Source of the DNA: Gemmatimonadota bacterium
GTDB taxonomy: Bacteria > Gemmatimonadota > Gemmatimonadetes > Longimicrobiales > Gaopeijiaceae
Reading direction: 5' to 3'
DNA: 64,000 nt
Assembly: GCA_027623325.1 (NCBI GenBank)
Contig: JAQBXY010000011.1
Span: 1-64,000, forward strand
Every line of letters begins with the position of its first letter. The first letter of the stretch is position 1. This document shows, in pieces, positions 1 to 64,000 of the stretch. The position numbers and the translations under genes were made by a program. The notes under the pieces were generated by a model that worked only from the letters and a program-made list of their open reading frames with translations, was not told the origin of the DNA and searched no databases.

Positions 1-2
1 CG

Positions 3-344
3 TCACGCCTTTCCTTGGCTTTCTCCGAATTAGCGCGTTTGGATTTCCTATCCGTAGGACGGGCTAAGGCGAGCTGGCTGGCTTCGGTCCCTGACAGCGA
101 GCGCAAGGCGCTCAAGGCGCGATTCAGGGGCGTAGGGTTCCACTCCGAAAAGCGGTCCGGTGTAAGGACGGGGGAGTTCCGCTCTCTCCCGCCGAAAATT
201 CAGGAGGAGCTGGCTGGGACGAAACACTCAACCTTGAGCGCGACCTACGATCACGTCTCGCCGGACGACATGCGCGAGGCGATGAGCAGGGCACGAAACC
301 GTCCAGTATCTGGACGGGAAACAACAGCAACTGCGAGCAGCTAG
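3..344 (+). CDS. C-terminal part of a tyrosine recombinase/integrase (partial)
   Basis: The frame is open to the left edge, so the gene is probably cut by the window; a TTG at 15 is the only internal start considered. The last 60 residues look like the catalytic end of a tyrosine recombinase: an FHSEKRSGVR stretch aligns with the HxLRRTGVR box, and TLSATYDHVS matches the box that carries the nucleophilic tyrosine. Two usual residues are changed: the box II arginine appears as lysine, and the second histidine (normally GH) appears as threonine (AGTKHS). The enzyme is therefore divergent or decaying. It ends 83 bases before the 3' end of a tRNA-Ile gene, a classic integration target. Family call is by pattern only. 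Confidence 0.5.
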   Translation, partial: SRLSLAFSELARLDFLSVGRAKASWLASVPDSERKALKARFRGVGFHSEKRSGVRTGEFRSLPPKIQEELAGTKHSTLSATYDHVSPDDMREAMSRARNRPVSGRETTATASS

Positions 345-380
345 TGCGAGCAGGAGGGGAGCAGGAGCGTAGAAACCGAA

Positions 381-410
381 GCCCCGCCCAGCCGAAAGGC
401 CAAGCGGGGC
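381..410 (-). terminator. Rho-independent terminator of tRNA-Ile
   Basis: A perfect 7-bp outer stem (GCCCCGC / GCGGGGC) encloses an inner GCC-GAAA-GGC tetraloop hairpin. On the minus strand it lies just downstream of tRNA-Ile and is followed by a T-rich stretch (TTCGGTTTCT), as expected for an intrinsic terminator, though the T run is interrupted. Confidence 0.5.
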
Positions 411-426
411 AAAGGGTTGCCAACAG

Positions 427-501
<75 letters not shown>

Positions 502-545
502 AGGAGCCGGAAAAGCTATAGGCTATCGGTCCGCACCTCAACCGG

Positions 546-2685
546 TCAGAAGCGGCGTCCGACGCTGAGGGACAGGCGGGCGCCGGAGCGGTCGGAGGCC
601 TTGGCTAGCTCGAGACGGACGGGGCCGACTAGGGTGCGCCAGCCTCCGGAGAGGGCCCAGCTGACTAGGGGGTCCTCTACGGGGAAGGTCCAGGAGTCCA
701 TGGTGCCGCCGATGTCGGTGTGGAGGCCGACGTTGAAGTCAGGGGCGAAATCCCAGCGTAGGCCTAGGCGGGCTACTTGGACGGAGGTGCCGCTGACTTC
801 TTGAGGGCCGATGCCGTGGAAGGTGGGCTGGGTGCGGGGGAAGACGGCGGTGGATGGGGAGGGCGGTGCCGTTGGCGGCGCCTGCGAAGACGTTGGCTTC
901 CAGGGTGACTTCGTGGCTGAGGGGGACGAAGTAGCGGGCATCTACGGAGGCTACGGAAAAGGCTCCGCTGCCGGGGGCGTTGGTGGTGCCCCACTCCCAT
1001 TCTGCGGTCAGGTCGACGCCACTGCGGGGGAAGTCGATGCGGTCTAGGGTCTCGTGATCGAGTACGCCGGAGACGGACAGGATGTTGAGGGTGGGGATGG
1101 AGTCGACGTCGGCGGCGGCGCGTTCGACGGCGACTTCTAGACCGAGGAAGAGGGCGCGGCCGGCGACGAGGCCTAGGAAGGTGGAGAATTCGGCGACCTC
1201 GAATTCTGTGGCGTCGCCGGCGCCGTCGGGGAGTCGGATGAGGGATTGGCTCCAGCTGAGAGAGGAACCGCCCTCGAAGCGGCCGGTGACGCCGTAACGG
1301 CGGAGGTAGGTGCCTCCGACTCGGGTCTCCTCGCCTACGCGTAGGTCGAGGCGGGTCACGGAGCCGTAGCGGACGAGGTTGTGGCGAGTGGTGGTGAAGA
1401 GGAGCGCGGCGCGGCGTTCGTCGTCGTAGCGGATGCCGACACCGAGGCGGTCGCGGGCGCGTTCTTGCACGTGAATGGTCAGGATGACTCCATCGCCGGC
1501 GGGTGAGGCGTCGAGGCGATAGCGCACGAGGCCGAAGAGGCCGGTGGCCTCGATGTCGCTGAGCCGGGAGCCGAGTTGGTAGGGGCCGATGTAGTCGCCG
1601 GGACGAAGTTGGAGTTCGTCGCGCACGAACTTGGGGATCTGGTCGCGGCAGCAACTCTGGATGTCGATACGGGCGATGCGTACGGAGTCGCCTAGAAAGT
1701 CTGCAGGCCGGGCGACGGCGTCGATGCTGGCGGGAGGGGTGGAGCCGAGGCCGGGAACGATGTTCTGGGCGGCCGCGATGCCACGAGCGATCCACTCCTG
1801 GGACTGATCGAAGCTGAGCGTCGATAGGCCCTCGATGTCGGGGCTGATCAGGACGTCGCAGAACGCTCGTTGCTCGGCGGCTGCTTCGACCATGGACAGG
1901 GTGAGCACCTGATTGAGCACGTCGAAGAACGACTCGAGCTCCTCGGCGGAATCGAGAGGGTCGGAGACGTCGCTGCAGATGACCATGTCGGCGCCGAGCG
2001 CGCGGGCGTCGGAGGCGGGCAGGTTGCGGGACAGTGCGCCATCGACCAGAAAGCGGCCATCGATCTCGAAAGGCTCCAGAGCTCCGGGCACTCCGGCGCT
2101 CGCCCGCATGACCTCGGCGAGCACGCCGCTCGACAGCGTAACCGCGGCTCCGGTCTCGATATCGGTCGCGACGGCGATGAAGGGCCGGGGGAGCTCCAGG
2201 AAGTTCCGGGTCGTGGCCGCGGGCCACGTGGCCTGCTCGAGCAGGCGGTAGATGTTCGAGCCGACGATGGCCCCGCTCGGCAGGGTGATCTTGCCGTTTT
2301 CGAGAGGCAAGGTGAGGACGGTTCGTTCGTCGAAGCGGCGTTGATGAAGGAAGCGGCGATCGCGCTCGACCTGGTCGACGAGGATGCTTCCCCAATCTGC
2401 GGATTCCATGAGCGACTGGATGGAATCGAGGGACGTCCCCATGGCGTACAGGCCGCCGATGACACCGCCCATGCTCGTGCCGGCGACGACATCGATGGCG
2501 ATGCCTTCGGCTTCCAGAACGCGCAGGACGCCGATGTGTGCGAGGCCCTTCGCCCCACCACCGCTTAGCGCCAGCCCGATGACAGGGCGCGCCGACGACG
2601 TCGCTGCGGGGGTCGACTGAGCGGCGACGCCGGGAGCGACGGCGATGAGGGCCGTCGCGATGGGCACGATCCAGTTTCTGGCCAC
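546..2685 (-). CDS. Patatin-like phospholipase with outer-membrane barrel domain; frameshifted
   Basis: An exported lipid acyl hydrolase of the RssA/NTE type. A signal peptide (residues 1-22) precedes the patatin domain with oxyanion loop GGGAKG (42-47), nucleophile GTSMG (Ser71) and the VDGAL motif carrying the catalytic Asp. POTRA-like and BamA/D15-type barrel segments follow. The reading frame is broken near 856-859, in a run of four G (plus strand). Removing one base joins the first frame to a second that reads PSTAVFPRTQPTFHGIG and ends in SVGRRF, the terminal-Phe signature of outer-membrane barrels. The annotated span therefore covers both frames. The break may be a sequencing error, a phase-variable homopolymer or a true lesion. 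It is followed 1 base upstream by bioY on the same strand. Confidence 0.8.
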
Positions 2686-2686
2686 G

Positions 2687-3235
2687 TCAGCTCTGCTCGT
2701 CGTCTTCCGGAGCGGGAGCGGGCCGGGGCACGGCTACCCAGAGCGCGGCGGCCACCAGAGACTTCGCGAGTCCGCCGACGAGAAACGGCTGGACTCCTGC
2801 GTTGAACGCCTGGCCCTCGCCCATCGAAGCGGCGAGAGGAAGCCAGCCGAGGCCGAGGATGACGATGTGGGCCACCACGGCCCCGACGAACGCACCGACG
2901 AACGTCTTGCCCCACGCCCCTCGGACCCAGGCGCCCATGACCGCCGCTCCAAGCACGAAGCCGGCGAGGTAGCCGGCGGTGGGTCCGGTGAGGTGCTCCA
3001 TGCCGAAGCCGCCGTCGGCAAACACGGGCGCGCCGGCCGCGCCGATGATGACGTACAGAATGAGGGCCATCGGCCCGCGAATGGAGCCGAGCCAGGCACC
3101 GGCGAGGACCACGGCGAGCGTCTGAAGAGTCTGGGGGACGGGACTCCCCGGAACGGGTAGACTCACCTGTGCGCCGATCGCGACGGCAAGCGCGGCGGCC
3201 AAAAGGACGAGTAGGGTTCGAACCGGAGAATTCAT
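2687..3235 (-). CDS. bioY: BioY biotin transporter substrate-binding subunit
   Basis: A 182-residue hydrophobic protein with about six membrane segments and the BioY hallmark region VPGSPVPQTLQTLAVVLAGAWLG near residues 28-50, followed by a GPTAGYLAGFVLGA segment. BioY is the S component that binds biotin and works alone or with the ECF ATPases and EcfT. No ECF energizing genes are adjacent. The stop lies 1 base before the start of the downstream patatin gene, so the two are probably cotranscribed. It is divergent from the moxR operon; no biotin operator was recognised in the 100-base gap. Confidence 0.9.
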   Translation of the reverse strand: MNSPVRTLLVLLAAALAVAIGAQVSLPVPGSPVPQTLQTLAVVLAGAWLGSIRGPMALILYVIIGAAGAPVFADGGFGMEHLTGPTAGYLAGFVLGAAVMGAWVRGAWGKTFVGAFVGAVVAHIVILGLGWLPLAASMGEGQAFNAGVQPFLVGGLAKSLVAAALWVAVPRPAPAPEDDEQS

Positions 3236-3335
3236 CCCCTGAAACTACTCTAGTGCTCCGCTGGTCGTCAGAGCGGCCGGCGTCCACTAAGCTTGGGGCC
3301 GTACCCATCCCCTGCCGTCCAAGAGGAGACGTCGG

Positions 3336-4355
3336 TTGGAGTCGTCCACCATCCAGGAAGTCGAAGGCCGGATCGGGCATCTCACGGGGCGCGTCGACGC
3401 GCTGCGTGCGGAGATCGCGAAGCGTGTCGTCGGCCAGGAACAGGCGGTCGAAGAGGTGTTGTTGTGCCTCCTGACCGGAGGCCATGGCCTGCTCGAGGGT
3501 GTGCCGGGGCTCGCGAAGACGATGCTCGTTCGCACGCTCGCGGACGCGCTACATCTCGAATTCCGACGCGTCCAGTTCACGCCCGACCTCATGCCGGGCG
3601 ACATCACGGGCACGGAGGTGATCGAGGAGGATCGCACGACGGGTCGCCGAGCGACTCGCTTTCTGCCGGGGCCGGTCTTTACCCAGGTCCTGCTGGCCGA
3701 CGAGATCAATCGGGCTCCGCCGAAGACCCAGGCGGCACTGCTCGAAGCGATGCAGGAGGGGCATGTGACGACCGGCGGCGAGGTCCTCGACCTGCCGCGA
3801 CCGTTCTTCGTGCTGGCGACCCAGAATCCGATCGAACAGGAAGGCACGTATCCTTTGCCGGAAGCACAGCTCGATCGCTTCATGCTCAAGATCAGCCTCG
3901 ACTATCCGGACAGCCGGGACGAGGTCGAGGTGCTGCGGAGCACGACGGGCTCGGCGCCGGCGGATGTCGAAGCGGTGCTGACCGGCGCGGAGGTGCTGGA
4001 ACTGCAGGAGTTGGTGCGCGGCATCGCGATCTCGGACGCGCTCCTCCAGTACACGGCGCTGCTCGTGCGCAGTTCGCGTCCCGGCCGGGCCGAGTCGTTG
4101 GAGATGACGAATCGGTGGGTGCGCTGGGGTGCGGGCCCACGTGCGGGACAGGCGCTGATCTTGTGCGCGAAGGCGTGGGCGCTCGTCCAGGGTCGCCTGC
4201 ATGTGGCGCCCGAGGATCTCGCGCGGGTCGCCCCGGCGGTGCTCCGGCACCGGATTCTGATCAACTTCCAGGCCGAGGCGGAGGGACGTACACCCGACGA
4301 GGTGGTGGCAACGCTTCTGAGCGAAGTCGCGGCACCGCGCAGTGGACTCGACTAA
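3336..4355 (+). CDS. MoxR-family AAA+ ATPase
   Basis: A 339-residue MoxR chaperone-like ATPase, first gene of a five-gene operon. It has a Walker A region GLLEGVPGLAKT (about residues 50-61), Walker B LLADEINRAPPKTQAALLEAM and sensor 1 ATQNPIEQEGTYPLPEAQLDRF, all typical of MoxR. MoxR proteins act with von Willebrand A-type partners in maturation of periplasmic or membrane complexes. The start is TTG, chosen because AAGAGGAG lies 7 bases ahead and no better start fits. The end overlaps the next gene by 14 bases. Confidence 0.93.
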   Translation: MESSTIQEVEGRIGHLTGRVDALRAEIAKRVVGQEQAVEEVLLCLLTGGHGLLEGVPGLAKTMLVRTLADALHLEFRRVQFTPDLMPGDITGTEVIEEDRTTGRRATRFLPGPVFTQVLLADEINRAPPKTQAALLEAMQEGHVTTGGEVLDLPRPFFVLATQNPIEQEGTYPLPEAQLDRFMLKISLDYPDSRDEVEVLRSTTGSAPADVEAVLTGAEVLELQELVRGIAISDALLQYTALLVRSSRPGRAESLEMTNRWVRWGAGPRAGQALILCAKAWALVQGRLHVAPEDLARVAPAVLRHRILINFQAEAEGRTPDEVVATLLSEVAAPRSGLD

Positions 4356-5265
4356 CGGCACGAGCGAGCTCCTTCCGGCCGAGATTCTCGAACGGCTGGG
4401 AAGCCTCGACCTGGTGGCCCGCACGATCGTGCGGGGGTTCGTCAGTGGCGCGCACCGATCTCCCTTCCTGGGATCGGGCGAGGACTTCTCGCGGCACCGC
4501 GCCTATCAGCAGGGGGACGACGTCCGTCGCCTGGACTGGAAGCTGTACGGCCGCACCGATCGGCTCTACGTCCGACTCTTCCAGGAAGACTCGAATCTGC
4601 AGGCGTTCCTCGTCGTCGACACATCGGAGTCGATGGGATTCGTGGGCGATGGAGCGGTCAGCAAGCTGCGCTACAGCCAGTTCCTGGCAGCGGCGCTCGC
4701 GCATGTGATGCTGAGGGGCGGCGACGCCCCGGGTCTCGCGTCGTTCGGTGCCCGCACGGCGTATCACGTCCCACCCCGAAACCGCTCTGGCCATCTTCAC
4801 GACCTCCTGCTCGCGCTCGAGCGCCTTACACCGGGCGGGACCGGTTCGGCGGCCCAGGCGCTCGACGAGGTCGGCGGCGCGCTGCGCAGAAGAGGGCGGA
4901 TCATTTTGCTGTCGGACTGCCTGGAGGAGGACGGCGGTCAGGCTCTGCTCGGTGCGGTCGGCCGACTGCGGGCTCGTGGAGACGAGGTCATCGTCGTTCG
5001 CGTGGCATCGAGCCTCGAACTCGGTGAGACGGACGGGGGCGCCGCGCGCTACTTCGATCCGGAGCGGCCCCACGAGGTGACAGCGGCCGTTCTTGGCTCC
5101 GACGCCGGCTTCCGCCAACGGGTCGCCGCGTACTACACGACGCTCCAACGCGGACTCGAAGAGCGGGGCGCCGAGTATGTGGGCCTCACGACGGACCAGC
5201 CGCTCGTGAGCGCGCTGGGTGTGTGGCTGATGAGTCGCGCGCGCCGCGAGCCCGTCCGCTCATGA
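4342..5265 (+). CDS. DUF58 (VWA-like) protein
   Basis: A 307-residue DUF58 protein, the usual partner of MoxR. The conserved core GEDFSRHRAYQQGDDVRRLDWKLYGRTDRLYVRLFQED lies at residues 48-85 and is followed by a VWA-like MIDAS segment VVDTSESMGF (DxSxS, about 92-101). It starts with GTG inside the end of moxR and ends by an ATGA overlap with the next gene, so translation is coupled throughout. No membrane segment is seen, so it probably sits on the cytoplasmic side. Confidence 0.92.
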   Translation: MDSTNGTSELLPAEILERLGSLDLVARTIVRGFVSGAHRSPFLGSGEDFSRHRAYQQGDDVRRLDWKLYGRTDRLYVRLFQEDSNLQAFLVVDTSESMGFVGDGAVSKLRYSQFLAAALAHVMLRGGDAPGLASFGARTAYHVPPRNRSGHLHDLLLALERLTPGGTGSAAQALDEVGGALRRRGRIILLSDCLEEDGGQALLGAVGRLRARGDEVIVVRVASSLELGETDGGAARYFDPERPHEVTAAVLGSDAGFRQRVAAYYTTLQRGLEERGAEYVGLTTDQPLVSALGVWLMSRARREPVRS

Positions 5266-6614
5266 TCACCGCGCTCGTACCGGCCTTCCTCGCGGCAGGC
5301 GTGGCGCTGGCGATGGTGCCGATCGCGCTTCACTTCATCGCGCGTCGACCGCCCGATCTGCGGCCACTCCCGACCGCTCGCTTCCTCACGGAAGACGCAC
5401 GGACGTTCCTGCGCGTTCGACGCACGCCGTCCGACGTGCGGCTGCTCCTGGTTCGGATCGGCTTCGCGCTGTTGCTCGGCGCTTCGTTCGCCGGGATGAC
5501 GTGGACTGCGGACCGCGCAGGTATGGGGCACGTCGTGCTTTTGGATGCCAGCGTGGACGCCCTGGGCGACTGGAATACGTCAGTCGCGCTCGCTCGGGCC
5601 GCCGTAGAGGAGGGCCCCGCCGCATCGGGTGCGGTCCTCGTGGCCTACGGGCTGGATGGACCCGCGCGGGTGGTCCGGCCGGAGGAGTTGGAGACGCTGG
5701 AGCGCGGCGAGCGCCGTGCGACGTTGGAGGGCGGTCTGCGCGGGTTACGCGCGGCGATCGTGTCGGATACGCGCTTCGAAGACGTCGCGGTCACGTGGGT
5801 CGTGCGGCCCACGTGGGCGGCGTGGAGTGCGGGGCTGGGACCGATGCGTTCGGAGTTGTGGCCGGGACGGATCGATGTGCGGGCGGTGCCGTCGCGGGAG
5901 GCGGAGGCAGTCGGGGCGAGTGACGGAGCGGGTGTCGCGGTGGGTTCGACTGCGGGCGGGGATACCACCTCGCTCGGGCGGGCTCTGAGCGCCTTGGGCG
6001 GCGCGGGCACATGGGTCTTTGCGGAGTCTCCCAGCGCGGAGGCGCTCGCGCCGCTGCTTGATCGGGCACGAGCGGGCGCGACGGTCGTGCTGTCGGGGCG
6101 GCTTCCCGCGACGGCCGCGACGGGGGGCCTGCCGTGGATCGCCGGAACAGCGGAACCGAACGGGGGCCGAGGCGGCCTCGCACTCGCGTCGGGAATCCGC
6201 CTCGGAACGGCACTCCCCGCCCAGACGGGCGAGCCCGCACCGGGCGCGAAGGTCCTCGCGGTCTTCGAGGACGCCACACCGGCTGCTGTCGCCCACTCGC
6301 TCGGCGACGGGTGTGTCGCCTATCTGGCGACGGGCCTACACGGACCCGCGTTGACCGCGAACCCGGACTACCCTGCCCTGGTCGAATCGTTGGGTCGGGG
6401 CTGCGTGGTCTTCGGTGACGTCGACGGCCCCCTCGACGTGGGAGCGCTGCGCACATTGGAGGGGCCATCACTCGAGGCTGAGGTGAACGTCGCGTCGCTC
6501 GCCGCGAGCCAGGGGGTGCCCCTCACGCGCTGGCTCGTGCTGCTCGCGCTCCTCTTCCTCCTCGCAGAAGTCGCTCTGACACGCAGCGGCCGTCCCCGAG
6601 AGGCGACGTCATGA
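5262..6614 (+). CDS. BatA-like membrane protein
   Basis: A 450-residue protein with the BatA/aerotolerance N-terminal module: a first helix (ALVPAFLAAGVALAMVPIALHFI), the RRPPDLRPLPTARFL stretch, then a second helix. A long extracytoplasmic region rich in Ala/Gly follows, and a single C-terminal helix (WLVLLALLFLLAEVAL). The start at 5262 is chosen because its ATG overlaps the DUF58 stop (ATGA); an earlier in-frame start would add 13 residues without an RBS. No clear intact VWA MIDAS was seen, unlike classical BatA, so the exact role is unknown. Confidence 0.8.
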   Translation: MITALVPAFLAAGVALAMVPIALHFIARRPPDLRPLPTARFLTEDARTFLRVRRTPSDVRLLLVRIGFALLLGASFAGMTWTADRAGMGHVVLLDASVDALGDWNTSVALARAAVEEGPAASGAVLVAYGLDGPARVVRPEELETLERGERRATLEGGLRGLRAAIVSDTRFEDVAVTWVVRPTWAAWSAGLGPMRSELWPGRIDVRAVPSREAEAVGASDGAGVAVGSTAGGDTTSLGRALSALGGAGTWVFAESPSAEALAPLLDRARAGATVVLSGRLPATAATGGLPWIAGTAEPNGGRGGLALASGIRLGTALPAQTGEPAPGAKVLAVFEDATPAAVAHSLGDGCVAYLATGLHGPALTANPDYPALVESLGRGCVVFGDVDGPLDVGALRTLEGPSLEAEVNVASLAASQGVPLTRWLVLLALLFLLAEVALTRSGRPREATS

Positions 6615-9481
6615 GTGCCGATGTCGTCGATGGAGTCCTTGATGCTGTCCGGCGACGGCTTCTGATTCGGGCGACGACTCGGGTGATCGCGATCGCGCTG
6701 ATCGCGTGTGGAGTGGTGGTGGTCCTGCTGTTGGCCGCCGACGGGGCGCTGGCGCTCCCACCGGCCGTGCGCAGGACGCTCCGCTGGCTGCCCGTGTTCG
6801 CGGTCCTGGCTCCGCTTCCGCTGTGGGTCCGCGTGTGGACGCGCGCCCAGCCCGCCCGCCTCGCGCTCCTGGTCGATGAACGTGCCGGATACGGCAACGT
6901 CCTATCGACCTACCGGGACATGAACGCTCGGGGGCCGGTCGCGGAGGCATTTCGTCATCGCACGGCCGCGACCCTCGGGTCGATCGACGCGGCGGTCGTG
7001 GTTCCGTTGGGGCCGGACCGCCTGTGGGCTTTTGCGGGCGGGTTGGGCGCGCTGGCCCTCGCGACGGTCATCACGGCGGGCGGGGCAGATACGGTGATGG
7101 CACGGTGGTGGAGCGTCGCCGCGACGGGGCCGGGCGGGTCCACGGCCGTAGCGACGGTCGGGCCTGAGGCACGCCGGCTGCCGACGCTGGGGGGCATCGA
7201 CTTCACGATCCAGCCGCCCGCCTATAGTGGACTCCCGACCACTCGGGCGCGCGCGGGCGAAACGTTGGCCGCCCTGCCGGGATCGGTCATCGAGATCCGC
7301 GGGAGCGGAACGGCCCGTGCGCCGGGGTTGTCCGTGACTGTGGCGGGTCGCGAAGCGAGACTGGCGCCGCGCCCGTCCGACGAAGGGTGGCTCGTGACGT
7401 GGACGGTCGGGGCCGAGGACCGAGGCATCGCGTTGGCGGTGATGGCAGGAGAGGAGGTGCTCGAACAGCGCGTGCTCCCGCTGCGCCTGCTGCGCGACCG
7501 ACCACCCGTTGTGACGCTCGCCTCACCTGTTGCGGATATGGTCCTCGGGACAGCGTCAGGCACTATCCTCATCGAGGCGCGCGTGACGGACGACTACGGC
7601 GTCGCGGACGTGCGACTCCACTGGGTGCTGTCGCGGGGGAGCGGGGAGTCCTTCGACTTCGACGAGGGCGAGTGGACGTGGGACGGGGTCGACGCCACAG
7701 ACAACGGCCGCACGGCCAGCCTTTCGCTTGGGTTGGACACGCTGGGACTCGGACCCGGCGACCTGCTCCACATCCGGGCCACGGCGACGGACGGCAACAC
7801 CGTCACGGGCCCCGGGCTCGGCGTCTCGGGCACACGTCAGATCCGCATCTCGAGGGAAGACGACCTCTCGGACGTCACGACGATGATCGGCTTTCCGATC
7901 GAGCGCGAACGGGAGCCGCTCCTCAGCCAGCGGATGATCATCCTGCTCACCGAAGACCTGCGCGACGGACGGGGTGCGATGACGCGCGAGGCGTTTCTGG
8001 CCGGTGCGCGCGACATCGCGGGGGAACAGAGTCGACTGCGTGGGCGCATCGGAGAGCAGATCTTCAGTCGCGCCACCGGAGCCATGCAGGATCCCGAAGC
8101 TCATCTGGAATTCGAGGACGGTGAGGCGGAGGTCTTTCTCGACGAACTCGAAGGCCTCGTGCAGCGGGGGCCGGTCATCGATCCGGTGACGGGCATCGCC
8201 TCGATCGCCAATGTCGAGATCGCCGCGCACGAGCACGACTCCGATCCGATCGTCGCCATCAACCGGACGCTGCTCACCGTCTATAACTACATGTGGGATG
8301 CCGAGCGGGAACTGCGTGCGGCCGCTCTGGACCCGTCGCTCATCCCCCAGAATCTCGCGCTCGACGAACTCCAGAGACTGCGCGAGTCGGAGCGCGTGTT
8401 CGCACGCGGCAGGGTCACCGCCCCACCGGTCGATGTGCCGGCAACGCGGGGCACGGGTGAGGTGGACGACGCCCGACCGGCCCCTCGTGCAGCGGTCGTG
8501 CTGGGCGAACGGGCCGGCCCGCGGGTCGCGTCGGAGATCGATGAGTGGCTCCGCGCCGATCGGTCGCTCACGGGTCGGGCCGCTGCAATCGCGCTGTCGT
8601 CGCTCGCGCTCGACTTGCTCGAGGCGGATCTCGACCCCGAGGCGAGCGAGATCTTGGCGCGCGCAGCGGAGCGGGCCGAGGCCGGAGACGCACCGGGCAC
8701 GAGGGAGGGGCTGCAACGTGCGCTTCGTCTCCTGAATGCGACGACGATCCGAACGAGCGAGGCTCCGTCGGGAGCCCCGAACAGCTTCGCCGGTGCACGC
8801 TACCTGGAGGCTCATGCGGCACGGCCCGGCGTCGCGGCCCGCGGCGCCAACGGTGTCGGGACCACGCGACCGTTCGTGTTCGCGACCGTGCGCTATCAGT
8901 CGGGCGACTGGGATTCCGCGCCGCTCGTACCGAACAACCTCGTGCACTCGTTGGTCCAATACACGGACCTGGTCGTGGCTCCCGAGGGGGTCATCGTCGA
9001 CCTCGCGAGCCGGGACGTCTTCGACTTCCCCTTCCTCTACCTGACAGGGCATCTCCCGGTCTTCTTCGACGAGGCCGAGAGCCGCAACCTCGTCGACTTC
9101 GTGGAGCGTGGTGGCTTCATCTTCATCGATGACCACAACCACGACATCGACGGCGCCTTCCATCGGTCGGTGACGGCGGAACTGCAACGGCTGTTCGGAT
9201 CCGATCGGCTCCTGCCCGTTCCGAACGATCACGAGCTCTATTCGAGCTTCTTTGTTTTCGATGAGGGGCCTCCGATCACGGGTCACGAGTTGAGCGGCTG
9301 GGGTGACGGGCTCATCCACCGACAGCTGTCGGGCATCGAGGTGGGAGACCGGATCGGGGTGCTGTACTCCAACAAGGACTACTCGTCCGAGTGGAGCTAC
9401 CACGCCGACAACAAACGCTTTCTCGCGATCGACAACACACGCTTCGGTGTGAACATCCTCCTGTACGCGCTCACCCGATGA
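6611..9481 (+). CDS. Fused DUF4175-like / DUF4159 membrane protein
   Basis: A 956-residue protein. Two N-terminal helices (residues 22-42 and 57-75) and a third near 142 lead to a DUF4175-like extracytoplasmic part with an Ig-like segment (VTDDYGVADVRLHWVL). A charged helical middle follows. The last 210 residues are a DUF4159 domain (FVFATVRYQSGDWDSAP, then FIFIDDHNHDID and NPDH-like PVPNDHELYSSFF), a glutamine-amidotransferase-like fold of unknown activity. These two families are usually separate proteins encoded side by side in MoxR operons; here they form one frame. It overlaps its neighbours by 4 bases on both sides. Confidence 0.78.
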   Translation: MSADVVDGVLDAVRRRLLIRATTRVIAIALIACGVVVVLLLAADGALALPPAVRRTLRWLPVFAVLAPLPLWVRVWTRAQPARLALLVDERAGYGNVLSTYRDMNARGPVAEAFRHRTAATLGSIDAAVVVPLGPDRLWAFAGGLGALALATVITAGGADTVMARWWSVAATGPGGSTAVATVGPEARRLPTLGGIDFTIQPPAYSGLPTTRARAGETLAALPGSVIEIRGSGTARAPGLSVTVAGREARLAPRPSDEGWLVTWTVGAEDRGIALAVMAGEEVLEQRVLPLRLLRDRPPVVTLASPVADMVLGTASGTILIEARVTDDYGVADVRLHWVLSRGSGESFDFDEGEWTWDGVDATDNGRTASLSLGLDTLGLGPGDLLHIRATATDGNTVTGPGLGVSGTRQIRISREDDLSDVTTMIGFPIEREREPLLSQRMIILLTEDLRDGRGAMTREAFLAGARDIAGEQSRLRGRIGEQIFSRATGAMQDPEAHLEFEDGEAEVFLDELEGLVQRGPVIDPVTGIASIANVEIAAHEHDSDPIVAINRTLLTVYNYMWDAERELRAAALDPSLIPQNLALDELQRLRESERVFARGRVTAPPVDVPATRGTGEVDDARPAPRAAVVLGERAGPRVASEIDEWLRADRSLTGRAAAIALSSLALDLLEADLDPEASEILARAAERAEAGDAPGTREGLQRALRLLNATTIRTSEAPSGAPNSFAGARYLEAHAARPGVAARGANGVGTTRPFVFATVRYQSGDWDSAPLVPNNLVHSLVQYTDLVVAPEGVIVDLASRDVFDFPFLYLTGHLPVFFDEAESRNLVDFVERGGFIFIDDHNHDIDGAFHRSVTAELQRLFGSDRLLPVPNDHELYSSFFVFDEGPPITGHELSGWGDGLIHRQLSGIEVGDRIGVLYSNKDYSSEWSYHADNKRFLAIDNTRFGVNILLYALTR

Positions 9482-11055
9482 TGCGCGCCGCGCTGGCCCT
9501 GGGGTTGCTGGTCCTCCTCGTCGTCGGGCCGAGGCTGGGCGGCGACGAAACTGAGCCGCTCGCGGTGGATGGCTCCACGACGGAGGTCTCGCTGGCGCAG
9601 GCGCTCGCGACGGGGCCGTTCGATCGGCCGACCGTCTACTCGGCTTCGACGCCCCCCAGCGGCGTAACCCAGGCGCTCCTGGCCGGAGCCGCGGAGAGCG
9701 GCCGCCGGGTCGAAGTCATCGTCCCGGGAGCCCTGCCCGCTCTGACGGTCTCGCGGTTGGGCCCGCTCGTCGCGAGACGGCGGGCGTCGCTCTACGTGAC
9801 CGTGCGGGGCACAGCAGGCGCGCGTATACCGCTCGTCGTGGACGACGCGTCGGGAGCGACGGATACGGTCACGGTCGAGGTGGGGCCTTCCGGCGTGACG
9901 ACGAACGCGATCGCGGTGGAGCCGACACGGGCGGGCGCCAACGAGTGGACGGTCCACGCGGGAGGCGCGTCCGTCGTCGCCCAGGGATGGGCGCGGCCCG
10001 AGGCGCCGTTACGGATCTTGATGCTGTCCGGCCCGCCGACGTGGGAAGGACGATATCTGCTCCGTGCGCTCGAAGCCGCCGGCTCGGACGTGACGGTCCG
10101 TCAGGAGTTGGGCCGAGAGCGGAGCATCACCACACGAGGCGCTCCCGCAACTGCGTCGGCGTCGGCTCTGGAAGGCTACGATGTGCTCGTGGTACTCGGG
10201 CCGGTGGCCGCGTCGTCGGAAGCGTCGATCGAGCGGTGGGTCGCCGAGCGGGGCGGTGGCCTGCTTCTGGTCGGTTCCATCGCGGGCCGGCGGGCATCAG
10301 CGGCACGCACCCCCTCGAGCGCGCCCGTGCGCGCCGATGCGAGCCGGCTCCGGTGGTCCGGGCCAGCCGAGTTGATCCCACTCCCGAGCTCCGATCTGAC
10401 CGTCGATGCCGCCGCACTTCCGGTGCCCCGATCGGGACAGCGAGTGACGTCCGCGCCCACCCTCACCGATGGCACGGACGACGTGTACACGACAGTAGAG
10501 TGGGTCGGCCGCGGGAGGATCTTCACCACGGGCATGGAGACGTGGCCCTGGGCGATGGAGGCCGGCCTCGGGGAGGCTCATCGCCTGTACTGGGAGTCGG
10601 TCACGGAGTGGCTCGGGGGTGGCCTGCGCTCCGACACGCATCTGGTGGGTCCGACCGTCCACGTCGGCACGGTGTGGACGGGGCGGGTCGAAGGGATGAT
10701 GCCGGCCACCTTCGAGCTGGTGGGCCCCGATCGGAAGGAGACGCTACGTCCCGTTCGCACATCCGATGGCGCGCACCTCGTGCGCTTCCTGCCCACGGAA
10801 GCGGGTGGATACGCGCTCGGTGCCGACCTCCACTTCGGCGCTCCGGTGACGACGGGACACGAAGGCGGCAGCTGGGTCGAGGCTGCGCTCGAGATCGGCG
10901 GCGCGGGCGGGACGGTCCGGGTGGCGAGCGCCGCCGGGGACCGAGGCGGACGTCCGCTCGGCAGCCCCACGCCCCTTCCCTGGATCGCCTTCGCGACGCT
11001 GGCGGCCCTGGCCGGTGCGAGTTGGGCGAGGCGACGCATCCGGGGCCTGCCGTAA
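9478..11055 (+). CDS. Exported, C-terminally anchored protein with GATase-like domain
   Basis: Last gene of the MoxR operon, 525 residues. An N-terminal helix (AALALGLLVLLVVG) and a C-terminal helix (LPWIAFATLAALAGASWA) followed by RRRIR flank a large periplasmic region. Residues about 175-290 (PLRILMLSGPPTWEGRYLLRAL, then VLVVLGPVAAS and ERGGGLLLVGS) resemble the glutamine-amidotransferase-like fold found in proteins at this operon position. No catalytic Cys-His-Glu triad is evident. The start overlaps the previous stop (ATGA); a second ATG follows directly. Function unknown. Confidence 0.72.
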   Translation: MMRAALALGLLVLLVVGPRLGGDETEPLAVDGSTTEVSLAQALATGPFDRPTVYSASTPPSGVTQALLAGAAESGRRVEVIVPGALPALTVSRLGPLVARRRASLYVTVRGTAGARIPLVVDDASGATDTVTVEVGPSGVTTNAIAVEPTRAGANEWTVHAGGASVVAQGWARPEAPLRILMLSGPPTWEGRYLLRALEAAGSDVTVRQELGRERSITTRGAPATASASALEGYDVLVVLGPVAASSEASIERWVAERGGGLLLVGSIAGRRASAARTPSSAPVRADASRLRWSGPAELIPLPSSDLTVDAAALPVPRSGQRVTSAPTLTDGTDDVYTTVEWVGRGRIFTTGMETWPWAMEAGLGEAHRLYWESVTEWLGGGLRSDTHLVGPTVHVGTVWTGRVEGMMPATFELVGPDRKETLRPVRTSDGAHLVRFLPTEAGGYALGADLHFGAPVTTGHEGGSWVEAALEIGGAGGTVRVASAAGDRGGRPLGSPTPLPWIAFATLAALAGASWARRRIRGLP

Positions 11056-11069
11056 TCGCATCTGCGGGC

Positions 11070-11216
11070 CTCGCGCTCACGCCCGACCTTCTCCGTGGGC
11101 TGGGCCGTCGCCGCGTCGGCGATCCGTACAACCGAGACATCGCCGAGGCGGCGCTCGATGCAGCGCAGCGGGCGGGTGCGGACGTGACCGTACTCAACAG
11201 GGCCCGCAGCAGGTAG
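11070..11216 (+). pseudogene. Possible relic of a TldD-like N-terminus
   Basis: Between the MoxR operon and tldD, one frame reads LTPDLLRGLG, then DIAEAALDAAQRAGADVTVL, and stops at 11216. This resembles the opening helix of TldD proteins and in particular residues of the intact neighbour (DALAAAALNAARTAGADYAD). It has no catalytic part. It may be a decayed partial duplication; the similarity is short and could be chance. Confidence 0.3.
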
Positions 11217-11311
11217 GAAGGCCCGCGGGCGTTGCCGCCTCGGGACACCACGCACACATTGCCGACCTCGAACGCGCCGGCCCGCCGGCGAGTGAATCTC
11301 TGGGAGGGGAC

Positions 11312-12931
11312 ATGAAAAGAAGGGAGTTCGTACGCCACAGCGCAGTCGGCGCGGCCGGAATGGGCCTCGTCGGCAACGCAGATCTACTCCATGGCATTTT
11401 GGTGCCGTCGACCCTCGGTCGCGGCATTTCACAGGATCGTGACGCCCTCGCAGCCGCGGCCCTCAATGCGGCTCGCACGGCGGGTGCCGACTACGCCGAC
11501 ATACGTATTGCCACGAATCGCACGCAGAGAGCCTCCACGCGCGAACGCATCGTGAGTGGGGTCATGGACAGCGAGACGTCGGGCTTCGGCATTCGTGTGC
11601 TGGTCGACGGCACGTGGGGCTTCGCCGCCTCGCGTGACGTGAGCCTCGACGAGGTCGCTCGCGTGGCCCGTGTCGCGGTCGCACAGGGCCGAGCCAACCG
11701 CGCGGCGCAGCGCCGTCCGGTCGAGCTCGCACCCCTCGACTGGACGGGTCGGGGAGAGTGGCGTAGCCCCATCGAGATCGATCCCTTCACGGTCCCCATC
11801 GAGGACAAGGTCGCACTGCTGCTACAGGCGAACGAAGCCGCGATGGCCGTTGCGGGCGTCGCCTTCGCGAACTCGAACATGGCCTTCCTGCGCGAGGAGA
11901 AGTTCTTCGCCTCCACGGATGGGGTCATTACCGACCAAACCATCTACCGAGCCGCGGGTGGCGTGAGCGTCACGGCCGTCGCGCCGGACCGCTCCGATTT
12001 CCAGTCGCGGAGCAGCAACGAGATCGCACCGAGGGGCCTCGGCTACGAACACATCCTCAACTCCGACCTCGTGGGGGGAGCCACACGCTGGGCCGAAGAA
12101 GCCGTACAGAAGCTATCGGCGAAGCCCGTCCAGCCGGGCCGCTACGACCTGGTGCTGCGGCCGTCGCATCTGTGGCTCACCATCCACGAGGCCATCGCGC
12201 ACCCGACCGAGCTCGACCGCATCATGGGCTTCGAGGCCAACTACGCGGGCACGTCGTTCATCTCGTCGCCCGAGGCGTTCCTCGGGTCGTTCCGCTACGG
12301 CCCCGAGATCATGAACATCCAGGGTGAGCGGACCACGCCGACCGCGCTGTCCACGGTCGGCTGGGACGACGAGGGCGTCCAGCCCGACGAATACCTCATC
12401 GTGAAGGACGGGGTGCTGAACGATCTGCAGACCACGCGCGAGCAAGCGCCGTGGCTGTCGGAGTGGTACGCGTCCCAGGGTCGTGGCGTCCGCTCACACG
12501 GCAACTCCTACGGACAGTCGTGGGACGTGACGCAGTTCCAGAGGATGCCTAATGTGAATCTGCTGCCGCACCCCGATCGGGATGTCTCGGAAGCGGAGCT
12601 CATCGACGGCGTCGAGAACGGCATCTTGATCGACGGGGACGGTTCGTTCTCCATCGATCAGCAGCGCTACAACGCCCAGTTCGGCGGCCAGACGTTCTAC
12701 GAGATCAAGAACGGACAGGTCACCGGCATGCTGAAGGACGTGGCCTACCAGATCCGCACCCCGGAGTTCTGGAACGGCATGGACCTCATCGGCGGGCCGA
12801 GCACGTACGAACTCGGTGGATCGTTCGGTGACGCCAAGGGCCAGCCCGCTCAGTCGAACGCGATCACACACGGGTGCCCGACGACCCGCCATCGCGACAT
12901 CACGATCATCAATACCGGCCGGAGGGCTTGA
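11312..12931 (+). CDS. tldD: TldD-family metalloprotease, Tat-exported
   Basis: A 539-residue TldD-like zinc protease subunit. The start at 11312 follows GGGAGGGG and gives a twin-arginine leader (MKRREFVRHSAVGAAGMGL). The zinc motif appears as HEAIAHPTE (HExxxH) near residue 292, and the conserved ITHGCPTTRHRDI segment near the C-terminus supplies the cysteine ligand region. In the known TldD/TldE heterodimer, TldD carries the active site and cleaves partly unfolded peptides. The Tat leader suggests a periplasmic version. The next gene, 3 bases downstream, is the TldE partner. Confidence 0.9.
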   Translation: MKRREFVRHSAVGAAGMGLVGNADLLHGILVPSTLGRGISQDRDALAAAALNAARTAGADYADIRIATNRTQRASTRERIVSGVMDSETSGFGIRVLVDGTWGFAASRDVSLDEVARVARVAVAQGRANRAAQRRPVELAPLDWTGRGEWRSPIEIDPFTVPIEDKVALLLQANEAAMAVAGVAFANSNMAFLREEKFFASTDGVITDQTIYRAAGGVSVTAVAPDRSDFQSRSSNEIAPRGLGYEHILNSDLVGGATRWAEEAVQKLSAKPVQPGRYDLVLRPSHLWLTIHEAIAHPTELDRIMGFEANYAGTSFISSPEAFLGSFRYGPEIMNIQGERTTPTALSTVGWDDEGVQPDEYLIVKDGVLNDLQTTREQAPWLSEWYASQGRGVRSHGNSYGQSWDVTQFQRMPNVNLLPHPDRDVSEAELIDGVENGILIDGDGSFSIDQQRYNAQFGGQTFYEIKNGQVTGMLKDVAYQIRTPEFWNGMDLIGGPSTYELGGSFGDAKGQPAQSNAITHGCPTTRHRDITIINTGRRA

Positions 12932-12934
12932 TCC

Positions 12935-14281
12935 ATGGCGAACTTCATTTCACGCGAAGAGGCCCAGCGGATCACCGAGCGGGCGCTTTCGTTCTCTCGT
13001 GCGGACCAGGCCCGGGCCAATCTGTCGAGCAGCGAAACCGGGAACACGCGGTTCGCACAGAATCAGTTGAGCACGTCGGGCGACGCGACCAACGCGACGC
13101 TGACCATCACGAGCGCGCTCGGGCAGAGGGTAGCGTCCGCGACGACGAACATCTTCACGGACGATGCGCTGCGGCGCGTGGTCGAAACGAGCGAGCAACT
13201 CGCTCGCCTCGTGCCGGAGAACGAAGAGTACATGGGCGAGCTCGGCATGCAGAGCTACCCAGCGTCACGCCCCTACTTCGACTCCACGGGTGAGCTGGCG
13301 CCGGAGCGGCGGGCGCAGGCCATCGCTGCGGTCACGGAGCAGGCCGTGGCGCGGAATCTCATCTCGACGGGGTTCCTGATTCACGAGGCCGCCAGCAACG
13401 CCGTCGCGACGACCGCCGGACTCTTCGCCTACGGGACGAACACGGGCGTCAACTTCACGACCACGGTGCGCACGGCCGATGGTACGGGCTCGGGGTGGGC
13501 CGGGACGAGCGCGCACGACTTCGACGACCTCGACACACGCGCGCTCGGTGCGATCGCCGTCGAGAAGGCGCTCCGTTCACAGAATCCGAGAGCGGTGGAG
13601 CCCGGACGGTGGACCGTGATCATGGAGCCGACCACCGTCGGCAACATGGTCAACCTGATGATGAACCAACTCGGCGCCCGCAACGCGGACGAGGGTCGGT
13701 CCTTCTTCAGCAGGGCCGGCGGCGGCACCAAGCTCGGAGAGCAGTTCGTTGACGGCCGGGTTACGATCCGTTCCGACCCCAATGATCCGCGTGTCTTCTC
13801 GACGCCGTTCGACGGGGAGGGGCTCCCGAACAAGGCGATGACATGGGTCGAGAATGGAATGCTCCGCAATCTCGACTACTCGCGCTATTGGGCGGACAAG
13901 CAGGGTACACAGCCGACGGGTTTCCCCTCCGGTTGGCATATGGACGGAGGTGACTCCACGATCGACGAAATGATCCGGTCGACCGAGCGCGGACTGCTGC
14001 TGACGCGCTTCTGGTACATCCGAGGCGTGGATCCGCGGACGATTCTGTTCACGGGTCTCACCCGCGACTCGACCTTCCTCATTGAAAACGGGGAGATCAG
14101 CCATCCGGTGAAGAACTTCCGGTGGAACGAGTCGCCCATCTTCATGCTCAACAACATCGAGATGATGGGTGCTCCGGTACGGATCTCGTCGGGTGAGTCC
14201 TCCGGGCTGACCAACGCGGTCGTGGTTCCGCCGCTCAAGGTCCGGGATTTCACCTTCACGTCGCTGTCAGACGCGATCTAG
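12935..14281 (+). CDS. TldE/PmbA-family partner protein
   Basis: A 448-residue protein of the TldD/PmbA family with the family fold (SREEAQRITERAL at the start, GRWTVIMEPTTVGNMVNLMM around 225-245, NPDDPRVFSTPFDGEGLP-like segment, GLTRDSTFLIENGEISHPVKNFRW near 370-393). It lacks an HExxxH motif, as expected for the non-catalytic TldE/PmbA partner. No signal peptide is evident although its partner has a Tat leader, so it may be carried across as a complex. Start ATG at 12935 follows a CGGAGGG-like RBS inside the end of tldD. Confidence 0.88.
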   Translation: MANFISREEAQRITERALSFSRADQARANLSSSETGNTRFAQNQLSTSGDATNATLTITSALGQRVASATTNIFTDDALRRVVETSEQLARLVPENEEYMGELGMQSYPASRPYFDSTGELAPERRAQAIAAVTEQAVARNLISTGFLIHEAASNAVATTAGLFAYGTNTGVNFTTTVRTADGTGSGWAGTSAHDFDDLDTRALGAIAVEKALRSQNPRAVEPGRWTVIMEPTTVGNMVNLMMNQLGARNADEGRSFFSRAGGGTKLGEQFVDGRVTIRSDPNDPRVFSTPFDGEGLPNKAMTWVENGMLRNLDYSRYWADKQGTQPTGFPSGWHMDGGDSTIDEMIRSTERGLLLTRFWYIRGVDPRTILFTGLTRDSTFLIENGEISHPVKNFRWNESPIFMLNNIEMMGAPVRISSGESSGLTNAVVVPPLKVRDFTFTSLSDAI

Positions 14282-14312
14282 AGAAGCGGCACTCGAAGTA
14301 GCCCGGAGAAGG

Positions 14313-14353
14313 CCCGCGCCGATACTGCTGCTCCACTGCAGCATGGGCGCGGG
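14313..14353. terminator. Hairpin between convergent genes
   Basis: CCCGCGCC (14313-14320) pairs with GGCGCGGG (14346-14353), with an inner TGCTG/CAGCA helix. It sits between the convergent tldE and the 14381-15109 gene. There is no clear T tract, so termination is inferred from the position and stem strength. Confidence 0.4.
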
Positions 14354-14380
14354 TCACGGGACCCGTCGTCCGTCGACTCC

Positions 14381-15109
14381 CTAGCGCGGCAGCCTCAACG
14401 ACACGTGCAGATGATCCGCCGTCCCGACGTGGCGGAGCGAGTGGAAGCCGAGCGCCCAGAAGGCCAGCTCGACGACACGATTCCGCCACTCCGGACGGCC
14501 CCGCGTGCGGAAGTCGAGCGCGTGCACGTAGCCGCTCGCTTGCTCGAAGTGCAGCGACGCCTCATTCGGCGGCAGGCCCATGAGCCAATAGTCCTCGGTC
14601 GTCCGGCCGGCGTCTGTGATGACGGACGCCGGATCCACCAGGATCAACAGGCTGGATGCGACGCGCAGAAGTGGGTGAACGCCTGTGTACTCGGCGACGA
14701 GGTCGTCGGACTTCACGTTCTCACTGGCCACGAAGACGAGCCCGTAGCCGACGTACGCGATGCCGACCGCGAACGCGCTCCGCACGAGCACCTTCTTGAT
14801 CCCCTTCCCGACCCCGAGCCTATGGCTCACGCCCCAGGCATACAGGCCCAGAAGAAGCGCGCTGGCGGCGGCCGAGACCAGCAGCGCCAGCCAGGTGCCG
14901 AGCGCCCATTCCTGGTACGCGAACACCCCGCCGCGAACGAGCAGCACGAAGGGGAGCACGGCGAGCACGACCGCCAGGAGCAGCGCACGGCCCGCGCGCG
15001 CGGGCAACGACCGTAGGCGAGCCTTCGTTTCCCTCTTCTTCTTTGACTGCTGGACGCCCTCGTCCACCAGCCCGGTCAGGCCTGCGTAGTCGATCCTGAG
15101 ATTACCCAC
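14381..15109 (-). CDS. Membrane protein of unknown function
   Basis: 242 residues. A basic N-terminal stretch (QQSKKKRETKARLRSLPARAGR) precedes three membrane helices at about 42-62, 73-93 and 108-128. A soluble C-terminal half ends with GYVHALDFRTRG and then TADHLHVSL. A His-rich tail with an HxH element is reminiscent of LAS/M15-type peptidases, but the HxxxxxxD part is not intact, so no enzymatic role is claimed. It is convergent with tldE and downstream of the serine hydrolase gene by 44 bases. Confidence 0.65.
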   Translation of the reverse strand: MGNLRIDYAGLTGLVDEGVQQSKKKRETKARLRSLPARAGRALLLAVVLAVLPFVLLVRGGVFAYQEWALGTWLALLVSAAASALLLGLYAWGVSHRLGVGKGIKKVLVRSAFAVGIAYVGYGLVFVASENVKSDDLVAEYTGVHPLLRVASSLLILVDPASVITDAGRTTEDYWLMGLPPNEASLHFEQASGYVHALDFRTRGRPEWRNRVVELAFWALGFHSLRHVGTADHLHVSLRLPR

Positions 15110-15153
15110 CTCCCCTCCTCCGCTCCGCTTCGTCTACTCGATCGCCCGTCGGA

Positions 15154-16665
15154 TCAGCGCGCTACCGGTGGCACCGCCTCCATGAGCAGCCGGAACGCCT
15201 CGTTCAGCGCCTGGCCGCCCTGCCTCGCCGCGGAATACTTCCCCAGGCGCACGACGACGAGATCGTGGGTCGGGATGATGGTCGCACTCTGACCACCTGC
15301 CCCCCTCATGCTATAGGCGCTGGCCGGAAGATTCTGCCCTTCCTCTCCGTTGACCCAGAAGAACGCACCCCCGTATTGGAGCCTGCCGTCTGCTACCCAC
15401 GCGGGTGCCAGGGTCGACGCGTACTCGACATACCCTTCGGGAAGAAGTCGTTCTCCATTCCAGACGCCATCCTGCAGGTACAGGTTTCCGAGCCGGGCCC
15501 AATCCCTGGCCGGAAGAAACTCGTAACCTTGTCCGAGGAAGTTTCCATATGGGTCCGTCTCGATGATCGCGTCGCGAATGCCGATCTTGTCGAAGAGGGC
15601 CCTCTGCGGGAACGAGTGGTACTCCTCACCCCTGCCTTCGACGGCCAACCGCACCAGATAGTTGGCGAGCACCGGGTCGGTGTTGCGATACCGTCCCACG
15701 GTATTGGGAGGCCACTGTTGCGGGCGCGTCGCGGCCCATTCGAAGGAGTTCGCGGTGCCGGTGTAATAGTACAAGTGGTCCGCATACGTGCTTTCGTCGT
15801 AGTCGGGATCGCCGGGCGCGTTGATCCGGAGGCCGCTCGACATCCGCATGATGTCCCCGATGCGGATGGCCTGCCGCGGATCGCCCTCGGACTGCCACTG
15901 CGGGAATGGCGCCGGCTGCCACAGCTCGTATGCGCCCTGGTGAATGAGCACCCCGACGAGCGTTCCGGTCAGGCTCTTGCCCATCGACCAACTCTCGAGC
16001 GGCGTGTGGATCCCGATGCCTTCGCCGTAGCGCTCTCCGAGGATGCGGCCCTTGTACGTCACGACGAGCCCCAGCGTCATTGCCTCGGCCGGGCCAAATC
16101 CGACGTCGAGCGCCTGCTCGACCAATTCCCGATTGACCTCGGCGGGCCACGGGGCGGTTGAACGCACGTCCCCCATGGGCCAGGGCGTCGTCGCTGCCGG
16201 GGGCAGGTTCCGCGCGACCTCCGTAGGCGTGTAGTAGATGGAGTCGACACCGATCGGGTGCGCGACGCAGCCCTGATTCTTGTAGCGCTTCGCCGTGCGG
16301 GTCACCCCGTCGGGAAGCGTGAGCGAGACCATCTGCCGCGCGTAATCCACCACCGTGTCGACGACGTGGCCGCGCTGATCGAATGGGCTCGTGAAGCCCC
16401 CGACGTTGGCAGCCGCGTCTGCTGCGTCGAGCCCCGTGATGAAGACGGCCGAGCATAGGATTTTGGCGAAGCCGGATGTGTAGTGATGCAACGCCAAGCC
16501 GGGGGGCGGCGTGTATTCGGTGTCGAGTTCGAGTGCGAGAGCTCGCGCGATTAGCTGTTCATCCGACCCGTCGCTCGTGGGAATCACCCGGGAGTCATCC
16601 GTGGTGCATCCTACCAGGGTGATCGCTGCGAGGGCGCCGAGCGTGGCGCGAAGATGTGAATTCAT
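15154..16665 (-). CDS. Serine hydrolase lipoprotein (class C beta-lactamase fold)
   Basis: 503 residues. The start at 16665 gives a lipoprotein signal with lipobox LVGC (Cys20). The catalytic SxxK appears as SMGK (Ser227, Lys230) and the second motif YxN as YRN (Tyr326, Asn328), placing it in the beta-lactamase/penicillin-binding/esterase superfamily. Such lipoproteins may act as esterases, D-amino peptidases or 6-aminohexanoate-type hydrolases; nothing distinguishes among them here. An open frame extends far upstream, but only the chosen start has a signal peptide. It is divergent from the M24 peptidase, with a 177-base gap. Confidence 0.85.
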   Translation of the reverse strand: MNSHLRATLGALAAITLVGCTTDDSRVIPTSDGSDEQLIARALALELDTEYTPPPGLALHHYTSGFAKILCSAVFITGLDAADAAANVGGFTSPFDQRGHVVDTVVDYARQMVSLTLPDGVTRTAKRYKNQGCVAHPIGVDSIYYTPTEVARNLPPAATTPWPMGDVRSTAPWPAEVNRELVEQALDVGFGPAEAMTLGLVVTYKGRILGERYGEGIGIHTPLESWSMGKSLTGTLVGVLIHQGAYELWQPAPFPQWQSEGDPRQAIRIGDIMRMSSGLRINAPGDPDYDESTYADHLYYYTGTANSFEWAATRPQQWPPNTVGRYRNTDPVLANYLVRLAVEGRGEEYHSFPQRALFDKIGIRDAIIETDPYGNFLGQGYEFLPARDWARLGNLYLQDGVWNGERLLPEGYVEYASTLAPAWVADGRLQYGGAFFWVNGEEGQNLPASAYSMRGAGGQSATIIPTHDLVVVRLGKYSAARQGGQALNEAFRLLMEAVPPVAR

Positions 16666-16842
16666 GAGCCGGTCCGGTACGAGTCTCGAGCCTCCCCACC
16701 CTACCCCTCGGCCAAAGTGACGCCGAACGTGCCCACCCGGCAAGGCGACCCGTGCCCCGACGGGCGCGGGGTGGCGGGAACGGGGTGAATGTTGCATCGT
16801 CGCCGACTCGACCCCGAATGACCGGCTCGTTCCTGGAGATGG

Positions 16843-18144
16843 ATGATGATTTCGCGACGTGACTTCCTCGGCGCTTCCTCCGCAGCGGCTGCAGGTGCGG
16901 CTTTGGGTACCCCCGACGCCCTGCTCGCCTCGTCCGACGTCACTACTCAGGCCATGCCCCCGTCGATCGCACGCCTCACCTCGTGGGCCGACCGTGTGCG
17001 CCCGATCACGACGGCGGAACGAGCGGCTCGGGTGGAGAAGGCGAAGCGTCTCATGCGCGCCAACGGTCTCGACGCCATCTTCCTGACGGGCGGCACCTCG
17101 ATGGTGTACTTCACGAACATCCGCTGGGGCGGGAGCGAACGCCTCTTTACGGTCGTCATTCCCGTGAGCGGCGATGCCTTCGTCGTCTGCCCCGCCTTCG
17201 AAGAGGACCGTGCGCGCGAGCAGCTCGCTCTCGGTCCGCTCGGGGGCGCCGAGGTGCGCACCTGGGAGGAGCACGAGAATCCGTACCAGCGCGTGGCGGA
17301 GGGGCTGAGGGCCCGGGGCATCGCGACGGGCCGGGTCGGCGCCGAGGAAACCGTTCAGTTCCGCTTCAGCAATGGGGTGGCCGAGTCCGCGCCGGGTCTG
17401 CAGGTCGTGAGCGGGACCCCGGTCACCGCAGGATGCCGTGGCGTGAAGGACGCCCACGAGATCGAGCTGATGAAGCTGGCCAACGAGGTCACGCTGACCG
17501 CGTACAAGGCGGCATACCTCGCTATGGAAGAGGGGATGAGCCAGCGCGACGTGGGCGGGCTGATCAGTTCGGCCCACAGCCGCCTCGGCTTCCAGGGCGG
17601 CGCGAGTGTGCAGACCGGAGAGTTCGCGGCCCTGCCCCACGGGTCGATTACCCCGCAGGTCATTCGCGAGGGCACCATTCTGCTCATCGATGGCGGCTGC
17701 ACGGCCGACGGGTACCAGTCCGACATGAGCCGCACCTTCGTGCTCGGCAGTCCGAGCGACAAGATGAAGCGTGTCTTCGATATCGAGTTCGAAGCGCAAA
17801 CCGCTGCGTGGAAGGCGGCTGGCCCAGGAGTGCCCGGCGAGAACGTCGACGCGGCCGCGCGGAAGGTCATCGTGGACGCCGGTTACGGGCCGGACTACAC
17901 CTACTTCTCGCACCGGGTCGGGCACGGCATCGGCATGGACGGCCACGAGTGGCCGTACCTCGTGCGGGGCAACCGGGAGCCGCTGCTCGTGGGCAACTCG
18001 TTCAGCGACGAGCCCGGCATCTACATCCCACGGGAATTCGGTGTCCGCCTCGAAGACATCATGGTGATCACCGAGAGCGGCGCCGATCTGCTCACGCCGC
18101 AGAGTCCCTCACTCGAAGATCCGTTCGGGAACTGGCCACACTAG
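16843..18144 (+). CDS. M24 family Xaa-Pro aminopeptidase-like, Tat-exported
   Basis: 433 residues with a twin-arginine leader (MMISRRDFLGASSAAAAGAALG), then a creatinase-type N-domain and an M24 pita-bread domain. The metal ligands can be followed in order: Asp in LLIDGGC, Asp in YQSDMSRTF, His in HRVGHGIGMDGHE, Glu in SDEPGIYI, Glu in VRLEDIM. It should remove N-terminal residues ahead of proline from peptides in the periplasm. GGAGATGG precedes the start. Convergent with the IMPACT-family gene. Confidence 0.9.
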   Translation: MMISRRDFLGASSAAAAGAALGTPDALLASSDVTTQAMPPSIARLTSWADRVRPITTAERAARVEKAKRLMRANGLDAIFLTGGTSMVYFTNIRWGGSERLFTVVIPVSGDAFVVCPAFEEDRAREQLALGPLGGAEVRTWEEHENPYQRVAEGLRARGIATGRVGAEETVQFRFSNGVAESAPGLQVVSGTPVTAGCRGVKDAHEIELMKLANEVTLTAYKAAYLAMEEGMSQRDVGGLISSAHSRLGFQGGASVQTGEFAALPHGSITPQVIREGTILLIDGGCTADGYQSDMSRTFVLGSPSDKMKRVFDIEFEAQTAAWKAAGPGVPGENVDAAARKVIVDAGYGPDYTYFSHRVGHGIGMDGHEWPYLVRGNREPLLVGNSFSDEPGIYIPREFGVRLEDIMVITESGADLLTPQSPSLEDPFGNWPH

Positions 18145-18191
18145 GGGAGAAGCTCCGCACACGTGGGCACCCGACGGAGGTCATTGCCCCG

Positions 18192-18809
18192 TCAGCCCTG
18201 TGAGTCCTCGACCACACCGGCTCCGCGCGTGGCGTCGGCCACGGCGGCTCGAAACGCCTCCGCGTTCATGATCGGCACGCCGCAGACGTATCGCACGTCT
18301 ACGCCGTACTCCTCGGCGACCACTTCGACGTCCCACTCCACGAAGAGTCGCTGGAGCGCATCGACGTCGGGGTAGCCGACGGTCACCTCCAACGTGACGC
18401 GCTCGACTCTCTCACCGAGGGGCAGCGACTCGAGCGCGAGCTTGACCCCTCCGGAGTAGGCACGACTCAGGCCTCCGGTGCCGAGCTTCACGCCACCGTA
18501 GTAGCGCGTGCACACCGCCACGATCTCGCCGACCTCGCCGTGGAGCAGCGCGGTAAGCATCGGGCGGCCCGCGGTCCCAGAAGGCTCACCGTCGTCGCTC
18601 ATGCCCATGTGGGCTGTGTTCCCCGGCGGGCCCGCGACGAAGGCCCAGCAGTTGTGCGTGGCATCGGGAAAGTCGTCGCGAATGGTCGCGACGAAGGCGT
18701 GCGCCGCCTCGGCGTCGGGCGCGTGCGCGAGCGTCGTAATGAACCGGCTGCGCTGGATCACTTCGTCGACCCGGTGGACCCGACCCGGAATCCGATAACG
18801 GCCGGACAT
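18192..18809 (-). CDS. YigZ/IMPACT-family protein
   Basis: 205 residues from the ATG at 18809. The IMPACT N-domain is clear: SRFITTLAHAPDAEAAHAFV, then THNCWAFVAG, SDDGEPSGTAGRPML and VCTRYYGGVKLGTGGL. The C-terminal half is the ferredoxin-like DUF1949 region. The family is linked to translation regulation in eukaryotes; the bacterial role is not settled. It lies 17 bases downstream of the PLP decarboxylase on the same strand. Confidence 0.9.
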   Translation of the reverse strand: MSGRYRIPGRVHRVDEVIQRSRFITTLAHAPDAEAAHAFVATIRDDFPDATHNCWAFVAGPPGNTAHMGMSDDGEPSGTAGRPMLTALLHGEVGEIVAVCTRYYGGVKLGTGGLSRAYSGGVKLALESLPLGERVERVTLEVTVGYPDVDALQRLFVEWDVEVVAEEYGVDVRYVCGVPIMNAEAFRAAVADATRGAGVVEDSQG

Positions 18810-18826
18810 ACTAGGGCGTACGTCCC

Positions 18827-20362
18827 CTACCGCAGTGCATCGGGTCGGAGTTCGTCGTCCGCGGCGTGGCCCAGATCTACGGTGATATCGGCGAGCGCGA
18901 TGACGTCCTCGAGCGTCGTGCGGAAGTTCACGACGCACATGCGCAGCGCGTAGACGTCGCCGAGGACGGCGTTTGACACGAAGGCGTCCCCGCCCTTTTC
19001 CATGCGCCCCTGGATGGCTTCGTTCAGCTCGTTGAGGTACGTGCCCACGGCGGGATCAGCGCGGCGACTCGCAAGATCCGTCGGCACGTATCGGTACGTC
19101 GTAATGCTCAAGCTGTGCCCGAACACTTCGAGCTCCTCGCGCTCTTCCGCGATCTCGGAGAAACGTCGGGCCAGCTCGATATCCTCGGCGATCATCTTCG
19201 CGTATCCGGCTCGGCCCACCTGCTTGAGCTGGAGCCACACCTTGAGCGCGCGGAAGCCGCGGGAGTTCTGGATGCCGTGCTCGAAGAAGTTCTTGGCATC
19301 CTGCTGGAAGTAGTAGTAGTCCGGTCGGTACGAAAACGCTGCCAGCAGAGCGCCCGGATCCCGCACGAGTGTGCACCCGGCCTCGAGCGGGGCGTAGAGC
19401 CACTTGTGCGGATCGAGCGCCACGGAGTCTGCGAGGGACAGAGCCCTCAAGTCGTCGGGGGCGTTCTCTGCGGCGGCCGCGAACGCTCCATACGCGCCGT
19501 CGACGTGGAACCAGAGGTCGAATTCGTCGCACAGGGCACGGAGTTCGGGGAGGGGGTCGACGGCACCGGTCGAGACCGATCCACCGGTCCCCACGACCAT
19601 GATGGGTCGGTCGCCCGCCGCGAGGTCCGCGACGATGCTGGCCCGAAGCGCGTCGAGGTCCATGCGGTCGTGCCCGTCGGATTCGATCCAGCGAACCGAG
19701 TCCGAGCCGAGTCCCGAGAGGTCCGCCGCCTTCTGGATCCAGGTATGCGTACCGCGCACACAGTAGACCCGGAGCGCCTTCGCGCCTGCGGCGGCCACGC
19801 CTGACACCCGCACGTCCCATCCGGCCTTGGCCGCACGGGCCGCCCAGAAGCCCAGCATATTCGCCATGTTGCCGCCGCTGACCAGGATACCGCCCCCGCC
19901 TTCCGGAAAACCGACGAGATCCGCGATCCAGCGCACGGCCTGATCTTCGATCTCGCTTGCCATCGGGGAGAGACTCCATCCACCCATGTTCGGATTCAGC
20001 GCCGAGGCCAGGAAATCTCCAAGAATGCCGATGGGCGCCGCGCCGGCGGTGATGTAGCCGAAGAAGCGCGGGTGAGCGTTGTAGACTGAATGGGTCGTCA
20101 GGAGGTCGGTGGTCTCCTTCAGAAGCGAGGCCGCATCCGTGCCCTCCTCGGGGAGGGCCGCTGATGCGTTCAGGTGAGTCCGGATCTGCTCCGGTGTCTC
20201 CCCGGGGCCGAGCGGCCGGTCGCGCATTCCTGCCAGGAGGGCGGCGACGTCATCGACGAGACGGTGGCCCATCTCCGCGAATTCCTCAGGACTCAAGTCG
20301 ACGGGTGTCCGACGTCCTTCGAGCGAAAACGTGGGAGTCTGCGAGGCTGCGGTGTCACCCAT
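18827..20362 (-). CDS. PLP-dependent aromatic amino acid decarboxylase-type enzyme
   Basis: 511 residues of group II decarboxylase fold. The cofactor lysine sits in LDPHKW (Lys320) and the ring-nitrogen Asp in FHVDGAYG (Asp288). Conserved HPRFFGYI (97-104) and SPMASEIEDQAVRWIADLVG (132-151) segments match the aromatic-L-amino-acid/tyrosine decarboxylase branch rather than glutamate decarboxylase. Substrate cannot be fixed from sequence alone. It starts a probable transcript with the IMPACT gene downstream and follows the PIG-L gene by 36 bases. Confidence 0.88.
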   Translation of the reverse strand: MGDTAASQTPTFSLEGRRTPVDLSPEEFAEMGHRLVDDVAALLAGMRDRPLGPGETPEQIRTHLNASAALPEEGTDAASLLKETTDLLTTHSVYNAHPRFFGYITAGAAPIGILGDFLASALNPNMGGWSLSPMASEIEDQAVRWIADLVGFPEGGGGILVSGGNMANMLGFWAARAAKAGWDVRVSGVAAAGAKALRVYCVRGTHTWIQKAADLSGLGSDSVRWIESDGHDRMDLDALRASIVADLAAGDRPIMVVGTGGSVSTGAVDPLPELRALCDEFDLWFHVDGAYGAFAAAAENAPDDLRALSLADSVALDPHKWLYAPLEAGCTLVRDPGALLAAFSYRPDYYYFQQDAKNFFEHGIQNSRGFRALKVWLQLKQVGRAGYAKMIAEDIELARRFSEIAEEREELEVFGHSLSITTYRYVPTDLASRRADPAVGTYLNELNEAIQGRMEKGGDAFVSNAVLGDVYALRMCVVNFRTTLEDVIALADITVDLGHAADDELRPDALR

Positions 20363-20398
20363 CGTGCTTCTCCAACGAATTTGAGATCGGTCGCCCCC

Positions 20399-21217
20399 TC
20401 AGCGGAGGCCGTCGAAAAAGTCTCGTTCCCGCGCACGTCCACCGTTGACCAGACTGAACACGCGGTAGAACTCCTGCGGACCCCACAGGCCACTGTGCCG
20501 CTCCGGCGTGAGGTCGGCCAGCTTGCCGTACTGCCCGATCTGGCTCGCGTGGCACTGAACTGCGGCCCACACCGTTTCCCAATGATCGTGTGCATCGGTC
20601 GTGGTGGTCACCGCCCACTCCGGCCACGCCACGCTCCCGCGGATGACGTCGTCGACCTTCGACTGCATCACCTTGAAGACGCCTTGGTAGTGCCCCCACA
20701 CCCGGTCGGTCCACGCCATGTAGTACAGCTTCTGTACCTCGTGCGGCTCATGCGCAGAGTCGGGGATTGCGCGCGCCGACGCGGCCCGCGTGATCCCACC
20801 GGCAGCGAGTTGGCTAATCGCGATGTGATCGGGATGGCCGTAGGCGCCGAACGGATCGAAGGTGAGGACCACGTGGGGTCGCAGCTCACGGATATGTCGC
20901 GCGATACGATCCACGGCCTCGCGTGGGTCGGCCTGATCGAGCTCTGCGTCCAGATAGTCGCGAAAGCGGACATGACGAACTCCCAGAATCTCGGCCGCTG
21001 CGCGGAGTTCACCCTCGCGAATCTCTCCGAGCCGGGTCGGTCCGGGGTACGGCTCGGAGCCATCTCCGTAGCGCCCTCGCTCGCCGCGCGTGCCCACGAC
21101 CAGGGACGTCTCGACGCCCTCGGCGGCGTAGCGCGCCAGCGAACCGCCGAAGCCGAGGGACTCATCGTCGGGATGTGCAGAAATGCACATCAACCGGAGC
21201 GCGCCGGCTTCGGTCAC
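20399..21217 (-). CDS. PIG-L/LmbE family zinc deacetylase
   Basis: 272 residues. The zinc-binding AHPDDE motif is at 14-19 and the second ligand region YGHPDHI near residue 135. The family removes acyl groups from N-acetyl sugars, including bacillithiol and mycothiol precursors and exogenous glycans. No thiol-biosynthesis partners are adjacent, so the substrate is open. ATGA overlap with the rhomboid gene upstream implies coupled translation. Confidence 0.9.
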   Translation of the reverse strand: MTEAGALRLMCISAHPDDESLGFGGSLARYAAEGVETSLVVGTRGERGRYGDGSEPYPGPTRLGEIREGELRAAAEILGVRHVRFRDYLDAELDQADPREAVDRIARHIRELRPHVVLTFDPFGAYGHPDHIAISQLAAGGITRAASARAIPDSAHEPHEVQKLYYMAWTDRVWGHYQGVFKVMQSKVDDVIRGSVAWPEWAVTTTTDAHDHWETVWAAVQCHASQIGQYGKLADLTPERHSGLWGPQEFYRVFSLVNGGRARERDFFDGLR

Positions 21218-21996
21218 CCGGCGGACATCCGGTCCATGAACTCCCGCTCCGAGATGGTCAGGCTCGACGGGCCACCCGAGTCCGCCTTGTGGACGAGGCG
21301 TTGAACCTCTTCGCGGTTCAGTTCGTGGAGGGATTCGACCGAGATTCCCTTCCAGCGTGCAAGCGCGATCCGATCACCCACGAAACCGCCTGGGGTGGCG
21401 TCGGGTCGCATCTGCTTCTGGAACGTGCGCTTTCCGGCCCCCCGCTGCCATTCCCACCACTTGAGAAACCCAAATCCGACGGCAGCCCCACCGAGGTGGG
21501 CGAAGTGCGCGATGCCCCCCCCGACGTTGCCCATGCCCGCGTACAGCGAGTAGATGACGTAGAGGGTGACGGCCAGCCAGATCTCCATGGGCAGCACGAG
21601 CATCACCAGAATCTTCTCACGCGGCCAGAAGTAGGCATAGGCCGCGAGCAGTCCGTAGATGGCACCCGACGCTCCTACCATCGGAGCGGCCGTCGAAAAG
21701 ACGGTCTGGAACAACGCGCCGCCGATTCCGGAGAGGAAATACAGCCAGAGGAACGCTCGCGATCCGAGCCGAGACTCCAGGCGAGGCCCGAAGAAGAAGA
21801 GGCCGAGCATGTTGAAGAAGAGGTGCCCCATGCCCCCGTGCAGGAACATGTACGTGATCGCGGTCCAAGGCCGGAATAGCGCCGTCGGCGGGTAGAACCA
21901 AAGCTCGCGAACGAGACCCGGGCTCGACGACGTGATAAGAAACACCACCACGTTCGTGATGAGAAGTCGTTGTACCCACGGAGTCAGTGCGCCCAT
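21214..21996 (-). CDS. Rhomboid family intramembrane serine protease
   Basis: 260 residues. Six membrane helices carry the rhomboid catalytic dyad: Ser110 in GASGAIYG and His167 in AHFAHLGG, with the oxyanion Asn in GHLFFNML (Asn62). A soluble C-terminal tail of about 75 residues follows (FQKQMRPDATPG onward, ending SISEREFMDRM-like), as in many rhomboids with a zinc-ribbon-less tail. Substrates unknown. Overlaps the downstream PIG-L gene by 4 bases. Confidence 0.92.
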   Translation of the reverse strand: MGALTPWVQRLLITNVVVFLITSSSPGLVRELWFYPPTALFRPWTAITYMFLHGGMGHLFFNMLGLFFFGPRLESRLGSRAFLWLYFLSGIGGALFQTVFSTAAPMVGASGAIYGLLAAYAYFWPREKILVMLVLPMEIWLAVTLYVIYSLYAGMGNVGGGIAHFAHLGGAAVGFGFLKWWEWQRGAGKRTFQKQMRPDATPGGFVGDRIALARWKGISVESLHELNREEVQRLVHKADSGGPSSLTISEREFMDRMSAG

Positions 21997-22031
21997 GTGG
22001 AAGCCCTACCCCGACCGCCCCCCGAAGTGTT

Positions 22032-24773
22032 TCAAGATCCCCCGCCCTTCTTGTCCTCCTCCTTGTCCTCCTCGGGAGCGGTCCAAAAGTCGTCGTTAGC
22101 AGGCGTGACCGAGGCTACGGCAGACGAATAGAGCGCGGCGTTGAAGAGCACCTTGAAGGTCCCGAAGGGCTGACCGCGCCACTGCGGCTTCATGCCGAGT
22201 AGCACGACACGTCCTTCGCCGTGCTTCACGTCGAGGGCGGCCGCGTACCCGCTGACGTGCTCTTCCCCGAGGTAGTAGCCGGACAGGAGCGGTGAGCCGT
22301 TCTCGCCGTACTTGGCCAGCACGTTGCCCTCGAAGCCCTCCTCAGTGGTGAACACCGGGCTCCCCCCGACGAACACCTTCGCCTGCGCCGGCATGCCGCT
22401 CATGACCGGGTGCGAGGGATCGACCGTCACTCCGATGACGGCTCCACCGGCGAAGAATTCGTCGCGCTCGAGGTCGCCGACCACATCGCGCACAGGCAGG
22501 TGAAGTTGCTCGATCGCAAACGTGCTCGATCCGTTCAACGTCACGAGCGTGCCGCCCGCACGAACGAAGGCGTCCAACTCACGCACCCCCTCGGCCCCGA
22601 TGCCTCCGGTGTAACGCGCCGGCACGGAGCCGTTCGCGAAGCCATTCAGGATGGCGCCTCCGCCGATGTCGGCGAGCACGATGACGTCATAACGGGAGCG
22701 CAGATCGCCGGCTCGGATGTCCGCGTTGTAGACGCTCGTGAAGCCGAAGTCGTACATCTCGAACAGCCAGCGCGTCCAGCCTTCGTCCGCCGAGGCGTTC
22801 CACGGCCGGTACAGTCCGGTTCGCGGCCGCACGACCGCACTTCCGGTCACGGCGCCAGCACCCGCCCGCAGGCGGAGATCGGTAACCAGTTGGCTCCGTT
22901 GCCCGTCGGATAGCCCCGACACGATCCACGAACCCGACGTACCGGACGCACCCTCCTCGGTCGCCGCGGTTCCGGGCGCGAAGGTGACGCGTCCGCCCAG
23001 CGACCACGCCCGATTGAGCGCCTTGAAGCTGTTGTTCTGAGACGGGTCGAGAATCAGCCCTGCACCGCTTCCGGAGATCCGGCCCGCGGGTGGCACGATG
23101 GCGCGCGCGACCGGGTGGCTGTCGAAGCCGACGTCGGGCGGTGAGTCCCAAGGTTGGGCATCACCCACGGCGTTCCAGGGAAGCGGCGTCTCCGAGAGGT
23201 CTCGCAGAGCGCTCCGTACGTCGGCGCCGAGCGGCGTCCGTGCTTCGACGACGCGCAGGTCGAACTGATACGGAAGCGTCCACCCCGAAACGTCGTAAGG
23301 CTGCTCCGGAGGGCCCTCAGGATATTCGCGCAAATCGGGATAGTCCTGCACAGCGAAGAGCTGCCTCACGAAGTTCGCGTTGGGCTGATCCATGGGGATC
23401 ACCCACGTTCCGGCCTCGTGCCGCACGCCATCCAACGTGACCGGCGCAGTGAGGCTCTTCACGTCGATGCCGTTGAAGGCGAGGCGGCGCAGCATCTCGG
23501 GTGCGGCCGTCGGATCGCGCTGGTCGGGAGAGATGAAGAAGCCGTAGGGAGGACCCGCGCGGTACTGCTCGGTCACGTCGCGGGCCGCGCGATAGCGGTT
23601 GAAGAGAAGGTCGTTCTTGTACTTGGCCGCGACGTCGAGGACCGAGACGGATGCGGTCAGCATATACGCCACGGCATCTCCGACCCGCCACCAGCCCCCT
23701 TCCCACGGCGACGCGTAAAGCGACTGCGGCCTCAGAGCGCGCTGGTCCTGCGGGAAGTCGTTGATGGTGTAGAAGTGCGGCGTCGCATAGCGGTAGAGCC
23801 CGGTCTCGGTCAGGAAGGACGCGATGTTGTGGAAGTTGTTCGCGTGGTCCATGAAGCCGGGATACCAGTTGTCGAAACCGCTGCCCATATGGACCGCACC
23901 CTTCTGGCCACGTTCCTCGAGCGCCTGCGCCATGGCCATGCCCATGAGGTTGACGGTCCGCCACATGAGCGGGTGCACGTTCGGGCTGATGGGCTCGGCG
24001 AACGGCGGAATCCAGATTCGCGTCGGGAAAGGCGACGATTGGTGGTGATTGTAGATGATCTGTGGTTCCCAGAACCGGTCCACGCTCGTGATGACCCGGG
24101 ACTCGATCTGGTTGATCATGTAGCCGTCGCGGTTGTTGTCGTGACCGATGTACTTCTGGTACAGGAAGGGCGCGCCGGCGACCTCGAAGGGTGTGCCCAG
24201 ATTCGAGTAATACCAGTCCGAGATGAGCGTTTGACCGTCCGGGTTGATGCTGAACCAAAGCACGAGAATCACGTCGTCCAGAATCGCCGCGATTTCAGGA
24301 TCGGCATCCCCCGTGACGAGGTCGTACGCGAGCTGGATCGTGTGCTGAGCGTGCGCGACTTCGCTCGCGTGCATCCCGCCATCGATGTGCACGATCGCCT
24401 TGCCTTCGCGAGCGAGTGCACGCGCCCGCTCGTCCGTCAGGTCCGGCGCCGGATAGGCAAGCTGGTGCGCGATGCTCCGGTAGTGTTCGGCGTTCGCGAG
24501 GTTCTCCGCCGACGAGATGATCGCGACATACCACGGACGGCCGAAGCTGGTCGTGCCTACCTCACGGAGTTCGAGGCGGTCCGAGGCCGCATCGAGCCGC
24601 TGGAAGTAGTCGAGAGACTGCTCGTAGTTCGCCAGCTCGAAGTCCGACCCAACCCGGTAGCCGAGCACCGACTCAGGGGTCGGGATCTGGGCCGAAGCCG
24701 GTGGCGGGCCCCCAAGGAGGAGGGCGAGCGCCGTGGTGGCCGTTGCCAGGGGAAGGCGAAGAGAAAGGCGCAT
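22032..24773 (-). CDS. M14-family zinc carboxypeptidase, exported (first of two)
   Basis: 913 residues from the ATG at 24773, which gives a signal peptide ending in ASA-Q. The M14 zinc ligands are HASE (His135, Glu138) and a later His in IIYNHHQSS; NNRDGYMINQ supplies the substrate-binding Asn-Arg pair. The C-terminal 400 residues contain a glutamine-amidotransferase-like segment (YDVIVLADIGGGAIL, ELDAFVRAGGTLVTLNG) typical of large M14 proteins of this type. The tail is unusually acidic and lysine-rich (EEDKEEDKKGGGS). It probably trims peptides in the periplasm or outside. A paralogue lies at 55274-57877. Confidence 0.9.
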   Translation of the reverse strand: MRLSLRLPLATATTALALLLGGPPPASAQIPTPESVLGYRVGSDFELANYEQSLDYFQRLDAASDRLELREVGTTSFGRPWYVAIISSAENLANAEHYRSIAHQLAYPAPDLTDERARALAREGKAIVHIDGGMHASEVAHAQHTIQLAYDLVTGDADPEIAAILDDVILVLWFSINPDGQTLISDWYYSNLGTPFEVAGAPFLYQKYIGHDNNRDGYMINQIESRVITSVDRFWEPQIIYNHHQSSPFPTRIWIPPFAEPISPNVHPLMWRTVNLMGMAMAQALEERGQKGAVHMGSGFDNWYPGFMDHANNFHNIASFLTETGLYRYATPHFYTINDFPQDQRALRPQSLYASPWEGGWWRVGDAVAYMLTASVSVLDVAAKYKNDLLFNRYRAARDVTEQYRAGPPYGFFISPDQRDPTAAPEMLRRLAFNGIDVKSLTAPVTLDGVRHEAGTWVIPMDQPNANFVRQLFAVQDYPDLREYPEGPPEQPYDVSGWTLPYQFDLRVVEARTPLGADVRSALRDLSETPLPWNAVGDAQPWDSPPDVGFDSHPVARAIVPPAGRISGSGAGLILDPSQNNSFKALNRAWSLGGRVTFAPGTAATEEGASGTSGSWIVSGLSDGQRSQLVTDLRLRAGAGAVTGSAVVRPRTGLYRPWNASADEGWTRWLFEMYDFGFTSVYNADIRAGDLRSRYDVIVLADIGGGAILNGFANGSVPARYTGGIGAEGVRELDAFVRAGGTLVTLNGSSTFAIEQLHLPVRDVVGDLERDEFFAGGAVIGVTVDPSHPVMSGMPAQAKVFVGGSPVFTTEEGFEGNVLAKYGENGSPLLSGYYLGEEHVSGYAAALDVKHGEGRVVLLGMKPQWRGQPFGTFKVLFNAALYSSAVASVTPANDDFWTAPEEDKEEDKKGGGS

Positions 24774-24955
24774 CGGACGAATCCGGAGGTCGAGGTTTTC
24801 CCGAAAGGTCGAGCAAAGTGCACGTCTTCCGGGGTTGGGGCCACCCCGCTCCGCAGCCTGATGCGTGCCCGCGCCTTCACCACCCTTTCGGCGCACGCTC
24901 GCGATCGGGACCCGAGTCGCGCGGCCCACGGGTGAGTCAGGCGCTCTTCCTCCCG

Positions 24956-26404
24956 TTAGACCGCGCAGCAGGACAGCATCTTCACGTCCTTGTCGAACGT
25001 GAGTGCCGCCAGCTTGATACCTTCCGAGTGCGTCAGGTACGGATGCAGCATCGAGGTAATATCGTCGATCGTGAGCCCGAAGCGGATGGCCATGGCAGGC
25101 TCCATGATCATTTCCCCCGCCTCGGGGGCGAGGATGTGAGCGCCCACGATACGCCGCGTCGCTGCGTCGGCGAGCAGCTTGATGAAGCCACGGGTGTCGC
25201 GGGCGGCCAGCGCACGAGGTACGTGCTCGAGGGGCAAGGTGGACACCAGCAGGGTGATCCCCCGCGCTTTCGCCTCCTCCTCGGTCAGGCCAACAAATGC
25301 GACACCCGGGTCGGTAAACGTCACCTGCGGCAGGACCGACAGGTCGAGCGAATCGTCCGCCCCCAACGCATTGTCCGCAGCTAGACTGCCCGCCTTGGCC
25401 GCGACGTATACGTGCATGGGACCCCCGGTGACATCCCCCGCTGCGAAGACCCCGGGCCTCGTCGTTCGTTGGCCGGCATCGACCACGATTTGACCGTGAG
25501 GTCCGATCTGGACGCCCGCGGCCTCGAGGCCCATGCCCGCTGTGTTGGCCCGGCGGCCGGATGCGACCAACAGCGCAACGACCTCCACAGAGTCGCTCGA
25601 GCCCGCCGCGGTGGACATCAGAATCCTCCGCCCCGTCGCTGTCCGTTCGACGGCTGTGACGGCGACACCGGTGCGTACGTCGATCCCTTCTTCGCGCAGA
25701 AAACGAGTCAGCTCCGCGCTCACATCAGGGTCCCCCTTCGACAACACGCGCGACCGCGCCAGCACCGTGACTCGGACACCGAGACGCGCGTACGCTTGCG
25801 CCAGCTCCAATCCCACGGACCCGGCGCCCAGCACCGCGAGCGAAGCCGGCAGCTCCGCGATGTCGAGCAATGCAGTGCTATCCAGAAAACCGGACTCCTC
25901 CAGGCCGGGCACGTCGGGGATCCAGGGAGAGGATCCCGTCGCGATCATGACCGCGTCGGCCCTGACCGCCGTCCCGTCGGCGAGGTGCAAGCACCCGTTT
26001 TCATTTAGGACGCCCCGCCCCTGGACAAGCGTGATCTCTGGGTAGGCGGCGAGAACGTCTTCGTATTTCGCTTTTCGAAGCGCCAACACGAGATCGTCCT
26101 TACCGGCGCGCACACGGCTCCAATCGACGGGGTCGGCAGAAACGGCGATCCCGTCGAACGGATGAAACGCACGTCGGTGCTGCGCCTCGCCCGCCCGGAT
26201 GAGCGTTTTCGAAGGTACGCATCCGACATTTACGCACGTGCCGCCGATCGTGCCCTCCTGCACCATCACCACGCGTGCGCCCGATTCCACCGCGCGGATC
26301 GCGGCCGCAAACCCGGCCGACCCGCCCCCAAGGACTGCTAGCGTACGACCGGCTGGGCGCCCGTTGTCGATCGGATCCGGCGGGCCGCAGTCGCTGTAAC
26401 TCAC
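24956..26404 (-). CDS. merA: Mercuric reductase MerA
   Basis: 482 residues. Reduces Hg(II) to volatile Hg(0) with NADPH in the cytoplasm. The FAD-binding GGGSAGFAAA (27-36), redox pair GGTCVNVGCVPSK (Cys57, Cys62), the second dinucleotide fold LGAGSVGLELAQ and the C-terminal vicinal pair LSCCAV (Cys479, Cys480), which hands Hg(II) to the active site, are all present, so this is a true MerA. It lacks the N-terminal HMA domain many MerA proteins carry. It starts with GTG, whose last three bases form the stop of the upstream merP frame (GTGA), so the two are translationally coupled. Confidence 0.96.
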   Translation of the reverse strand: MSYSDCGPPDPIDNGRPAGRTLAVLGGGSAGFAAAIRAVESGARVVMVQEGTIGGTCVNVGCVPSKTLIRAGEAQHRRAFHPFDGIAVSADPVDWSRVRAGKDDLVLALRKAKYEDVLAAYPEITLVQGRGVLNENGCLHLADGTAVRADAVMIATGSSPWIPDVPGLEESGFLDSTALLDIAELPASLAVLGAGSVGLELAQAYARLGVRVTVLARSRVLSKGDPDVSAELTRFLREEGIDVRTGVAVTAVERTATGRRILMSTAAGSSDSVEVVALLVASGRRANTAGMGLEAAGVQIGPHGQIVVDAGQRTTRPGVFAAGDVTGGPMHVYVAAKAGSLAADNALGADDSLDLSVLPQVTFTDPGVAFVGLTEEEAKARGITLLVSTLPLEHVPRALAARDTRGFIKLLADAATRRIVGAHILAPEAGEMIMEPAMAIRFGLTIDDITSMLHPYLTHSEGIKLAALTFDKDVKMLSCCAV

Positions 26405-26790
26405 GGCTGACGACCGTCCCCGCCGCTCACTCGCACCTGTGCTGTGTACTCGGTCAACCGCTGCAGCTCCGCAATGAACGCCTCCGGCGACGTCAGCGTG
26501 CTGTCGAAGGTCACGAAGCCTTCCCCGAGCGGGTACGAAAACGTCGCATCCCGGACACCTTCAACACGTTCCACGGCCACACGGGCCGCTGTGGCACAGC
26601 CTTCTCACGTCATGCCTGTGACGTCGAGCGCCACCGTCGTGAAGTGGCCGCCCACGTCGGCCATGCTCGCCGCCATCTCGCTGTGCTCCCTCGCCGCATG
26701 ATCCATGTCGGCGTCGTCGTGGCGCGGGATCTGGAGGAGGATTCCACCTCCGATCACCAGTGCCACAGCGGACCATTGTTTCCAACCCAT
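26401..26790 (-). CDS. merP: MerP-like membrane-anchored HMA protein with in-frame TGA (candidate selenocysteine)
   Basis: 129 residues if the TGA at 26605-26607 is read as selenocysteine. Residues 1-20 form a membrane anchor; residues 21-50 are a His/Met/Asp-rich linker; residues 52-118 are a heavy-metal-associated domain. The metal site, normally GMTCxxC, reads GMT-TGA-EGC (position 62, Cys65). After the TGA the frame stays open for 67 codons with typical HMA features (VEGVRDATFSY, GFVTFDS) and ends at 26401 in a GTGA overlap with merA. GGAGGAGAG precedes the ATG at 26790. Role by context: passes Hg(II) from outside to MerT. Without Sec insertion the product would be a 61-residue anchor lacking the metal site. 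A nonsense mutation of Cys is the alternative. Confidence 0.8.
26576..26607 (-). promoter_or_regulatory. Candidate bacterial SECIS hairpin after the merP TGA
   Basis: Nine bases after the TGA (26607-26605) the mRNA can form a perfect 6-bp stem, GCCACA (26595-26590) with UGUGGC (26581-26576). It closes an 8-base loop GCGGCCCG that begins with G. The apical loop begins 16 bases after the TGA. Spacing, stem and the G at the loop start agree with my recollection of the bacterial SECIS consensus. The stem lies inside coding sequence, as in bacterial selenoprotein genes. It was found by eye and no folding energy was computed. Confidence 0.55.
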
Positions 26791-26804
26791 TCGATCTCTC
26801 CTCC

Positions 26805-27137
26805 TTAGAAGACGAGCGTCTGCCAGCTCGGGAATGTCGCGAAGGTCACGGCGACAGCCGTCGCGACCCACAGAGTGACCTTCATGCGCTTGCGAACGGC
26901 GGGATCGGCACAAGATCTCCCCACCTCGCAGGCTGCCTTTTCCTCTCGGTCGAGCTGCCAAGAGCCGAACACCAGAAACGCTGCCGTCACAATCAGAAAA
27001 TAGGGGCGTAGCGGCTCGAAGGCAGATAGGCCCGCACTAGAGACGCCCAGGCTGGCCGCAACTACCGGCCCACCGCAACACAGAGCAGAGCCAGCCGCAG
27101 CGGAGACGCCGCCTACGCTGTTCAGCGTCGTTTTCAT
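26805..27137 (-). CDS. merT: Mercuric ion transporter MerT
   Basis: 110 residues with three membrane helices. The vicinal cysteine pair in the first helix (LCCGG, Cys20-Cys21) and the second pair on the cytoplasmic loop (Cys70, Cys76) are the known Hg(II) relay of MerT. It imports Hg(II) delivered by MerP and passes it to MerA. The ATG at 27137 was chosen (AGGGA 4 bases ahead); a GTG at 27149 with GGGAGG 5 bases ahead is almost as good. It lies 33 bases after merR and 14 bases before merP. Confidence 0.95.
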   Translation of the reverse strand: MKTTLNSVGGVSAAAGSALCCGGPVVAASLGVSSAGLSAFEPLRPYFLIVTAAFLVFGSWQLDREEKAACEVGRSCADPAVRKRMKVTLWVATAVAVTFATFPSWQTLVF

Positions 27138-27170
27138 CAGTTCCCTCACATTCACCTCCCTAGGTTCCGG

Positions 27171-27584
27171 CTACGACCGTTCGTCGAGCTCTTCGAGGAT
27201 GGGACAGTCGCTGGTCGGCTGTCGGGCCTCGCACTTGTCGACGAGCCGGCGCAGCGAAGCACCGATCCTTTTCAGATCGACGATCTTCGCGTCCACCTGT
27301 TCCAGTTTCTCCCGCGCGCGCACTTCCACGGGGCCGCACGCCGACACTTCGTCGACCCGAAGCGCCAGCAGTTCCGCGACTTCACTCAAGGTGAAACCAA
27401 GTTCCTGCGCCCGTCGGATGAACCGGAGCCGTTGCACGGACTCCTGTGGATAACGCCGGTAACCCGCCGGTGAGCGTGGGGGGGCGTCGATGAGACCCTT
27501 GTTCTCGTAGAACCGGATCGTTTCGCGCCCCACGTCCGCAGCACCCGCTAGCGCGCCGATCGTGAGCGTCTCGTCGTGTGACAT
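27171..27584 (-). CDS. merR: Mercury-responsive transcriptional regulator MerR
   Basis: 137 residues. An N-terminal MerR winged helix (LTIGALAGAADVGRETIRFYENKGLI) precedes a dimerization helix. The three Hg(II)-binding cysteines are at 83, 118 and 127, nearly the positions of the well-studied MerR (82, 117, 126), so it should be a true Hg sensor. Unlike proteobacterial operons, merR is the first gene of the structural operon instead of being divergent. No Shine-Dalgarno precedes the ATG, and the predicted transcription start falls at or next to it, suggesting a leaderless message. Confidence 0.95.
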   Translation of the reverse strand: MSHDETLTIGALAGAADVGRETIRFYENKGLIDAPPRSPAGYRRYPQESVQRLRFIRRAQELGFTLSEVAELLALRVDEVSACGPVEVRAREKLEQVDAKIVDLKRIGASLRRLVDKCEARQPTSDCPILEELDERS

Positions 27585-27590
27585 GGTCGA

Positions 27591-27621
27591 AAGTAAACCC
27601 TGTAGTGTGGTACAGGGTCAA
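27591..27621 (-). promoter_or_regulatory. MerR operator/promoter of the mer operon
   Basis: A perfect 8-bp dyad ACCCTGTA-N6-TACAGGGT spans 27597-27618. On the minus strand the -35 TTGACC (27621-27616) and -10 TTACTT (27596-27591) are separated by 19 bases, the long spacer that makes MerR promoters need Hg-bound MerR to be twisted into activity. The dyad fills the spacer exactly. The promoter reads into merR at 27584. Confidence 0.88.
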
Positions 27622-27754
27622 GGGCCGGTGGCCGTGATGACGCCTGGGAACCGGACGGCGATCTTCCGACTTCCCCTCGCGCAGGCGCGAGCTACTTTGC
27701 CCGACCCTCTCGAGTGCGCTGACCCCCTCCCCCAATGCCCACGGAACGCAGTCC

Positions 27755-29146
27755 ATGACCCCCACGAATCCGGAACGCATGGACGCGATCATCATCGGGA
27801 CCGGTCAGGGCGGAAAGCCACTGGCAGGCGCTCTGGCAGAAGCGGGGTGGAACTGTGCGGTGATCGAGCGCGACCGGATCGGCGGGACGTGTGTGATTCG
27901 GGGTTGTACGCCCACGAAGACGATGGTCGCCAGCGCGAGGATCGCCCATCTGGCCCGAAGGGCGAGCGACTACGGCATCGGCACGGGTGAGGTCACCGTC
28001 GACCTCTCGACGGTGCGGAAACGAAAACGCGACATCGTCGACGCGTGGAGCGCGGGCAGCCGAAAGGGGCTGGAGCGTCATCCGACGCTCGATCTGATTC
28101 TCGGCACGGCGCGATTCACGGCACCTGGTACGGTCGAAGTGGATCTGAACGACGGTGGCGTGCGCACGCTCACGTCGGATCACATCTTCATCAACGTGGG
28201 CGCACGAAATCGAATCCCCGACATCGCGGGACTCGAGGCGGTCGACTTCCTCGATTCGACTTCGATCATGGAACTCGACAGCGTCCCCGGACACCTGATC
28301 GTCCTCGGAGGCGGATTCATCGGGCTCGAGTTCGGGCAGATGTTCCGCCGGTTTGGCGCCGAGGTCACCGTCGTCGACCATTCGGGCATCGCCGGGCGCG
28401 AGGACTCGGACATCTCGGAAGCGATTGAGAAGATCCTTCGAGGGGAGGGCATCGAGATCGTGTACCCCGCAGTGCCTCACACCGTGGCCTCGATCAACGG
28501 CGGCGTAGAAGTCACCGTGGAAAGCGGTGGGCAGGAGCGGGTCCTCCGGGGAAGTCACCTGCTGGTCGCCGTCGGGATCGTACCGAACAGCGACACGCTC
28601 AATCTGAGCTCGGCCGGAATCGCCGTCGGAGAACGTGGCGAGATTCTGGTGGACGACCGGTGCCAGACCAACGTTCCCGGCGTGTGGGCCCTCGGCGATG
28701 TCACGGGCGCTCCCCCCTTCACTCATACGGCGTACGACGACTACCGCATCATCGCCAATAACGTCCTCGAAGGCGGCGACGCCTCCCGGAATGGGCGAAT
28801 CCTTTCCTACGCCGTCTTCATCGATCCCCAGCTGGGTCGCGTGGGCTTGTCCGAGCGCGACGCCGAGGCAGCGGGACTGAACTACCGCGTCGCGAAACTC
28901 CCCATGAGTCGCGTGGCACGCGCCATCGAGATGGACGAAACCCGAGGGTTCATGAAAGCCGTCGTGGACGCTGACACCGACGAGATCCTCGGGGCCGCGA
29001 TCCTGGGGATCGAAGGCGGTGAGGTCGTCACCGTGTTACAAGTGGCGATGATGGGCGGGCTTCCCTGGACAGCCCTGCGCGATGCCATGATCGCCCACCC
29101 GACCCTTTCCGAGTCGCTGAACAATCTCTTCATGACCTTGAAGTAG
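27755..29146 (+). CDS. FAD-dependent pyridine nucleotide-disulfide oxidoreductase
   Basis: 463 residues of the MerA/lipoamide dehydrogenase family. GTGQGGKPLAGAL binds FAD, the redox disulfide is in GGTCVIRGCTPTKT, and LGGGFIGLEFGQ binds NAD(P)H. The C-terminal HPTLSESLNNL carries the catalytic His. It lacks the CC tail of MerA, so it is not a standard mercuric reductase, though such proteins are often labelled as one. It is transcribed away from the mer operon across the MerR operator region. An alternative start is the ATG at 27779. Substrate unknown. Confidence 0.85.
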   Translation: MTPTNPERMDAIIIGTGQGGKPLAGALAEAGWNCAVIERDRIGGTCVIRGCTPTKTMVASARIAHLARRASDYGIGTGEVTVDLSTVRKRKRDIVDAWSAGSRKGLERHPTLDLILGTARFTAPGTVEVDLNDGGVRTLTSDHIFINVGARNRIPDIAGLEAVDFLDSTSIMELDSVPGHLIVLGGGFIGLEFGQMFRRFGAEVTVVDHSGIAGREDSDISEAIEKILRGEGIEIVYPAVPHTVASINGGVEVTVESGGQERVLRGSHLLVAVGIVPNSDTLNLSSAGIAVGERGEILVDDRCQTNVPGVWALGDVTGAPPFTHTAYDDYRIIANNVLEGGDASRNGRILSYAVFIDPQLGRVGLSERDAEAAGLNYRVAKLPMSRVARAIEMDETRGFMKAVVDADTDEILGAAILGIEGGEVVTVLQVAMMGGLPWTALRDAMIAHPTLSESLNNLFMTLK

Positions 29147-29174
29147 CCTTGAAGCCGTCGCTGAGGATGGGAGC

Positions 29175-29639
29175 ATGAACGCCAGCAAACTCGTGGAGTG
29201 CGTCCGGCAGACGGTCCTCATGTCCGGGTATCTCGGCTCGATCGGCTTCGCCTTTCCGGCAGCCATGGGGGCGTGGGCGGCGACTCTCGAGGATGAGCCA
29301 CGCTTCAACGGCCGGCCCGTCGTGAGCATCTCCGGCGATGGAGGCTTCGGTCAGTACATGGCGGAACTCACCACCGCGGTGAAATACAACATGAACATCA
29401 CGCACGTTCTGTTGAACAACGAAGAGCTGGGCAAGATCTCAAAAGAGCAGCGTTCGGCGGAGCTCGACGTGTGGCAGACATCGCTGATCAACCCGAACTT
29501 CGCGCAGTACGCGGACAACTGCGGCGCCCTGGGCATCCGCGTCGAGCGCGACGCCGACCTGGAGGGCGCGCTCGTCAAGGCTCTCTCTCACAACGGCCCT
29601 GCCCTGGTCGAGATTCTCACGGACGCAGCCCTGATCTGA
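29175..29639 (+). pseudogene. C-terminal fragment of a thiamine diphosphate enzyme
   Basis: 154 residues that match only the ThDP-binding C-terminal domain of acetolactate synthase/pyruvate oxidase-type enzymes, which are normally 550-600 residues. GYLGSIGFAFPAAMGAW opens it, then the ThDP/Mg motif GDGGFGQYMAELTTAVKYN ending in LLNNEE. The substrate and FAD-like middle domains are missing and nothing of them lies upstream, where another gene ends 28 bases before. Probably a truncated remnant, although an ATG with GGGAG-like RBS (GATGGGAGC) could still express it. Confidence 0.7.
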
Positions 29640-29782
29640 AGCGCGGTTGTCGCGACTTCCTGCACGGACAGTGCCCGCCCGGGGAACCCGACCGTGCGCC
29701 CAAGGCCTTCCTCTGTGTGAACGCTGATCACGAGCCGCGAGCTAGCTACGAGGCTGGAGCCGCGGCGCAAGAGGAGTGACTC

Positions 29783-30211
29783 ATGAACATCAACTTCGGA
29801 CGGATGGCTCTCGGTGGCGTCGCAGGGACCATCGCTATGACGGTCGTGGGGCTATTTGGAGCCCCAATGATGGGCATGCCCCCCATGAATCCCGCCGAGA
29901 TGTTGGCCGGGGCGATGGGTGGCAACATGGCGCTCGGCTGGGCCGGCCACTTCATGATCGGAATCACTCTCGCCGCCGCTTACGCGGCAGTGGCTGCCTC
30001 GATGATCCCCGGGCCCCCTCCCATCCGCGGTGCGGTCTTCAGTTTGGCACCTTGGCTGGCCGCCCAGCTGATGGTCATGCCCATGATGGGGATGCCGCTC
30101 TTCTCGGGTTCGATGGCGATGGCGATGGGCTCACTGGTCGGGCACATCGTATACGGCGCCGTCCTGGGAGCGATCTACGGAGAGCCTGCCGCGTCCGCAG
30201 CTGCGGCGTAG
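29783..30211 (+). CDS. Methionine-rich membrane protein (DUF6789-like)
   Basis: 142 residues with four predicted membrane helices and about 20 Met residues, many in MMGMP repeats (residues 29-34, 98-103). GAGGAG lies 8 bases ahead of the ATG. The pattern recalls the DUF6789 family of small integral membrane proteins; this name is from memory. Met clusters inside membranes can bind Cu(I) or other soft metals, so a link to the nearby mercury genes is possible but not shown. It ends just before a strong hairpin terminator. Confidence 0.65.
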   Translation: MNINFGRMALGGVAGTIAMTVVGLFGAPMMGMPPMNPAEMLAGAMGGNMALGWAGHFMIGITLAAAYAAVAASMIPGPPPIRGAVFSLAPWLAAQLMVMPMMGMPLFSGSMAMAMGSLVGHIVYGAVLGAIYGEPAASAAAA

Positions 30212-30223
30212 CGCCTGGTGAGG

Positions 30224-30252
30224 GACCGACCTCCCATAGGTGGAGGTCGGTC
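30224..30252. terminator. Strong hairpin between convergent genes
   Basis: GACCGACCTCC (30224-30234) pairs perfectly with GGAGGTCGGTC (30242-30252) across a 7-base loop. It lies 13 bases after the methionine-rich gene and 2 bases beyond the end of the rhodanese remnant, so it can serve both strands. Confidence 0.7.
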
Positions 30253-30253
30253 T

Positions 30254-30525
30254 CTACCGGGGCGAAGTACGCATAACCGCGGGCAGGTCTTCGCGCGCTC
30301 CCCAGTCGTGCCACGAACCATCGTAGAACTTGGTCTCGTATCCGAGCAGGCGCGCGGCGAAGTAGGTGAAGCTCGCCTCCAACCCACCATGCAGTAGGCG
30401 ACGACCGTATCGCCCTCATCGGCGCCTGCTGACTCAAAGAGGTCAGCGAGGGCCGACTGCGAATGCAGCTGGGGCACAGAGGCGCTCGTGATGAACTCCT
30501 CCCAGTACATCTGGACACGGAGGAA
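30254..30525 (-). pseudogene. Frameshifted C-terminal rhodanese (sulfurtransferase) remnant
   Basis: Only the end of the second rhodanese domain remains. One frame reads MYWEEFITSAS, then GDTVVAYCMVG with the catalytic Cys. The next frame continues LEASFTYFAARLLGYETKF, then YDGSWHDWGARED and stops at 30254. A one-base deletion after the MVG codons (near 30391) explains the switch. The first domain is missing; upstream is the terminator of the Asp-rich gene. Thiosulfate or mercaptopyruvate sulfurtransferases have two domains, so this is a decayed fragment. Confidence 0.75.
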
Positions 30526-30532
30526 GACACGA

Positions 30533-30564
30533 GGGCCGCCCCGACCCTGGGGTCGAGGCGGCCC
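30533..30564 (-). terminator. Terminator of the Asp-rich gene
   Basis: Two 15-base arms (30533-30547 and 30550-30564) pair with a single C-A mismatch. The hairpin begins 30 bases after the stop of the 30594-30794 gene. On the minus strand it is followed by TCGTGTCTTCCTCC, which is pyrimidine-rich but not a pure T tract. Confidence 0.6.
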
Positions 30565-30593
30565 AAGCCTTCAGACGTGACGTGAGTCAGCGA

Positions 30594-30794
30594 CTACCAC
30601 ATGTCGTCGTCGTCATCGTCCGGTTCGTCGTCGTCATCGTCATCGTCATCGTCATCGTCGTCATCATCATCGTCGTCATCGTCGTCGTCCCAATCATCGT
30701 CGTCCCAGTCTTCATCATCGACTTCGTCGTCGTCGCCCATGGCAAACACTTGGGGCTCGATCTCATCTTCCTCGTACCAATCCGACCGGCTCAT
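30594..30794 (-). CDS. Small extremely Asp-rich protein
   Basis: 66 residues, with an opening MSRSDWYEEDEIEPQVFAM followed by an almost pure Asp region: WDDDDW (30-35), then 21 consecutive Asp (36-56), EP, six more Asp and MW at the end. GGAGG lies 7 bases before the ATG. A promoter with a perfect -35 lies about 75 bases upstream, and a hairpin follows the stop, so it looks like an independent monocistronic gene. No family is recognised. Poly-Asp could bind divalent cations or basic proteins; its position beside mercury and CDF metal genes makes metal binding a reasonable but unproven idea. Confidence 0.7.
   Translation of the reverse strand: MSRSDWYEEDEIEPQVFAMGDDDEVDDEDWDDDDWDDDDDDDDDDDDDDDDDDDDDEPDDDDDDMW
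30606..30723. repeat. GTC/ATC trinucleotide repeat
   Basis: Nearly uninterrupted GTC and ATC triplets (plus strand), coding Asp on the minus strand. Such a tract can slip during replication, which would change the protein length in steps of one residue without breaking the frame. Confidence 0.8.
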
Positions 30795-30866
30795 CTCCGT
30801 GCCTCCATGGTAGATGCCCGGGTCGCGACCGACCCGTATCGGGCCCGACCGGAGCGTGTTGTCGCG

Positions 30867-30894
30867 AACATATAATCCTCCTCCAACATGTCAA
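30867..30894 (-). promoter_or_regulatory. Sigma-70-type promoter of the Asp-rich gene
   Basis: On the minus strand a consensus -35 TTGACA (30894-30889) is followed after 16 bases by -10 TATGTT (30872-30867). The predicted start leaves a leader of about 65 bases before the RBS and ATG at 30794. Confidence 0.55.
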
Positions 30895-30943
30895 CGGGAA
30901 AAATTCTGGGACGGCTCACAGCCCCCGCCCGAAGCGCCTCGCG

Positions 30944-31873
30944 TTAGCGCGTCGGAAGCTGGTAGAGCGTACGCATTTCGATCTGAAACGTGACGTGTTC
31001 AATCGAGAAGCGGCCCATCCGTTCGCGGATTTCTCCGAGAATACGTGTATGCTGAGTCACGTCGTCGATGACCCCGTGACCCGACAGCGCCACGAAGCCA
31101 CTGGTCAGCGTCCAGACGTGCACATCGTGCACCTCGTCGAGCCCCTCGATCGAGCGCAGCGACGCGAGAATCGACTCCACGTCGAGGTGCGATGGCACCG
31201 ATTCGAGCAGAACATCCGCGGCTTCCCGCACCAGATTCCAGGCGCTGAAGAGAATCAGGAGCGCGATCACCACAGATATGATCGGATCCGCTGCGGTCCA
31301 CCCGGTGGTCAACACGACGACGCCCGCAGCGATAGCCCCTACGGATCCGAGGAGATCGCCCAGGACGTGCAGGTATGCACCGCGAACGTTGAGATTGTCG
31401 TGGGCATGGCTGTGAAGTAGCGCCGCACCCATGAGGTTCACACCCAACCCAAGCCCGGCGACGGACAGCATCACCACCCCATCGATCGCGACCGGCTCTC
31501 GCAGTCGCCCCCACGCTTCTACAATGATCAAGCCTGCGATCACGAGGAGGGTGGCGCCGTTGATCAGCGCCGCGAGGATCTCGAAGCGTGCATATCCGTA
31601 GGTGCGCCGATGGGTCGCCGGTCGCTGAGACAGGCGCATGGCGAAGACGGAAAGTGCCAGCGCGGCAACGTCGGCGAACATGTGTCCCGCGTCGGCCAGG
31701 AGCGCGAGAGAATTCGAAAGGACGCCACCGACTACCTCGGCGATCATGAAGGTGGCGGTAATGCCCAGGACCCAGAGGAGCCGCCGACTCACGGCACGAC
31801 GGTCGCCCGGACCGTGCTTGTGCTCGGCACCGTCGTGCTCGTGATGGTGACGATGGTGGCTGTGGGCGATCAC
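30944..31873 (-). CDS. Cation diffusion facilitator (CzcD/ZitB type)
   Basis: 309 residues. A His-rich N-terminus (HSHHRHHHEHDGAEHKHG) precedes six membrane helices. The transport site residues appear as ALLADAGHMFADVAAL in helix 2 and GAYLHVLGDLLGSVG in helix 5 (HxxxD). The cytoplasmic tail contains VHDVHVWTL, conserved in CDF proteins. It exports Zn2+, Co2+, Cd2+ or similar against protons. It starts with GTG overlapping the stop of the antiporter gene (GTGA), so the two are coupled. A longer open frame upstream is antiporter shadow. Confidence 0.92.
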   Translation of the reverse strand: MIAHSHHRHHHEHDGAEHKHGPGDRRAVSRRLLWVLGITATFMIAEVVGGVLSNSLALLADAGHMFADVAALALSVFAMRLSQRPATHRRTYGYARFEILAALINGATLLVIAGLIIVEAWGRLREPVAIDGVVMLSVAGLGLGVNLMGAALLHSHAHDNLNVRGAYLHVLGDLLGSVGAIAAGVVVLTTGWTAADPIISVVIALLILFSAWNLVREAADVLLESVPSHLDVESILASLRSIEGLDEVHDVHVWTLTSGFVALSGHGVIDDVTQHTRILGEIRERMGRFSIEHVTFQIEMRTLYQLPTR

Positions 31874-33216
31874 GCGGTTTCCCCGTCGGCGTCGGCACGA
31901 GGAGCCGCGAGGGCTCGACCGAGCAGAATGGGTCCGGCGAGGATGTTGCCGAGGATGATCGCCATCGACAGCGCGACGACGTTCGGACCGAGCTCCGGGA
32001 ACCGATCGGCCACAAGAAGAGTCAAGCCGAGCGAGACTCCCCCCTGTGAGATCAGCCCCTGCCATGCATAACCCTCGAGGTGGGCGTCCCCCTGGGCGCG
32101 TCTGACACCCCTGATCGTCGCGAACCGGGTGAGGCCGACACGGGCGAAGAAGAGAAACACCGCCGCCAGACCGAATTGTGCGACAGCGCCGAGATCGAGC
32201 CCCGCGCCCGCCACCGTGAAGAAGAAGGCAAACACCACGACGGCGACCGAGCGGATGCCCTGGATCATCCGATCGCCCGCGGGGGAAAGGTTCTCGATGA
32301 CGAAACCGGCGGTCACCCCTGTGAGCAGCAACTCGAAGTGAAACTCCTCGACGAGGACGACCATCAAATAGGCAAAAAGGAAGGTCGCGAACGGGGAGCG
32401 CGGGTCGGCTCCTTCACCTCCGAGGTACTGCGAGAAGACCCACCCGAGGGCGCCCCCGAGCAGGAGTGACCCGCCCACTTCCCATCCGAGGGCCAGTAGG
32501 GCCGCCGATGAAAACGACTGCGTTGGATCGAGGAGCGGAGCGACCATGGTGAGCGTGAACGTGAACAAGACGATCACCACCACGTCCTTCACGATCGTCA
32601 CACCGAGGATCAACTCCGACAGTGGGCCCGTGGAGTGTTTCTCCTCGATCACGGCAACGGTGAGATCCGGGGATGAATTCGCCGACCAGATCCCCAGGAG
32701 GAGCGCGACGGCGAGCACACCCTGGAAAGGCAGCTCGGCCAGGAACGGAACGAACGGGCTGATCACAACGAGCGCGGCCGCCATCCCGATCCACACGATC
32801 CCTGTAATCATGAGGGTCGTGACCACGATCAGCTTCGCTTGAGGTCGCAGCGCGCCGACCTTCAACTCACCACCCGCGAGCATCGCGATGAGTGCGAGCG
32901 CGAATAAGTCGATCAGCCGGAGGTCGTCTACCGCCACCTGTGGGAGCAATTCGAGCGCGGACGGGCCGAGTACCATGCCGATCACGATGAACCCCGTGAT
33001 CCTCGGGAGGCCGACCTCCGTTGCTAGCGAGCCTGCAACCGAGGCGGCGAGCAGAACGAAGCCCAGAAAGATCGCCAGGCGACCGTTGTCGACTTGGGCC
33101 GGAGCCACTTCGAAGGTGAGCCACGTCAGCCCGACGAGCAGCGCCAACGTCACCACCAGCCGCAACGCGGGGATGATGCCGCCGGACGATCCGGGTCGGG
33201 GGGGGACGGAACTCAT
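31870..33216 (-). CDS. CPA2-type cation/proton antiporter
   Basis: 448 residues from the ATG at 33216, with about 12 membrane helices. Features of the Kef/CPA2 antiporter domain: GLPRITGFIVIGMVLGP, then ALIAMLAGGELKVGALR, and an SANSSPDLTVAVIEE segment in place of the usual ND transport pair. No TrkA-N domain follows, so it is a short antiporter. Coupled by overlap to the CDF gene. Exchange of Na+ or K+ for H+ is expected; the ion is not determined. Confidence 0.85.
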   Translation of the reverse strand: MSSVPPRPGSSGGIIPALRLVVTLALLVGLTWLTFEVAPAQVDNGRLAIFLGFVLLAASVAGSLATEVGLPRITGFIVIGMVLGPSALELLPQVAVDDLRLIDLFALALIAMLAGGELKVGALRPQAKLIVVTTLMITGIVWIGMAAALVVISPFVPFLAELPFQGVLAVALLLGIWSANSSPDLTVAVIEEKHSTGPLSELILGVTIVKDVVVIVLFTFTLTMVAPLLDPTQSFSSAALLALGWEVGGSLLLGGALGWVFSQYLGGEGADPRSPFATFLFAYLMVVLVEEFHFELLLTGVTAGFVIENLSPAGDRMIQGIRSVAVVVFAFFFTVAGAGLDLGAVAQFGLAAVFLFFARVGLTRFATIRGVRRAQGDAHLEGYAWQGLISQGGVSLGLTLLVADRFPELGPNVVALSMAIILGNILAGPILLGRALAAPRADADGETA

Positions 33217-33338
33217 ACGAGTGTCGGAGCGAGGGGCGGCAACCGGATGGGCCAAGATAGACCCGGGACGGTGCCGCCTCAACGCGGGTCCCCATACCTT
33301 AGATCTTCTCTCCACGGACGTTACGAGGCCCGGAGTCC

Positions 33339-35420
33339 ATGAACCCCGACATCAATCCGCTCCTGTCCCGAGCGTTCCGCATTCCCTTCCACCTCATTGA
33401 GGCCGGACACGTCGAGCCCGGAATCCGTGAGGCGCTTCGGCTCGCGAGCGCTGAGGTGGAGGCGGTTGCATCGGATCAAGAACCACCCACCTGGGCAAAC
33501 ACGATTGGTCGATTGGACCGCGCGGCCGAGGACTTTTCCGAACGAACCGGTCCGGCGGGTCATCTCATCGCCGTCGCGGAAACTCCGGAGTTACGCGATG
33601 CGTACAACGCCGTCCTCCCCGAAATCTCGGCGTTCTGGGCGAGCCTCCCGCTGCACGAAGCACTCTGGGAACGGATCAAGGCCTTCGCGGCCTCCGACGA
33701 AGCGGCCGCGCTGGCCGGAATTCAGAAACGGCATCTCGACAAGACGGTTCGCGAGTTCCAGCGGGCCGGCGCCGACCTTCCGAAGGATGTGAAGAAGCAC
33801 CTGGAGTCTTTGCAGGTCGAAATCGCTCAGCTGCAGCAGAAATTCAGCGAGAACGTGTTGGACGCGACGGCTGCGTTCGAACTGTTGGTGCCGAACGAGG
33901 GTCGACTCGCCGGTGTCCCGGACGCCCCCAAACGCCGCTTTCGCGCGCGCGCGCAGGAGAAGGGCTTCGACGGGTGGCTACTCACGCTCGACTATCCTTC
34001 CGTGGAACCGATCCTGAAGCACTGCCAGGACCGTGAACTGCGTCGCGAGATTCTCGTCGCCTACTCCACTCGTTGTCGAGACGGGGACTTCGACAATCGT
34101 GGACTGCTCGCCCGGATCCTCCGCTTGCGGCACGAAGTCGCCACGCTGCTTGGATACGGCGGCTTCGCGGACTACGTGCTGGCGGATCGTATGGCGGGCA
34201 GCGGTGCTCGCGCCGTCGCGTTCGAAGCGGAGTTGGTGGAGCGCACGCGCGCGTTCTGGGAGAGGGATACCCGTGACTTGACGGAGCACGCCCGCACGCT
34301 CGGCCTCGCAGAACTCGAGCCGTGGGATGTCTCCTTCGCGATGGAGAGCCTGCGCAAGCTGCGCTACGACATCGACGACGAGATCCTGAGGCCGTACTTC
34401 CCGCTCGGCCAGGTCCTGGCCGGCATGTTCGAAATCGTGCGTCGAGCCTTCGGCTTCCGGATTCAGGAACGAACCATCGAGGAAGTGTGGCACGCCGACG
34501 TGCGCTTCTACGAGATCTTCGACGAGGCCGACGTCTTCGTCGGCGCCTTCTATACCGACTGGTTCCCTCGCAAGGAGAAACGCCAGGGAGCCTGGATGAA
34601 CAACTTCCTCACCGGCGGACCGCGGGGCGACGATTTCACTCCCCATCTCGGTGTCATGTGCGGGAACTTCACGCCGCCCGAAGGAGATGACCCGGCCCTC
34701 CTGACGCACCGCGAGGTCGAGACGACGTTCCACGAGTTCGGCCACCTGCTGCATCACTGCACGTCGAGGGTCGAGGTCCCGTCGCGGGCCGGCATCAATG
34801 TCGCGTGGGACTGGGTGGAACTCCCGAGCCAGTTGATGGAGAACTGGACCTGGGAGCGGGAGGCGCTCGACCTCTTCGCCAGCCATCACGAAACGGGGGA
34901 GAGCCTCCCGTCGGAGGTATTCGATCGAATGGTCGCGGCACGACGATTCATGGGAGGCTGGGCGCAGATGCGGCAGCTCTCGCTTGGCACCGTCGACCTG
35001 GCGTTGCACGAAGAGTTGGCACCGCGTCTCAACGCGGAGGCGGGGGCATCCCCCGATGCACACGTCGATGCCCGCCAGGGCGATGAGGTCATGGAGTTCG
35101 GGGAGTCACGCTTCACGCCCTTTGCACCGGCTCCCGGTTTCGCCCGCCTGCACGGGCTGACCTCCTTCACGCATCTGTTTGCAGGAGGATACGCGGCGGG
35201 CTACTACAGCTACCTCTGGTCCGAGGTCCTTGATGCGGACGTGTTCACCCGATTCCGGGACGAGGGGATCTTCAACCGGGAGACGGGACGCAGCTACGTG
35301 GACTCCATCCTGTCGCGTGGGGATTCGGCCGATCCAGATGCGCTCTTCCTGGAATTCATGGGACGTGCGCCCGATGCCGAGGCCTTGTTGGAACGAAATC
35401 TGGGAAGTTTGATCGGCTAG
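33339..35420 (+). CDS. M3-family zinc oligopeptidase (PrlC/Dcp type)
   Basis: 693 residues, the usual length. The zinc motif is HEFGH (His465) in TTFHEFGHLLHHCTS, followed by the downstream Glu in VAWDWVELPSQLMENW. The GYYSYLWSEVLDADVF segment near the end is the substrate tyrosine region. No signal peptide, so it is cytoplasmic and likely completes breakdown of imported or proteolysis-derived oligopeptides. Confidence 0.93.
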   Translation: MNPDINPLLSRAFRIPFHLIEAGHVEPGIREALRLASAEVEAVASDQEPPTWANTIGRLDRAAEDFSERTGPAGHLIAVAETPELRDAYNAVLPEISAFWASLPLHEALWERIKAFAASDEAAALAGIQKRHLDKTVREFQRAGADLPKDVKKHLESLQVEIAQLQQKFSENVLDATAAFELLVPNEGRLAGVPDAPKRRFRARAQEKGFDGWLLTLDYPSVEPILKHCQDRELRREILVAYSTRCRDGDFDNRGLLARILRLRHEVATLLGYGGFADYVLADRMAGSGARAVAFEAELVERTRAFWERDTRDLTEHARTLGLAELEPWDVSFAMESLRKLRYDIDDEILRPYFPLGQVLAGMFEIVRRAFGFRIQERTIEEVWHADVRFYEIFDEADVFVGAFYTDWFPRKEKRQGAWMNNFLTGGPRGDDFTPHLGVMCGNFTPPEGDDPALLTHREVETTFHEFGHLLHHCTSRVEVPSRAGINVAWDWVELPSQLMENWTWEREALDLFASHHETGESLPSEVFDRMVAARRFMGGWAQMRQLSLGTVDLALHEELAPRLNAEAGASPDAHVDARQGDEVMEFGESRFTPFAPAPGFARLHGLTSFTHLFAGGYAAGYYSYLWSEVLDADVFTRFRDEGIFNRETGRSYVDSILSRGDSADPDALFLEFMGRAPDAEALLERNLGSLIG

Positions 35421-35495
35421 AGGTGGGCGCGAGCGACACCTCCGCAGCTACCCGGCGTATAAGCGAAAGAGATGAATCAGGCGAAGCGAGGCGAC

Positions 35496-36509
35496 ATGAA
35501 GATGCACAGGGGCATTTCGACGGCGGTCACGGTGTGCGCCGTCCTTCTCTCCGTCGCGGCGTGCGGCGACAAACCCCTCAGTTATGGCGATCCGAACAGC
35601 GTCATCGCCGTTATGTCGCAAGACCAGTGGTTCGAGGTCTCCCAGGACATTTACGACGCTCTGGAACAGACCATCACGACGGTACGGGAGGAAAAGACCT
35701 TCACGGTCACCTATCAGGAGCCCTCCGCCGAGTTCTGGGACCGCCTGAGGCGGTTTCGCCAGATCCTCGCGGTTGGAAGTCGGTCGGACGCATGGGTGCA
35801 GCAGATCCTCGAGGAGTCGCGAGAGGCCATCACGGAGAACGGGGTCCATCAGGTCTACAACGTCTGGGCGAGCGGCCAGACCGTCACGCTCGTCTTGCTG
35901 GACGACGGATGGACCCAGGCTGATCTCGCCCCTCACCTGGCCGGCGTGAACGAACTCCTGGACGCTCAGTACCGCTCCTATGCACGGAACCGGATGTACA
36001 TCTCAGGCAGGGACTCGGCCCTGGCCGATACCCTGTCGCTCCGGGCGGGCTTCCTCCTCTACCTGCCCGATGTCTACGAGTGGCGCCAGCGCGACTCGGT
36101 CTATGTGTTCCGGAACGACAACCCCGATCCGTCCGAACTCATCCGTCAGGTCGCGGTGACGTGGCTCACCCCGGCCCCAAGCCGCCTGAGTACCGAGGCG
36201 GTGCTCGAATGGCGCGCTCGAATCGCAGACGCGAACTACTCCGAGCCGCAGGAGGTCGTCCTCGACGGGCTCCAACAGATCACCTTCGAGCACCAGGGCA
36301 ACTCCGCTTCGGAGGTCCGTAGCCAGTGGCGCAATCCTCCGGATCGAGGCTGGCCTGCGGGCGGACCGCTGATTACCCGAGTCGTCACGTGCGACAACCA
36401 GGACCGTACCTACCTTCTCGACGCCTGGCTGTACGCCCCGGGGAAAGAGAAGTACGAGTACATGATCCAGCTCGAGACCATCCTCGACACCTTCCGCTGC
36501 ACGTCGTAG
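35496..36509 (+). CDS. DUF4837 lipoprotein
   Basis: 337 residues from the ATG at 35496 (GCGAGG ahead); another ATG at 35472 would add eight residues before the signal. Lipobox VAAC near residue 23. The rest matches the DUF4837 pattern as I recall it: a SQDQWFEVSQDIYDAL start, YNVWASGQTVTLVLL in the middle and a WLYAPGKEKYEYMIQLETILDTF ending. Function unknown; located probably on the outer membrane. Its only neighbour on this strand is an exported DUF2911 protein. Confidence 0.8.
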   Translation: MKMHRGISTAVTVCAVLLSVAACGDKPLSYGDPNSVIAVMSQDQWFEVSQDIYDALEQTITTVREEKTFTVTYQEPSAEFWDRLRRFRQILAVGSRSDAWVQQILEESREAITENGVHQVYNVWASGQTVTLVLLDDGWTQADLAPHLAGVNELLDAQYRSYARNRMYISGRDSALADTLSLRAGFLLYLPDVYEWRQRDSVYVFRNDNPDPSELIRQVAVTWLTPAPSRLSTEAVLEWRARIADANYSEPQEVVLDGLQQITFEHQGNSASEVRSQWRNPPDRGWPAGGPLITRVVTCDNQDRTYLLDAWLYAPGKEKYEYMIQLETILDTFRCTS

Positions 36510-36606
36510 TGCGGGGGAGGCGTCGGTAGGCAACTCCGCGGCTGGAACACGGGGTAGGACTGGCGGATTCATCGGACAGTCGCGTCTCATTGCCGAGGAT
36601 CTCCGT

Positions 36607-37137
36607 ATGCGCTGGACCATCCGTGTCGTCGTCGTTCTCGCCCTGGCGTTTCTGGGCGTTGTCCCCGCAGTGGAGGCGCAGCCCCGACCGAGCCAGCACG
36701 GCGCCGTTACCCAGATGGTGAACTCCACCACGATCACCGTCGAATACGATCGTCCAGTGCTGAGAGGTCGGTCGTTGTTCGGTGAGCTCCTCGACTACGA
36801 CGTCGTTTGGACCCCAGGCGCGAATCGCGCCACTTGGGTGGAGTTCACGGAGCCGGTCCATGTGGAGGGCGCCCCGCTACCGGCAGGTCGGTACGGTGTC
36901 TGGACGGTGCCTCACGAGTCGGCCCCATGGGAGGTCGTGTTCGTGCGCGAGTGGGACACGCATCACTCGTACTTTCCCATGGAAAGCGAAGCGCTCCGCG
37001 TCACTGCGACGGCAGAAACCGGAGCGCACATGGAGGTCCTCGCCTTCTACTTTCCGTTGGTCGGCCCCTACGAGACGACGCTCCGATTCCATTGGGGTGA
37101 GGTCGTACTTCCGCTCCGGATCACCGTTCCGCAGTAG
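36607..37137 (+). CDS. DUF2911 exported protein
   Basis: 176 residues with a signal peptide cleaved after VEA. The core SQHGAVTQMVNSTTITVEYDRP, GRSLFGELLDYDVVWTPGANRATWVEF and LPAGRYGVWTVPHE is the DUF2911 signature. Family function is unknown. AGGATCTCC precedes the ATG weakly. Confidence 0.85.
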   Translation: MRWTIRVVVVLALAFLGVVPAVEAQPRPSQHGAVTQMVNSTTITVEYDRPVLRGRSLFGELLDYDVVWTPGANRATWVEFTEPVHVEGAPLPAGRYGVWTVPHESAPWEVVFVREWDTHHSYFPMESEALRVTATAETGAHMEVLAFYFPLVGPYETTLRFHWGEVVLPLRITVPQ

Positions 37138-37199
37138 GGGGCGACGGGCTCGACCAGCGGGCGGCGAGCCCAGCGGGCGAGCGGGCGCCCTCAACGCGG

Positions 37200-38597
37200 C
37201 TACTTCCGGGACAGCAGTTCCCGCAGGCCGCGATAGTCGTGGAACGCCAGCCCGGCGAACGCCGGCGCACCGATCAGATGGCGCACGATGGTGTCGGTGA
37301 CCCGCTCCATGCGCTCGCGTCCGAGATTGTGGAACGACTGTTTGTCGGCGGCCACCCGAATCGGACGGCCGGCCGGCCAGTGCCTCAGGAAGCGAGCGCC
37401 GACGGTCCGCTCCCGAAGCTCCAGAAGGGCCTCCTCGCTATCGACGACCCATACCCTCGTGCGCGAGTCCTGACCCTCCTCGAGAACCACCCATCGAAGA
37501 TCCCCGTGCGGCGGGAGGCCCTCTCGGATGGGGCCGAAGAAGGTGTGGAGGTCTTCATCCACCAGGCGGGTCGTCTCCACGCCGACGAAGACGTCGACAC
37601 CCATCGCTTCACCCATCTCGAGTTCGTGGAGCGCATGGGCCAGCGCGCCGTCCGCACCCTCGGCGATGGTCCGATAGTCCATGATCGCGATGTCGTCTAC
37701 GAGCGACATGAGGTGCTCGAGCACCCGCGCGCGCCGCCCTTGGTACACGGCCTCCATGTAGACACCTGTCTCCTCGTCGGGGGCGTCGAACCAGAAGGGA
37801 ATATCGACGGCGACTGCCAATCCCCCCACTCTCGCGATGCGTGATACACCGGCGATCAGTTCGACATAGCCGTCGAGCAGCAACGAGCGACTCGGGCCCT
37901 GGAAGCCCTGGGCGAGATAGGGCTCGATATCGTAGCGCACCCCATGGAAGCGCTGCTCCTCGGGAACGGCACGATTGTGCTCCACGAGCCGTTCGACGGT
38001 GCGATAGACGCCGGCGTGGTTTTGGGGAAGCACGTAATCACGATCGCCATCGAGCGCGTACGCCAGCGTTCCGCGCGCGCGCATCTCGGCGACGAGCGGC
38101 CCGATCTCCTCACTCGAAAAGGGGATGTAGCCGGCAGACGGCGACGTGCCCTCCGCCGCGGCCAGGTACAGAAACGCTCGCGTGATGCCGCGAGCCTCGA
38201 GGAAATCCAGGAAGACCTCGCGCTCCGCCAGGTCGCGGATGAGTTCTTCTGTATTCCAAACCCAGAGCGCCGTCTGCCGTGTTTCGACCCGATCGAGCGT
38301 GGAGGAAACGGGCATCGGCGGCGGGTCCGGGTAGGTGACCCGTGGCGGGATACTCCCCTCGCGCAGGTAGTACATGCCGAGTCGGATCCCCTCGGGCGCG
38401 TAGGCGACGGAAACCCGGCCCCGCCGCACCTCCGAGGGTCCCGCGAGCCCGTAGGCACCCAGATCGACCTCGACGCTGATGAGGGGGAGCGCTTCCTGCG
38501 CGCCGCCACCGGTGGGGACGACGGCCGACGCCGCGAGGCAGAACAGCACCGGGACGGTCGAGCGCACGGCGGCTCCGACGGAGTGAGGAATCAGCAC
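37200..38597 (-). CDS. Secreted TIM-barrel-like protein, possible glycoside hydrolase
   Basis: 465 residues with a signal peptide ending near GGGAQ. From residue 105 on it alternates strand and helix segments: ALWVWNTEELI, ITRAFLYLAA, GTLAYALDGD, FHGVRYDIEPYL, GLAVAVDIPFWFD, DDIAIMDYRTIA and VDVFVGVETTR. This matches a beta/alpha barrel; the acidic DIEP could be a catalytic pair as in several glycoside hydrolase families. No family name is certain. It is divergent from dnaE with a 182-base gap in which no clear promoter was recognised. Confidence 0.7.
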   Translation of the reverse strand: MLIPHSVGAAVRSTVPVLFCLAASAVVPTGGGAQEALPLISVEVDLGAYGLAGPSEVRRGRVSVAYAPEGIRLGMYYLREGSIPPRVTYPDPPPMPVSSTLDRVETRQTALWVWNTEELIRDLAEREVFLDFLEARGITRAFLYLAAAEGTSPSAGYIPFSSEEIGPLVAEMRARGTLAYALDGDRDYVLPQNHAGVYRTVERLVEHNRAVPEEQRFHGVRYDIEPYLAQGFQGPSRSLLLDGYVELIAGVSRIARVGGLAVAVDIPFWFDAPDEETGVYMEAVYQGRRARVLEHLMSLVDDIAIMDYRTIAEGADGALAHALHELEMGEAMGVDVFVGVETTRLVDEDLHTFFGPIREGLPPHGDLRWVVLEEGQDSRTRVWVVDSEEALLELRERTVGARFLRHWPAGRPIRVAADKQSFHNLGRERMERVTDTIVRHLIGAPAFAGLAFHDYRGLRELLSRK

Positions 38598-38779
38598 GAT
38601 ATGCTACACGACATCGGGGCCAAGGGTCACCCCGAACGACGGCGAAGATTGTCGTCTTCACAACAAGTCCCGTTGGATCGGCACGTCCGCCGCAACGTCC
38701 GAAATCGGCGACTGGCGCCCCTCGACGGCAGGGTTACGTTGGAGTCCAAGCCCGACCCACGCACCGCCACCGCACCTTC

Positions 38780-41700
38780 GTGAGCTTCGTCCACCTACAT
38801 ACGCACTCCGAGTACTCCCTACTCGATGGTGCCAACCGCATCGGCGACCTGGTCCGTAAGGCCAAGGCCTTCGAGATGCCCGGCCTCGCGCTCACGGATC
38901 ACGGCTGCATGTTCGGCGCGTGGTCGTTTCACAAGGCGGCGAAGAAGGAAGGCCTGAAGCCGATCATCGGTATGGAGGCGTACGTCGCCCCCGGAGATCG
39001 GCGGGATCGTTCCAAGTCCGGGCAGGGCGAGCGCGCCTACTACCACCTGGTTCTCCTGGCCCGCGACATGACCGGCTACAAGAACCTGGTGAAGCTCTCC
39101 TCCATCGGCTACACGCAGGGCTTCTACCACAAGCCCAGGATCGATCGCGAGGTGCTCGCGAAGCACCATGAAGGCATCATCGTCTCCTCGGCTTGTATGG
39201 CCGGGGAAGTCGCCCGACACCTCACTGCGGGCAACCGCTCGGGAGCCCGCGAAGCCGCCGAGTGGTACGCCAACCTCTTCGACGGCAGGTACTACCTCGA
39301 AGTCCAGGCCCACGACTCGCCGGGCCAGGCCGAGCTCAACGACCAGATCTTCTCGCTCGGGGCTGAATTGGGTCTGCCCGTCGTGGTTACCAACGATTCG
39401 CACTTCCTCCAGCCCGAAGACCACGAGGCGCACGACATCCTGCTGTGCATCGGCCTCGGCAAGGATCGTGACGACCCGGCGCGCATGAGGTACGACGAAG
39501 GCCTGTACTTCAAGAGCGCGGACGAGATGGCGTCCCGCTTCCCGGATCGCCCCGACGTCGTTGAAAACACCCTGAAGATCGCGGACCAGGTCGATCTGGT
39601 GTTCGAGAAGAAATACTTCCTTCCCGAGTTCCCGCTCCCCGAAGGGCACTCCGACGAAAACGACTTCCTCGAGTACCTCGCGATCGAGGGAGCGAAGGAC
39701 CGCTACGGAGATCCGCTCCCACCCGAAGTGCAGGCGCGCTTCGACTACGAGATGGGCGTCATCAAGGGAACGGGCTACGCGGGCTACTTCCTCATCACGC
39801 AGGACTTCATTCGTTGGGCGCGGGATAACGACATCCCCGTCGGACCCGGTCGTGGTTCCGCGGCGGGATCCCTGGTGGCGTATTCGCTGGGCATCACGAA
39901 CCTAGATCCGCTCAAATTCGATCTGCTCTTCGAGAGGTTCCTGAATCCCGAACGGATCTCGATGCCGGACATCGACATCGACTTCTGTTACGAGCGGCGC
40001 GGTGAGGTCATCGAATACACCCGCCAGAAGTACGGCAAGGACGCGGTCGGCCAGATCATCACCTTCGGCACCATGAAGAGCCGGGCGGTCATTCGCGACG
40101 TCGGGCGCGCGCTTGGCTTCGAGCCGTCCGAAACCGACCGGATCGCCAAGCTGATTCCGAATCAGCCCGGCCAGGCGTTCACGGTTCAGGAGGCGGTGGA
40201 CGGGCTCAAGGAGGTGAAGGAGCTCTACAAACTCGACGAGCGTCACAAGCAGCTCTTCGACTACTCTATCACCCTCGAAGGGCTGTCTCGTCACGCGTCC
40301 GTGCACGCGGCCGGCGTCGTCATCGCGCCAGGACCCATCGACGACTACGTGCCGGTGAGCGTCCAGACCGGGAAGAACGGCGGTGGCGAGAACGGCGACG
40401 CGATGGTCGTCACCCAGTACGACATGAACTGCCTCGACGAGGCAGGCATGCTCAAGATGGACTTCCTCGGGCTCAAGACCCTCACCGTCATCCACGACGC
40501 GGTCGTGATGTTGAAGGAGCGCTACGGGAAACTCGCGCACCCCGAGACAGGTGAGACGTACGATTCCGTCGACGACATTCCGCTCGACGATCCAGCGGTC
40601 TACAAGATGCTGGCCCGCGGCGGCAACGCGGGGATCTTCCAGTTCGAGTCGAATCTGGCGAACGACAAGCTCCGCGCCATGCGCTGCGACCGCTTCGAGG
40701 ATCTCGTGGCGACGAACGCGCTCATCCGGCCGGGACCGCTCGACTCGGGCATGACCGACGTCTACATCGAGCGAAAGGTCGGACGTCAGGCCGTGACGTA
40801 TCCGCACCCGGACCTTGTGAAGGTCTTGGAGCCGACCTACGGCGTCATCGTCTACCAAGAGCAGTTGATGCGGATCGCGTCCGACCTCGCCGGCTTTACA
40901 CTGGGCGAGGCCGACGTTCTCCGGAAGGCGGTCGGAAAGAAGATCGCCGAGCTGATCAAGACCGAACTCGAGACCTTCGTCGAGCGAGCGGTCGAACGGG
41001 GCGTCGATCGCCGTACGGCTGCCGATCTCGCGGAGCAGATCGAGACCTTCGGTCGCTACGGCTTCAATCGAAGCCACTCGGCCGCATACTCGCTCGTCTC
41101 GTATCACACGGCATGGCTCAAGGCGCACTACCCGGCCGAGTTCATGGCCGCCCTGTTGTCTTCGGTGCTGGACACGACCGACAGCGTCGTGAAGTACATC
41201 AGTGCCTGTCGCGAGTTGCCGCGCTATCTCCCGAAGCTCGAAGAGCCCCTCGAGGTTCTGCCACCCGACGTCAACGAGTCGGGGTGGAAGTTCACGGTGA
41301 CGTCGAAGGGCAGGATCCGCTTCGGCCTCGGGGCCGTAAAAGGTGTGGGGCACAGCGCGGTACAATCCGTGCTTTCGGCCCGCGCCGAGGGACGCTTCAC
41401 CACGCTCTTCGACTTCCTCGATCGTATCGACATCCGAGCGTTGAACAAACGTGCGTGCGAGGCCCTGATCGCGGCCGGCGCGCTCGACGCGTTCGGGCAC
41501 CGCGCCCAACTCCTGGCGGGGCTCGATTCGGCGTACGGCGAGGTCCAGGCGCGGCAGGCTGAGGTCGAGGCCGGACAACGATCACTCTTCGGTGACGCAT
41601 CGGCCCTGCCCCGGTCTGCGCCGTCGCTGCCCCGACTTCCCGAGTGGTCGGAGCAGGATCGGCTGGCCCGCGAGAAGGCCGCGCTCGGGTTCTTTATTTC

Positions 41701-42370
41701 CGGGCACCCGCTCGACCGCTACCGAGAGGTGGTGCGGGCCTTCGGGCCTGTCACTTCCGACACCCTCGCGGAACGACCCGGGCAGGCGGTCGAATTGCCG
41801 TGTGTCGTCACGTCGGTCTCGCGTCAGATCGCCCGCCGGGACAATTCGGAGTGGGGCAAGATCACCGTCGAAGACTTCAACGGAACCGCGACCGTCCTCG
41901 CCTTCCGCGAAGCGTGGCAGACGTACAAAGAGGTCCTGCAGCAGGACGCCGTGGTCCTCGTGTGCGGCAAAGTGAGCGGGAACGAGCGAGACGAAGAGGA
42001 CCCTCCGATCTTCCTCGACGCCGCGCGTCTGCTGGAAGACGTGACTGGTGCGGGCGAGCTCGCGATCCAGATCGAACTGGAGCTGGACTCCAAGGTCACG
42101 GACGCGGCGTTCGGTGAGGCCCGAAAGCTTCTCGCGGCCCATCCCGGTGCTTCACCGGTGTGGATTCAGATCGGTCAGGACAACGGTGAGCCGGCACCAC
42201 GACTCCGGTCGCGCAGCCTCACGGCGACACCCGACGCGGAGACCGTGTCCGCGCTCCAGAAACTCTTCGGACTCGGGAACGTGCGGCTCGTGCGGGCCGT
42301 CATCCCACCCATCGACACCAGCGAATCGGATCGACGCCAGTTCTGGCGTGACAAAGCGAATCGAGGCTAG
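38780..42370 (+). CDS. dnaE: DNA polymerase III alpha subunit
   Basis: 1196 residues, the replicative polymerase subunit of DnaE1 type. An N-terminal PHP domain opens with FVHLHTHSEYSLLDGANRI. The polymerase active site is in MPDIDIDF (Asp397 and Asp399 on that stretch), preceded by GPGRGSAAGSLVAYSLGIT. A HhH segment, an OB fold (VELPCVVTSVSRQ onward) and a C-terminal domain follow. It starts with GTG at 38780; no upstream in-frame start fits better. Followed 24 bases later by the ALDH gene. Confidence 0.97.
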   Translation: MSFVHLHTHSEYSLLDGANRIGDLVRKAKAFEMPGLALTDHGCMFGAWSFHKAAKKEGLKPIIGMEAYVAPGDRRDRSKSGQGERAYYHLVLLARDMTGYKNLVKLSSIGYTQGFYHKPRIDREVLAKHHEGIIVSSACMAGEVARHLTAGNRSGAREAAEWYANLFDGRYYLEVQAHDSPGQAELNDQIFSLGAELGLPVVVTNDSHFLQPEDHEAHDILLCIGLGKDRDDPARMRYDEGLYFKSADEMASRFPDRPDVVENTLKIADQVDLVFEKKYFLPEFPLPEGHSDENDFLEYLAIEGAKDRYGDPLPPEVQARFDYEMGVIKGTGYAGYFLITQDFIRWARDNDIPVGPGRGSAAGSLVAYSLGITNLDPLKFDLLFERFLNPERISMPDIDIDFCYERRGEVIEYTRQKYGKDAVGQIITFGTMKSRAVIRDVGRALGFEPSETDRIAKLIPNQPGQAFTVQEAVDGLKEVKELYKLDERHKQLFDYSITLEGLSRHASVHAAGVVIAPGPIDDYVPVSVQTGKNGGGENGDAMVVTQYDMNCLDEAGMLKMDFLGLKTLTVIHDAVVMLKERYGKLAHPETGETYDSVDDIPLDDPAVYKMLARGGNAGIFQFESNLANDKLRAMRCDRFEDLVATNALIRPGPLDSGMTDVYIERKVGRQAVTYPHPDLVKVLEPTYGVIVYQEQLMRIASDLAGFTLGEADVLRKAVGKKIAELIKTELETFVERAVERGVDRRTAADLAEQIETFGRYGFNRSHSAAYSLVSYHTAWLKAHYPAEFMAALLSSVLDTTDSVVKYISACRELPRYLPKLEEPLEVLPPDVNESGWKFTVTSKGRIRFGLGAVKGVGHSAVQSVLSARAEGRFTTLFDFLDRIDIRALNKRACEALIAAGALDAFGHRAQLLAGLDSAYGEVQARQAEVEAGQRSLFGDASALPRSAPSLPRLPEWSEQDRLAREKAALGFFISGHPLDRYREVVRAFGPVTSDTLAERPGQAVELPCVVTSVSRQIARRDNSEWGKITVEDFNGTATVLAFREAWQTYKEVLQQDAVVLVCGKVSGNERDEEDPPIFLDAARLLEDVTGAGELAIQIELELDSKVTDAAFGEARKLLAAHPGASPVWIQIGQDNGEPAPRLRSRSLTATPDAETVSALQKLFGLGNVRLVRAVIPPIDTSESDRRQFWRDKANRG

Positions 42371-42394
42371 CAGCCCAATGGAGAGCCGTCCCAC

Positions 42395-43954
42395 ATGAAC
42401 ACCCGTCAGATCCTGACTTCGCTCGGCATTGAAGACGACAACCCCGGCGGTTTCGCTGGGGAATGGGTCGGGTCGGGCCCCACCCTCGAGGTCCACACTC
42501 CCGTCGACGGGAGTCGGTTGGCGAGTGTGCGCGAAGTGACCGAGGCCGAATACGACGCCATCGTCGACAAGGCGCATCAGGCCTTTCTGGTGTGGAGGAA
42601 AGTGCCAGCGCCGAAGCGCGGGGACATCGTCCGTCAGCTCGGGAATCGCCTCCGCGAGAAGAAGGTCGAGCTGGGTGCCCTGGTGACGCTCGAGATGGGC
42701 AAGATCAAGACGGAGGGTCAGGGCGAGGTCCAGGAGATGATCGACATCTGCGACTTCGCGACGGGTCTATCCCGCCAGCTGTACGGGCTGACGCTCGCCA
42801 GCGAGCGCCCCGACCATCACATGCGCGAGCAGTGGCACCCGCTCGGCGTCGTGGGGGTCGTGAGCGCCTTCAACTTTCCGGTCGCAGTCTGGAGCTGGAA
42901 CGCGGCGCTCGCCGCCGTGTGCGGCGACACAACGCTGTGGAAGCCGTCGGAACGCACGCCGTTGACGGCGATCGCGGTCACGAAGATCGCCGCGGAGGTC
43001 TGTCGGGAGAACTCGGTCGACCCGGCGATCTTTTCGCTCGTTGTGGGCGAGGGCGGCACGATCGGTGAACGAATGCTGAACGACGTGCGCGTGCCCCTCG
43101 TGTCCGCGACGGGCTCGTGTCGCATGGGCCGCCGTGTCGCGGAGGTCGTCGGCAAGCGCCTCGGCCGCTCGATCCTCGAGCTCGGCGGCAACAACGCCAT
43201 CGTCGTCACACCCCACGCGAACCTCGGGCTCGCGCTTCCGGCCATCGTCTTCGGCTCCGTCGGGACGGCCGGTCAGCGCTGCACGAGCACCCGCCGGATC
43301 ATCGTGCACCGTTCGGTGAGAGAGAAGCTCGTGGCCCGCCTCGTGAAGGCCTACGAAGGCGTGCGGATCGGGAACCCACTCGCGGACGACACGCTCATGG
43401 GTCCGCTCCTGAACCAGGGGACGGTCGACGCGATGATGGCCGCACGCCGCAAAGTGGTCGAGGAGGGCGGCGAGATCCTCTACGGGGGCGAGATCCTCGA
43501 GGGTGACGCGTACCCGGGCGGCTTGTACGTGACCCCGTGTATCGCTCGCGCCGAGAATCAGTACTCGATCGTGCAGGACGAGACCTTCGCGCCGATCCTC
43601 TACATCATCGAGTACGGCAGCGCCGGAGCCTCGCCTGCCGAAGCGATTGAAGAGATCGAAGAAGCGGTGGCCATCCACAACGCCGTCCCGCAGGGTCTGT
43701 CGTCGTCGATCTTCACGGACAACTTCCGCGAGGCCGAGTACTTCCTTTCCCACCGCGGAAGCGACTGCGGCATCGCGAACGTGAACATTGGCACGTCAGG
43801 CGCCGAAATCGGTGGTGCGTTCGGAGGAGAGAAGGAAACCGGTGGCGGGCGTGAGTCGGGATCGGACGCATGGAAGGCCTACATGCGCCGCCAGACCAAC
43901 ACGGTCAATTGGAGCACCGAACTCCCGCTGGCGCAGGGGATCTCCTTCGGGTAA
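42395..43954 (+). CDS. ALDH7-type aldehyde dehydrogenase (piperideine-6-carboxylate dehydrogenase-like)
   Basis: 519 residues. The catalytic Cys296 (GTAGQRCTSTRR) and Glu262 (LELGGNNAI) are intact. The N-terminus (ILTSLGIEDDNPGGFAG) and the ending SGSDAWKAYMRRQTNTVNWSTELPLAQGI are typical of the ALDH7/AmaB branch, which oxidizes alpha-aminoadipate semialdehyde in lysine breakdown. No other lysine catabolism gene is near, so the exact substrate is inferred. Confidence 0.88.
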   Translation: MNTRQILTSLGIEDDNPGGFAGEWVGSGPTLEVHTPVDGSRLASVREVTEAEYDAIVDKAHQAFLVWRKVPAPKRGDIVRQLGNRLREKKVELGALVTLEMGKIKTEGQGEVQEMIDICDFATGLSRQLYGLTLASERPDHHMREQWHPLGVVGVVSAFNFPVAVWSWNAALAAVCGDTTLWKPSERTPLTAIAVTKIAAEVCRENSVDPAIFSLVVGEGGTIGERMLNDVRVPLVSATGSCRMGRRVAEVVGKRLGRSILELGGNNAIVVTPHANLGLALPAIVFGSVGTAGQRCTSTRRIIVHRSVREKLVARLVKAYEGVRIGNPLADDTLMGPLLNQGTVDAMMAARRKVVEEGGEILYGGEILEGDAYPGGLYVTPCIARAENQYSIVQDETFAPILYIIEYGSAGASPAEAIEEIEEAVAIHNAVPQGLSSSIFTDNFREAEYFLSHRGSDCGIANVNIGTSGAEIGGAFGGEKETGGGRESGSDAWKAYMRRQTNTVNWSTELPLAQGISFG

Positions 43955-43969
43955 AGGCCAGGTCTCGGA

Positions 43970-44881
43970 CTACCTGGCGGGCCGGGCGCTCTCCCTCGTG
44001 GGTGAGATGCGCCCCACCCTGAACGAGGTCAGCCGGTAGATGTAGTCGTTCGCAGCCGTGCGGCCCCAACGATCCGCCTGGCCCGTGCCGACGGAGATGT
44101 CCGCCAGAACCGCCCCCTCAGCGGAGTAGGCGATCGTTCCGCCACCGCGCTCCAACGCGGCGATCGAGTCACCTTCCGGCAGGAAGCCTGAGGCGACCAG
44201 ATTGGACAGCTCGGATAGGATGCCCACGATCACCGTCGGGCTGGCCGCATCGCCGCCTTCGAAGCTCCAGGCGCTGTCACCACGCAGCAACGTATACGCA
44301 TCACCGTCCCGCTCCACCGCGATCCGGACGACATCAGCGGTATCCGTGCGCACCATCACGCGATCCCGCCAGTCATCCACTCGCCGGATCACCTGTCCCA
44401 GGAGATCGCCGTGGAGTAGATAGACCGCGTCGTCCGCGGGCGTGCGGACATAGGCCGTTCCGAATCCGCGGCCGCGACGGCCCAGCAGCAAGGAACGGGG
44501 AGCGCCGTTCAGATCGAACGTGACCTTCACGGCCACGCCTTCGGACACACCCATGCGCTCGTGGTTGTCGGGGTTCGTGGCGATTACATCTCCGACGCGC
44601 AGGTCGGGGAGAATGGCCAGGAGGAGTTCGACGGCCTCAGGGTCTGCAGGAAAACCGTTGGCCGTCCAGCTATCCCCGTTCCGCAGCAGTGCGATCGGGC
44701 CGTCCGGTCCTTCGATGTGCACGGCGTCGACCACGTCTGCCTCGAGGCCGTCCAGGAAGTGCGTGATCTCCCCGGAGGCCGAGATGGTCCCTGCCCCGCC
44801 CGAGAAGAGCGCGGCAGCCAGCCATGCGACTACGGAAATCGCGAGTCCTCCGACCAGCAGCTTCAGCGTGCGTTCGGTCAT
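43970..44881 (-). CDS. DUF4340 protein of a Gld-like ABC operon
   Basis: 303 residues with one N-terminal helix (LKLLVGGLAISVVAWLAAALF) and a periplasmic DUF4340 region (PIALLRNGDSWTANGFPADPEAVELLLAIL and later VYLLHGDLLGQVIRRVDDWRDR). DUF4340 genes commonly follow GldG-type ABC auxiliary genes. It overlaps the fused permease gene by 4 bases, so it is the third cistron of that operon. Confidence 0.85.
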   Translation of the reverse strand: MTERTLKLLVGGLAISVVAWLAAALFSGGAGTISASGEITHFLDGLEADVVDAVHIEGPDGPIALLRNGDSWTANGFPADPEAVELLLAILPDLRVGDVIATNPDNHERMGVSEGVAVKVTFDLNGAPRSLLLGRRGRGFGTAYVRTPADDAVYLLHGDLLGQVIRRVDDWRDRVMVRTDTADVVRIAVERDGDAYTLLRGDSAWSFEGGDAASPTVIVGILSELSNLVASGFLPEGDSIAALERGGGTIAYSAEGAVLADISVGTGQADRWGRTAANDYIYRLTSFRVGRISPTRESARPAR

Positions 44882-47103
44882 GGCAGTACCTCACGCCAGC
44901 GCGCCTCGGCCCGACGGCGGCGGCCCGTGATCCGGACGAAACCGACCAGCACGAAGAGCAGCGGGACACCGAGCAGATTGCCCCACTTCAGGAGATCGCG
45001 GGTCATGTCCGAAGAGAACGAGAGCCCCGGGGGCGTACGGTCCTTCGACCGGATGTTGATGAGCGCCTCATCGCGCGCGAGCCAGTCGATCGCGTTCGCC
45101 AGAAAGACCAGGTTCCCTGGATTGGCCCCCAAGTACTGCGCTTCGGCGAGCGAAGCATCCCCGACGACGATGAGCCGGCCCGATGCATCGCCCGCGCCGG
45201 GAAGCACGGAAGCCGCGACGACCCGGACGCCCAGCTCTTCTTCGGTATATACCCAGTCCTGGTCCGGGGAGATGGGAGCAGCCCTGGGGTGTACGGCCCC
45301 GTTTTCGCTCGTCTGCCAAAGGGCTGTGACGCCGGTCGCTCCCGGATCGATGGCGAGAGGTGCGGCCCAGCCCAACGTGAGCGAATTGATGCCGTTCGTG
45401 ACGGAGTGATCACCCGCGGGCACAACGATGGGCCAGAGCGGATAGGGCGCGATCACGCTGAACAGCCCCTGTCGACCGAGCGATACCCGTTCGCTCGAGG
45501 CAAGATCGACGACGAGTCCAGGCACAAACGTGATACCACGTGCCGCGAGCAGGTCCTCGAGTCCGGAGGAGATCGGCGTCGGGACGGGTGACTGCGCGTT
45601 CAACATGATCGGCTCTGCGAGCACCAGGACGGCGCCACCCCCGTCCATGAACGCACGAACACGTGCCTGGGCTGCGGGGTCGAGTGGCTGCATCGGGCCC
45701 GCGATGACCAGAACCTCGGTCGAGTCTCGGCCAATGTCCTCCGCAGAGTCCCCCGCGATGTCGATCGTGCGGAGTTGGTACCGGTCGGCGAGACCCTCAC
45801 GAAGCCCCGGAATGTCGTTTGAGCCCTTGGCTCCGAAACCGCCCACGAAGGCGATACCCGGTCGCTCCTCCGTCGTCATGCGGTGGATCTGCGAGGCGAG
45901 GCGGAACTCGAGGTCGTCGGTCCTCTGGATGAGAGGAGTGACCTCGATATCCTCCGCGTACACCACCGCGAATCCGTAATAGCCCTGGCGAACCTCGAAG
46001 TTGTCTTCGCGGAGGACGTTGAACTCGACGGGATAGATGCCCATCGCCGCGGCCTCGGTAGCCGCGTCCGGATCGCGCTCCGGGTCGACATCACTCACCA
46101 AGAGGTTGCCGTTCGACGCCCGTCGCATGTCCGCGAGGAGGTCACGAACGTCTCGGAGCTGGAGCTGCACCTCGGGCGGGAGTTCGGACGACGCAAACAG
46201 CTTGATCTGAACGAGGTCGTCCAGATCTCGGAGTAGATCCTTCGTCCCCGAAGACAGCGTGTAGAGGTTGTCCGCGGTCAGATCGAGGCGACCTCGGACC
46301 CGACTCCCCAGCAGGTTGAGAACGATCACAAGCACCACGACGACGCCTGTGCCCCAACGTAACCGACGGTGTTCCGGTCGCACTCTACTCAGGCGTTCCC
46401 TCGCGATCGCCTGAAGGGCCAGCACCAGGAAGAGTCCGGCCGTAGATATGAAGTACAGCACGTCCCGAAGATCGATGACTCCGCGGGCGACGTTCTCGAA
46501 GTGGCCCACGACAGACAAGCGTGCGAGCAGCCCGGCCCAACTCGGCGGCAGGCCGATCTGGACGATGGGCAGTCCGATGAGAAAGAGCGTGAAGCTCATT
46601 GCCGCGGCGACGATAAACGCGGTGATCTGATTCCTGGTGAAACTCGACGACCACACGCCCACCGCCGTCAGCTGGGCCGACAGCAGCGCCGCACCGACGT
46701 ATTGAGCCAGAACGATTCCCGGGTCCGCCTGCGACACGAGCAGCACTCCGATCGCGGTCGGAAGCGTGCCTGCGAGGGCGAGGAGGACGAAGGCCCAAAC
46801 GCCCAGGAACTTGCCGAGCACGAGTTCCAGTTCGGTCACCGGCTGCGCCAGCAGCCAGTCGAGCGTCTTGCCGCGGCGTTCTTCTGCGAGCGTGCGCATA
46901 GTGGCGGCGGGAATGAACACCGCGAACAGCACGGGCAGCAGATCAAAAATCGGCCGCAGCGACGCAATGCTCGCGCCGTACATCATCCGAAAGGCAAGGA
47001 AGAGCGACAGGCCGAGGAAGGCGACGATGAGCACATAGGCGGTCGGCTGATCGAAGTAGCCCCGGAGCTCTCGCCTCGCGACTGTGAAGACGCGGGTTGT
47101 CAT
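44878..47103 (-). CDS. Fused ABC-2 permease (GldF-like) and GldG-like auxiliary protein
   Basis: 741 residues from the ATG at 47103. Residues 1-245 are an ABC-2 permease with six helices (starts VFTVARRELRGYFDQPTAYV; contains EERRGKTLDWLLAQPVTELELVLGKFLG). A further helix near 265 leads to the GldG-type periplasmic part (LYTLSSGTKDLLRDLDDLVQIKLFAS, then a GATase-like segment) and a final helix near 715. In Bacteroidota GldF and GldG are separate; here they are one chain. It overlaps the ATPase gene and the DUF4340 gene by 4 bases each. Confidence 0.88.
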   Translation of the reverse strand: MTTRVFTVARRELRGYFDQPTAYVLIVAFLGLSLFLAFRMMYGASIASLRPIFDLLPVLFAVFIPAATMRTLAEERRGKTLDWLLAQPVTELELVLGKFLGVWAFVLLALAGTLPTAIGVLLVSQADPGIVLAQYVGAALLSAQLTAVGVWSSSFTRNQITAFIVAAAMSFTLFLIGLPIVQIGLPPSWAGLLARLSVVGHFENVARGVIDLRDVLYFISTAGLFLVLALQAIARERLSRVRPEHRRLRWGTGVVVVLVIVLNLLGSRVRGRLDLTADNLYTLSSGTKDLLRDLDDLVQIKLFASSELPPEVQLQLRDVRDLLADMRRASNGNLLVSDVDPERDPDAATEAAAMGIYPVEFNVLREDNFEVRQGYYGFAVVYAEDIEVTPLIQRTDDLEFRLASQIHRMTTEERPGIAFVGGFGAKGSNDIPGLREGLADRYQLRTIDIAGDSAEDIGRDSTEVLVIAGPMQPLDPAAQARVRAFMDGGGAVLVLAEPIMLNAQSPVPTPISSGLEDLLAARGITFVPGLVVDLASSERVSLGRQGLFSVIAPYPLWPIVVPAGDHSVTNGINSLTLGWAAPLAIDPGATGVTALWQTSENGAVHPRAAPISPDQDWVYTEEELGVRVVAASVLPGAGDASGRLIVVGDASLAEAQYLGANPGNLVFLANAIDWLARDEALINIRSKDRTPPGLSFSSDMTRDLLKWGNLLGVPLLFVLVGFVRITGRRRRAEARWREVLP

Positions 47104-48038
47104 GAGCCCACCTCCACGTCGTCCGCGGTCAGATCCCGGAAGAGCTGCTCCAGGCTGGCCCTCTCGCGATGGAGTTCCCACAGCGTCCACCCTCGGTCCC
47201 GCGCCATCGCGAAGATCTCAGGTCGCAACTCGTCCTTCGCGCTCGATTCGAGCACCACCCGCACGCGGCCATCGATCGACTCCGACGTGTGTCCCGAGAC
47301 CCCGCCAAGAGCCGCGAGCCCGTCGGCGACACCCTCTCCTTCGGCCTCGACGATGTAGCGTACGTGGCCCGCGGCCTGGGAGACCAGATCTCCGACGCGA
47401 CCCTCGGCGGCGAGACGTCCCTGCCGCAGGATCACGAGGCGCGAGCAGGTAGCTTCAGCCTCCTGCATCACGTGTGTACTCAGCAGCACCGTTCGCTCGC
47501 GGCCCAGCGAACTGACGAGGCGACGGATCTCGACACGCTGGTTGGGGTCGAGGCCCTCCGTCGGCTCATCGAGAATCAAGAGTTCGGGCCGGTGCAGGAT
47601 CGCCCCCGCGAGACCGATCCTCTGGCGATACCCTTTGGAGCATTCACCTATGGGCCGATAGAAGACCGAGGCCAAATCCGTCTCATCGACGGCGTCCGCG
47701 ACGCCGGAGCGGGTCTCGGCGTCGGAGAGGCCCCTCAACTCCGCTACGTAGTCGAGGTATTCCGACACGAGGAGCTCATCGTAGAGCGGGTTGGCTTCGG
47801 GCAGATACCCGATTCGGCGTTTCGCCTCCGTGAGCCCTTCGTCGATCGGCACACCATCGAAGTGGACCGCGCCCACGTCGGGCTGCAGGGTCCCGGTGAT
47901 CATCCTCATCGTCGTCGTCTTCCCCGCACCGTTCGGCCCGAGAAAGCCCACGACCTCCCCCCGTGCGACTTCGAAGGTGAGGTCGTCGACGGCGACCACG
48001 TCGCCGTATCGCTTCGTTACCCCTTCCACCTTGATCAT
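47100..48038 (-). CDS. ABC transporter ATP-binding protein (GldA-like)
   Basis: 312 residues. Walker A GPNGAGKTTT (35-44), signature CSKGYRQRIGLAGAILH and Walker B LLILDEPTEGLDPNQ, with an H-loop STHVMQEAE. A C-terminal extension follows the ATPase core. It energizes the fused permease encoded immediately downstream. Substrate unknown; gliding is not implied because other gld genes are not present. Confidence 0.93.
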   Translation of the reverse strand: MIKVEGVTKRYGDVVAVDDLTFEVARGEVVGFLGPNGAGKTTTMRMITGTLQPDVGAVHFDGVPIDEGLTEAKRRIGYLPEANPLYDELLVSEYLDYVAELRGLSDAETRSGVADAVDETDLASVFYRPIGECSKGYRQRIGLAGAILHRPELLILDEPTEGLDPNQRVEIRRLVSSLGRERTVLLSTHVMQEAEATCSRLVILRQGRLAAEGRVGDLVSQAAGHVRYIVEAEGEGVADGLAALGGVSGHTSESIDGRVRVVLESSAKDELRPEIFAMARDRGWTLWELHRERASLEQLFRDLTADDVEVGS

Positions 48039-48068
48039 CGGCCTCTCGAACTCAACGCGTTGCTCCTT

Positions 48069-48108
48069 TCAACAACATTTCAATGGCGTCAACAACATTT
48101 CAATGGCG
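48069..48108. repeat. Two tandem copies of a 20-base unit
   Basis: The unit beginning TCAACAACATTT and ending CAATGGCG occurs twice in a row with no mismatch, between the ABC ATPase gene and the DUF72 gene. It is AT-richer than its surroundings. It could be a recent duplication in the ATPase promoter region. Confidence 0.9.
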
Positions 48109-48128
48109 CGCGCGGCGCGGCTTGGTCG

Positions 48129-48845
48129 TCACCCGGCTCGTCCCTCGAAGACTTCGCGAAACTCCGAGGCCATCCTCGGACCGGCTCCCTCATCCTCGTG
48201 CTTGAAGAACACGAACACCTTCTCCCAGGACGTTTCACGGATCTGGTCAGCCCAACGACGCAAGTCGTCGGCTTTGTAATCGGGCCTTCTCAGGCGCAGG
48301 TACCCCCACGGTGCGGTATCCACGATGGGCTCGTCCTCCGCACCCTCGTCGGCGTCCGCACACACCCACGCCATCCCTCGGGCGCGGAGAAGCCCATGAA
48401 TCTCGTCATCATTCCAGCTCTCATGCCGGAACTCGAACGAGGCAGGGGTGCCCTCCGGGAGCATCTCGAGAAACGACGCGAGACGCTCGCCATCCTTCTT
48501 AAGATTCGGCGGGAGTTGGAAGAGCACGACGCCCAGCCGTTCGCCCAGTGTTTGGATGGTGGAAAGTAAATATTCCGTTGGCTCACGCGCCTCGGCTTTC
48601 ATGCGGGTGAAGTGCGTAATGCGGCGTGAGGCCTTGATCGAGAATCGGAAGTCGGCCGGTACCTGGCTGGCCCAGGACTCGAGCACCGATGCTTTGGGCA
48701 AACGGTAGAACGTGTTGTTGATCTCGACCGCGTTCAGACGCTCCCCGTAGTAGACGAGCATGTCCTTGGCGGAGAGGTCCTCCGGGTAGAAGCTCCCCTT
48801 CCACTCCTTGTAGCTGTACCCGCTGGTCCCTACGAAAAGCTGCAT
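48129..48845 (-). CDS. DUF72 (YecE-like) protein
   Basis: 238 residues of a DUF72 TIM-barrel: VGTSGYSYKEWKGSFYP at the start, YGERLNAVEINNTFYRLP, VLFQLPPNL and FEFRHESW. The family is widespread and has no settled function. Start ATG at 48845. Next gene on the same strand is the ABC operon, 90 bases downstream of which lies no shared RBS, so it is probably separate or upstream-read. Confidence 0.93.
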   Translation of the reverse strand: MQLFVGTSGYSYKEWKGSFYPEDLSAKDMLVYYGERLNAVEINNTFYRLPKASVLESWASQVPADFRFSIKASRRITHFTRMKAEAREPTEYLLSTIQTLGERLGVVLFQLPPNLKKDGERLASFLEMLPEGTPASFEFRHESWNDDEIHGLLRARGMAWVCADADEGAEDEPIVDTAPWGYLRLRRPDYKADDLRRWADQIRETSWEKVFVFFKHEDEGAGPRMASEFREVFEGRAG

Positions 48846-49001
48846 CGGCGCTCCCTACATCTGGCAATGGGTGTTCCCGTGGCTGGGCCGAGAAGGAAGC
48901 AAACGGGTGCCCGCCGCGGACGCCAGATGCCCTGCCCTTGCTGCGGCCGCTCCCGCTTCGTACCCGTATCTCTACAACCCGTCCGTCGATAGGAGCACCG
49001 T

Positions 49002-50525
49002 ATGAACCGCCGCCGCGGCACCGCTGTAACCATCGCCCTCGCCGCCGCGGCAGGTGCCGCGTTCGTGCCCGGCGATGAAGTCCTGGCTCAGGAGCGCCGT
49101 CTCGGCACCATCTCCTTTCCGAACTCCGGAAACCATGACGCGCAGCGGCCGTTCATCGAGGGCGTACTGCTTCTGCACTCCTTCGAATTCGAGGATGCGG
49201 CGCAGGCGTTCCGGGATGCGCAGTCGAAGGATCCCTCCTTTGCGCTGGCGTACTGGGGCGAGGCCATGACGTACAACCATCCGCTCTGGCAGCAGCAGGA
49301 CAAGCCCGCCGCCATGGCGGCACTGGGTCGGTATGCCCCGACCCCCGAGGCACGGCGCGCCAAGGCACCGACGCCCCGCGAAGCAGCCTATATGGTCGCG
49401 ATCGACGTGTTGTACGGGGCGGGCTCCAAGACGGAGCGCGACCTTGCCTACATGGCTGAGATGGCCCGCATCACCGCCACATACCCCAGCGACATGGAGG
49501 CCCGAGCCTTCTACTCCCTGGCGATCCTCGGAAGCACCGATGGAGAGCGAGACTTCGCCACGTACGTGAAGGCCGCGGCGGCGGCGGCGCCCGTCCTCGA
49601 GGTCAATCCGGACCACCCGGGTGGAGCCCACTACATCATTCATTCCTTCGACGACCCGATCCACGCACCGCTCGGACTGGATGCGGCCCGCGCCTACTCG
49701 GAGATCGCACCGGATGCGGGACACGCACAGCACATGACGTCGCACATCTTCGTCGCGATGGGCATGTGGGACGACGTCGTGGCGGCCAACATCCGTGCTC
49801 GTGACGTTCAGAATGCCCGTCTGGCGGAGCTCGGCCGACCCGCCAACGTGTGCGGCCACTACACGTCGTGGCTGCACTACGGGTGGCTCATGCGGGCCGA
49901 CCTGTCGGACGCCGAGCGCGGCATGGCCGACTGTCGGGGGCGTGTCACCAGCGGAACCGCCCGTCCGGACGAGGTGGGCTACTACGTGAATATGAGAGCG
50001 CGACACGTCTTCGATACGCAGGATTGGGCCGCCGCAGAGCGCCTGGGGGCCGACGTCGACCACCCGGCCTACGACTTCGTGACGGGCTACGCGGCGATCA
50101 AGCAGGGTGATCGTGCCGGTGCGGAGCGGGCACTCGCGACGCTACGGACGGCGGAAATGGCAACGGACATGCCACGGCTCACCATCTCCCGCCAAGAGCT
50201 CGAGGCCCTCCTAGCGCTCGATGCCGGAGACGGTCAGCGGGCTCTCGTTCTGTTGCGTGAGGCCGCCGCGATGGAGGAGTCGCTCCCATTCGAATTCGGC
50301 CCGCCGGCCAGTTTCAAGCCTCCCCACGAACTGCTCGGAGAAGTGGCCCTCGCCTTAGGTGACCACACAACCGCGCTCGCGGCATTCCGAACGGCCTTGG
50401 ACTTCACGCCCGAGCGTACGACGTCGCTCGAAGGGTTGATCACCGCGGCGCGTGCGCTGGACCAGGTTGCGGCGGCCGAAGATGCTCAGGCGAGGCTGGA
50501 CGACATTCGCAAACACTCGAACTAG
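49002..50525 (+). CDS. Exported TPR-repeat protein
   Basis: 507 residues with a signal peptide ending VLAQ. The body is a helical repeat protein: an initial TPR-like unit (HSFEFEDAAQAFRDAQSKDPSFALAYWGEAM) and further units at about 145-190 and 365-480. AGGAGC precedes the ATG. Probably a periplasmic scaffold for protein-protein contacts; several conserved HY, HM and HH positions (GGAHYIIHSFDDP, AQHMTSHIF) are unusual for a plain TPR and suggest a bound ligand or metal. No enzymatic claim. Confidence 0.82.
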   Translation: MNRRRGTAVTIALAAAAGAAFVPGDEVLAQERRLGTISFPNSGNHDAQRPFIEGVLLLHSFEFEDAAQAFRDAQSKDPSFALAYWGEAMTYNHPLWQQQDKPAAMAALGRYAPTPEARRAKAPTPREAAYMVAIDVLYGAGSKTERDLAYMAEMARITATYPSDMEARAFYSLAILGSTDGERDFATYVKAAAAAAPVLEVNPDHPGGAHYIIHSFDDPIHAPLGLDAARAYSEIAPDAGHAQHMTSHIFVAMGMWDDVVAANIRARDVQNARLAELGRPANVCGHYTSWLHYGWLMRADLSDAERGMADCRGRVTSGTARPDEVGYYVNMRARHVFDTQDWAAAERLGADVDHPAYDFVTGYAAIKQGDRAGAERALATLRTAEMATDMPRLTISRQELEALLALDAGDGQRALVLLREAAAMEESLPFEFGPPASFKPPHELLGEVALALGDHTTALAAFRTALDFTPERTTSLEGLITAARALDQVAAAEDAQARLDDIRKHSN

Positions 50526-50692
50526 TCAGCCAGCCGGACACGGCAGTCGCTCAGCGGAACACGCCGGCCGCTACGTGGTGCAGCGTCGACAATAGTTTGT
50601 CATGCGGCCCCGCGCGAAACTTCCGGGGACCAAGACCCGTCCGATAGCACACGCGCGCGATGGGCAGGAACGTTCTGAGAGGCAGGCCACCT

Positions 50693-50989
50693 ATGGGTCC
50701 AGAGATCTGGATCGCGATGGCCGCCGTGTTCGTGAGCGGCGGAGCGATCGGGTCCGCGGGGACATTCCTCGCTCAGTGGATCCTCAAGAAGCTCGATACG
50801 GGGCCAGCCCCGCAGCGGAACCTCGATGCTGTGGAGCGGGACGCCCTGCGCTCCGAAGTCGCGGAACTACACCGGCATCTCAGGAACATGGATGCCCGTC
50901 TCGACTTCACCGAGCGACTGCTGGATGGTGCCCTACCGCTGGCACCTCCGCCGGAGCGGTTATCGGCGCCCGAGATCAGCGATTCTTAG
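50693..50989 (+). CDS. Small membrane-anchored coiled-coil protein
   Basis: 98 residues from the ATG at 50693, with GAGAGG 9 bases ahead. One helix (IWIAMAAVFVSGGAIGSAGTFLAQW) then a short coiled coil (ERDALRSEVAELHRHLRNMDARLDFTERLL) and a Pro-rich tail. The layout resembles PspB/phage-shock or shape-associated small proteins, but no family was recognised. Confidence 0.6.
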   Translation: MGPEIWIAMAAVFVSGGAIGSAGTFLAQWILKKLDTGPAPQRNLDAVERDALRSEVAELHRHLRNMDARLDFTERLLDGALPLAPPPERLSAPEISDS

Positions 50990-51018
50990 CGACGGCCAAG
51001 ATTGACCATTTGAAGTCG

Positions 51019-51062
51019 CAAGAATAAGAAAGCCCTCGACCCAGGCAGGGGTGGGCCGAGGC
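51019..51062 (-). terminator. Rho-independent terminator of the HTH gene
   Basis: GCCTCGGCCCA pairs with TGGGTCGAGGGC (one mismatch) and, read on the minus strand, is followed by TTTCTTATTCTT. It lies 24 bases after the stop of the 51086-51508 gene. An outer AGTCGCA/TGCGACT pair surrounds it. Confidence 0.8.
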
Positions 51063-51085
51063 ACATCTGCGACTGCGATCCCGTG

Positions 51086-51508
51086 TCAGGACTTCTTGCG
51101 CTTCTTGGGTTTGCGGCCCTGATTCGGGTGCTCGAGGTGCTTCCAGGTCTCCCCGCGGCGGAGCATGTAAATCGTGCTCGGAGACACTCCGAGCTTACGC
51201 GCCCACTCGGCTCCCGACGCCTTCCAACGGTCGGCCTTCTCGTCCCAATCATCCAGGACGCGTTGAGCCTGCTTGATCGTCAGCTCGGCGTGGGGTGAGT
51301 TCTCACCACGGAGCCAGACGTTCGAACCGTACCAGCGATCGACCCGCTGGATGGGTCCGGCAACCTTCCGTCCCGTATGGCCCAAGCAGTAATGCCGGAC
51401 CTGGTCGACGGAAAATTCGGGGGACATACGGGCGATCTCGGCGTAGAGGAATCCCTCTTCCGCCAACTTCCGCCACTTAACCACCAAAGCGCCATCTGGC
51501 TTCGGCAT
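51086..51508 (-). CDS. Phage-like helix-turn-helix protein
   Basis: 140 residues, very basic C-terminus (GRKPKKRKKS). Two potential DNA-binding segments: an N-terminal KLAEEGFLYAEIARMSPEFSVDQVRHYCLG and a C-terminal helix-turn-helix EWARKLGVSPSTIYMLRRGETWKHL. The second is like the HTH that accompanies phage HNH or homing endonucleases, where it ends in RGKxWKH. AGGAG lies 7 bases before the ATG. It is isolated from neighbours and has its own terminator, suggesting a mobile or phage-derived gene. No nuclease domain is visible. Confidence 0.75.
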   Translation of the reverse strand: MPKPDGALVVKWRKLAEEGFLYAEIARMSPEFSVDQVRHYCLGHTGRKVAGPIQRVDRWYGSNVWLRGENSPHAELTIKQAQRVLDDWDEKADRWKASGAEWARKLGVSPSTIYMLRRGETWKHLEHPNQGRKPKKRKKS

Positions 51509-51582
51509 TTCATCTCTCCTAAGGGGGGTCCATCGGATGTGGGAGTCGCCTTATACCACTTCGGGCGAGGAAGTTCCAACCG

Positions 51583-51699
51583 TCAGCCAAGACCCGTCAG
51601 CTTGTGCGCGAACCGCTTACGGAACTTAGCGGCTTTGGGCTCAATGGCGACGCGACAATAGGGCTGATTCCGACTTTCGCGAAAGTACGCCGTGTGCAC
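51583..51699 (-). CDS. Possible very small basic protein
   Basis: A GTG-started frame of 38 residues (VHTAYFRESRNQPYC, then RVAIEPKAAKFRKRFAHKL), rich in Arg and Lys. It lies just upstream of the phage-like HTH gene on the same strand. The RBS is poor and no family is known, so it may be a non-coding stretch. Confidence 0.22.
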   Translation of the reverse strand: MHTAYFRESRNQPYCRVAIEPKAAKFRKRFAHKLTGLG

Positions 51700-51757
51700 C
51701 TTCCGGATTCCCGCCGGGGTTCCCGAGATGGAAGAAGGCGGCGGCGGGGAGCTTCCG

Positions 51758-52567
51758 TCAGCGCCGCACGGTCTCGACGGTCCGGAGGATCTCCGCGGTA
51801 ACGAGGCTGGGATCATCCAGGTGGACATCGTGACGGCTTCGGGACGCTGGAATGTGCCGTGCTCCCGTGATGCCCTGCAGGATCGACGCGTGGGCCTGTC
51901 GATAGCCTTCATTCACGAACCGAGCTGTCCATCCTTCCCCGTCTCGTCGAATGCCGGCAGTAATGACCGTAACCAACATCTGCGGCAGGCGCCGTCCGCG
52001 TAGTCTCTCCCCGACCTCGACTTCGGTCACCCCGTCGTCGTTCGGCGTTCTGCGCGCGTCTGCCCAGATGTTCCACTCCGCCACAGGCATCCCCGTCCTG
52101 ATTCGATCGGGTAGATCTTCGTGCGCGGGGTCGACGAGAATGAGGCCCGCCAGATCCCTCGGGCGATCGATCGCGAAGAGCCGAGCGTATAGGCCACCTA
52201 TGCCATGTCCGGCGACGACGTAGTCACTGTCGAAGCCCAGCGCGAGGTGAATCCGCCGGATCTCGTCGAGAAGTTCGAACCACCCTCGCGCCTCGGGGAC
52301 AGGAAGGCTGCGCCCATTCCCTCGCCGATCGTACGCGCAAGCACCGATTTGCCCGTCGAGGCGCTCCAACACGGGCAGCCAGCTATCGGCGGTAGCGCCG
52401 CTCCCGTGAAGGAGGAGTGCCTGCCGACGACCGTCCGTACACAGGGCCCGGATCTTCGCGCCATCCACGTCGATCAGAATCTCGTGAACTCCGGTGGGCC
52501 CGGGTCCGGATCCGGATCCGGGCGCAATCGCGAGGGCGAGTAGCCAGTATGCCAGCGCGAGGCTCAT
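51758..52567 (-). CDS. Alpha/beta hydrolase-fold protein without nucleophile
   Basis: 269 residues with a hydrophobic N-terminus (probable anchor or signal). The fold is clear: oxyanion HGSGATADSW (54-63), AYDRRGNGRS, and an acid LVDPAHED. The nucleophile elbow, normally GHSxG, reads GHGIG (120-124): Gly122 (codon GGC) replaces the Ser, one base away from AGC. A candidate His remains in SRHDVH. It is the last gene of an operon with GNAT and threonine aldolase, adjacent to the GNAT stop. Likely inactive as an esterase or a recently lost enzyme. Confidence 0.85.
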   Translation of the reverse strand: MSLALAYWLLALAIAPGSGSGPGPTGVHEILIDVDGAKIRALCTDGRRQALLLHGSGATADSWLPVLERLDGQIGACAYDRRGNGRSLPVPEARGWFELLDEIRRIHLALGFDSDYVVAGHGIGGLYARLFAIDRPRDLAGLILVDPAHEDLPDRIRTGMPVAEWNIWADARRTPNDDGVTEVEVGERLRGRRLPQMLVTVITAGIRRDGEGWTARFVNEGYRQAHASILQGITGARHIPASRSRHDVHLDDPSLVTAEILRTVETVRR

Positions 52568-53416
52568 CTAGGTGTCTGCCTCGTCGAGGATGTCGACGTC
52601 CCGAACGTCGGCCAGCGGCACGAATCCGAGGCGCTGGTAGAGCTCGTTCGAGGTCGGGTTCGACAGGTCGGTGTACAGCACACAAAACTCGAGACCTCCG
52701 TCGAGCAGCTTCTGGCAGAGGGCCGCCACACAGGCGCTCGCGTACCCCTGGCCCCGCTGCTCGCGGGGCGTGTAGACGTACCCGATCCGGCCGCCCCTGG
52801 GTGTGCGCCCCTGCGCCACCGCGATGGACATCGGAACTCCGTCCACGTCCCAGAGGTGCAGAGCGCCACTCGCGACCCAGCGGGTCACCGAAGCCCGGTC
52901 GGTCACGAACTGCGCCCCCGCATCCCGAGCGAAGGCCACCCCCCACTCCACCGCAAGATCGATGTCGGCTTCCTCCGCGGCGCGTAACCGGCCCGGGACG
53001 ATCGGCGGAGGCACCACGCGACCCAACCGATAGAGCCGCTGCTTGAGACCGGGTCGCCATGAACACGAACGCAGTTCGGCCCAGGCCTCGGCGAGAAGCG
53101 TCGCGGACGTGGCAGACCCGAGTATCCCCGGAATCCGGTCGTACACTTCGGCCAGCGCAGCGGCGAGTGGCCTACCCGCATCGGGAGGCAACTCGGTAAT
53201 CATCACCTTCCTGGGAGGGGTCCGAATCGCCGCTCCCACGACCGCACCTCCCTGCTCCACAGTCGCATAGAATACGTCATCGTCCGGGCTCGGCTCGACC
53301 GCCTTCACGTAGGCAAGTCCCAGAAGTACGTTGTGCTGATCTTCGGCCCGCAGGAGCCAGGATTCAGCTCGAGCCAGGAAGCCCGTCGGGCTGGCGTGTC
53401 TCACAACCGTGGTCAT
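52568..53416 (-). CDS. GNAT family acetyltransferase
   Basis: 282 residues. The C-terminal GNAT domain has the acetyl-CoA motif YTPREQRGQGYASACVAALCQKLLDG and SNPTSNELYQRLGF. The N-terminal half is a second, degenerate GNAT-like module, a layout common in two-domain acetyltransferases. Substrate unknown. It lies 6 bases after the threonine aldolase stop and touches the hydrolase start. Confidence 0.88.
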   Translation of the reverse strand: MTTVVRHASPTGFLARAESWLLRAEDQHNVLLGLAYVKAVEPSPDDDVFYATVEQGGAVVGAAIRTPPRKVMITELPPDAGRPLAAALAEVYDRIPGILGSATSATLLAEAWAELRSCSWRPGLKQRLYRLGRVVPPPIVPGRLRAAEEADIDLAVEWGVAFARDAGAQFVTDRASVTRWVASGALHLWDVDGVPMSIAVAQGRTPRGGRIGYVYTPREQRGQGYASACVAALCQKLLDGGLEFCVLYTDLSNPTSNELYQRLGFVPLADVRDVDILDEADT

Positions 53417-53422
53417 ACCGTC

Positions 53423-54478
53423 CTACGCCGATCGGCCCACCTGAAGTTCCCCCGCAACGGCCCGGAAGACGTCGAGAGCGGTGAGCACATCCGCGTCCGA
53501 GATATCGCGGTGAAGAAGGGCCCGAACCCCGTGAAGACCGTTCGGCAGGACATGGACGCCCTGGGCGTGGCAGAGCGTGGCATACTGACCGGCGTCGGTA
53601 GCGACCGAAAAGCGGACGATGTTCGACTGCACACTGTCGAGGTCGACGGTGATCCCGTCGGTAGCCGCCAAGCCTTCGGCCAACACGCGGGCGTTGCGCA
53701 CGTCCCGAGGGAGATCGGCACGGTTGTGATCCAACGCGTACAGCGCCGCAGCGGCGATGATGCCGGCCTGACGTATGCCTCCCCCGAGCATCTGCTTGAA
53801 ACGCCGCGCCCGCTCGACCAGCGTCCGCGAGCCGGCCAGCGCGGAACCGATCGGCGCTCCCAGGCCCTTGCTGAAGCAGACGTTCACGGAATCGAAGGGT
53901 GCCGCGTAGTCGGCCTCAGCCACACCCGATGCGGCGCTGGCGTGCCACAGCCGCGCCCCGTCCAAATGAAGGGCGAGACCATGTTCCCGACCGACCGCGC
54001 ACACGGCACGCAAGCGTTCGAGAGGCCACACCGTGCCACCCCCCGAGTTGCTCGTGTTCTCGACGCAGAGCAGCCGCGCGCGTGGGCTCAAGCGGTTCGC
54101 GTTGAACGGATGGGCCACACCCATCGACATGGCCACCGCGTCGGCGCTGAAGATTCCGTTGACACTGTCGAGCTGCCGCATGGTGACACCGCTCACAACG
54201 GCTCCTGCGCCTCCTTCGCTGCGAACGATGTGAGCGTTCCGGTCGAGGATGACGAGGTCCCCTGGCTCGGTCTGAGCCCGGATCGCGATCTGGTTCGACA
54301 TACTTCCCGTCGGCACCAGGACGGCAGCCTCTTTTCCGAGCAGCTCCGCCACCCTTGCTTCCAGGGCGTTGGCGGTAGGATCGTCTCCATAGACGTCGTC
54401 CCCGACCTCGGCAGCCGCCATCGCGGCACGCATGGCGGGGGTCGGCTTGGTAACGGTATCACTTCGTAGGTCGATCAT
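53423..54478 (-). CDS. ltaE: Low-specificity L-threonine aldolase
   Basis: 351 residues, beginning [20 protein letters not shown] as in the family. The PLP lysine is Lys204 in [12 protein letters not shown] and the ring Asp is in LHLDGARLW. It cleaves threonine or allo-threonine to glycine and acetaldehyde. The start at 54478 matches the family start; the longer open frame upstream is not coding. First gene of a three-gene operon. Confidence 0.92.
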
Positions 54479-54609
54479 GCGGGGAAGCATCCGGTTCTGG
54501 GCCGATGGTGGCAACCCCATGGGTTGACGGATCGAGTCGGCCGGCTCAGATCGAGGGTCGGCGAGCGAGATGCCGGGAGCGTTCGCAACACCAACCGGAG
54601 GAGTCGGTC

Positions 54610-55290
54610 GTGACCTCACGCAGCAAAGAGCGCCTCATTATCGCCTTGTTGTTACCCCTTCTGGGAAGCGCGTGCCGTGGTGCCGACGACGATGCCGTAC
54701 CCCCAACGGTTCGTAGTCCTCTGCTTCAGCCCCAGCGGTACGCTGAGACCGCGCCACCGACGTTCATGGTGCACCTCGAGACGACCGCGGGAGACGTCAC
54801 GATTCGCGTCGATCGCGCGTGGGCGCCTCTCGGCGCGGACCGCTTCTACAACCTGGCGAAGGGCGGCTTTTACGACGACAGCCGGATCTACCGTGTTCTA
54901 CCCGGCTTCATGGCGCAGTTTGGACTCAACAGCGATCCGTACGTGAGTCAGGCGTGGAAGACGCAGTTTCTCGTCGATGACCCGGTCGTCGAGTCCAACA
55001 CGAGGGGGCGAGTGGCGTTCGCGAAGGGAGGGCTCCATACGCGCACGACGGAGATCTTCATCAGCTACAAAGACAACCGTGCACTGGACGGCGAAGGGTT
55101 CGCGCCGATCGGCGAGGTCGTCGAGGGAATGGACATCGTCGACGCCTTCTATTCCGGGTACGGAGACGGCCCGCCGCGGGGCGACGGGCCGTATCAGGCA
55201 ATGGCAGCGGCCAGAGGCAACGAGTATCTCGACGCCGACTTTCCCGAGCTAACGCGGATCGTTCGGGCGACCGTTACGCCGCAGGCCTAG
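54610..55290 (+). CDS. Cyclophilin-type peptidyl-prolyl isomerase lipoprotein
   Basis: 226 residues from a GTG at 54610 with GGAGGAG 6 bases ahead. Lipobox LGSAC (Cys near 21). The cyclophilin core is [31 protein letters not shown], with [12 protein letters not shown] in place of FHRVIPGFMAQGG, so the catalytic Arg and the FMAQ contacts are retained. It probably assists folding in the periplasm. Its 3' end overlaps the convergent M14 gene by 17 bases. A shorter paralogue lies at 60444-61103. Confidence 0.88.
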
Positions 55291-57877
55291 AGCCGGACCG
55301 ATTCACGAGCGCGTTGAAGAAGAACTTGAACGTGCCATGAGTCTGCGCACGGTGTTGTGCGCGGAAACCCAGCATCAGGATCGAGCCCTGGCCCTTCTCC
55401 ACGGCGACGATCGCCGCTCGGCTGGCAATCGCTTCCTCGCCCAACAGCCAGCCACTCTGGAGGATGTCACGATCGAGGTAGGTCGCGACCCTCTGAACGT
55501 CCGAGCTGCGGGAGCCAGCGATCGTCTCGTATACCTGTCCGCCGGCCAGGAAGGTCGCGAGCGCGTCCTTGGGCATGCCGTAGGCGAACGGGTTCGTGTT
55601 ATCCACTTTGATCTTCAGCGTGGATCCTGGCGACCAGAAGTCATTGCCCGACAATCCGTCGACCGCGTCGTGAACCGGCACGCCGAGCTCGTCGAGCACG
55701 AGTTCACCGGCCTGCGCGAATGAGATGAGCGTGCCGCCGTTCTCGACGAAGGCATCGAGTGCCTCGATGCCTTCCTGGCCGAATCCGCTGCGGTAGTCCG
55801 GCGGAACGGAGTTGGCGTCATCTCCGAAGTCCCCTCCGCCCTCGGTCATCATGCGCTTCGAATCCGCTGGAAGGATGATTACGTCCCAGCGCTCGTGCAG
55901 CTGACCGCGCTGGATCTCCGCGTCCATGATGGTCGTGTACTCGAAGGAGAAGTCCTCGAGCAGCAGGCGGGTCCAGCCCTCGTCCATGTTGCCACCGTAG
56001 AAGCGCTGATACATCGCGATACGCTGCTGGGACAACGGGTACGTTGCGGCCGATGCGTCTGAGTTCAGCGCCATGAAGTCGACACCGGTCTCTTCAGCGA
56101 TCCCACGAATCACGGATGCGTCCGTGTCAGCCGCGACGATGAAATCGCCCATTCGGAAGCCCTCGCCGTCCGACTCGGCTCTACGGACCCGGGCACCCGC
56201 GGCAAACAGTCGGTTCACGGCTTCGAACGAGTCGTTCAGTCGACCGCTCAAGACGTATCCCGCCGAACCGGGTGTGACGACGCCGCTCGGGTCGATCTCA
56301 CTCGTGACCCTGGTCAGGGCGGTTTCGACGGCCGACGCGACCGGGTCCACTCGAACGCCCATGAACTCCGCCAGGTTGTCGGAGGACATGTCGTAGGGGC
56401 GAATGGGGTCGCCCTCGGTATCGCGAGTAAACGTGTTGTCGGGGTAGAAGGTCTGGCCCAGGAGCCAGCGGATCAGCCCACGCTTCGGCTGGGCCATGGA
56501 AACGACATAACTGCCGCTCGTGTAGACTCGGCCCTCGTGCTGGAAATCACGGGTCGCTCGGTCCAAGGTCACGCCCTGCCCCAGAAGCTTGTTCACCATC
56601 TTCTGCATGGTGAGCGCGTCGTGCTGCTCGGCGGGGATCACGTAGGCCTTTACCTCGCCCTCCAGGCCTCGTTGCGTCTGGCGAGCTGCCTTGTTGTACG
56701 CGTTACGAAGAACCGTCTCTCTGTTCTTCGCTGCCAGCTCGAGCGGCGAGAACGTCGCCACGATCTGACGATCGACGATGTCACGTACACGCCACCAGCC
56801 ACCGAGCCAGGGATTCGGGAACGTCGTCTGCTCCGCGTACTCCGGGAACTGGCGAGAGCCGCCTAGCTGGTCCGGATGGACGAAGAGCGGCGTCGCGAGT
56901 CGCGCGCTGGCCGACTCCGTCAACATGCCGGCGATGTTGTGAAACGGCGTGATCCAGTGGAAACCGAAATGTCCCCACCCCGAATAAATGGCCGCTCCGA
57001 TCGCACCCGACAGGTTGGCTTCGTCCATCTTGTAGGCCATGTGTGCGCCGTACCACGTCATCTCCCGCCAAACCAGCGGGTCGCCCTCGGGACGGATCGG
57101 CTCCGCATACGGGGGCAGGTAGATCCTCGCCGTGTAGGGGCCCATCTGATGGTGATCGATAAAGGCCTGGGGCACGAACTCACGGAACATGATCTGGGCG
57201 CCGTACTGAGATTCGACGGTCGCCTGCATGAACGCGTCGCGATTGTTGTCGTGCCCGATGTAGTGATGATAGAGCTCCGGTGGACCGGATCCCTCGTACT
57301 CGGTCCCCACCCACCGGTTGTACCAATCGGTGACGATGATATTGCCGTCGGGATTGAACGCCGGAATCAGAATCGAAACGGTCTCGTCGAGGATTTCCTC
57401 CATGCCGTCGTCGGTGCGCGTCGCGAACAGGTAGACCACCTCCGCCGCGGTCTGGCTCGCGGCAACTTCGGTGGAGTGGAGCGCGTACGACTGCACGAAG
57501 ATGACCTTGCTGTTCTCGACCGCGGCGTCGACTTCGGCCGGAGTGTGTCCACGCGGGTCGGACAACACCGCGTTCATCCTCTTGATCTCTGCGAGATTCG
57601 CCAAATTCTCGGGCGACGACGCATAGATCACCAGGAACGGGTTCCCGAGCGTGGAGGGTCCCACGTGCTCCACCACGAGCCGATCACTCAGCGCGCCCAA
57701 GGTGTCGTAGTACGCAACCAGCCGATCCCAACGAGCGAGTTTCCGATCCGCGCCCATCTGGTGCCCAAAGAACTCCTCGGGGGAGGGGATCTGCTGGGCG
57801 TCGGTCGATCCCGCGAATACGAACGCGGCCGCCGCAATGGCGAGGGAGGTACGGATCAACGTGCGGTACGACTTCAT
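55274..57877 (-). CDS. M14-family zinc carboxypeptidase, exported (second of two)
   Basis: 867 residues from the ATG at 57877 with a signal peptide ending TDAQ. Zinc ligands: HSTE (His134, Glu137) and His in FIDHHQMGPY; HDNNRDAFMQ carries the Asn-Arg pair. The C-terminal part has a GATase-like module (WDVIILPADSKRM, ALDAFVENGGTLISFAQAG), as in the paralogue at 22032-24773. The two are diverged copies with the same architecture. It shares a 17-base tail overlap with the convergent PPIase. Confidence 0.9.
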   Translation of the reverse strand: MKSYRTLIRTSLAIAAAAFVFAGSTDAQQIPSPEEFFGHQMGADRKLARWDRLVAYYDTLGALSDRLVVEHVGPSTLGNPFLVIYASSPENLANLAEIKRMNAVLSDPRGHTPAEVDAAVENSKVIFVQSYALHSTEVAASQTAAEVVYLFATRTDDGMEEILDETVSILIPAFNPDGNIIVTDWYNRWVGTEYEGSGPPELYHHYIGHDNNRDAFMQATVESQYGAQIMFREFVPQAFIDHHQMGPYTARIYLPPYAEPIRPEGDPLVWREMTWYGAHMAYKMDEANLSGAIGAAIYSGWGHFGFHWITPFHNIAGMLTESASARLATPLFVHPDQLGGSRQFPEYAEQTTFPNPWLGGWWRVRDIVDRQIVATFSPLELAAKNRETVLRNAYNKAARQTQRGLEGEVKAYVIPAEQHDALTMQKMVNKLLGQGVTLDRATRDFQHEGRVYTSGSYVVSMAQPKRGLIRWLLGQTFYPDNTFTRDTEGDPIRPYDMSSDNLAEFMGVRVDPVASAVETALTRVTSEIDPSGVVTPGSAGYVLSGRLNDSFEAVNRLFAAGARVRRAESDGEGFRMGDFIVAADTDASVIRGIAEETGVDFMALNSDASAATYPLSQQRIAMYQRFYGGNMDEGWTRLLLEDFSFEYTTIMDAEIQRGQLHERWDVIILPADSKRMMTEGGGDFGDDANSVPPDYRSGFGQEGIEALDAFVENGGTLISFAQAGELVLDELGVPVHDAVDGLSGNDFWSPGSTLKIKVDNTNPFAYGMPKDALATFLAGGQVYETIAGSRSSDVQRVATYLDRDILQSGWLLGEEAIASRAAIVAVEKGQGSILMLGFRAQHRAQTHGTFKFFFNALVNRSGSRPAA

Positions 57878-57968
57878 GAGGGCTCCTCGGATCGTCGGCT
57901 GGGAGAGACAGCCTAGGAAGTGCACGCCCGCACGACAAGCCTCCAGGGGGAGGGCTCCTCGATTCGCC

Positions 57969-58430
57969 CTAGGTGGACTTCTCGCGGCGGACGTCCCTGC
58001 CCCTCTCGTATGAAGATACGAATGTCTCCATCGGGACCGATCCGATCGCATCGCCGATTACGTCGAGCGGCAGATCGTCCAGCTTCTTGAAGCGCACGCA
58101 GGACTTGCCGACGTCGTATCGCTTACCGGAAGCGCGGTACGCTGACTCGAAGCGGTCGCGTGCACCATCATCGGTATAGACGGCCGAGAGGTAGACTGCC
58201 ATGTGGTTCTTCTGTGAGGCCAGGGCGGCGTACAGGAGTGGCTGATCGTTGTACGTGTCGGGGTAGACCGCCAAAGGCACCTGGTACGCGATCATCCCCC
58301 AGTTCATCACCTCTTCGTAGCCCGGGGGGAGCGCCTTGAGGACCACCTCGCGCACGGCCTCGATCGCCTCCCGGCGGGCCGGCGCGAGTTCGTCGAGATA
58401 CTGTCGAACGGTCTTGGCTTCTGAACGCAT
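57969..58430 (-). CDS. DUF1801 family protein
   Basis: 153 residues. DUF1801 (YdhG-like) fold: VRQYLDELAPARREAIEAVREVV then EEVMNWGMIAYQVP and KSCVRFKKLDDLPLDVIGDAI. Family function unknown. GGAGAA lies 4 bases ahead of the ATG at 58430. Its start is 7 bases after the DksA-like stop, so it ends a four-gene minus-strand run. Confidence 0.88.
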   Translation of the reverse strand: MRSEAKTVRQYLDELAPARREAIEAVREVVLKALPPGYEEVMNWGMIAYQVPLAVYPDTYNDQPLLYAALASQKNHMAVYLSAVYTDDGARDRFESAYRASGKRYDVGKSCVRFKKLDDLPLDVIGDAIGSVPMETFVSSYERGRDVRREKST

Positions 58431-58437
58431 AGTTCTC

Positions 58438-58785
58438 CTAACGGACACAACCAGTGCACTCGGGCGCCTCGGGAAACACGAAGAGTCGCTCGTAGGGGAT
58501 CCCGCCGCCGCAGCTGGTACAAACCCCGTACGTCCCGACTTCGCAACGACGAAGTGCTTCCATCAGCTGCGCGAGGCGACCCGTCTCGCGCTCCTTCAGT
58601 CCCTGCGACATGATTTGATTCTGGAGGGAATCCATGCGGGACAAGCGCCCTACTGCGCTCTGGTCGAGTTCGACCGGACGGGCCGCCAGGTCGGTGAACT
58701 TCATGCTCCTCTCCAGTCGCTGGAGTTGGCGCTCAAGCTCTATGCGGAGCTCGGCCCGCTGAAGGTCCGAGAGCGTCGCGGTCAC
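58438..58785 (-). CDS. DksA/TraR-type zinc finger protein
   Basis: 115 residues from a GTG at 58785, chosen because AAGGAGGG sits 5 bases ahead and it overlaps the DoxX stop (GTGA). A coiled coil (residues 5-65) with ELDQSAVGRLSRMDSLQNQ is followed by a C4 zinc finger CTSCG-CTGC. Proteins of this type bind the RNA polymerase secondary channel. The longer frame reported upstream is antisense noise. Confidence 0.9.
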   Translation of the reverse strand: MTATLSDLQRAELRIELERQLQRLERSMKFTDLAARPVELDQSAVGRLSRMDSLQNQIMSQGLKERETGRLAQLMEALRRCEVGTYGVCTSCGGGIPYERLFVFPEAPECTGCVR

Positions 58786-59231
58786 GGTGCCCTCCTTCGC
58801 GAGAGCCACTCGTCCACGCTGAACCGATCCCAATCGTGAGGAACGGACAACAAGAAGACGACGAGGATCAGCCTCGGCATGACATGGGCGTTGAACGCGT
58901 AGATCGGCTCCGCCATCAGGTGCCCGAAGGTCACCGTCACGAGTACACCGCCCAGGAGGATGAGCCCGGGGAGCCTCCACAAGCCCAGGAGCACGAGCGC
59001 CCCACCGATGAGTTCCGCGAAGGGCACCCCAGCACCCGCTACCCATAACGCCCACTCTGGCAGCGGTGAGTCCCCGTACGGACCGACGAAGAAGCGACGG
59101 GCGTGCTCCAAAGGACCCAGGCCGAACACTCGCCACAGCGCCCCTTGGAAGAACATCAGTCCCAAGACGAGGCGCGCGAAGAGTACACCCCACGCCCGAC
59201 TCGGGCCCAGCCGTTCCATCAGCCACTCCAT
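58782..59231 (-). CDS. DoxX-like membrane protein
   Basis: 149 residues, four helices. The DoxX pattern (RLVLGLMFFQGALWRVFG, PFAELIGGALVLLGLWRLPG) is recognisable. The family is linked to quinone-dependent or oxidative stress functions but the activity here is not known. Overlaps the DinB start by 13 bases and the DksA gene by 4. Confidence 0.8.
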   Translation of the reverse strand: MEWLMERLGPSRAWGVLFARLVLGLMFFQGALWRVFGLGPLEHARRFFVGPYGDSPLPEWALWVAGAGVPFAELIGGALVLLGLWRLPGLILLGGVLVTVTFGHLMAEPIYAFNAHVMPRLILVVFLLSVPHDWDRFSVDEWLSRRRAP

Positions 59232-59836
59232 GGGGGCACGACTTCATTCGAACGGGCGTAGGCGATGCTCTGCCCGAGGTGCTCGTGCAGGTGAGTCACC
59301 GCCCGAATCCACACGTCCGCGACCGTTGTAGGGGTGCCGAGGACCACCTCGCGATCCAGGTCACCCGCGCTCTGTTCCATCGATGTCAGGAAGAATTCGA
59401 AGGAGGCGTCGAGCGCAGCAAGCATCTCGTCCCGGCTCATCGTGCGTTGCTGGTATGTTCGAAACGTGGTGACGTCACTGGTGATGCCGGTCGCCGCGGG
59501 GGCCTCCCATCCCATCAGCGCCGGCACGAAGAAGTTGTCCGCCGCGATGTGGATATAGACCTCCGAGACGGACCGGACTCCCTCCATCGGCCGCCACGCG
59601 AGGTCGTCCGCCGGCATCGCCGCGGCGAGCGCAGTGAACTTGTCGCGCGCCGTCTCGACGGTGCGCTGGAGATCGGCCAAGCGTAGCTCGAGCGGGGGGG
59701 CGTCGGTCGGCAGATCGCTCGAGGCGCCGCACCCCGACACCACGGCTGCGACGATGAGAACAACAACGGGCGGGCGAAAGCGTGACGGCACGGTGGACCT
59801 CCGAGATAGGGAGCTGAGCGTGCGACGAACGTTCAT
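59219..59836 (-). CDS. DinB-family lipoprotein
   Basis: 205 residues from the ATG at 59836, with lipobox VSGC near residue 36. A DinB four-helix bundle follows: LADLQRTVETARDKFTALA, SVSEVYIHIAADNFFVP and VWIRAVTHLHEHLGQSIAYAR. The three His positions match the DinB metal site. DinB-like proteins often act as thiol-dependent metal enzymes; a lipoprotein version is unusual. Confidence 0.85.
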   Translation of the reverse strand: MNVRRTLSSLSRRSTVPSRFRPPVVVLIVAAVVSGCGASSDLPTDAPPLELRLADLQRTVETARDKFTALAAAMPADDLAWRPMEGVRSVSEVYIHIAADNFFVPALMGWEAPAATGITSDVTTFRTYQQRTMSRDEMLAALDASFEFFLTSMEQSAGDLDREVVLGTPTTVADVWIRAVTHLHEHLGQSIAYARSNEVVPPWSG

Positions 59837-59912
59837 CGCGAGGCTCTCCTCGGCAACTACCCTGGCCTCCCCGACCCGACGACCGAGCCCCCCGCATGTC
59901 ATTCCCGGGCAC

Positions 59913-59949
59913 AAAAAAACGGGCCGTACCGGTCACCCGGGACGACCCG
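59913..59949 (-). terminator. Rho-independent terminator of the cold-shock gene
   Basis: Paired arms (59920-59932 and 59937-59949, two mismatches) followed on the minus strand by seven T (59919-59913). It is 21 bases beyond the csp stop. Confidence 0.8.
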
Positions 59950-59969
59950 CTCTCTTACAGCTCGGTCGA

Positions 59970-60176
59970 CTAGACCTGGACTACGTTCTCCGCCGCCGGG
60001 CCCTTAGCGCCCTGGACGATGTCGAACTCCACGGTAGCTCCCTCGGCGAGGGTCTTGAAACCCTCGGCCTGGATCGCGCTGTGGTGGACGAAGCAATCCT
60101 TGCTACCATCCTCCGGCGTGATGAATCCGAAGCCCTTCTGATCGTTGAACCACTTAACGGTCCCTCTGGTACGCAT
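59970..60176 (-). CDS. Cold-shock domain protein
   Basis: 68 residues, start [22 protein letters not shown]1 is KGFGFI and RNP2 is CFVHH, which has Cys and His in place of the common VFVHF. Single-strand nucleic acid chaperone. A longer open frame upstream does not show CSD sequence and is not used. Confidence 0.95.
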
Positions 60177-60443
60177 TACTCGTACTCCCTTGTGTTGCGA
60201 TCGTTGGAGTACGGGTAACCCGCCCTTTACCGACCACATGTTTAGCGCGGAACACCCCGCGCGGGGCGCGTGGCCGACTCGGCACACGCTACTGAACGGA
60301 TGCTTCACCATGAAGCACCCGGCCTACTACGCTGAAAAAACCCATCCCGATCGAAATCCGGACTGTGCAACGGTCGCATCCAAGCCACCGAGAGTCAACG
60401 TCATTCAGCATCTTTTTTTTCAATACCCGTCAGGGTGGGCCGC
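60177..60443 (-). promoter_or_regulatory. Long structured leader region of the cold-shock gene
   Basis: 267 bases between the upstream PPIase and csp. It holds two strong palindromes: TGCTTCA-CCA-TGAAGCA near 60300-60316 and CCCCGCGCGGGG near 60256-60267. Cold-shock messages often have long structured leaders, so this may be regulatory. No promoter match was convincing. Confidence 0.35.
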
Positions 60444-61103
60444 TCATTTCCCATCTGCAAGCAAGCGTACGGCTCGGATCCGATCCAGCTCCGGGTACTC
60501 TCGATCGAAGAACGAATTGCCCATCGAGGCGATCGAGTCCTCCCACTGCATCGGTTCATCGCCATACCCTGAGTACAGTCGATCGACCGCGTCCATTCCC
60601 TCGGATACTCGTCCAACCGGAGGAAATCCCAGGACCCCGTTCCACTCCATATCGTCGAGGTTCGAGTTGTCCGATCGATTGATGAAGATGATCGCGGACC
60701 GCGTGTCGGGTCCTCCACGAGCGAAGCTCACGGCTCCCCTCACGTTGCTCTCCCGGACCGGTTCGTCGGGCACGGCGGCCGGAACCCAAATGGAATCGAG
60801 CCCCGGGCGGCCGCTGTACCCAAACTGCGCATACCGGTCGTTGACGCGATAAATGCGTGCGCCTTCCCAGAACCTCTCCTGCGCCAATTGATAGACACGA
60901 TCCACGGCCGCCGGAGACCAGGCCCGATAGAACGTCAGGGAGAAGTCACCGGCACTGGTCTCGAAGCCGACGACGAAGCTGTCCGGCGCAGCCTCGACGT
61001 TCGACGGGTCAGCGGTGCGGGCAGGGCCCGCGCACGAGCTCCCCACGACAAGGAGCAGAGCGCACGGAGTAAGCAAGGCGGCGCGGCGATGGCGTCGGTT
61101 CAT
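60444..61103 (-). CDS. Divergent cyclophilin-like lipoprotein
   Basis: 219 residues with lipobox GSSC. The cyclophilin fold begins FVVGFETSAGDFSLTFYRAWSPAAVDRVYQLAQERF and keeps the Arg in IYRVNDRYAQFG, but the GFMAQ element is reduced to YAQFG. Catalytic activity may be weak. It shares the layout of the lipoprotein at 54610-55290. ATGA overlap with the small gene upstream. Confidence 0.82.
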   Translation of the reverse strand: MNRRHRRAALLTPCALLLVVGSSCAGPARTADPSNVEAAPDSFVVGFETSAGDFSLTFYRAWSPAAVDRVYQLAQERFWEGARIYRVNDRYAQFGYSGRPGLDSIWVPAAVPDEPVRESNVRGAVSFARGGPDTRSAIIFINRSDNSNLDDMEWNGVLGFPPVGRVSEGMDAVDRLYSGYGDEPMQWEDSIASMGNSFFDREYPELDRIRAVRLLADGK

Positions 61104-61399
61104 CGCCAGGTGACCTCCATGGCGAAGAAGTGGTCCAAGAGTGCGTACCCGCCCCCCCCATGGGAGAACTGCGCCGCTCCGAGACGCGTGTCGCCAGCCC
61201 CGTCCAGAATGAACATCCCCGTCTTCGTGGAGTCGTGGCGAAGGTCCATGCGTACCTGCCCCGCCTCATCGACCTGGTCCTGACGGGCGCCGGTCAGCAC
61301 GGGCAGGAGGCCAAATGCACCGATCAACACGATCAGGAATCGATTCGTTCGCTCGAGTCGGTGAACCCGCCCCTCCGGGGCATCGCGTTCGGGCTCCAT
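61100..61399 (-). CDS. Small single-helix membrane protein
   Basis: 99 residues from the ATG at 61399 with GGGAG ahead. A short coiled start (GRVHRLERTNRFLIVLIGAFGLLPVL) leads into one helix and a soluble part ending SHGGGGYALLDHFFAMEVTWR. The C-terminal GAGDTRLGAAQF looks like a repeat of beta hairpins. No family recognised. It is coupled by ATGA overlap to the cyclophilin gene. Confidence 0.6.
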   Translation of the reverse strand: MEPERDAPEGRVHRLERTNRFLIVLIGAFGLLPVLTGARQDQVDEAGQVRMDLRHDSTKTGMFILDGAGDTRLGAAQFSHGGGGYALLDHFFAMEVTWR

Positions 61400-61562
61400 G
61401 CTCCCTCTCTCATTCATAGGTCGCTCTGTCGTCGCGGCCGCGACGCAGCTTGACTCTGGGGATCGGCATCGCGAGAGGCAAGGCGACCCCACCCCTTTCC
61501 AATCCATCCCGATGCGGGGACAATTGCGAGTCACCCGGAAACTCCGCTCCAGAGGATACATC

Positions 61563-62480
61563 GTGATCGACAGCTTCATTGGCCGGACGCCGATGGTCCG
61601 ACTCGAACGCGTCGTGGGCGAAGACGTCGCCGAGGTCTGGGTGAAGCTCGAACGCATGAATCCGGGGGGCTCGATCAAGGACCGCACGGCACTGGCCATG
61701 ATCGAGGACGCAGAGCGGACCGGCAGGCTGTCACCGGGACAGTCGATCGTGGAGCCGACATCGGGCAACACCGGAGTGGGACTGGCCCAGGTTGCGGCCG
61801 CACGCGGCTACCCTCTGATCCTCTGTCTTCCCTCTTCGATGAGCATCGAGCGGAAGCGCACGCTCCAAGCTTACGGCGCCCGCTTGGTCCTGACGGACCC
61901 CGAACTCCGCATGGTGGCGGCAATCGAGGAGGCGCATCGAATCGAACGGGAGACGGGCGCGTTCATGCCGAACCAGTTCTCCAATCCGGCCAACCCTCGC
62001 ACGCACTACGAGACCACGGCACCGGAACTCTGGAAGGACATGGCGGAATCCATCGACGCGTTCGTGTATGGCTCCGGAACGGGAGGCACGATCTCGGGAG
62101 TGGGTCGCTTCCTCAAGGAGCGCTCTCCGGCAATCACCGTGGTTGCGGTCGAACCCGGACGGAGCGCGGTGATTTCCGGCGAAGAGCGTGGGCAACACAA
62201 GTTCCAGGGGATGGGTCCCGGATTCATTCCTGACAACTTGGATCGCACGGTCATCGACCGTGTGCTGAAAGCGTGGGAAGAGGACGCGTTTCCGATGGCC
62301 CGGCGGCTGGCACAGGAAGAGGGCTTGTTCGTGGGGATGAGCAGCGGCGCCATCATCTGGGCCGCCATTGAGATCGCTAGAGAACTCGGACCGGGTCACA
62401 GGGTCGCGTGTATCGCGCCGGATTCGGCGAGTCGGTACCTGACGACCGATCTCTTCGACGACGAGCCGGCCGAACCCTAA
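61563..62480 (+). CDS. Cysteine synthase-type PLP enzyme (CysK/CysM family)
   Basis: 305 residues from a GTG at 61563 (AGAGGA ahead), the family length; an ATG at 61511 would add 17 residues that do not align with the family. Lys39 in NPGGSIKDRTA binds PLP and EPTSGNTGVGLA contacts the substrate carboxylate, with a GSGTGGTISGVG phosphate loop. It makes cysteine from O-acetylserine and sulfide or thiosulfate. No serine acetyltransferase gene is near. Confidence 0.93.
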   Translation: MIDSFIGRTPMVRLERVVGEDVAEVWVKLERMNPGGSIKDRTALAMIEDAERTGRLSPGQSIVEPTSGNTGVGLAQVAAARGYPLILCLPSSMSIERKRTLQAYGARLVLTDPELRMVAAIEEAHRIERETGAFMPNQFSNPANPRTHYETTAPELWKDMAESIDAFVYGSGTGGTISGVGRFLKERSPAITVVAVEPGRSAVISGEERGQHKFQGMGPGFIPDNLDRTVIDRVLKAWEEDAFPMARRLAQEEGLFVGMSSGAIIWAAIEIARELGPGHRVACIAPDSASRYLTTDLFDDEPAEP

Positions 62481-62535
62481 CAACTCGCGGAAGGGCTCGA
62501 GATGCGGGCTCAGCCTCCCGGTCCGGCCAAGCAGC

Positions 62536-62910
62536 TTACAGCGGTTGGTCGGGCCCCAACCATGTGGTTTCCGACCCCACGTTGATGGCCAGGTGTTCGC
62601 CTCCGCCGCCTGGTGCGGCGCCATGCCAATGCTCTTCGCCCGCCTCGATTACAACGACATCGCCTGGATCGAGCGTGAGTTCCGTCCCCGCCCGATCGAC
62701 CACGACGCACCGCCCACCGAGCCCGAACAGCAGTTGAGCCTGGTCGTGAATGTGCCAATGCGTGCGAGCACCCTCGTCGAAGGTCACTCGATAGAGGCGC
62801 ACAGCTTCGCCATCCTCTCGACCGAGTAGGCGCTGCATTCTCGCTGGCAGCACGAAGTTGTTGGCCTCGGCTCCGTCATGCGGGCGTGTCGCCTGATCGA
62901 TCCGCCTCAC
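62536..62910 (-). CDS. Small cupin-fold protein
   Basis: 124 residues, a single cupin barrel: GARTHWHIHDQAQLLFGLGGRC and PGDVVVIEAGEEHWHG. The His, His and His residues at HWH, HDQ and HWH can bind a metal. Typically part of small-molecule or mannose-related regulators; the role is unknown. It lies 7 bases after the exported cupin gene. Confidence 0.82.
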   Translation of the reverse strand: MRRIDQATRPHDGAEANNFVLPARMQRLLGREDGEAVRLYRVTFDEGARTHWHIHDQAQLLFGLGGRCVVVDRAGTELTLDPGDVVVIEAGEEHWHGAAPGGGGEHLAINVGSETTWLGPDQPL

Positions 62911-62917
62911 GATTGAC

Positions 62918-63454
62918 TCAACCGCCCTTCAACTCGACGTGCTGATCGGGATCGATCCGGTAGACGATGTACGTAATCGCCTCGGTGATCTCGCTGAAGC
63001 CATGCGCGAGACCGGCGGGAATGAAGACGATGTCCCCCGGGCCCACCACCTGGCTCGTCCCGCCGGTAATGGTACCGACGGCACTCGGGCCCGTAAGCGT
63101 GCGGACGACCGCGCCATCCGGATCGAGTTCGCGCAGGCCCGACATCTGTGCGGCTGTCACGAGAACTCCGCGCCCCGTGACGACCCGGTAGATCTCGGCC
63201 TGCGCATGGTGCTGGATCGCCGACAGCGTCGTGGTCGGGGGCCGCCGGACAACCCCCACTCCCAGGTTCATGCCGCCGGCGTCCAACATCCGAATTTGCT
63301 GATCGCTTACGCTCCCATCGGGTGCGCTGGCGATTGTTGCCTCGAGTTCGGCGGACGAGATGTATACGGCGGGCGCTGCCTGAGAGGATGCCGGGCGTGC
63401 GATAAAGAGCAGCATGAACACCGTCGTCGCCGCTACCGCCGACGGACGCCTCAC
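62918..63454 (-). CDS. Exported cupin-domain protein
   Basis: 178 residues with a signal peptide. A cupin core reads LSAIQHHAQAEIYRVVTGRGVLV and GPGDIVFIPAGLAHGFSEI, with histidines for metal binding. Overlaps the creatininase start by 4 bases (ATGA), so it shares its transcript. Confidence 0.85.
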   Translation of the reverse strand: MRRPSAVAATTVFMLLFIARPASSQAAPAVYISSAELEATIASAPDGSVSDQQIRMLDAGGMNLGVGVVRRPPTTTLSAIQHHAQAEIYRVVTGRGVLVTAAQMSGLRELDPDGAVVRTLTGPSAVGTITGGTSQVVGPGDIVFIPAGLAHGFSEITEAITYIVYRIDPDQHVELKGG

Positions 63455-64000
63455 CGAGCGCCCCCCGCGGCGATCGAGGCCCGGATGGCACGAGCCGTGA
63501 TCTCGGCCCGATACTGCACGAGCCTGCGGCCGTTCTCGACGATCAACTCGACCGGACCCAGCTCCACGCCATTGATGCTGAACAGGCCGGCTGCGATGCG
63601 TTGCTCAGCCCGGATGCGCGTGGGATCCGTGGTCGCGATGATCGACGAGTAGTGGTAGTCGTCGTGGTATTCGTTGCGCGTCGCCACACAGTTGTCCGGC
63701 TGCTGGAAGATGCCCAACTCGTCCTTGAGGAAGTCGCAGCTGTAGATGTCTTCGGTGTAGTACTCGGGAATGAAGTGCACCCGGCTCGCTCTGGCCGACC
63801 ACTCGGCGTTCAGCGCGGCCGCGACGTTCTCCATGCCCCGGACGTTGCCGCCGCTATCGCCGATGAGAATGATGTCGGTGAAGCCGTGGGCGGCGAGCGA
63901 GGCCACCACGTCCGTAAGCAGTGCCTCGAAGGTTTCCTGGCGAACGCTGATCGTGGCGTGATACTGCATGTGCCCCGACGGCGGATCGATTCGACCCTCG
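63451..64000 (-). CDS. Creatininase-family amidohydrolase (partial, cut by window edge)
   Basis: The frame is open to the last base, so the N-terminal part lies beyond the window. The visible 183 residues show the creatininase C-terminal region: PPSGHMQYHATISV, then DIILIGDSGGNVRGMENVAAALNAE and HYSSIIATTDP. The family hydrolyses cyclic or linear amides such as creatinine and is metal-dependent. Exact substrate unknown. Confidence 0.78.
   Translation of the reverse strand, partial: EGRIDPPSGHMQYHATISVRQETFEALLTDVVASLAAHGFTDIILIGDSGGNVRGMENVAAALNAEWSARASRVHFIPEYYTEDIYSCDFLKDELGIFQQPDNCVATRNEYHDDYHYSSIIATTDPTRIRAEQRIAAGLFSINGVELGPVELIVENGRRLVQYRAEITARAIRASIAAGGAR

Follow-up and report, generated by a model that had tools for sequence, protein, structure and literature searches.

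Most described selenoproteins are redox enzymes, and the toxicity of mercury is widely linked to the affinity of Hg for selenium. The HMA domain, which is the fold of the mercury-binding protein MerP, serves in proteins that carry copper, zinc and cadmium as well. A small number of selenoproteins with domains of this kind have already entered published inventories. Specifically, the marine Global Ocean Sampling survey of 2008 lists a selenocysteine (Sec)-containing ‘Mercuric transport protein MerP’ with two sequences (PMC2398784), and reviews mention NF041115, a metal-binding protein with a UxxU motif, together with a MerT-type selenoprotein (PF02411) and a cation ATPase of the UxxC type (PMC9312934, PMC13188914). 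According to a 2026 review, what these selenoproteins do precisely in heavy-metal detoxification requires more investigation (PMC13188914).

The locus described here lies within a 64,000-nucleotide stretch of DNA (the window) from a Gemmatimonadota bacterium (GenBank assembly GCA_027623325.1, contig JAQBXY010000011.1). A sequence-only reading of the window had noted a MerP-like gene in which a TGA codon replaces a metal-binding Cys codon, and had mentioned that Sec-containing proteins of this type appear in metagenomic surveys, a statement that the Global Ocean Sampling entry bears out. This entry is a table listing without motif, operon, organism or function; it resembles our protein by name, and the two may belong to the same family. 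Sec-containing MerP is thus a kind already known from lists, though unstudied, to which we consider the window protein a well-supported addition. The present analysis extends this knowledge with a complete mer operon, a specific group of organisms, 20 homologues, a covarying candidate for a Sec insertion sequence (SECIS), and a counterpart carrying Cys from a genome in which no Sec machinery was detected.

The window protein resembles MerP (TIGR02052; structures 1AFI and 1OSD) in its HMA fold, in the position of the GMTCxxC motif and in its probable extracytoplasmic location, and the gene likewise lies between merT and merA. In contrast to MerP, it carries a predicted Sec as the first metal-binding residue and, judging from its N-terminus, apparently retains an N-terminal anchor, whereas the signal peptide of MerP is cleaved off. 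Its score against TIGR02052 is 35.7 bits, below the equivalog cut-off of 92.55, and we therefore call the protein MerP-like and regard it as a functional counterpart by context. The best NCBIfam match is the HMA-type selenoprotein family NF041115 (UxxU_metal_bind), although at 60.5 bits this match is also below the cut-off (95). All 22 aligned relatives match NF041115, but that family is defined by two Sec residues (UxxU), whereas the window family exhibits a UxxC arrangement with Cys as the invariant second ligand. Finally, the MerT/CopZ fusion-like selenoprotein NF045683 combines a MerT-type membrane part and an HMA domain in one protein, whereas the window carries separate merT and merP genes.

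A MerP-like gene interrupted by an in-frame TGA codon

The merP-like gene occupies positions 26401 to 26790 on the minus strand and encodes 129 amino acids when a Sec residue at codon 62 is counted. Its ATG start codon at 26790 is preceded by AAGGAGGAGAGATCGA, a strong ribosome-binding site. The hydrophobic N-terminus, AVALVIGGGILLQIP, includes a membrane anchor at approximately residues 5 to 21 and a conserved ILLQIPxH sequence evident in the homologue alignment. A His/Asp-rich linker connects this segment to an HMA domain spanning approximately residues 50 to 119. The in-frame TGA (26605 to 26607, minus strand) encodes the first position of a GMTUxxC metal motif within TVALDVTGMT-TGA-EGCATAARVAV, which runs on into the full HMA domain. 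The second metal ligand, Cys65, is encoded by TGT at 26596 to 26598 on the same strand, and is invariant across all aligned homologues.

After the TGA, 67 codons remain open and match the HMA family (Pfam PF00403, E=1.2e-8), and the frame ends at a second TGA (26403 to 26401) that overlaps the GTG start codon of merA (26404) as GTGA. The sequence and coordinates given in the sequence-only reading are correct. Standard ORF calling splits this gene, leaving a short anchor peptide and losing the HMA domain.

The same reading had placed the TGA at the first metal-binding Cys. This assignment holds, as in alignments U62 falls on the first Cys of the MerP, CopZ and NmerA domains. A profile of the family matches the MerP structures 1OSD (2.8e-16) and 1AFI (8.2e-16), and also matches CopA and ATP7B domains, CopZ and NmerA. 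Modelling from the single sequence gave a poor structure, whereas an alignment of 22 homologues yielded a model with a pLDDT of approximately 97 across the HMA domain. This model superimposes on MerP 1OSD with a TM score of 0.91 (by target length) and an rmsd of 1.1, and U62 occupies the place of the first Cys in MerP. The protein therefore combines the HMA fold with a GMTCxxC-type metal site of the MerP kind in which the first Cys is replaced by a predicted Sec.

Homologues and Sec machinery support decoding of the TGA

Homologues were sought in 121 genomes from the bacterium's own family and 395 of the phylum. Twenty homologous genes from 18 Gemmatimonadota genomes, the window gene included, encode this anchored protein and share the TGA codon in its position, a recurrence far beyond chance. 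Distinct relatives of this type are approximately 33 to 69% identical to the window protein. All close matches that carry organism names are from Gemmatimonadota, and a pattern scan of the closer subset recovered only close relatives from this phylum together with distant Cys-type HMA proteins. Searches of viral contigs and of plasmids revealed no relatives of the protein.

Codon and stop analyses were conducted with 19 distinct copies of the TGA genes. None of these contains an in-frame stop over the 55 codons past the TGA, whereas the +1 frame contains one to five, and the median dN/dS downstream of the TGA is approximately 0.27. Purifying selection past the TGA, which had been proposed as a check on the original claim, is therefore present.

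The source genome also carries the machinery that Sec incorporation would demand, another point on which the claim had been expected to turn. All four components are present: tRNA-Sec with anticodon TCA, selB (324 bits, above cut-off), selA (459 bits) and selD, which has an in-frame TGA of its own (GAGUACK). SelA is found in all 18 genomes that hold a TGA-type merP, compared with 92 of 121 genomes of the same family at large (the chance of 13 out of 13 is approximately 0.02). A tRNA-Sec was found in 16 of the 18; the two genomes in which the search did not find it are drafts estimated to be 81% and 90% complete.

These data bear on the possibility that the TGA reflects a Cys-to-stop mutation, a sequencing error or a pseudogene, in which case translation would stop at residue 61. 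Only one substitution separates TGA from TGC or TGT, and the source genome is a draft of 60 contigs. However, the same TGA recurs in 20 genes with an open and constrained downstream frame, and every genome concerned has SelA. We consider such an origin exceedingly improbable, and the homologues exclude mutation, pseudogene formation and assembly error alike.

In close homologues the codon for residue 62 is TGA, but one anchored relative carries Cys (GMTCDGC), and in its genome, which is 99% complete (G065), neither SelA nor tRNA-Sec was found. This Cys form falls inside a clade with 14 Sec-type sequences (support 97/97), although it sits on a long branch and its placement is unsure. More distant Cys forms occur in three genomes that have Sec machinery (G133, G212 and G055), and thus Cys is not restricted to genomes that lack it.

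The selD gene of the source genome (locus L016 on contig C8 of genome G000, reverse strand) is predicted to encode a selenoprotein itself. A possible hairpin, CUCGG-GAUGU-CCGAG, begins after 9 nt downstream of its UGA.

A conserved hairpin resides downstream of the TGA

A hairpin in the position expected for a bacterial SECIS element (bSECIS) had also been proposed from the sequence alone. A conserved hairpin does exist there, at 26589 to 26573 on the minus strand (GCGGCC-CGUGU-GGCCGU), but it is not the one that was drawn. The stem formed by GCCACA and TGTGGC is present in the window sequence and overlaps the conserved hairpin, yet it is not itself conserved. We rejected it as a SECIS candidate because only 79% of its pair cells are paired among homologues, a value no better than that of shuffles, and because one of its pairs is broken in 11 of 19 sequences.

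The conserved hairpin, with consensus GCGGCC-CGKGU-GGCCGU, spans 16 to 32 nt after the TGA, and its loop starts 22 nt past that codon. In the homologue alignment, 94.7% of its pair cells are paired, and compensatory changes are evident at two pairs (C-G to U-A in L054 and G-C to A-U in L060), a number reached in only 8 of 500 shuffles. Furthermore, codons 6, 7, 9, 10 and 11 after the TGA have a synonymous entropy of 0 to 0.37 bits, compared with a mean of 1.56 bits at later four- or six-fold codons, whereas the third base of codon 8, which lies in the loop, is free to vary between G and T. These five codons are the lowest of 30 columns, with p of approximately 0.001 when any window is allowed, a value that assumes exchangeable columns and takes the sequences as given. 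Folding of the region as a single sequence gave a structure no better than shuffles (z=0.60).

The hairpin thus lies just past the UGA with a G within the first two loop positions; this G is invariant and occupies the second position. We take both the location of the loop and the G to agree with the bacterial SECIS consensus. Conservation, covariation and synonymous constraint all point to this element as a likely bSECIS-like apical stem-loop.

Readthrough of the TGA need not involve Sec, and an open frame past this codon would also be observed if an altered genetic code or plain readthrough inserted another amino acid. We assign this explanation almost no credence. TGA works as an ordinary stop, including at the end of merP itself, the homologues reveal Cys in some cases but never Trp at residue 62, and both the hairpin and the machinery fit Sec. 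Recoding of this kind is rejected on the homologue evidence, and we conclude from these comparisons that TGA62 is almost certainly a Sec codon.

The gene resides in a mercury-resistance operon

On the minus strand of the window, the merP-like gene is embedded in a mercury-resistance operon with the order merR-merT-merP-merA. The merT gene (26805 to 27155, minus strand; Pfam PF02411, 1.3e-19) encodes the inner-membrane transporter for mercuric ions, whose first membrane segment contains a Cys-Cys pair and which has two more Cys residues. Downstream of merP, merA (24956 to 26404, minus strand) encodes a mercuric reductase (TIGR02053, 554 bits, above the cut-off of 454) with a GTCVNVGC active site and a C-terminal Cys-Cys pair. 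Pfam and NCBIfam profile searches found no N-terminal HMA domain in its product.

The merR-type regulator gene (27171 to 27584, minus strand) matches TIGR02051 (1.2e-40), slightly below the equivalog cut-off, and its product has a Cys spacing that we take to be that of Hg(II)-sensing MerR proteins. Just upstream of merR is a candidate MerR-type operator (27597 to 27618, minus strand), a perfect 8-bp dyad, ACCCTGTA-N6-TACAGGGT, that follows TTGACC as in MerR-controlled promoters. The location of this dyad suggests that the operon begins with merR.

Among the 20 TGA genes, merT lies immediately upstream in 18, the window counted. In contrast, merA is directly downstream in only five (the window, L051, L052, L057 and L058), and the identity of the transported metal is therefore less certain in some relatives. 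Five others (L049, L050, L053, L055 and L061) have a downstream ORF of 94 to 108 amino acids instead of merA, mostly with a VYFEGCPN-type motif that appears thioredoxin-like by eye; one of these YFEGCPN ORFs was tested and has no Pfam match. At L054 (genome G090), the region downstream of merP translates to a run of X residues, indicating masked or unknown bases, and in other relatives the ORF after merP bears no relation to merA.

A proposed role for Sec as a mercury ligand

MerP is the protein that binds mercury outside the cytoplasm in the mer system, and we consider it quite probable that the gene specifies a selenoprotein version of it, which is made by hairpin-guided decoding of Sec and captures Hg(II) for transfer to MerT and reduction by MerA. 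UGA62 would be decoded by tRNA-Sec and SelB under the guidance of the hairpin, and the anchor predicted from the N-terminal sequence would hold the protein so that its HMA domain lies in the periplasm. There, Sec62 and Cys65 would capture Hg(II) as a two-coordinate Se/S complex. The Cys-Cys pair of MerT would then take over the ion, which would be brought into the cell and reduced by MerA. Because MerA lacks its own HMA domain, MerT presumably hands Hg(II) straight to this enzyme. We infer the capture and hand-over steps from the biochemistry of the MerP and MerT families, the conserved gene neighbourhood and the Hg-type MerR regulator.

The general chemistry of Se and Hg, including their known affinity, suggests what would be gained. 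Compared to a thiol, a selenium ligand would be deprotonated at lower pH, bind Hg(II) more tightly and exchange it faster. However, very tight binding of Hg by selenium could also slow hand-over, which counts against a relay function.

An alternative is that the protein is a true selenoprotein whose Sec-Cys pair serves redox chemistry or another soft metal (Cu, Cd or As), with mercury being incidental. A redox protein of this type might use selenenylsulfide chemistry, reduce oxidised MerT or guard against oxidation. Bacterial Sec resides mostly in redox proteins (PMC9312934), HMA domains are by sequence chiefly Cu carriers, and the thioredoxin-like YFEGCPN ORF takes the place of merA in some relatives. 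Nevertheless, the surroundings are mer-like, with MerT adjacent in nearly all cases and both MerA and a MerR-type regulator present in the window, and the HMA domain is a metal carrier fold rather than a thioredoxin fold. We therefore regard a redox or other-metal function as unlikely.

If the protein is indeed a mercury-binding selenoprotein, its Sec residue would act as a metal ligand, unlike the Sec of redox enzymes, and the bacterium seems to exploit on purpose the affinity of Hg for selenium. A broader proposal, to which we give an even chance, is that Gemmatimonadota use Sec as a dedicated Hg(II) ligand in an operon for mercury uptake and reduction, that their mercury resistance consequently depends on the supply of selenium, and that Sec was exchanged for Cys where the selenium machinery was lost. 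The Cys version of this pathway is biochemically well understood, and so Sec and Cys forms can be compared directly by experiment.

Two additional genes are adjacent to the operon and divergent from it. The first (27755 to 29146, plus strand) encodes a second MerA-like FAD oxidoreductase, of the PRK06370 type. It is followed by a short ORF (29175 to 29639, plus strand) that covers no more of a TPP enzyme than its C-terminal domain.
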